From: Candidatus Desulfofervidaceae bacterium
GTDB lineage: Bacteria; Desulfobacterota; Desulfofervidia; Desulfofervidales; Desulfofervidaceae
Length of the DNA: 12,620 nucleotides
Direction of reading: 5' to 3'
Assembly: GCA_021160485.1 (NCBI GenBank)
Contig: JAGHCL010000004.1
Coordinates: 1 to 12,620, forward strand
The translations under genes were made by a program, and so were the position numbers. Under the pieces are notes generated by a model. That model saw only the letters and a program-made list of their open reading frames with translations, was not told the origin of the DNA and did no database searches. Of this stretch, positions 1 to 12,620 are shown one piece after another (position 1 is the stretch's first letter; each line of letters opens with the position of its first letter).

Positions 1-11
1 GTATTTTTCTG

Positions 12-38
12 TTGTAATTTATATACAATTTTGATAAT
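12..38 (+). promoter_or_regulatory. Possible promoter ahead of the chemosensory cluster
   Basis: A TTGTAA box (12-17) and a GATAAT box (33-38) lie in a very AT-rich stretch ahead of the first CheW gene. The boxes resemble sigma-70 -35 and -10 elements, but the 15-base spacer is shorter than usual. In DNA this AT-rich such matches are common by chance, so the call is weak. The cluster could also begin further upstream, outside the window. Confidence 0.25.
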
Positions 39-77
39 TTTAAACAAAATACAGTATTGAAATGGAGAAAGCAAGAT

Positions 78-599
78 ATGGATGTTAAAGAAAACCAAAA
101 GGAATCATTTGAAACTTTATTAGAAGAAGCAAAAACACTAAGAGAAGAAAAAACAGAAATAAAATCGCAATCTGAACAACTTTTTCTTTATTTCCGTTTG
201 GGAACAGAGTATTATGCTTTAAAAATGGAAGAAATCAGAGAAATTACTTCTAAAATGCCGATTTTTAAGGTTCCAGGTTGCCAAGATTATATTTTAGGAG
301 TGGTAAATCTACGTGGAGAAATCATTCCAGTAATAGATTTAAAAAAGCGGTTAAATTTGGGAGAAAGCACTTTGGAAAAAGATTTTCGGGTAATCATTAT
401 TAGAATCTTTGGAGAACCCTTGGGTATGGTAGTTGATGAGATAGAGGATATGGCTGCGGTTTCAGAAATTCTACCGGACGAAGAAGAACAGTTGTTAGAA
501 GGTAAAATAAGGGTAACTCCTAAAGGCAGTAAGGAGTTTAAGGTTATTGGTGTATTGAATTTAAAAAACATTTTCTTCCCAGAAAAATCAATGATGTAG
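78..599 (+). CDS. cheW: CheW-family adaptor protein
   Basis: Cytoplasmic scaffold protein that links a chemoreceptor to the CheA kinase. The product is 173 residues. The first ~34 are highly charged (Glu/Lys-rich, probably helical), and the rest reads as one CheW SH3-like domain. The family signature NLRGEIIPVIDL is at residues 77-88, and a typical C-terminal segment (VIGVLNLKNIF) follows. I chose the ATG at 78 because GGAG (64-67) sits ten bases before it. The frame also opens at a TTG at 57, which would add seven residues with no good ribosome site. It is the first gene of a Wsp-like cluster and would correspond to WspB or WspD. A 140-base gap separates it from cheA, whereas the later genes are nearly continuous. 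Family assignment is firm; pairing with this receptor is inferred from position. Confidence 0.95.
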   Translation: MDVKENQKESFETLLEEAKTLREEKTEIKSQSEQLFLYFRLGTEYYALKMEEIREITSKMPIFKVPGCQDYILGVVNLRGEIIPVIDLKKRLNLGESTLEKDFRVIIIRIFGEPLGMVVDEIEDMAAVSEILPDEEEQLLEGKIRVTPKGSKEFKVIGVLNLKNIFFPEKSMM

Positions 600-653
600 A
601 AGGGGTTACCTAACAATTAGAAACGGATTTGCAGAGTCGGACACCATGTTACA

Positions 654-683
654 TTGAAAAGGATGTCAAAAATCTCTGATAAA
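654..683 (+). promoter_or_regulatory. Possible internal promoter before cheA
   Basis: TTGAAA (654-659) and GATAAA (678-683), 18 bases apart, match five of six and four of six sigma-70 consensus positions. They lie in the only sizeable gap inside the cluster, between cheW and the hybrid cheA. If active, this would let cheA and the genes after it be transcribed separately from cheW. It is a sequence match only. Confidence 0.3.
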
Positions 684-737
684 CAATTTGTTATGGAGAA
701 GGGCTGGATAATTAACAAAGTGGGGGTAACTTTATAG
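663..737 (+). other. Possible 24-codon mini-ORF between cheW and cheA
   Basis: An ATG at 663 preceded by GAAAAGG opens a 24-codon frame beginning MSKISDKQF and ending VGVTL. It stops at a TAG (735-737) two bases before the cheA start codon. The same frame is open back to 621, just after an in-frame TAG at 618-620. I recognise no protein family. It could be a short leader peptide coupled to cheA translation, a scrap of a decayed mobile element, or chance. The adjacency to the cheA start favours a coupling role only weakly. Confidence 0.25.
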
Positions 738-739
738 AA

Positions 740-2818
740 ATGGGAATAGAAGATTTTGATGTCTCTCAATTCATTGAGCCATTTATAGAAACGGCTAAAG
801 AGAGATTGCTTAAATTAGAAGAGGGTTTTTTAAAATTAGAAAAAGACGAAGCCGATAAATCTCTGTTGGGAGAGTTATTGCGGGAAGCTCACACCCTTAA
901 AGGCGAAGCCCGAATGTTGGGGCTTAATGAAATAAGTAACACAGCCCACCACCTTGAGGATTTTTTAGTAGAAATAAGAGACAAAAGAAAAGAACCAGCT
1001 TCTGTTGTAGACGACCTTTTTGAAAAATTAGAAGAATTAAAACAATTAATTAATAAAATAGGGAAAGAAGAAAAGGGGAAAGGAATAGAAGAAACTTCCC
1101 CAAGGGAAACAATTAGAATAAAGGTTGGACTTTTAGAAAAGGTGGCCAATCTTTCCCTGGAGACTGTTCTTAACTTCAAACAAATTGAAAAAAATAATTT
1201 TTATCTAAGACGCTTACTCAAAAATAGCTCGGAAATAAAAGAAGAGTGGGAAGATATAAAAAGAACAATCAAAGCTACAGAAATTGAAGTCAGTGAAAAA
1301 ATTAGCTATTTTCAGCAAATCCTTTATGAACTTTTTGATTATCTTCGTGAAATCTGGAATAAATATGAAATCATTCTGGCAACTCAAGCCCTTATCAGTG
1401 AAGAACTATTAATGCAAAGTCTTTCCTCACGGATGTTACCTCTTTCTACTATTTTTGACCTCTACCCTGGTAAAATGAGGAATATGGCCAAAGAAATAGG
1501 AAAGAAAATAAACTTTGAAGTTAAAGGAGGGGAAATTGAGCTGGATAAGGCTATTATCGAGGAAATTAACGATCCCCTAATCCATATCCTCCGCAATGCC
1601 TTGGACCACGGCATAGAAGACCCCCTTGTTCGTCAACGTAAAGGAAAGCCTGAAGAAGGCACAATCAGTCTTAGGGCTACTCAACGAGAAGGAAAAGTAA
1701 TTATAGAGGTAGAAGACGACGGAGAGGGGTTAAATTTAGACAAAATTAAAAAAGAAGCCCTTAAAAAAGGAATAATTTTAGATGAAGATATAAAAGAGAT
1801 CGCCGGCGAAGTCCCACCGGCTATTCTAGAAACAATCTCTCATTCTGGTTTTAGCACAAAGGGAAGCATTACCAGTATTTCAGGACGTGGAGTAGGGTTG
1901 GATGCTGTTAAAAACACGGTAGAAAATTTAAATGGCACTTTAAGAATATTTTCTTATCCGGACAAAGGCACAAAGTTTGTTCTGGAACTTCCCCTTACCA
2001 TTGCCCTTTTGCCCGCCATTTTAGTAAAAGCAAGTAACCAGATATTTGCCTTACCCACTCAATGGATAGAAGCCGTTTTGGAAGTCAAAACTGATGATAT
2101 AAAACAACTCAAGAACCAGAAGTTGATAGAAATAAACAATCAACCAGTATCGTTGTTTGATTTAAATCAGGCAGTGGGGTTTTCTCCTTTAAAAATTTCA
2201 GAAGCAAAATCTCAGGTGGTGGTAATAAAACATAATCACCAACTGTGTGCATTTGCAGTAGAAGAAATAATAGACCAAAGGGAAATTATTGTTAAACCTC
2301 TGAGTAAATATTTAGATACACGCCTGGCTATCGGCGCTTCTATCTTAGAGAATGGAGGTATAGTCCTTATTTTGAACACTTCAGAACTTCTCAAAAGCAC
2401 TCCTGCCTATACTACATCTTTCCTAGAAACGAAAATGCCTGCCAGAAAGGGCAAAATAAAAGTGCTGGCCGTTGATGACGCTCTAATCACCCGCACACTT
2501 CTCAAAAATATTCTCCTCAGCGCAGGCTATGAAGTAACCACAGCCATCAATGGTTTGGATGCTTTACAAAAACTCGCCCAGAGCAAATTTGACATTATCG
2601 TGACTGATGTAGAAATGCCACGTATGGATGGGCTCCAATTAACTGCTCAGGTTAAAAAACACGAACAATTTAAAAACATCCCTGTAATCATTGTCAGTTC
2701 CCATGAAACAGAGGAAGAAAAAATGCGGGGGCTAGAAGCTGGTGCTGACGCCTATTTGCCCAAAAGCACCTTTAGTCAACAAATGCTGATAGAAACGATA
2801 GAAAGACTAGTGGAATGA
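740..2818 (+). CDS. cheA: Hybrid CheA histidine kinase with C-terminal receiver (WspE/FrzE-like)
   Basis: Cytoplasmic kinase that autophosphorylates in response to receptors and passes phosphate to receiver domains. The protein has 692 residues. The N-terminal HPt domain (about 1-105) has the phospho-histidine H51 in REAHTLKGEA. There is no room for a P2 docking domain: a short charged linker leads into the dimerisation region (about 123-237, longer than usual). The ATPase domain has an N-box around residues 281-294 (N286 in HILRNALDHG), DDGEG at 326-330 and SGRGVGL at 381-387. A CheW-like domain (about 418-555) is followed by a receiver (573-692) with D579/D580, phospho-acceptor D623 and K675. 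This order is that of WspE and FrzE. GGGGG at 722-726 is a weak, distant ribosome site. The stop overlaps the next start (ATGA, 2815-2818). Targets are probably its own receiver, CheB and the GGDEF regulator. Confidence 0.95.
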   Translation: MGIEDFDVSQFIEPFIETAKERLLKLEEGFLKLEKDEADKSLLGELLREAHTLKGEARMLGLNEISNTAHHLEDFLVEIRDKRKEPASVVDDLFEKLEELKQLINKIGKEEKGKGIEETSPRETIRIKVGLLEKVANLSLETVLNFKQIEKNNFYLRRLLKNSSEIKEEWEDIKRTIKATEIEVSEKISYFQQILYELFDYLREIWNKYEIILATQALISEELLMQSLSSRMLPLSTIFDLYPGKMRNMAKEIGKKINFEVKGGEIELDKAIIEEINDPLIHILRNALDHGIEDPLVRQRKGKPEEGTISLRATQREGKVIIEVEDDGEGLNLDKIKKEALKKGIILDEDIKEIAGEVPPAILETISHSGFSTKGSITSISGRGVGLDAVKNTVENLNGTLRIFSYPDKGTKFVLELPLTIALLPAILVKASNQIFALPTQWIEAVLEVKTDDIKQLKNQKLIEINNQPVSLFDLNQAVGFSPLKISEAKSQVVVIKHNHQLCAFAVEEIIDQREIIVKPLSKYLDTRLAIGASILENGGIVLILNTSELLKSTPAYTTSFLETKMPARKGKIKVLAVDDALITRTLLKNILLSAGYEVTTAINGLDALQKLAQSKFDIIVTDVEMPRMDGLQLTAQVKKHEQFKNIPVIIVSSHETEEEKMRGLEAGADAYLPKSTFSQQMLIETIERLVE

Positions 2819-3153
2819 TGAAAAGCTTGCCTGTGCTTTTGTTTAAGAAAGGACCGTATTTGCTGGCCAGTTTGGCCGAAGATATTGAAAGTGTTGAAGA
2901 AAGAAAAGAACAAAAGTTTCTGAAACTTAAAAACGCAAACAGACTTGTGGCTATAGATGAAGTCGTAGATTTTGTTTTCCTGCCTTTAGAAAAACTTTAT
3001 GCTCTGCCTAATTATATCAAAAAAACCTTTAACTCTGAATCCACCCTAGCATGGAATAAGGCTATATGGGGCATTATAGAAGCAAAAGGAATGCTTTTTA
3101 CTATTGTTAATTTAAAAATATTAGCGGAGGAAGCAAAAGATGAAGTATGTTAG
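2815..3153 (+). CDS. Small divergent CheW-like protein
   Basis: A 112-residue protein encoded between cheA and the receptor gene. Its start ATG overlaps the cheA stop as ATGA; a second ATG directly follows (2818), so the true start could be either. Its last 14 bases overlap the receptor gene. Length is well below a normal CheW (about 150-170). The C-terminal half (roughly 80-107, with WGIIEAKGMLFTIVNL) resembles the second subdomain of CheW. The usual NLRG-type signature is absent, and residues 1-50 only loosely resemble a CheW beta-barrel. It occupies the position of the second CheW of Wsp clusters. I take it as a reduced or fast-evolving CheW-like partner. It could instead be an unrelated small protein specific to this cluster; the family call is moderate. 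Confidence 0.6.
   Translation: MMKSLPVLLFKKGPYLLASLAEDIESVEERKEQKFLKLKNANRLVAIDEVVDFVFLPLEKLYALPNYIKKTFNSESTLAWNKAIWGIIEAKGMLFTIVNLKILAEEAKDEVC
3126..3130 (+). promoter_or_regulatory. Strong ribosome binding site for the receptor gene
   Basis: GGAGG lies inside the end of the preceding gene, nine bases before the receptor ATG at 3140. This fixes the receptor start. It also shows that the 14-base overlap with the small CheW-like gene is real and not a mis-called start. Confidence 0.8.
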
Positions 3154-4621
3154 CCTTAGAATGAAGATGTTTTTTATTTTTACTGGTTTGTTGAGTTTAG
3201 TGATTGCTTCGGTAACCATTGGTGTATTGGTGGCCAACTGGATGGGGCAACAAAATAACTTGATGGTAACCTTTACCACTGAACTGAGTAATTGCCTTAA
3301 TACAAAAGAAAAAGTAGCTCTCCTTCGGGGAGAGTTTATCCAAGCGTCTCTTACCCGAGATCCACAAAACCTCAAAAAGATAGAAATGACAAACCAAAAG
3401 CTGGCCCAAGAGATTCAAAAAGATATAAATCGCATTTTTAACCAAAGCACCGGTTGTCTGCAGTGTCATTCCCGAAACGAAATGAGAGACCTCGGAAAAG
3501 AAACCGAAGATACCTTAAACGAATTCCTCCGCATTGGCCGCGAAATCTTCCGTCTTAAACGCACGAGCTCAGAAAAAGCAGATGAGTTAATCCAGAAAGA
3601 CCTATTAGACGTATATCAAGATCTACAATCCTTTTTGGGCCATGGAGTAGAAGAAAGTCAAAAGTTTGTAAGCCATGCCGAGCAAAGGGTTAAAGGCACC
3701 TACATGTTAGCGAAAAAACTCCTTTCTGGTCTGGCTCTTCTCAGTTTAGTTGTCGCTATAGGAGGTTTTTTTATCTCCAGCCACAAGGTTATAGGTCCCA
3801 CTCGTCAAATGGCAAGACAGTTTAAACAAATCGCTACAAATGTCCTTTCTATTGCTGAAAATCAAAGTCAGAATACTTCTAAACAGGCCAGTGCCGTTGT
3901 GGAAGTAAGTGCGTCGGCTGAAGAATTAAGTCGTTCAGCTGAAGCCCTGACCAAACAGGCTGAAGTCATTGTGCAGGTAGCCCATAAGTCCATGAAAGAG
4001 GCGATAGAAGTAACTGAGCGTATGCAATCTACGGTAAATTTTATTAACACGGTCAAAGCTCAATCTGACGAAGCCACAGAAAAAATTATGCGTTTGGGGG
4101 AAACAATAGATGAAATTGGAAAGGTATTAACTTTAATAGAAGAGGTAGCAAGTCAAACAAAACTTCTGGCCTTCAATGCTTCTATAGAGGCAGTGAGTGC
4201 AGGCGAGGCAGGAAAGAGATTTTCCATTGTGGCTAAGCATATTAAAGACCTGGCCGACAATACAAGTGCTTCAACGGAGGAAATAAGGAAGCTCATTGAA
4301 GAAATAAAGTCGCTGACTCATACTACAATCCTCAGCACTGAACAAATGCAAAAGGCAGTAAATAAAGGCGTTTCCCAAGTATCCATGGCAGGTGAAATCA
4401 TGGAGAGGATAAAAGAGGTTATCCAGGAAAATAATGAAGTGGCACAAAAAATCAACATTGCTACTACACAGCAAAAAACTGCTACTGAACAAATTACGGC
4501 AGCCATGGAAGAGCTATCCCATGCTGCCCAAGAATTGGCTGAGGGAAGCAAACAAACAGTTGAAGCCATGCAACGATTAAACGAAAATGCCTCTTTACTG
4601 AAAAAGATAATTGAAGGTTAA
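3140..4621 (+). CDS. Methyl-accepting chemoreceptor with periplasmic CXXCH haem-binding motif (WspA-like)
   Basis: Membrane receptor of 493 residues that controls CheA. A positively charged N-terminus precedes TM1 (about 9-33). A predicted periplasmic, mostly helical domain (about 34-194) follows, then TM2 (about 195-213) and the cytoplasmic signalling domain to the end. The periplasmic part contains C106-L-Q-C109-H110, a classical c-type haem attachment site; H168 and H179 are candidate distal ligands. After TM2 only a short HAMP-like helix with VIGPTR (217-222) is seen before the coiled coil, so a full HAMP domain is not evident. The signalling tip (about 333-372) reads VASQTKLLAFNASIEAVSAGE-like and departs from consensus at positions matching Tsr F373, N376 and R388. 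Haem-containing receptors are known, such as DcrA of Desulfovibrio and haem-c sensors of Geobacter. Sensing of redox state or a gas ligand is inference. Confidence 0.93.
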   Translation: MKYVSLRMKMFFIFTGLLSLVIASVTIGVLVANWMGQQNNLMVTFTTELSNCLNTKEKVALLRGEFIQASLTRDPQNLKKIEMTNQKLAQEIQKDINRIFNQSTGCLQCHSRNEMRDLGKETEDTLNEFLRIGREIFRLKRTSSEKADELIQKDLLDVYQDLQSFLGHGVEESQKFVSHAEQRVKGTYMLAKKLLSGLALLSLVVAIGGFFISSHKVIGPTRQMARQFKQIATNVLSIAENQSQNTSKQASAVVEVSASAEELSRSAEALTKQAEVIVQVAHKSMKEAIEVTERMQSTVNFINTVKAQSDEATEKIMRLGETIDEIGKVLTLIEEVASQTKLLAFNASIEAVSAGEAGKRFSIVAKHIKDLADNTSASTEEIRKLIEEIKSLTHTTILSTEQMQKAVNKGVSQVSMAGEIMERIKEVIQENNEVAQKINIATTQQKTATEQITAAMEELSHAAQELAEGSKQTVEAMQRLNENASLLKKIIEG

Positions 4622-4627
4622 GTGTAT

Positions 4628-5671
4628 ATGGAAAAAGGGCAGGACAAAATAAAGGTGCTCGTGGTTGATGATTCTCTTCTTATAAGGCGAGTTTTATGTT
4701 TACTCTTGGGAAAAGACCCACAAATTGAGATAGTAGGAGAAGCAGAAAATGGTAAAGAGGCTGTGGGAAAAACGCTCAAATTGAAACCTGATGTTATCTT
4801 AATGGATATTCTCATGCCGGTCATGGATGGACTAGAAGCCACCCAAAGAATTATGTCTCTTTGTCCCACGCCCATTCTTATTGTCAGTTCAGTGGTGAAT
4901 AAAGTAGAGGTCTACAGTTCTTTCAGAGCGCTGGCTGCTGGGGCTTTAGATGTATTGGAAAAGCCAGATTCTGATAGTGAATGGCAAAGACTGGGGGGAA
5001 ATCTTATCAGGAAAATCAAATTGTTTGCAGGGGTAAAAAATCTGCATCCTATAGAGATCAAACCTCAAGTTCCGCCTCCAACAGAAGTTAAAAAAAGCAG
5101 GGGAAGATACGAAGTAGTAGCTATCGGAGCTTCTACTGGTGGGCCAACTATTCTTAAAGAGATTCTAGCTCCCCTACCTCCTTCTTTTCCCATGCCTATA
5201 TTAATTGTTCAACACATACCACAGGGATTTATAGACATAATGATAGAATGGTTAAACCGCAACACAAAATTGAAGGTTAAACAGGCTAAACATGGTGAAC
5301 CGGTAAGAGCAGGTATAGCCTATGTCGCTCCTGCAGAAAAACACCTGCAAGTAAATAATTGCAAGGTTTTGGTTGTGAACGGAATTATACCACCTGTTAA
5401 TACTCACCGTCCATCTGTTGACCTTTTATTTCGGTCTGTGGCAGAGGCATATGGCAATAAAGCTATCGGCATTTTACTCACAGGAATGGGTGAAGATGGA
5501 GCCCGAGGACTTAAGGCCATTAAGGAAAAAGGGGGATATACTATTACCCAAGAAGAAAAAAGCTGTGTTGTCTTTGGCATGCCTAAGGCCGCAATTGAAC
5601 TAGGTGCGGTTATCAAAACATTAAAACCTTCCCAAATTGCTCAAGAATTATTAGTCTTAGCAGGAGTTTAA
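4628..5671 (+). CDS. cheB: CheB receptor methylesterase/glutamine deamidase (WspF-like)
   Basis: Removes methyl groups from receptor glutamates when its receiver is phosphorylated by CheA, giving adaptation. The product is 347 residues. The N-terminal receiver (about 8-125) has phospho-acceptor D60 (ILMDILMPVMDG). A linker of about 30 residues follows, then the methylesterase domain. Its catalytic triad is visible as S169 (GASTGG), H196 (VQHIPQGF) and D290 (GMGEDGARG). I chose the ATG at 4628 with AAGG at 4614-4617, ten bases upstream. A GTG at 4622, immediately after the receptor stop, would add two residues but lies too close to that site. In Wsp systems the CheB homologue acts as the negative regulator of signalling. 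Here it lies directly between its receptor substrate and the cyclase gene. Confidence 0.96.
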   Translation: MEKGQDKIKVLVVDDSLLIRRVLCLLLGKDPQIEIVGEAENGKEAVGKTLKLKPDVILMDILMPVMDGLEATQRIMSLCPTPILIVSSVVNKVEVYSSFRALAAGALDVLEKPDSDSEWQRLGGNLIRKIKLFAGVKNLHPIEIKPQVPPPTEVKKSRGRYEVVAIGASTGGPTILKEILAPLPPSFPMPILIVQHIPQGFIDIMIEWLNRNTKLKVKQAKHGEPVRAGIAYVAPAEKHLQVNNCKVLVVNGIIPPVNTHRPSVDLLFRSVAEAYGNKAIGILLTGMGEDGARGLKAIKEKGGYTITQEEKSCVVFGMPKAAIELGAVIKTLKPSQIAQELLVLAGV

Positions 5672-5673
5672 AA

Positions 5674-7149
5674 ATGAAGCGTAATTCAATACTTTTAGTA
5701 GATGACAGCGTCTTAGTCTTAAAAATGTTAAGTGCCTTCCTTGAGAAAAATGGTTATCGGGTAACAACAGCCATGAACGGCCTGGAAGCAATTGAAAAGG
5801 TCTATAATGAACCACCCGATATTATTTTACTGGACATTATGATGCCCAAAATGAATGGCTATCAGGTCTGTCGTTTGCTCAAAAATGACGAACAAACTAA
5901 ATATATCCCTATTATTATGTTCACATCCAAAGATAAACCTATAGATAAATTTTGGGGATTACAAACCGGTGCGGATGCCTATGTAGCTAAAGACATTGCC
6001 TATGACAAACTTCTCCAAATCATCGCCACGTCGCTAGAAAAGGTCAAGGATAGAAAACACAAAAAACTCAAACCAGAACAACCCATTACTCTTATAGACA
6101 TTTTGTTAAAGACTAATGAATTGCTAGATAGAAAGCTCTACGAGGTTACTATCATTAACCGAATTACTACCCTATCCCGTAATATTCATGCTTATAAAAA
6201 AATAATAGATGACATTCTGACTATTCTTTATGAGCTCATTAATTATCAACTGGCAACGGTATTCGTTACAGATGTAAATTCAGGCACACTTTTTGTCAAA
6301 TCTGATCTCTATCCCCATAAAGAAGACTTAATTGAACTTGAGAATTTCTGTCTTTCACAATTCCAAGTTCAAGAACTTGAAACGCCTCCCCTTGTAGAAT
6401 CAGTTATATTGGCACCCGAAGAGGCTGAAGAAGCTAAGATAATTACTGATGCAGAGGCATTTTACCTCTTCCAGTCCAAGGCCAAAGAAATTAAAGAAAA
6501 AGAAAACATCTGGGGTGGATTTATTTTTTATGGGGAAACGGTTAAAGACTTATCTGAAAATGAAAAGGCAATTTTAGAACTCATTTTGGAACAGGCATTT
6601 GTTATCGCTGAAAATGCCTATCTCTATGAGAAAATTCGTTTAAAGTCGGTTACTGACGAGCTTACCGGCCTTTATAACCGTCGTTACTTCTTTGAACGAC
6701 TCACCGAGGAATATGAAAAAACAAAGAGACATTCTGAATTGGAATTCTCGGTAATCATGTTAGATATAGATCATTTTAAGAAAATAAACGACACCTATGG
6801 TCATATGGCAGGAGATGTAGTGTTAAAAATGCTGGCGCGAATTACGAAAAACAGTGTTAGAACCACAGATATTGCTGCTCGGTTTGGAGGCGAGGAATTC
6901 ATATTTCTCCTTCCTCAAACTCCACTAAAAGGTGGAATCGTCTTTGCGGAAAGACTGAGAAAAACAGTAGAAGAATACAATTTTCAAGCCTTGGGACATA
7001 AAATTCCTGTTACCATTAGTTTAGGCGTCAGCAATTACAACAACAAACTCCCATACACTCTAGATGAAATCATTAAAAACACCGATGAAGCCCTATATCA
7101 GGCCAAAGAGACTGGGAGAAATAAGGTCTGTGTGCATGAAGAAGATTGA
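5674..7149 (+). CDS. Response regulator diguanylate cyclase: receiver, GAF-like domain, GGDEF
   Basis: Cytoplasmic output protein that makes cyclic-di-GMP from two GTP. It has 491 residues. The receiver (1-120) carries D10/D11, phospho-acceptor D54 and K106. A helical linker and a GAF-like region (about 150-318, with WGGFIFYGE near its end) follow, then a complete GGDEF domain (about 325-488). Metal-binding D364 is in MLDIDHF. The active-site motif is GGEEF (405-409). RTTD at 396-399 sits at the spacing of the inhibitory I-site of PleD, so product feedback is likely. This is WspR in role, but WspR has no GAF-like insert. AGGAG (5662-5666), seven bases ahead of the ATG, sets the start, and the cheB stop lies just before it. 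It is the only recognisable output protein in the cluster. Confidence 0.95.
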   Translation: MKRNSILLVDDSVLVLKMLSAFLEKNGYRVTTAMNGLEAIEKVYNEPPDIILLDIMMPKMNGYQVCRLLKNDEQTKYIPIIMFTSKDKPIDKFWGLQTGADAYVAKDIAYDKLLQIIATSLEKVKDRKHKKLKPEQPITLIDILLKTNELLDRKLYEVTIINRITTLSRNIHAYKKIIDDILTILYELINYQLATVFVTDVNSGTLFVKSDLYPHKEDLIELENFCLSQFQVQELETPPLVESVILAPEEAEEAKIITDAEAFYLFQSKAKEIKEKENIWGGFIFYGETVKDLSENEKAILELILEQAFVIAENAYLYEKIRLKSVTDELTGLYNRRYFFERLTEEYEKTKRHSELEFSVIMLDIDHFKKINDTYGHMAGDVVLKMLARITKNSVRTTDIAARFGGEEFIFLLPQTPLKGGIVFAERLRKTVEEYNFQALGHKIPVTISLGVSNYNNKLPYTLDEIIKNTDEALYQAKETGRNKVCVHEED

Positions 7150-8473
7150 ACGTTTTTCTCAATTTATTGAAACCAAAACCGGCCTTTTTTTCGATGAAAC
7201 AAGAAAAAGATACCTCATCCAGGCAATTAAAAAAAGAATGTTACAAAGGAAGATTACGATAGAAGATGAGTATTACCAATTGCTCAACCACCCGATATTA
7301 GGCCAAGAGGAATTAACTGCGTTAACAAAATTTATTACCATTGCAGAAACACGTTTTTTTCGCCATCCGGAGCAATTTGAGGCCTTTAAAATTTACCTCC
7401 TTCCTAAATTGATAGAAAAGAACAAAAAAAGAGGAGAAAATACTCTTAAAATATGGAGTGCTGGTTGTTCCAGTGGAGAAGAACCTTATACCATTGCCAT
7501 GGTACTGGCCGTATCTAAAAACCAACTAGAAACGTTTTCCGTCGAAATTTATGCTACCGATATAAACCAAGATCTTCTTAAAAAGGCAAAAAGCGGAATT
7601 TATAATGCAAAATCAATTTCTCACTTACCCAAACGCTACCAAAAATACTTCGTCTGCCAAGGTGAACATTGCCTGGTTAAAGAAGAGATAAAAAACATGG
7701 TAAAGTTTTTTGAACTTAATCTAATAAAAGAACCTTTTCCTCTATACATACTAAACGAACTGGATGTTATCTTTTGTCGGAATGTATTTATCTATTTTCG
7801 GGAAGAATCTGTAAAAAGAGTGCTACGAAACTTTTATCTTTGTTTAAAAGATGATGGATATCTGATCTTAGCTCCTACTGAAAGCCTTATTATAAATTCT
7901 AAGACCTTTGTCACAGAAAAAATAGGGGGAACATTCTTTTATAGAAAGGCAAAATTTAAGTTTAAATCTCCTTTTCATATACCTAAACCTTCTGTCTCAC
8001 TCTCTAAAAAAACTTCCACTCCAAAAGTTTCTTCAAAAACCATCTTTAAAAAGAAAACCCCTCCTTTCAAACCAGATAACCTCAAAACAGCCTTGAAGGA
8101 AGCCAGATTATATGCTGACGCAGGCTTATATGACAGAACAATAGAAATTTGCCATCAGGTTTTAAACCATCATCCCACACTTCCTGAAGCCTATCTTATA
8201 CTTGGCATAGTGTATTACGGAACAGGAGCAATAGAAAAAGCTATAGCGAATTTCAAAAAGGCCATCTATTTAGCTCCTGATTTTGCCTTAGCTCACTTTT
8301 ATTTAGGCAATGTATATTGGCATCTGAATAAAATGTCCGAAGCTATTAGGTCATACAAAAATGTTGTAAAATCTTTACAAAAAACGCCTTATTGTGGCAT
8401 CTTACCTGAAATTATGGATGTTATTCCAGAAAAGGAATTACGGCAGATTTGCAGTGAATATATAAAAACCTAA
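7136..8473 (+). CDS. cheR: CheR receptor methyltransferase with C-terminal TPR domain (WspC-like)
   Basis: Transfers methyl groups from S-adenosylmethionine to receptor glutamates. The protein has 445 residues. An all-helical CheR N-domain comes first. Next are the family motif ETRFFR (71-76), the SAM-binding loop WSAGCSSGEEP (107-117), an acidic strand end ATDIN (140-144) and CRNVFIYF (214-221). A Lys/Ser/Pro-rich linker (about 276-314) leads to about three TPR repeats (about 317-416). CheR with TPRs is typical of WspC and FrzF and not of flagellar CheR. The frame is open further upstream, but I start at the ATG at 7136: AAGG (7123-7126) sits nine bases before it and the CheR N-domain begins there. 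The first 14 bases overlap the cyclase gene, implying coupled translation. It is the last gene of the cluster. Confidence 0.95.
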   Translation: MKKIERFSQFIETKTGLFFDETRKRYLIQAIKKRMLQRKITIEDEYYQLLNHPILGQEELTALTKFITIAETRFFRHPEQFEAFKIYLLPKLIEKNKKRGENTLKIWSAGCSSGEEPYTIAMVLAVSKNQLETFSVEIYATDINQDLLKKAKSGIYNAKSISHLPKRYQKYFVCQGEHCLVKEEIKNMVKFFELNLIKEPFPLYILNELDVIFCRNVFIYFREESVKRVLRNFYLCLKDDGYLILAPTESLIINSKTFVTEKIGGTFFYRKAKFKFKSPFHIPKPSVSLSKKTSTPKVSSKTIFKKKTPPFKPDNLKTALKEARLYADAGLYDRTIEICHQVLNHHPTLPEAYLILGIVYYGTGAIEKAIANFKKAIYLAPDFALAHFYLGNVYWHLNKMSEAIRSYKNVVKSLQKTPYCGILPEIMDVIPEKELRQICSEYIKT

Positions 8474-8478
8474 TCCTG

Positions 8479-8509
8479 CAAGTAGTTAGCAAGTTGCCAA
8501 GTTTCAAGT
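8479..8509 (+). repeat. Four degenerate CAAGT repeats
   Basis: The pentamer CAAGT occurs four times, at 8479, 8490, 8498 and 8505, within 31 bases (spacings 11, 8 and 7). The repeats lie between the convergent cheR and kinase genes. This looks like short slippage-type intergenic repetition. I see no coding or binding-site function for it. Confidence 0.5.
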
Positions 8510-8526
8510 AACCAGGTTATCTTTTT
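8508..8526 (+). terminator. Weak intrinsic terminator candidate after cheR
   Basis: GTAAC (8508-8512) can pair with GTTAT (8516-8520), including one G-U pair, around a three-base loop. The run CTTTTT (8521-8526) follows. It lies 35 bases past the cheR stop, in a 93-base convergent gap. The stem is short, so termination would be inefficient. In the minus direction the same stem has no T tract. Confidence 0.35.
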
Positions 8527-8566
8527 ACCATTCACTATCTGCTGTCCACCCCATTTTACCTACTTC

Positions 8567-10123
8567 TTAATCTCTCAGTGCACTCAGAAAATCGGCTGCC
8601 TCTTGCACTACTTTCTCTACAGGCTGAGTGGTATCAAGGACAATTTGATTTTCATCCTTAAGGGGTTCAAAGGTTTGCTTAAAACTTGAGAGTAATCCCA
8701 AATGACCGTCAGAAATGTCTTGGCTCTCTTCCTGTCTTTTGGCCAAGCGTTGCTTGAGGATATCTTCATCACATTGAAGGTGCAGGAAATAATAAGGACA
8801 GTTTAGTGCCTGAGCAAGGTCTCTTACCCCCTGGCGATAAACCTCTTTATTGAAAGAGGCATCTAAAATGACAGGGAAACCGGCATTAAGAGCCTCTTTG
8901 GCTAAATTCAGAATATTCGCATATACCTGTTTGGTAACCTCAGGTGCATAAATACCTTGGCCAAAGGGAACATAAAGGTGCTCATCGGGTTTAAGTCCTA
9001 AAATGTGTTTACGCACAGCGTCAGAACGAATGACAACCGCTCCTAACCTTGCCGCCAGGTGTCTGGCTACAGTGGACTTGCCACTTCCTAAAAAACCAAC
9101 CGTCGCCAACAGACAGGGTTTAAAAAGTGGTTGCAGATAGCTATAAGCCAACTCAAAATATGCCTTTGCCCGTGCTAAAGCTGCCTTTTGCCTATCTTGA
9201 GATATACCGGACATATCTGCTTCAAAGCTACTAATCTTACCTCGCACATAAGCACGATAAATTTTATAAAAATTCAACACACCTAGAAGGCCAAAATCAT
9301 TTGTTTGTGCCAAATAAGTATTGAGAAAGTAATTGCCCAAAGGAGAAGCTTGACGAAAATCCAAATCCATTAATAAAAAGGCAACATCAGCCGTCACATC
9401 CGCATAGCGGAAACGGGTATTAAATTCAATGCAATCTAAAACATAAACCTTGTTTTGATAGTAATAAATATTGGCGCAATGAAAGTCTCCATGGCCATCT
9501 TTGATTTGTCCTGCTTTTATGCGGTTTAGAAAATAAACCTTTTTATCTCTTAAAAATTCAAAAGAATACTTCTTTAATTTCTCGTATATTTCTCTGCTAA
9601 TGGTGCGACCTGTATAAGTTTTGGTTTGATCAAAATTTTCTTTGATATTTACCTCTATTTTTTCCGGCAGACCATAGGTAGCAATCTCTTCGTTTGTTTC
9701 CGAGCTGGCATAAAAATTAGCCATTATCCGTGCAATTTTTTCCATAATTGAAGATGTTAATTCACCCTTTTCCAGCAATGATGTAAGACAGCTCTCCTCT
9801 GGCAGTTGTTTCATCTTGACGGCATAATCAATGACTTCACCTTCTCCCCCAATAAAAACGCCTCCTTCTCTCTTTACCACAGGAACAACGTCCAGATAAA
9901 TATCAGGTGATAGCCTACGGTTTAGTCTTATTTCTTCCTGACAAAAATAATGTCTTTTTTCCAGGGTCGTAAAATCAAGAAAGCCAAAATCTACTGGTTT
10001 TTTTATCTTGTAAACGAAGTCACCGGTGAGAAATACCCAGGAGATGTGTGTTTGTAACAGTTTGATTTCTTCAACTGGATGAGGATAAGCAAGAGGTTTT
10101 AAAAGAAAGTTTATAAAGTCCAT
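8567..10123 (-). CDS. Fused phosphotransferase-like / P-loop kinase protein of unknown substrate
   Basis: A 518-residue two-domain protein. The N-terminal part (about 1-330) has the aminoglycoside-phosphotransferase fold signature: HGDFH (211-215) with N218, then LDCIEF around D230 and a following ADVTADVAF. It belongs with the COG2187-type proteins. The C-terminal part (about 337-518) is a small P-loop kinase of the AAA_33/COG0645 type, with Walker A GFLGSGKST (343-351) and a RSDAVRKH segment (366-373). This fusion is widespread in bacteria and often labelled 'bifunctional aminoglycoside phosphotransferase/ATP-binding protein', but its substrate is not established. An antibiotic-resistance role should not be assumed. 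GGCAGG lies eight bases before the ATG. It follows the flavin reductase gene on the same strand after 44 bases, so the two are probably cotranscribed. Confidence 0.9.
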   Translation of the reverse strand: MDFINFLLKPLAYPHPVEEIKLLQTHISWVFLTGDFVYKIKKPVDFGFLDFTTLEKRHYFCQEEIRLNRRLSPDIYLDVVPVVKREGGVFIGGEGEVIDYAVKMKQLPEESCLTSLLEKGELTSSIMEKIARIMANFYASSETNEEIATYGLPEKIEVNIKENFDQTKTYTGRTISREIYEKLKKYSFEFLRDKKVYFLNRIKAGQIKDGHGDFHCANIYYYQNKVYVLDCIEFNTRFRYADVTADVAFLLMDLDFRQASPLGNYFLNTYLAQTNDFGLLGVLNFYKIYRAYVRGKISSFEADMSGISQDRQKAALARAKAYFELAYSYLQPLFKPCLLATVGFLGSGKSTVARHLAARLGAVVIRSDAVRKHILGLKPDEHLYVPFGQGIYAPEVTKQVYANILNLAKEALNAGFPVILDASFNKEVYRQGVRDLAQALNCPYYFLHLQCDEDILKQRLAKRQEESQDISDGHLGLLSSFKQTFEPLKDENQIVLDTTQPVEKVVQEAADFLSALRD

Positions 10124-10167
10124 CAGTCAAACCTGCCTTTATAAGTCTAAAAACAGAGCTTAAACAC

Positions 10168-10626
10168 TTAAAAAAATTCTTCCCAGACAAATAAAAGTGG
10201 TTTTTTATCTGGTTTCAACACCTCCCCTTCAATGGCCTCTCCAATAAACAGCGTATGGTCACCTGCTTCCACAGCATTGGTTAATCTACATTCTATATAG
10301 GCCAAGGCATCCTTCAGCACCGGAGAACCGTGTCCCGCTTCAAAGTGGGGGATACCTTCAAATTTATCCATAGTTTTACCAGAATGATAACCAAAGTGTT
10401 TGGCTATTTCTACCTGTTCTTCGCTCAAGGTATTAATGGCAAAATAACCGGAACTTTTAATCAAACCATGCGTATAGCGACTTGGAGCAATGGCAACCAT
10501 AAGAAGAGAAGGATTAAAAGACACCTGGGATAACCACGCTGCTGTCATTCCATTCTTTTTCCCTTCTGCCTGAGCAGTAATTATATAAACTCCATGAATA
10601 ATGGCCTTTTTAATCACCTTTTGCAT
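10168..10626 (-). CDS. Flavin reductase-like FMN-binding flavoprotein
   Basis: A 152-residue single-domain cytoplasmic protein of the flavin reductase-like (DIM6/NTAB, flavoredoxin) family, which binds FMN in a split beta-barrel. Visible family features are MTAAWLSQVSFNPSLLMVAI (27-46), a YTHGLIKSSGYFAIN stretch that follows the usual pattern, and a C-terminal segment with GEAIEGEV. It probably moves electrons between a reduced nicotinamide or protein partner and flavin or another acceptor; the partner cannot be read from the sequence. A very good ribosome site (AAAGGAGG, complement of 10633-10640) lies seven bases before the ATG. A 21-bp palindrome sits about 22 bases upstream and may be an operator. 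It is the first gene of the minus-strand pair with the fused kinase. Family call is firm, physiological role open. Confidence 0.9.
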   Translation of the reverse strand: MQKVIKKAIIHGVYIITAQAEGKKNGMTAAWLSQVSFNPSLLMVAIAPSRYTHGLIKSSGYFAINTLSEEQVEIAKHFGYHSGKTMDKFEGIPHFEAGHGSPVLKDALAYIECRLTNAVEAGDHTLFIGEAIEGEVLKPDKKPLLFVWEEFF

Positions 10627-10648
10627 GCCACATCCTCCTTTGGTTTAT

Positions 10649-10669
10649 GGAGTAAAAATAATATACTCC
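10649..10669. promoter_or_regulatory. 21-bp palindrome upstream of the flavin reductase gene, possible operator
   Basis: GGAGTA (10649-10654) and TACTCC (10664-10669) are perfect inverted arms around nine A/T bases. On the minus strand a TATATT element, a plausible -10 box, falls inside it. The palindrome lies between the probable promoter and the ribosome site of the flavin reductase gene, where a dimeric repressor would act. No T-run follows it in the direction of the gene, which argues against a terminator. The regulator is unknown. Confidence 0.4.
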
Positions 10670-10718
10670 CTTGTGCAATTCTTCCCATTACCTTAACTTA
10701 TTTTACAACAAAAAGCAA

Positions 10719-10877
10719 TTAAAACCTTCTTTCATCAACTACTCGCACCGCTTTACCTGGTGAACGAGGTAGTCCTCCAATAGGCAAAATCTCTATATCT
10801 GCGTGAAAACCCAAAAATGGATTGGGAGAAAAGTCAAGTAAATTTTTAACCCAAAATCCCAGCAACATCTGGCAAAT
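10719..10877 (-). pseudogene. Relic of the C-terminal end of a phenylacetate-CoA ligase-like gene
   Basis: On the minus strand an open stretch of 52 codons ends at a TAA (complement of 10719-10721). It runs back to an in-frame TAG at 10878-10880. Its last ~30 residues contain ADIEILPIGG, then LPRSPGKAVRVVDERRF. These read like the extreme C-terminus of AMP-forming phenylacetate-CoA ligases, where a hydrophobic strand is followed by a LPRS-x-GKA-x-RV-x-D pattern and the stop. Such enzymes have about 430 residues, and nothing of the rest is found between here and ssb. An ATG at 10868 would give a 49-residue product, but no ribosome site is seen. I read it as a deletion remnant. The match is from recalled family pattern, not an alignment. 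Confidence 0.6.
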
Positions 10878-10946
10878 CTAAATAGCTAAAGTCCCCAAAT
10901 AGACTCAACTAGATGCGTGATGATTTAGTATTTTCTTATTCATCTT
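10878..10946. other. Intergenic stretch with no recognisable feature
   Basis: Between the ligase relic and the ssb promoter I see no open frame of note, strong palindrome or RNA-like structure on either strand. With the relic, the palindrome and the ssb promoter, it makes up the 377-base region (10627-11003) without an intact gene. Confidence 0.5.
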
Positions 10947-10974
10947 TTGCTTGTCTTGTCTTAAAAACTATGTT
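10947..10974 (+). promoter_or_regulatory. Probable ssb promoter
   Basis: TTGCTT (10947-10952) and TATGTT (10969-10974), 16 bases apart, fit a sigma-70 promoter and would give a leader of about 20-25 bases. An alternative pair is TTGTCT (10951-10956) with TAAATT (10974-10979) at 17 bases. The ribosome site GGGGAGG (10992-10998) lies five bases before the ssb ATG. Confidence 0.45.
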
Positions 10975-11003
10975 AAATTTTAAAAAATTTTGGGGAGGAT
11001 GTT

Positions 11004-11411
11004 ATGGCTGGTATCAACAAAGTTATTCTCATTGGACACCTTGGCGCTGACCCTGAGCTTCGTTATACCCCAAGTGGGACTCCGGTCGCCAATTTTCGTG
11101 TAGCCACGACCGAACGCTGGGTAAATAAACAAGGTGAACGCGCTGAAAACACAGAATGGCACCGGGTGGTAGCCTGGGGGAAACTAGGTGAATTTTGTGG
11201 GCAATATTTAAGTAAAGGCAAGCAAGTTTACATTGAAGGAAAATTAAGGACGCGTTCCTGGGAAGATAGAGATGGCAATAAAAGGTGGACAACAGAAATC
11301 GTTGCGCAAAAGTTACAGTTATTAGGACGTCCAGAAACCACACCTTCTGCTGTAGCAGAAGAAACCGTTCCTCCTGACGAAGTGCCGTTTGATGACGACA
11401 TTCCTTTCTAG
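11004..11411 (+). CDS. ssb: Single-stranded DNA-binding protein
   Basis: Binds and protects single-stranded DNA in replication, recombination and repair, normally as a homotetramer. The 135-residue product begins [20 protein letters not shown], the standard OB-fold start. It continues with [24 protein letters not shown] and [18 protein letters not shown] (OB domain about 1-110). A short acidic tail ends in DDDIPF, the conserved tip that recruits partner proteins. The linker (about 111-125) is brief, so the protein is shorter than the E. coli one (178). GGGGAGG precedes the start. It converges on the radical SAM gene with only two bases between stop codons and no terminator between them. It appears monocistronic and is not beside rpsF or rpsR, its common neighbours. 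Confidence 0.98.
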
Positions 11412-11413
11412 GA

Positions 11414-12424
11414 CTACAAACCTACACCAGGAATTTTGGTTCCACAGTTGATACAACGGCCATCTTTGATGTTATGTGCTCCAATTGTGTAACCATAGCG
11501 AGCTATAACTAAGGCTCCACAGTGATGACAATATGTGTTTTCTCCATCATCACCAAGCACATTACCTGTATAAACATACCGCAATCCCTCTTCAAGACCA
11601 ATTTCTCTAGCCCTCCTTACTGCTTCTACTGCAGTTGGCGGTAGATGAGTCAAACGGTAAGTAGGGTAGAAACGGCTGATATGCCAAGGAATATCAGGGC
11701 TTAATTGGTAAATCCACCTGGCAATATCACGCAATTCTTCTTCACTGTCATTTAAAGTAGGGATAAGAAGGGTAGTTAATTCCACCCAGATGCCTGTTTT
11801 TACCATATTACTAATCGTATCCAGGACTGGTTGTAATTTAGCTCCGCAGATCTCTTTATAGTATTTTTCCCGAAAAGATTTGAGATCTATGTTGGCAGCA
11901 TGGAGATAGGGTTTAATTATTTCTAGTGCTTCTTTGCTCATGTAGCCGTTACTAACAAAAACATTTTTCAATCCCTTAGCGGCAGCCAATTTAGCAGTAT
12001 CATAAGCAAGTTCAAAAAATATAGTGGGTTCAGTATAAGTGTAAGCAATGGAGCTGGCTCCATGGGTTATAGCTTCAGCCACAATCTCCTCTGGTGTAGT
12101 CTTCCAGCCCAAAATGCGGCCTTCTTCCTTGGGCATTTGCGAAATGTCAGCATTTTGACAGAATAAACAGCGAAAGTTGCAACCTACTGTCGCAATAGAA
12201 AAGATAAGGCTACGTGGATAAAAATGGTAAAGAGGTTTTTTTTCAATTGGATCATTATGCTTGGCAACAACTTTATCATAAACCAAAGAGTATAATTTCC
12301 CCTTCTGGTTCTCTCTCACTCCACAAATGCCACGCTTGCCTTCAGGAATAAGACAATGGTGTGCACACAATTTACACCTTACCTTCTTCGCAGCTAATTC
12401 CTCATAAAGCATTGCCTCTTTCAT
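11414..12424 (-). CDS. amrS: PflA-like radical SAM protein of the AmmeMemoRadiSam (AmrS) family
   Basis: A 336-residue iron-sulfur enzyme that would cleave S-adenosylmethionine to a radical. The N-terminal part has cysteines C17, C20, C24 and C34 (CKLCAHHC, then GICGVR). The radical SAM cluster motif is C82-x3-C86-x2-C89 (CNFRCLFC). A TYTEPT motif and an IDLKSF segment follow, as in pyruvate formate-lyase activase relatives. The C-terminus has two CxxC pairs (C299/C302, C324/C327), likely a metal site. This layout is that of AmrS, which usually occurs with AMMECR1 and Memo partners; none is visible here. The substrate is unknown. I start at 12424 with AAGGAGGG eight bases upstream. The frame is open to 12475, but that ATG falls within the putative -35 box. 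Confidence 0.9.
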   Translation of the reverse strand: MKEAMLYEELAAKKVRCKLCAHHCLIPEGKRGICGVRENQKGKLYSLVYDKVVAKHNDPIEKKPLYHFYPRSLIFSIATVGCNFRCLFCQNADISQMPKEEGRILGWKTTPEEIVAEAITHGASSIAYTYTEPTIFFELAYDTAKLAAAKGLKNVFVSNGYMSKEALEIIKPYLHAANIDLKSFREKYYKEICGAKLQPVLDTISNMVKTGIWVELTTLLIPTLNDSEEELRDIARWIYQLSPDIPWHISRFYPTYRLTHLPPTAVEAVRRAREIGLEEGLRYVYTGNVLGDDGENTYCHHCGALVIARYGYTIGAHNIKDGRCINCGTKIPGVGL

Positions 12425-12446
12425 TCTATCAGCCCTCCTTGGTTTT

Positions 12447-12475
12447 AAAATGGTAATAAAAACTTGCTTTGTCAA
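12447..12475 (-). promoter_or_regulatory. Probable promoter of the radical SAM gene
   Basis: Reading the minus strand, a perfect TTGACA (complement of 12470-12475) is followed after 17 bases by CATTTT (complement of 12447-12452), a weak -10. The start point would fall near 12440, at the edge of the ribosome site, so the leader would be very short. The exact -35 and spacing support the call; the -10 limits it. Confidence 0.45.
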
Positions 12476-12505
12476 CCCAAAATCCGCGATTAGCCTACAA
12501 GAAAC

Positions 12506-12579
12506 CCCGCAAGTGTGATAAAATAGGTTAATTTTTAAAGAAGCACCTTCACCTAGAAGGTGAAAACCACACTTGCGGG
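12506..12579. repeat. 74-bp palindromic segment with 12-bp inverted arms and an inner hairpin
   Basis: CCCGCAAGTGTG (12506-12517) is the exact reverse complement of CACACTTGCGGG (12568-12579). Between the arms lies a second perfect hairpin, CACCTTC (12544-12550) and GAAGGTG (12556-12562), with a five-base ACCTA loop. The remaining interior is AT-rich. There is no T-run after either arm, so it is not a standard terminator. Possible readings are the structured left end of an insertion sequence, a miniature transposable element, or a leader RNA for the frame starting at 12588. Confidence 0.6.
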
Positions 12580-12587
12580 TAAGAAGA

Positions 12588-12620
12588 ATGATAAAACAAA
12601 AAGGCTCTAAAGTAAAGCAA
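12588..12620 (+). CDS. Possible start of a gene running off the window
   Basis: An ATG at 12588, preceded by a purine-rich GGGTAAGAAGA, opens a frame that stays open to the window end. It gives eleven residues: MIKQKGSKVKQ. It begins eight bases after the palindromic segment. A Lys-rich start close behind an inverted repeat is what one sees at the left end of some insertion sequences, so a transposase is possible. Eleven residues are too few to assign a family, and the frame may not be a gene. Confidence 0.3.
   Translation, partial: MIKQKGSKVKQ

Follow-up and report, generated by a model that had tools for sequence, protein, structure and literature searches.

The chemoreceptor of a Wsp-like operon in a Candidatus Desulfofervidaceae bacterium carries a c-type haem attachment motif, CXXCH, in its predicted periplasmic sensor domain. 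It is fairly likely that this protein is a chemoreceptor with haem c in a four-helix bundle and that it feeds a diguanylate cyclase array. The observations that bear on this reading are the motif, its conservation and topology, the haem machinery of the genome, a predicted fold, the operon and its intact catalytic motifs. The window, the whole 12,620-nucleotide stretch of DNA analysed here, holds on its + strand all seven kinds of Wsp part, as judged by open reading frames and Pfam, in the order CheW, CheA-REC, divergent CheW, chemoreceptor, CheB, REC-GGDEF and CheR-TPR (Table 1). Another locus, L033, has seven frames in an order identical to that of the window operon.

Table 1. Features of the operon and of its chemoreceptor (positions in the window).
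Feature	Position	Strand	Remarks
CheW adaptor (WspB/D-like)	57..599	+	Pfam CheW 1e-25; later ATG at 78
Hybrid kinase CheA with C-terminal receiver (WspE-like)	740..2818	+	Pfam: Hpt (H51), HATPase, CheW, REC
Second, divergent CheW-like protein, 112 aa	2815..3153	+	BLASTP 2e-13 to G002 counterpart
Chemoreceptor (WspA position), 493 aa	3140..4621	+	MCPsignal 9.6e-28
Membrane segment 1, residues about 12-32	3173..3235	+	hydropathy
Periplasmic sensor domain, residues 34-194, predicted four-helix bundle	3239..3721	+	
CXXCH haem-c attachment motif, C106-L-Q-C109-H110	3455..3469	+	helix 2/helix 3 connection; identical in 3/3
M115	3482..3484	+	identical in 3/3; start of helix 3; second-choice axial ligand
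H168	3641..3643	+	identical in 3/3 with G169; helix 4; first-choice distal ligand
H179	3674..3676	+	window only; Q in both orthologues
Membrane segment 2, residues about 194-213	3719..3778	+	hydropathy
Cytoplasmic signalling hairpin, straight after membrane segment 2	3788..4618	+	
CheB methylesterase (WspF-like)	4622..5671	+	CheB_methylest 2.7e-68, REC; two NCBIfam CheB models over cut-off
Response-regulator diguanylate cyclase (WspR role)	5674..7149	+	Pfam REC, GGDEF
CheR methyltransferase with TPR repeats (WspC-like)	7136..8473	+	CheR 1e-53, TPR

The motif is spelled by the codons TGT CTG CAG TGT CAT in the receptor frame. A preliminary description of this DNA had placed it between two membrane segments, and this is correct: both segments are strong in hydropathy, and the CXXCH domain sits between them. 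There are three cysteines in the whole receptor, C52, C106 and C109. Shuffling of residues 34-194 yields CXXCH in 0.07% of 200,000 trials, and the expectation from the operon's own composition is 0.00014.

Full-length matches to the receptor occur in two other genomes among the 59 searched as relatives (own included), namely G003 (66%) and G002 (58%), which are members of the family that the window comes from; identities of the two orthologues in the sensor domain are 51% and 40%. The other matches listed, a part of the total, start at residue 112 or later and therefore miss the motif. A profile made from the three sensors matched six of 395 genomes of the phylum, three of them strongly (the window and its two orthologues) and three weakly, with E-values of 2.3e-4 to 9.6e-4. 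The loci of the weak matches have no CXXCH in frames of at least 150 aa, and only three sequences carry the sensor domain. Within these three, C106, C109, H110, H168 and G169 are identical, while C52 is found in two.

Across the three sequences, 50 of 161 sensor positions are invariant. The densest windows lie at 106-118 (7 of 13) and at 165-180 (8 of 13), but 60% of shuffles also reach 8, and a clustering of invariant residues near the motif beyond chance is rejected (P 0.60). The conservation argument thus rests on the motif itself.

The genome of the window (G000) encodes CcsA (1.5e-59) adjoining ResB (2.3e-57), which make up System II of c-type cytochrome maturation. Matches to PF01578 and class III cytochromes are both present in all six family or order genomes compared (G000-G005). 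A second PF01578 protein adjoins a gene that looks HemA-like by eye and is presumably HemX. The haem-c reading of the preliminary description has thus found support on the three points on which it had been left open to refutation: the CXXCH is kept in both orthologues, the domain lies between two membrane segments, and a maturation system accompanies the cytochromes. From these sequence features it is very likely that haem is attached at the CXXCH; what the haem would report, be it redox state, NO or electron supply, is a matter of inference.

The ligand on the distal side of the haem is probably H168, the best candidate, which is kept in all three sensors and followed by G169. By an estimate of 1.5 Å per residue from the helix ends, H168 lies about 9-15 Å along the bundle from H110, and on this geometry coordination of the same haem by both is possible. 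M115, also conserved, and a five-coordinate haem are possible alternatives. H168 and H179 had both been proposed as sixth ligands; the former holds up, whereas the latter is rejected as a conserved ligand, being Q in both orthologues.

Residues 34-194 are modelled as an up-down four-helix bundle with no strand, continuous with the two membrane helices, in a model built without haem from a 2-sequence alignment. With this model, a bundle fold is highly probable. Identity to bundle domains of known type (Tar, Tsr, MCP2201, PcaY_PP, NarQ and TorS) is 5-14% in the comparisons listed, and unlike these domains the window sensor has a CXXCH. Neither 4HB_MCP_1 nor TarH is matched over the cut-off; 4HB_MCP_1 appears at a sub-threshold 0.0016 for locus L005 and is not listed for the window or L033. 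The preliminary description had raised a comparison with Tll0287-like and Geobacter haem-c domains, but the model gives a four-helix bundle instead. At E up to 5, no sensor of the three has PF11845 or PF21563 listed, and together with the all-helical model this leads to rejection of a Tll0287-like fold. As a control, none of 30 bundle-type frames of the phylum has a CXXCH (one frame per locus, 30 loci out of many more matches in 297 genomes). Some of these frames are not proven to be chemoreceptors: 11 run to the end of their locus and 8 show no tip motif of a receptor.

No HAMP domain is matched in the receptor at E 0.05 (Pfam), and its residues 217-491 are colinear with residues 279-553 of the CtpM model with no net gap. 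The receptor is apparently HAMP-less, the second membrane helix entering the signalling hairpin directly, unlike in the HAMP-bearing receptors of loci L136-L138 described below. The strict consensus for methylation sites has no match in the receptor.

By motif reading, the CheA-REC kinase has HTLKG at 51 and a receiver motif at 620, and it has near-full-length matches in G003 (63%) and G002 (59%). The 112-aa CheW-like protein itself has no Pfam match; its counterpart in G002 matches CheW at 1.9e-5. The CheR-TPR frame is open from 7064, with a likely ATG at 7136 judged by eye against L033. The neighbouring genes at 8567-12475 encode an AAA_33 kinase-like fusion protein, a flavin reductase and a radical SAM protein on the - strand, and on the + strand a single-stranded-DNA-binding-like protein called by eye at 11004-11411. 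These neighbours are apparently ordinary and unrelated to the operon. Elsewhere in the same assembly, another che cluster, L054 (G000:C214), encodes a CheA of 1004 aa, together with a double CheW protein and HEAT-like repeats (by eye). In style it is unlike the family genomes and could be a stray contig of the assembly.

The cyclase, of 491 aa, has a receiver motif at 51-62 and RTTD-IAARF-GGEEF from 396, with both GGEEF and RxxD intact. Its best PDB sequence match is PleD (1.1e-55), followed by REC-GGDEF proteins; chains named WspR score 8.3e-33 and 1.2e-31. Between REC and GGDEF, at residues about 125-320, lies a middle part of about 190 residues with no Pfam match. Full-length orthologues of the cyclase are present in G003 (68%) and G002 (51%), and none was found in G001, G004 or G005. 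Receptor and cyclase orthologue thereby co-occur in all three genomes with the receptor, as against none of the three others. Near-full-length matches to CheA-REC are likewise confined to G000, G002 and G003 among the six; the longest in G001, G004 and G005 are partial, at 32-36%. PilZ proteins are encoded in all six genomes. The cyclase is linked to the receptor cluster in two genomes, G000 and G003. The G002 copy is on a separate contig (C3), and the receptor cluster of that genome consists of CheW, CheA, CheW, receptor, CheB and CheR. The proposal of a cyclic-di-GMP array thus stands as far as a complete set with an intact-motif cyclase is concerned, but the linkage fails in one genome of three. 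It is likely that the array drives the neighbouring cyclase.

A different haem-c receptor occurs elsewhere in the order. The bundle receptor was not found in G001, a single contig of 2,540,211 bases, or in the order-level relative G005. Instead, a Cache-type receptor with CXXCH is encoded in G001 at L146 (G001:C1, 5530-13809), within a series of che genes closed by a REC-GGDEF cyclase. The series consists of a small STAS-like protein (by eye), a receiver, CheA, a C554-type cytochrome with four CXXCH and the receptor, followed by CheW, CheR, a CheD-like protein (by eye) and the cyclase. The receptor is 746 aa long, with a CYHCH, HAMP and PAS, and a match to PF21563 at 2.8e-5 that is below the cut-off. 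In G005, a receptor of the same type with CYHCH is split over two contig ends (L147/L155; 76 and 78% identity), which also carry the four-CXXCH gene and a cyclase gene of the L146 kind. Absences in G000 and G005 carry little weight, since these genomes are 81% and 82% complete.

Cache-type CYHCH receptors also stand behind a four-CXXCH cytochrome gene at L159 7100-9343 (G004) and L160 9249-11681 (G003), the latter region having CheA (903 aa) and receiver genes as well. No GGDEF frame was seen near the Cache-type receptors of G003 and G004, in 18 kb and 13 kb; a haem-c receptor is thus not always paired with a cyclase in the family. A strictly complementary distribution of the two receptor types is rejected, because G003 has both and G004 has the Cache type without a nearby cyclase. 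Each type goes with a receiver-cyclase in two genomes, the bundle type in G000 and G003 and the Cache type in G001 and G005. These pairings support, without proving, the idea that haem state is read into cyclic-di-GMP. The best BLASTP segment between bundle and Cache-type sensors (E 0.035) falls within the second membrane helix and does not take in the CXXCH; at the level of sequence the two are not detectably homologous, and the order appears to use two unrelated haem-c receptors. Loci L126-L129 (G004, G002, G003 and G001, four genomes of the family) encode a further set of CXXCH-sensor proteins that match PF11845, look like kinases by eye and adjoin multihaem cytochrome genes; L128, checked by Pfam, has PF21563 and HisKA.

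The nearest relatives of the cytoplasmic half of the receptor come from L136, L137 and L138, of which L136 and L138 have CheR-TPR and CheA-REC in their clusters. All three of these receptors have HAMP, with a Cache match over the cut-off in L137 and L138, but none has a CXXCH, and no GGDEF frame was tagged nearby. The haem bundle and the cyclase thus look like additions in the Desulfofervidaceae branch.

Haem attachment, axial ligands, the direction of the switch, the signal and the output are inferred, and a possible pathway is as follows. Once the two membrane helices are inserted, the CcsA/ResB machinery would attach one haem via C106 and C109. H110 would be the proximal ligand, with H168 of helix 4 probably on the opposite side, or nothing, or M115. 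Reduction by periplasmic cytochromes, or displacement of the distal ligand by NO, CO or O2, would change the state of the haem; helix 4 and membrane segment 2 would then shift and carry the HAMP-less hairpin along. This shift would set the activity of the CheA-REC kinase, while CheR-TPR and CheB would adapt the receptor. The kinase would phosphorylate the receiver of the REC-GGDEF cyclase, and the resulting level of cyclic-di-GMP would decide between settling and swimming.

Could the receptor work without a haem? CXXC by itself is common as a redox motif, the model of the sensor contains no haem, and the cysteines could form a thiol/disulphide or metal site that makes the receptor a cysteine redox switch. 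Disulphide sensors of the CSS type are known in cyclic-di-GMP proteins, according to the available part of PMC8846402. Against a cysteine switch stand H110, kept directly after the second cysteine together with H168, and the lack of the motif in all 30 bundle-type control frames. The genome has the haem-c machinery and cytochromes, and receptors of Cache type with a CXXCH occur in relatives, in two cases alongside a cyclase. All this makes a haem-free switch improbable. If the haem is there, it may still be structural or ancestral, with the array sensing surface contact or membrane state as proposed for Wsp. The sensor of WspA is of the 4HB_MCP_1 type, and according to the part of PMC8846402 consulted, chimaeras with other sensor domains in its place still sense surfaces; the array here could likewise respond to surfaces without haem. 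As there is no detectable HAMP, the membrane helices may also drive the hairpin directly. Yet the motif and H168 are kept at 40-51% sensor identity, and a separate haem-c receptor is paired with a cyclase in G001 and G005; we regard a non-sensing haem as rather unlikely. That the haem state is the signal is reasonably probable.

The output of a haem sensor might also lie mainly elsewhere, in type IV pili or EPS via CheB or CheA-REC, with the neighbouring cyclase not the target. The unlinked cyclase of G002 would fit this, as would the lack of tagged GGDEF frames around L136, L137 and L138 and of GGDEF frames near the receptors of Cache type in G003 and G004. The cyclase orthologue is nevertheless still present in G002 and absent from the three genomes without the receptor, and a main output other than the cyclase seems unlikely.

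The Wsp system of Pseudomonas (ACF class, with the WspR cyclase) shares with the window the seven kinds of part in one operon and, by the model, a bundle-type sensor. It differs in that the window has a CXXCH in the sensor, no HAMP found, another gene order, and a 491-aa cyclase that has an extra middle part, has PleD as its best solved match and is unlinked in one genome of three. Receptors of the sCache_heme/DUF3365/Tll0287-like kind (GSU0582 and GSU0935) and DcrA resemble the window receptor in having a periplasmic CXXCH or c-type haem in a chemoreceptor, and NO or redox sensing is reported for some of them in the accessible parts of PMC12889525 and PMC3460858. However, GSU0582, GSU0935 and Tll0287 have Cache/PAS folds, while the window sensor is predicted to be all-helical and has neither PF11845 nor PF21563 listed. 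Compared with Mcp40H-20 and sCache_heme, the extracytoplasmic CXXCH is present in the window, whereas a Cache fold with a beta sheet is absent from the model. The Esn network of Geobacter sulfurreducens likewise combines receptor, CheW, CheA and cyclase, in that case a class 40H receptor, and each is needed for growth on electrodes. Unlike the window receptor, EsnA is listed with a GAF sensor and no haem is mentioned in the part of PMC5585712 that covers it, and esnA lies outside the esnBC cluster. The clusters of G001 (L146) and G005 are similar in that a receptor with CXXCH stands among che genes and a REC-GGDEF cyclase closes the series, but their receptor is Cache-like with HAMP and PAS, their CheA has no REC, and genes for a CheD-like protein and for a four-CXXCH cytochrome are included.

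No haem-c four-helix-bundle chemoreceptor and no haem-bearing Wsp receptor were found in the open-access literature, as seen in listings and abstract openings. The oxygen and redox table in the available part of PMC8846402 includes haem PAS, globin, hemerythrin, flavin and disulphide sensors. In that same part, 'c-type heme' does not occur, and 'heme c' occurs three times, as 'heme covalently', 'heme cofactor' and 'heme coordination'. Two strains of Zetaproteobacteria have complete wsp clusters, and the mentions of CXXCH in the accessible text concern cytochromes (PMC5513912). Of two haem-c Cache proteins tested in the portion of PMC12889525 at hand, the signalling-fused one binds NO and releases it slowly. 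Neither chemotaxis nor c-di-GMP occurs in the main text of PMC10553843 or PMC5539420, on partners of ANME.

A broader reading, which we hold tentatively and at close to even chances, is that there is a family of bundle-based haem-c sensors, unrelated to the Cache types, that provides the input to a Wsp-like cyclic-di-GMP array; that a Cache-type haem-c receptor has been recruited separately to a cyclase-bearing array in the same order; and that settling is set by the redox state of the periplasmic cytochrome pool, in effect by electron supply. A bundle with its own haem would offer a direct and testable mechanism. It would also mean that Cache is not the only sensor fold able to accommodate haem c, and the receptor might then be a second example of the route by fragment recruitment that the available part of PMC12889525 proposes. 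HotSeep-1, the best-known member of this lineage, lives in syntrophy with methane-oxidising archaea and has genes that are implicated in direct interspecies electron transfer (PMC10553843, in the text accessible). Haem chemistry would then be linked to cyclic-di-GMP in the HotSeep-1 lineage, and the proposal that electron supply decides settling would become testable. By sensing the supply of electrons in its surroundings, a bacterium of a sulphate-reducer lineage may thus choose whether to swim or to settle.
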